Assembly (NCBI GenBank): GCA_001799195.1
Contig: MGSU01000279.1
Location: forward strand, 1 to 5,969
DNA: 5,969 nt
Direction of reading: 5' to 3'
DNA from: Deltaproteobacteria bacterium RIFOXYA12_FULL_61_11
GTDB lineage: Bacteria > Bdellovibrionota_F > JAHFAK01 > YA12-FULL-61-11
Position numbers and translations under genes: made by a program
Shown here: positions 1-5,969 of the stretch, in pieces
Numbering within the stretch: position 1 is the first letter of the stretch
Layout of the letters: every line of letters begins with the position of its first letter
The notes under the pieces: model-generated
Databases searched by the model: none
What the model was told of the DNA's origin: nothing
What the model saw: only the letters and a program-made list of their open reading frames with translations

Positions 1-734
1 CTGCCGCGGTTGCTCTTGGTCACGATGCGATCCTTATAGACGAGCGGGGGACCGTAGGACTGCTCGGTGCCGAAGCGGTGGGTCACGGTGCCCTTGGCGA
101 GGTTGATGCGGTTGACCATGCCGAAGGCGGTCAAGGCGATCAATTCGTTGCCGGCGATGCTCGGTGTACCTGAGAGCTGGTCGGACAGGTTGAGGGTCCA
201 ACGGTCGTTGTACGTTGTCAGATCGGTCAGGTGGATGGTGCCGTCGGTTTCGGCGAACACCACGGCTTTGCCGTAGGGCAGGGGGGAGGGGAGGCGGCCC
301 TTGAGGACCATGTTGATCGGACGTTCGTAAAGCAACCTACCGTCTTTGGCCGAGAAGACCAGGAGGCGGCGATCGGTGGCGAAGACCACTTTATCCTCGA
401 CCAAGGTCGCGCTGGAAGCCGTGTTGTCGGGTAGGTCCACGCGCCAGGCGACTTTACCGGCACGGAGATCGAAGCTCACGATGGCGTTGCGGGCTTCGGG
501 CGCGAAGCACTGGGTGCCGAAGTAGGCCCGGTCGCCCTCGACCACGATCGACGCCGTGATGCTGGTCGCGGGGAGCCGCACGTGGACGCGCAGCAAGGCT
601 TTGGGATTTTGGAGGGAGATCGGTACCACCCGCTGGCCCGAGGCCTCTCTGTGCTCGGCGCGCCAAGGCAGGGACTCGAGGCCAAGGACCGAGGTCCAGC
701 TTGCCAGGGCGAGGATCAGTACGAGACGCGACAT
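1..734 (-). CDS. Secreted PQQ-like beta-propeller repeat protein (N-terminal part, runs off left edge)
   Basis: Reading leftwards from an ATG at 734-732, an open frame of 244 codons continues without a stop to the window edge, so the C-terminus is missing. Residues 1-18 look like a Sec signal peptide: MSR, then a hydrophobic stretch (LVLILALA), with a plausible cleavage after VLG at 18. From about residue 55 on there are repeated beta-strand units of the PQQ-like propeller type, alternating 'VxxDxVxFxT/AxD' strands with 'xFDxxxGKxxWRV' strands. The clearest are FDLRAGKVAWRV (88-99), VFSAKDGRLLYE (126-137), a weaker unit around 168-183, and NLAKGTVTHRF (211-221), giving about four blades so far. 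The protein is therefore probably periplasmic or cell-surface, and either a scaffold of the BamB/YWTD-like kind or a quinoprotein-like enzyme. No PQQ-ligand residues can be assigned, so enzyme activity is not claimed. It is transcribed divergently from the radical SAM operon, and no functional link is shown. Confidence 0.82.
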   Translation of the reverse strand, partial: MSRLVLILALASWTSVLGLESLPWRAEHREASGQRVVPISLQNPKALLRVHVRLPATSITASIVVEGDRAYFGTQCFAPEARNAIVSFDLRAGKVAWRVDLPDNTASSATLVEDKVVFATDRRLLVFSAKDGRLLYERPINMVLKGRLPSPLPYGKAVVFAETDGTIHLTDLTTYNDRWTLNLSDQLSGTPSIAGNELIALTAFGMVNRINLAKGTVTHRFGTEQSYGPPLVYKDRIVTKSNRG

Positions 735-738
735 GGAA

Positions 739-744
739 CCCTCC
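739..744 (-). promoter_or_regulatory. Ribosome binding site of the propeller gene (GGAGGG)
   Basis: On the minus strand GGAGGG lies 4 bases before the ATG at 734. A second in-frame ATG at 746-744 overlaps this site and would add only MEGS. The good spacing of the purine-rich site favours the 734 start and leaves the signal peptide directly at the N-terminus. Confidence 0.6.
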
Positions 745-818
745 ATGCTTGACCGATTACCGTCCGGTTCCTACCACGGGGAGGGGAAAAAGACAATGCC
801 CGTTGGGAAGGTGTGCTC

Positions 819-848
819 TTGCCAAGCTCCGGTTCGATGCCGTATGGT
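819..848 (+). promoter_or_regulatory. Candidate sigma70-type promoter of the radical SAM operon
   Basis: TTGCCA (819-824, five of six bases as in TTGACA) is followed after 18 bases by TATGGT (843-848, four of six as in TATAAT). Transcription would begin near 855, leaving a leader of roughly 28 bases before the ATG at 883. It is the best pair in the intergenic region. In high-GC DNA such matches arise by chance, and the organism's sigma factor consensus is unknown. Confidence 0.35.
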
Positions 849-863
849 CGCTTGACGCGTTTC

Positions 864-876
864 CCCGGAGGCCGGG
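864..876 (+). promoter_or_regulatory. Ribosome binding site inside a small GC hairpin, upstream of gene A
   Basis: CCCGG (864-868), loop AGG, CCGGG (872-876) form a perfect 5-bp all-GC stem. The Shine-Dalgarno-like GGAGG (867-871) spans one stem arm and the loop, and lies 11 bases before the ATG at 883, which is a little far. If the hairpin forms, part of the ribosome binding site is sequestered. The repeat is visible in the sequence; a regulatory effect is inference. Confidence 0.35.
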
Positions 877-882
877 ACATCC

Positions 883-2235
883 ATGCGCTTGTTGCTGCTC
901 CTGCCCGATGGGCGCATCCATTGTTTACGCTTCGCCCGCTGGGCTATTTCCTTCCGTGAGGCGCCGCTGACCCATACCCTGCTCGCGGCTTTGGTACCCG
1001 AGGAACTCGGCTTCGAGGTCGAAGTGGCCGACGAGAGCATCGGCCCGATCCCCCTCAACCGGCCTTTCGATCTGGTCGGGATCAGCGTCATCACCGGGGC
1101 GTCCGAAAGAGCCTACGAACTGGCCGACCATTATCGCTCTCGCGGCGCCACCGTGGTCCTCGGAGGCGTGCACGTCACCCTGCGGCCGGACGAGGCCGCG
1201 GCCCATGCCGACGCCATCGTCCTCGGTTTTGCCGAGCGGACGTGGCCTGCACTGCTGCGCGACTTTGCCACCGGGAGGATGGCTCCGCGCTACCAAGACG
1301 ATCAGCCCTTGCCCGCCAAGCTCCCCAAGCCCCGCCGCGAGCTGCAACGACGGCTCGGCTATATGGCTCCGACCGTCTTCTTCGCCACCCGAGGCTGTCG
1401 CAGCCGCTGCGATTTCTGCAGCGTGCCCGCCGCGGGGCAGACTTGGCAGACCCGCCCGGTAGGCGAGGTCATCGACGAGATCCGAGCCAGCGGCGCTCGG
1501 CGCATCGTCTTCAACGATGTACACCTCAACGAGGACCCCGAGTACGCCAAGGAGCTGCTCGAGGCCCTGGTTCCCCTGCGCATCACCTGGGGCGGGTTGG
1601 CCTCGACCCGGGTGGTCCGCGACGAGGAGTTGCTGGCGCTGCTCGGGCGCAGTGGATGCAATTACCTGTTGCTGGGCTTCGAATCCCTCTCGCAGGGGTC
1701 GTTGCAGGCCATCCAGAAGGGCGCCAACAAGGTCGAGGAATACCGGGAGGTGGTCCGGCTACTCCACCAGCAGGGAATCATTCTCCAGGGCTGTTTCATC
1801 TTCGGCATCGACGAGGACGAACCCGAGGTCTTCGAACGAACGGTCGCCTTTGTCGACGAGGTGCGCATCGACATCCCCCGTTATGCGATCTACACGCCCT
1901 ACCCGGGGACGGAGGCCTTCCACCGCCTCCTGACCGAGGGTCGGCTCCTGCACCAGCGTTGGCGTTACTACGACACCCAGCACGTGGTCTTCCGACCGGC
2001 CAGGATGACTCCCGAGCAGCTCGACCAGGGGTTCCTCTGGGCCTATCGCACGACGTTCACCCTGCGTTCCATCCTGCGCCGGACCCTTGGTTCGGGCGGC
2101 CGTTTCCCGATCACCTTCATGGGCAACCTGGCTTACCGGCTCTATGTCGGCAGGTTGGAACGCGAAGCCGAACGCATTCCCTCGGAGCTCGGTCTCGTAC
2201 CTGTTCCCGAGGACAACGTCGGCCTGAGTGCATGA
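883..2235 (+). CDS. B12-binding domain radical SAM protein A (450 aa)
   Basis: First gene of the operon. Residues 1-150 form a cobalamin-binding Rossmann-like region (DLVGIS at 63-68, LGGVHVT at 93-99, HADAIVLGFAE at 108-118) without the classical DxHxxG motif, as usual in class B radical SAM enzymes. The [4Fe-4S]/SAM site is C172-x3-C176-x2-C179 within RGCRSRCDFCS. Further core signatures are GCNYLLLGFES (258-268), FIFGIDEDEPEVF (305-317) and PYPGTEAF (339-346). The C-terminal tail (about 365-450) contains RPARMTPEQL and an arginine-rich helix, a tail seen in COG1032-type enzymes. It lacks SPASM cysteine clusters. Family members reductively cleave SAM and use cobalamin for methylation, cyclisation or rearrangement at unreactive carbons; the substrate here is unknown. 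Where B and C read FFVDDN, A has VFNDVH (209-214), so it belongs to a separate subfamily. Its TGA overlaps the ATG of B (ATGA). Confidence 0.93.
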   Translation: MRLLLLLPDGRIHCLRFARWAISFREAPLTHTLLAALVPEELGFEVEVADESIGPIPLNRPFDLVGISVITGASERAYELADHYRSRGATVVLGGVHVTLRPDEAAAHADAIVLGFAERTWPALLRDFATGRMAPRYQDDQPLPAKLPKPRRELQRRLGYMAPTVFFATRGCRSRCDFCSVPAAGQTWQTRPVGEVIDEIRASGARRIVFNDVHLNEDPEYAKELLEALVPLRITWGGLASTRVVRDEELLALLGRSGCNYLLLGFESLSQGSLQAIQKGANKVEEYREVVRLLHQQGIILQGCFIFGIDEDEPEVFERTVAFVDEVRIDIPRYAIYTPYPGTEAFHRLLTEGRLLHQRWRYYDTQHVVFRPARMTPEQLDQGFLWAYRTTFTLRSILRRTLGSGGRFPITFMGNLAYRLYVGRLEREAERIPSELGLVPVPEDNVGLSA

Positions 2236-3557
2236 AGGTCCTCCTCGTCCGCCCCAACTTGGCTCCCCGCCGCTCCAGTGATGCCCTGACTCCGTTGGCC
2301 TTCGCCCTCTTGACCGGGCAGACGCCTCCCGGTGTCGAACTGGTGGTCCAGGACGAGCGCCTTGCCCCGCTCACACCCGTCACCGATGCCGATCTGGTTG
2401 CGATCTCGGTAGAGACCTATACCGCGCGTCGGGCCTACCAACTCGCGGACCGTTATCGGGCTTCGGGTATCCCGGTGGTGCTCGGCGGACCCCACCCCAC
2501 GGTAGTCCCGGAAGAAGCGGCGGGCCATGCCGATGCCGTGGTCCGGGGCGATGCCGAGAAGCTCTGGCCGCAACTCCTCGCCCAGGCCGAGGCAGGAAAC
2601 CTCCAGCCGCTCTACGAAGCTCCGCCCGGCGGGACGATGGACGGGTTGCAGTACGACCGGAGGGTGTTCGACGGTTTGCGCTATGGTCCGATCGACCTGG
2701 TCCAGTATGGCCGCGGTTGCGGGCACGTGTGCGAATTCTGCTCCATCCACGCCTGGTACGGCAAGACCAAGGCGAGACGCCCGGTGGCCGAGGTCGTGGC
2801 CGAGCTAGCACTCCTGCCGCGGCGCCACCTCTTCTTCGTCGACGACAACCTCGCCCTCGATCCGCGCTGGCTCGCCGAGCTGTGCGATGGATTGATCCCT
2901 TTGCGACGCCGCTGGTCCTGCCAGCTCAGCCTCGATGCCCTCGAGGCTCCGGAGCTGGGAGCCACGCTCGCCTCGGCCGGTTGCAGCGTGGTTATCCTCG
3001 GCTTCGAATCGCTCCGACCCGAGAACCTGTGTCAGATGGGCAAGGCCTGGAACCGCAGTGGACGGAGCTATACCGAGCTCGTGGCCGAACTCGCCGGCCA
3101 CGGTATCATGGTCTACGGTACCTTCGTCTTCGGTTACGATCACGATAGGCCCGACTGCTTCGAGGCCACCGTGGACTTCGCCGTTTCCAGTGGGTTGTTC
3201 CTGGCCAACTTCAATCCGCTTACTCCCATGCCCGGCACCGCGCTGTATCGCCGGCTGGAAGCAGAACAACGTTTGCTCTCCCCGACCTGGTGGCTGGAAC
3301 CCGGATACCGCTATGGTCAGGCCGTCTTCCGGCCGGTCGGCCTGAGTCCCGATCAGCTCACCGAGGGGTGTTTCAGGGCGAGACGGCGCTTCAACAGCCT
3401 GAGTACCATGGCGCGCCGTGCGTTCGCCAACCGGGCCAATTACTCGTCGGTCCGACAGTTCGGTCTGTTCGCCCTTGCCAACCTGGTGTCGCGGCGGGAA
3501 ATCCTGCACAAACAGGGACTTGGATTGGGCGAGGCCGAGGAGACCTCATGCGCCTGA
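2232..3557 (+). CDS. B12-binding domain radical SAM protein B (441 aa)
   Basis: Second gene. The start is the ATG overlapping the TGA of A. The same frame stays open about 330 codons further upstream, but that stretch lies within A and would leave a nonsense Arg/Pro-rich extension, so it is rejected. MKVLLVRPN begins a cobalamin-binding region (DLVAISVET at 54-62, LGGPHPT at 84-90, HADAVVRGDAE at 99-109). The cluster motif is C163-x3-C167-x2-C170 in GRGCGHVCEFCS. Then follow FFVDDNLALDP (201-211), SCQLSLD (229-235), GCSVVILGFES (250-260), FVFGYDHD (298-305) and TPMPGTALY (331-339). The tail has LTEGCFRARRRFNS and a final basic segment. Length and domain order match A and C, and it resembles C most. 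Activity is expected to be cobalamin-dependent radical chemistry on an unidentified substrate. There is no convincing ribosome binding site before it, so translation probably depends on coupling to A. Confidence 0.93.
   Translation: MKVLLVRPNLAPRRSSDALTPLAFALLTGQTPPGVELVVQDERLAPLTPVTDADLVAISVETYTARRAYQLADRYRASGIPVVLGGPHPTVVPEEAAGHADAVVRGDAEKLWPQLLAQAEAGNLQPLYEAPPGGTMDGLQYDRRVFDGLRYGPIDLVQYGRGCGHVCEFCSIHAWYGKTKARRPVAEVVAELALLPRRHLFFVDDNLALDPRWLAELCDGLIPLRRRWSCQLSLDALEAPELGATLASAGCSVVILGFESLRPENLCQMGKAWNRSGRSYTELVAELAGHGIMVYGTFVFGYDHDRPDCFEATVDFAVSSGLFLANFNPLTPMPGTALYRRLEAEQRLLSPTWWLEPGYRYGQAVFRPVGLSPDQLTEGCFRARRRFNSLSTMARRAFANRANYSSVRQFGLFALANLVSRREILHKQGLGLGEAEETSCA
3537..3542 (+). promoter_or_regulatory. 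Ribosome binding site of gene C (GAGGAG)
   Basis: GAGGAG lies 5 bases before the ATG at 3548, inside the end of gene B. It fixes the start of C against a longer in-frame reading beginning at 3290. It is the strongest ribosome binding site in the operon, so C can probably be initiated independently as well as by coupling. Confidence 0.65.
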
Positions 3558-4879
3558 CCCTCATCAAGCCCAACATCGGGCGTTTGGAACACAGCCTCTA
3601 TGTCGACGAGGGGCGTATGCAGCCCTTGCAGCTCGGCGTCTTGGCCGGCTTGTGTCCGGAGGATGTCGAGGTGCGCCTGTATGACGACCGGGTCGAGCCC
3701 ATCCCCCTCGATGAACCCACGGACCTGGTCGCCATCACGGTGGAGACCTTCACCGCGCGGAGAGCGTACGAGCTCGCCGACGACTACCGGAGCCGGGGGG
3801 TGAAGGTAATCCTCGGGGGGATGCACCCGACCCTGTTGCCCGAGGAAGCCGCCGTTCATGCCGATGCCCTGTATCTCGGGGATGCGGAAGAGCGGTTTCA
3901 CGAAGTGCTGCGGGATGCGAGGAAGGGAACGTTGGCACCGCTCTACCGGGCCTTGCCGGGGCCACCCCAGACCGGCAGTGTCCCCAGACGCGCACTCTTT
4001 CATGGTAAGGGCTACCTGCCGATTGCCCTGGCCCAGTTCAGCAGGGGATGCAAATACACCTGCGAGTTCTGCGCCATCAGCACCTACTTCGGCGCGACCC
4101 ACTTCCGGCGGCAGGTCCGCGAGTTGATTGCCGAGCTGGAAGCAGTATCCGAGAAGTTGATCTTCTTCGTGGACGACAATATCGTCGCCGATCGAGAGGC
4201 TGCCAAGGTGTTGTGCCGCGAGCTGAAACCGCTCGGCAAACGTTGGGTCAGCCAGGCCAGCATCGACATGACCGAAGACCTGGAGTTGATGGAGTTGATG
4301 GTCGAGAGCGGTTGTCTCGGCCATGTCGTGGGTTTCGAGAGCCTGGAGCCCGCCAGCCTGCGTTCCATGCGGAAGATCCCCAACCTCCGGCAGTCGAAGG
4401 GCCGGTATGCCGAACAGCTCGCCGTGATCCGTTCCTTCGGCTTGCAACTCTGGGCTGCTTTCACCCTGGGGCATGACCACGATACCGTGGACACGGTGCG
4501 CCGTACCGTGGAGTTCGCCATAGAACAGAAGTTCTGCTTCGCCGCCTTCAACCTGCTGGTGCCGTATCCCCGTACGCCCCTCTACGAGAGGTTGCGACGA
4601 GAAGGTCGGCTGCTCTACGAGGGCTGTTGGTGGCTCCATCCGGAGTACCGTTTCAACCATGCTCCCTTCCGGCCTGCCAAGATGAGTGCCGACGAGCTGA
4701 CCGAGGCGTGCTTCGAGGCCCGCAAGCGCTTCAACGGCCTCGGCAGCATCCTCTACCGCTCCCTCGATCCGGCAACTACCCTGCGCTCTCCGTATCGCTT
4801 CGCCCTCTATTGGGCTTATAACCCCTTGTTTCGGCGTGAGACCTTCCGCAAGCAAGGCATGCGCCTCGGTTTGCGGTGA
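3548..4879 (+). CDS. B12-binding domain radical SAM protein C (443 aa)
   Basis: Third gene, overlapping the end of B by 10 bases. MRLTLIKPN opens the cobalamin-binding region: DLVAITVET at 59-67, LGGMHPT at 89-95, HADALYLGDAE at 104-114. The iron-sulfur motif is C168-x3-C172-x2-C175 in SRGCKYTCEFCA. Downstream are FFVDDNIVAD (206-215), SQASIDM (235-241), GCLGHVVGFES (255-265) and LGHDHDTVDTV (307-317). It aligns almost without gaps to B over the VETxTARRAYxLADxYR block and in the tail (LTEACFEARKRFNG against LTEGCFRARRRFNS), which indicates duplication. Two differences stand out. The usual YPGTPLY reads YPRTPLY (340-346), and the FVFGYDHD block begins FTLGHDHD. Function is inferred as for its paralogues: a cobalamin-dependent radical SAM enzyme with an unknown, possibly related substrate. 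Its TGA overlaps the GTG start of the next gene. Confidence 0.93.
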   Translation: MRLTLIKPNIGRLEHSLYVDEGRMQPLQLGVLAGLCPEDVEVRLYDDRVEPIPLDEPTDLVAITVETFTARRAYELADDYRSRGVKVILGGMHPTLLPEEAAVHADALYLGDAEERFHEVLRDARKGTLAPLYRALPGPPQTGSVPRRALFHGKGYLPIALAQFSRGCKYTCEFCAISTYFGATHFRRQVRELIAELEAVSEKLIFFVDDNIVADREAAKVLCRELKPLGKRWVSQASIDMTEDLELMELMVESGCLGHVVGFESLEPASLRSMRKIPNLRQSKGRYAEQLAVIRSFGLQLWAAFTLGHDHDTVDTVRRTVEFAIEQKFCFAAFNLLVPYPRTPLYERLRREGRLLYEGCWWLHPEYRFNHAPFRPAKMSADELTEACFEARKRFNGLGSILYRSLDPATTLRSPYRFALYWAYNPLFRRETFRKQGMRLGLR

Positions 4880-5967
4880 GTGCTCCCCTGCGGGTCGAGT
4901 TGGCCCGAGCCGAGGACGAGGGAGCCCTGCGCGGGCTATTGGCGGGTTCTCCCATGCCCGGTGCTTTCCGCGTCGCCTACGAACGCGAGCCGGACTTCTT
5001 CCTCTCGGCTAGGCTGCTCGGACCCCATTGCGACGTGTTGGTGCTGCGCGCGGGTACCGAGGTCGTCGGTCTGGCCACCCGTTCGGTGCGGTTGCACTAT
5101 GTAGGTGGGGTGCCTCGACCTGTGGGATACCTCTCGGCCCTGCGCATCGCCGAGCCCTACCGTCGCGGCACCGCCCTGGCAAGGGGATACGCTTTGTTGC
5201 GGGAGTTGCACGGCGATGGCCGGGCAGAACGGTATTTCAGCACCATCGTGTCGGCCAATACCGAGGCCAGGGCTCTCTTGACGAGCGGTCGCTGCGGCTT
5301 GCCGCGCTATGTGGAGCTGGGAGAATACACGACCTCGGTGTTGCCGGTACGTCGAAAACCGAAGAGGTATAAAGGTCCGGTCGAAGTCGTTCGAGGCGGT
5401 GGTCCGGGTTGGCCTGACCCTCTCTGCGGCTTCCTCGCGACCGAGTTGCCCCTTCACGACTTGACTCCCTGTTGGACCAAGGCCGAACTGGACGGCGGGG
5501 ACGGATTGCTGCCGAGGCCCGACGACTTCGTCCTGGCCTTCCGCCGGGGCGAGTTGGTGGGGACCGCCTCGTTGTGGGACCAGACAGCCTGCAAACAGTA
5601 CCGCTTGTGTGCGTACGGTGGGATCTTGGGGGTGCTGCGTCCCGGCCTCAACGTCTTGGCAGGAGCCCTTGGTTGGCCGAGCTTACCGCCCGAAGGTTCC
5701 TTGCTCTCCCAGGCCGTAGTAGGTCATGTTGCTGTTACGGGCGATGATCCCGATATCGCGGCAGCGTTGCTCTCTGCCCTGGAACGCTTGGCGGCAGAAC
5801 GCGGGCTTCGCTTCCTCCTGTTGGGACTGATGAGCCAGGATCCGCTCCTCTTGGCGCTCCGGAGGAAGCCGCGACTGACCTACCGCAGTACGGTCTACGA
5901 GGTTCTCTGGGAGGGGGAGGGGCGGCTGGCCGGGCGTACCGTACGTCCGGAGCTGGGTCTCTTGTGA
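4876..5967 (+). CDS. Double GNAT-type N-acyltransferase-like protein (363 aa)
   Basis: Fourth gene. It starts at a GTG that overlaps the stop of C (GTGA); no ribosome binding site is obvious, so coupling is likely. The N-terminal half (about 5-158) reads as a GNAT fold. VELARAEDEGALRGLL is the first strand and helix, DVLVLRAGTEVVGLATRSV (53-71) the central strands, and YLSALRIAEPYRRGTALARGY (85-105) the acetyl-CoA motif A with RRGTALARG as a variant R-x-x-G-x-A pyrophosphate loop. STIVSANTEARALL (122-135) is the usual Asn-containing motif B. The C-terminal half (about 168-346) repeats the same logic in degenerate form: FVLAFRRGELVGTASLWD, then GDDPDIAAALLSALERLAAERGLRFLLLGL and a final YRSTVYEVLW strand, without a clear CoA loop. 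GNAT enzymes transfer acyl groups from acyl-CoA, usually to amines. The operon context suggests acylation of the product or substrate of the radical SAM enzymes. The exact substrate is unknown; the protein lacks a signal peptide and should be cytoplasmic. Confidence 0.75.
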   Translation: MSAPLRVELARAEDEGALRGLLAGSPMPGAFRVAYEREPDFFLSARLLGPHCDVLVLRAGTEVVGLATRSVRLHYVGGVPRPVGYLSALRIAEPYRRGTALARGYALLRELHGDGRAERYFSTIVSANTEARALLTSGRCGLPRYVELGEYTTSVLPVRRKPKRYKGPVEVVRGGGPGWPDPLCGFLATELPLHDLTPCWTKAELDGGDGLLPRPDDFVLAFRRGELVGTASLWDQTACKQYRLCAYGGILGVLRPGLNVLAGALGWPSLPPEGSLLSQAVVGHVAVTGDDPDIAAALLSALERLAAERGLRFLLLGLMSQDPLLLALRRKPRLTYRSTVYEVLWEGEGRLAGRTVRPELGLL

Positions 5968-5969
5968 AG
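5964..5969 (+). CDS. Possible start of a further operon gene (first two codons only)
   Basis: The last six bases read GTG AAG, with the GTG overlapping the TGA of the acyltransferase gene exactly as at the C/acyltransferase junction. A fifth coupled gene beginning Met-Lys is possible, but only two codons are visible and the match may be chance. Confidence 0.2.

Follow-up and report, generated by a model that had tools for sequence, protein, structure and literature searches.

A multi-phylum bacterial gene cluster of B12-binding radical SAM enzymes with an N-myristoyltransferase-like tandem GNAT: a candidate system for acyl-amide biosynthesis

What might a bacterium make with three consecutive B12-binding radical SAM (rSAM) enzymes and a double GNAT, and are these genes the whole of the apparatus? 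The question is raised by four plus-strand genes, here A to D, which span 883-5967 among the open reading frames of the window, by which is meant the whole 5,969-nucleotide stretch of DNA analysed (Table 1). Neighbours overlap by 4, 10 and 4 bases, an arrangement from which A-B-C-D is read as one translationally coupled operon. The initial annotation had proposed such an operon, and the genes do overlap head to tail. One correction is called for: the stop codon of D is 2 bases from the last base of the contig (C279, which is the window), so the gene set is truncated there and the window is the left part, the visible end, of a larger gene cluster. Upstream and divergent (3-746, minus strand) is an apparently unrelated gene for a BamB/PQQ-type beta-propeller. 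A 771-aa open reading frame at 1242-3557 was discarded because it is gene B prolonged upstream, where the frame stays open across A.

Table 1. Features of the window and the basis on which each was assigned
Feature	Position	Strand	Basis
rSAM A, B12-binding + radical SAM	883..2235	+	Pfam; tree: 'WA' subclade of orthogroup A
A CxxxCxxC, CRSRCDFC	1396..1419	+	Motif search
rSAM B, orthogroup rSAM3	2232..3557	+	Pfam; tree; identity to relatives
B CxxxCxxC, CGHVCEFC	2718..2741	+	Motif search
rSAM C, orthogroup rSAM4	3548..4879	+	Pfam; tree; identity to relatives
C CxxxCxxC, CKYTCEFC	4049..4072	+	Motif search
D, tandem-GNAT acyltransferase, N-myristoyltransferase fold	4876..5967	+	Pfam; model; structure comparison
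D C-terminal PELGLL, presumed catalytic C-terminus	5947..5964	+	Glu(-4) and terminal Leu conserved

That A, B and C each join a B12-binding to a radical SAM domain was rightly perceived at the outset (PF02310 and PF04055 are above gathering score in every one), as was the intactness of CxxxCxxC, a motif found in all three and kept by all their relatives (230 sequences). Are these proteins, with pairwise identities of 37-43%, simply copies of one another? A FastTree phylogeny of the 230 rSAM proteins splits into four orthogroups, an A clade, C2, B and C, with deep supports that are partly moderate (67 for the B+C node). B and C of the window are placed in the B and C groups respectively; B is 46-53% identical to the position-3 genes of the conserved clusters considered below, and C is 55-62% identical to position-4 genes versus 40-45% to rSAM2. 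A lies in a subclade with a support of 100, together with proteins of L035, L049, L053, L061, L063, L071, L072 and L075, loci whose source genomes are KSB1, Lentisphaerae, Verrucomicrobia and Bdellovibrio-like. Because they fall in separate orthogroups, the three are old and non-redundant paralogues, not recent duplicates.

None of the three reaches an NCBIfam equivalog cut-off, and with scores so far beneath them they belong to no family with a known substrate, which agrees with the initial expectation that they would be found outside families with known, unrelated substrates. HpnJ (TIGR03471), which gives the top score, and BchE (TIGR02026) have the same architecture and provide best or near-best matches of A, B and C, and one could envisage a polycyclic or isoprenoid lipid as the target of rSAM ring chemistry, comparable to that of HpnJ on hopanoids and BchE on porphyrins. 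However, the scores for A, B and C are 105, 53 and 81 bits against a cut-off of 577.6 for HpnJ, and 94, 57 and 53 bits against 481 for BchE; neither a hopanoid nor a bacteriochlorophyll context accompanies the genes, no terpene cyclase or porphyrin gene was seen to recur in the cluster, and ring chemistry of this kind is considered quite improbable. The B12-rSAM P-methyltransferases PhpK/Sden_1168 (TIGR04479, NF038361) include the second-best match of C, PhpK, but the PhpK scores of A, B and C are 57, 50 and 77 bits where 600 are needed, and no phosphinate or phosphonate genes were seen. Similarly, the lipid-linked B12-rSAM family associated with ladderanes (TIGR04072) is matched weakly, at 38-64 bits against a cut-off of 360, and no ladderane gene set was seen. 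None of the three proteins has HpnP, BchQ/BchR or GrsA/GrsB among its NCBIfam matches, though NCBIfam may not model each of them.

Do the genes travel together elsewhere? With B as query, a scan of 84,980 species genomes found 77 loci, onto which reference genes were mapped by tblastn. B was the sole criterion by which loci were selected, so co-occurrence of the other genes was not built in. D, a GH3-type gene (F1) and a second GNAT (F2) nonetheless accompany the rSAM genes in 55 of the 77 (individually, C2 occurs in 69, D in 67, F2 in 59 and F1 in 58), and 223 of 389 same-strand neighbour pairs are no more than 50 bases apart. These 55 loci represent at least 15 phyla: with Bacteroidota set aside, 14 that are named by NCBI plus loci of unnamed phyla, e.g. 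KSB1. The single Bacteroidota locus is not counted as a phylum because its contig (L039, Chryseobacterium sp. 18061) is probably a contamination of the public genome; it differs by 1 base in 17,302 from that of Citrobacter sp. 18056 (L038). An apparent further family, 'F7', is taken to be an antisense-ORF artefact, tblastn putting cluster genes on the opposite strand there.

The commonest gene order is F2-F1-A1-C2-D-B-C, present in Budvicia, Leminorella, Limnobaculum, Morganella, Citrobacter, Rhodocyclales and Sulfuricurvum. In other lineages A-C2-D-F2-F1 stays together as a block, with B-C preceding it or separate, and the core is alone in anaerobic gut lineages, e.g. Lachnospiraceae (L034) and Clostridiales (L073). 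In the reverse direction, 386 genomes were scanned with a D profile. Of the 13 matches, the three strongest non-self ones (E <= 1e-70) are all inside the cluster, and most of the weaker D-like proteins, with E from 1e-51 to 1e-17, are outside it. As a side observation, L134 (G329, 8681-11634) has a tandem GNAT that is distantly like D but lacks the conserved C-terminus; after it come two genes that by eye are of diacylglycerol/sphingoid-kinase type, a hint of a lipid context there.

How then does the A-B-C-GNAT neighbourhood, first put forward as a four-gene unit, fare? Its co-occurrence holds in those 55 loci and in many phyla; the order A-B-C-D is a local variant, and the normal system is larger, with a fourth rSAM orthogroup, GH3, a second GNAT and lipid-type enzymes. 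It could be countered that unrelated rSAM genes were duplicated in tandem by chance and that no dedicated pathway exists, for there are 48 B12-binding matches in the window's genome, where rSAM genes are clustered elsewhere too. But A, B and C fall in three orthogroups, and in many phyla these are kept together with D, F1 and F2; this synteny contradicts it, and such an origin is hardly credible. Almost certainly this is a dedicated, conserved biosynthetic system, and the description of it as a 'candidate unassigned biosynthetic system' is sustained by the multi-phylum synteny and by the failure of any NCBIfam cut-off to be attained. That four B12-rSAM orthogroups are fixed together across phyla points to several hard-to-form C-C bonds in the product.

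The partners are informative. In relatives of the window, F1 is a GH3-type amide synthetase (PF03321 at 7.5e-33, PF23571 at 3.1e-8) with a profile match of 1e-36 to plant acyl-acid amido synthetases, AtGH3.15, and it keeps the adenylation motifs (ATP and GD). While in these respects it resembles GH3 enzymes such as AtGH3.15 and JAR1, it differs from them in its setting, a multi-rSAM cluster of bacteria. F2, a single GNAT, has a weak Pfam match, a model of pLDDT 97.1 and a best Z of 12.9, to NatD. Many loci add F3 (a fatty acid desaturase), F4 (SnoaL-like) and F5 (a PAP2 phosphatase), all three named from Pfam, and also F6, with desaturase and SnoaL-like genes recurring in several phyla. F6 is conserved, is about 220 aa long, occurs in 17 clusters (in Sulfuricurvum, L016, at 10632-11294) and is apparently a membrane protein; it has no Pfam match and no PDB sequence match, and no solved structure was convincingly matched by sequence to either F2 or F6. 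Among 63 extra cluster neighbours scanned, Rieske oxygenases account for 5 and AurF-like proteins for 3, and there are also a P450, an ICMT-like methyltransferase and SPASM rSAMs. The cluster core has no carrier protein or dedicated source of fatty acyl groups, which weighs against the acyl-amide reading set out below.

The 'double GNAT' of the initial annotation is confirmed in that D exceeds the PF00583 cut-off and its confident model (pLDDT 94.5, pTM 0.92) covers two GNAT folds. Compared with solved structures by VIA-align, the best 50 are all N-myristoyltransferase (NMT), with Z of 22.4-23.8 and 294-306 residues aligned, and in nearly all of these 50 alignments the last residue of D aligns on the last residue of NMT. 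Foldseek on the same model has NMT tied with other tandem GNATs, so the NMT assignment depends on VIA-align. Among D homologues all 43 sequences end at the same alignment column, the terminal residue being Leu in 41, Met in 1 and Ala in 1, with Glu at -4 in 42. In NMT the carboxylate of the last residue is the catalytic base (PMC7048800), a feature termed unique in the GNAT superfamily in a 2016 review (PMC4964394). A fixed terminus is what a catalytic C-terminus would require, and that of D therefore suggests, rather than proves, NMT-like catalysis by the C-terminal carboxylate. Eis acetyltransferases have also been proposed to use a C-terminal carboxylate as base. Set against the shared whole-length fold and fixed C-terminal end, NMT is eukaryotic and D is bacterial, identity in the structural alignments is 8-14%, the profile match to NMT1 is weak (E 0.03) and no Pfam NMT domain is found in D at E <= 0.001, PF00583 being the only one; lacking sequence membership, D is not classed in the NMT family. 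If the reading holds, D would extend NMT-like acylation with a catalytic C-terminus to bacteria.

Need the acceptor be small? With the NMT fold of D, and RiPP precursors being the substrates of many B12-rSAMs, one may imagine a peptide or protein that D acylates as NMT does and that the B12-rSAMs C-methylate or crosslink. But the window's genes and those of L016 abut or overlap; the latter locus has 11 abutting genes with gaps of at most 6 bases and so no room for a precursor peptide. Besides, HpnJ and BchE, rather than any RiPP family, head the rSAM matches, and the substrates of GH3 enzymes are small acids and amines. Modification of a peptide or protein is improbable.

From the gene content, orthogroups, synteny, folds, cofactor and adenylation motifs and the terminus of D, all of which are demonstrated, we infer every reaction, the reaction order and the product. 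The proposal, to which we would give an even chance, is that the cluster makes a fatty acyl amide that is modified by the B12 enzymes at unactivated carbons. D would take a fatty acyl group off a thioester, of CoA or of a carrier protein, and pass it to an amine, with its own C-terminal carboxylate as base; F1 would adenylate a carboxylate and couple it to a second amine; and F2 would perform a further acyl transfer, the acyl-amide backbone thus being assembled without NRPS or PKS. A, C2, B and C might then each attend to a different unactivated carbon of the scaffold, by C-methylation, cyclisation or C-C coupling, while the desaturase, PAP2, SnoaL-like protein and F6 would complete or transport the product, to which some lineages may add Rieske, AurF-like or P450 steps. 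A fatty product is favoured because of the fold of D, the desaturase and the PAP2 phosphatase. Could the same dedicated system instead yield a small non-lipid amide, short in its acyl part and serving as antibiotic or signal, with desaturase and PAP2 as accessories? Its sporadic distribution, plasmid carriage and varied oxygenases resemble those of secondary metabolism, and core-only clusters exist that have neither desaturase nor PAP2; on account of that distribution and those oxygenases a small amide deserves a hearing. Yet the fold of D is like that of a long-chain acyltransferase, several phyla share the desaturase and SnoaL-like genes, and this outcome is judged unlikely.

The single enzymes are of known superfamilies. 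Searches of the open-licence literature, the wider ones judged by title and abstract, yielded no description of this gene combination (an account elsewhere is possible) and, to our knowledge, the combination corresponds to no known system. That the cluster carries no NRPS or PKS to flag it may explain why it seems undescribed. More tentatively, at somewhat under an even chance, an NMT-like acyltransferase, a GH3, a GNAT and four B12-rSAMs would between them produce, with neither NRPS nor PKS, a new class of lipid or acyl-amide in bacteria.

Where is the rest of the system in the window's own genome, a 4.64 Mb assembly of 342 contigs that is 87% complete? Among its other contigs, an orthologue of C2 is at C82:9137-10522, 53% identical to the Sulfuricurvum gene. 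Directly downstream (C82, L118, 8401-9195) is what by eye is a class I SAM methyltransferase, not seen next to C2 in conserved clusters. F2 starts 52 bases into contig C16. In many relatives it comes directly after D, whose end here is 2 bases short of the end of its contig, and for this reason C279 and C16 are probably adjacent through a D-F2 junction. Their GC contents are 64.5% and 58.7% respectively, and the gene next to F2 on C16 encodes a FabD-like protein on the opposite strand. GH3 (F1) has no match in this assembly, which counts against the acyl-amide proposal; either the gene is in the missing part of the genome, or another has replaced it, or this organism lacks it. On C16 (L117, 771-16296) some 10 kb of DNA contains four more divergent B12-radical-SAM genes, with neighbours that appear by eye to be an RND transporter, a TolC-like protein and two FabD-like acyltransferases.

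The cluster occurs in tractable bacteria, Enterobacterales included, e.g. Citrobacter and Morganella. At Morganella morganii Mm1 (L060, 10330-11185) all of C and most of B and of F3 are missing, F3 surviving in fragments; this copy has apparently decayed. The cluster is horizontally spread. The B-C genes of Citrobacter have no match in E. coli complete genomes, and a complete cluster, its genes annotated with general family names only, resides on a 159 kb mobilizable plasmid of Citrobacter portucalensis (NZ_CP134684.1), where it shares 83% identity with the C. youngae ATCC 29220 copy across 12.2 kb.
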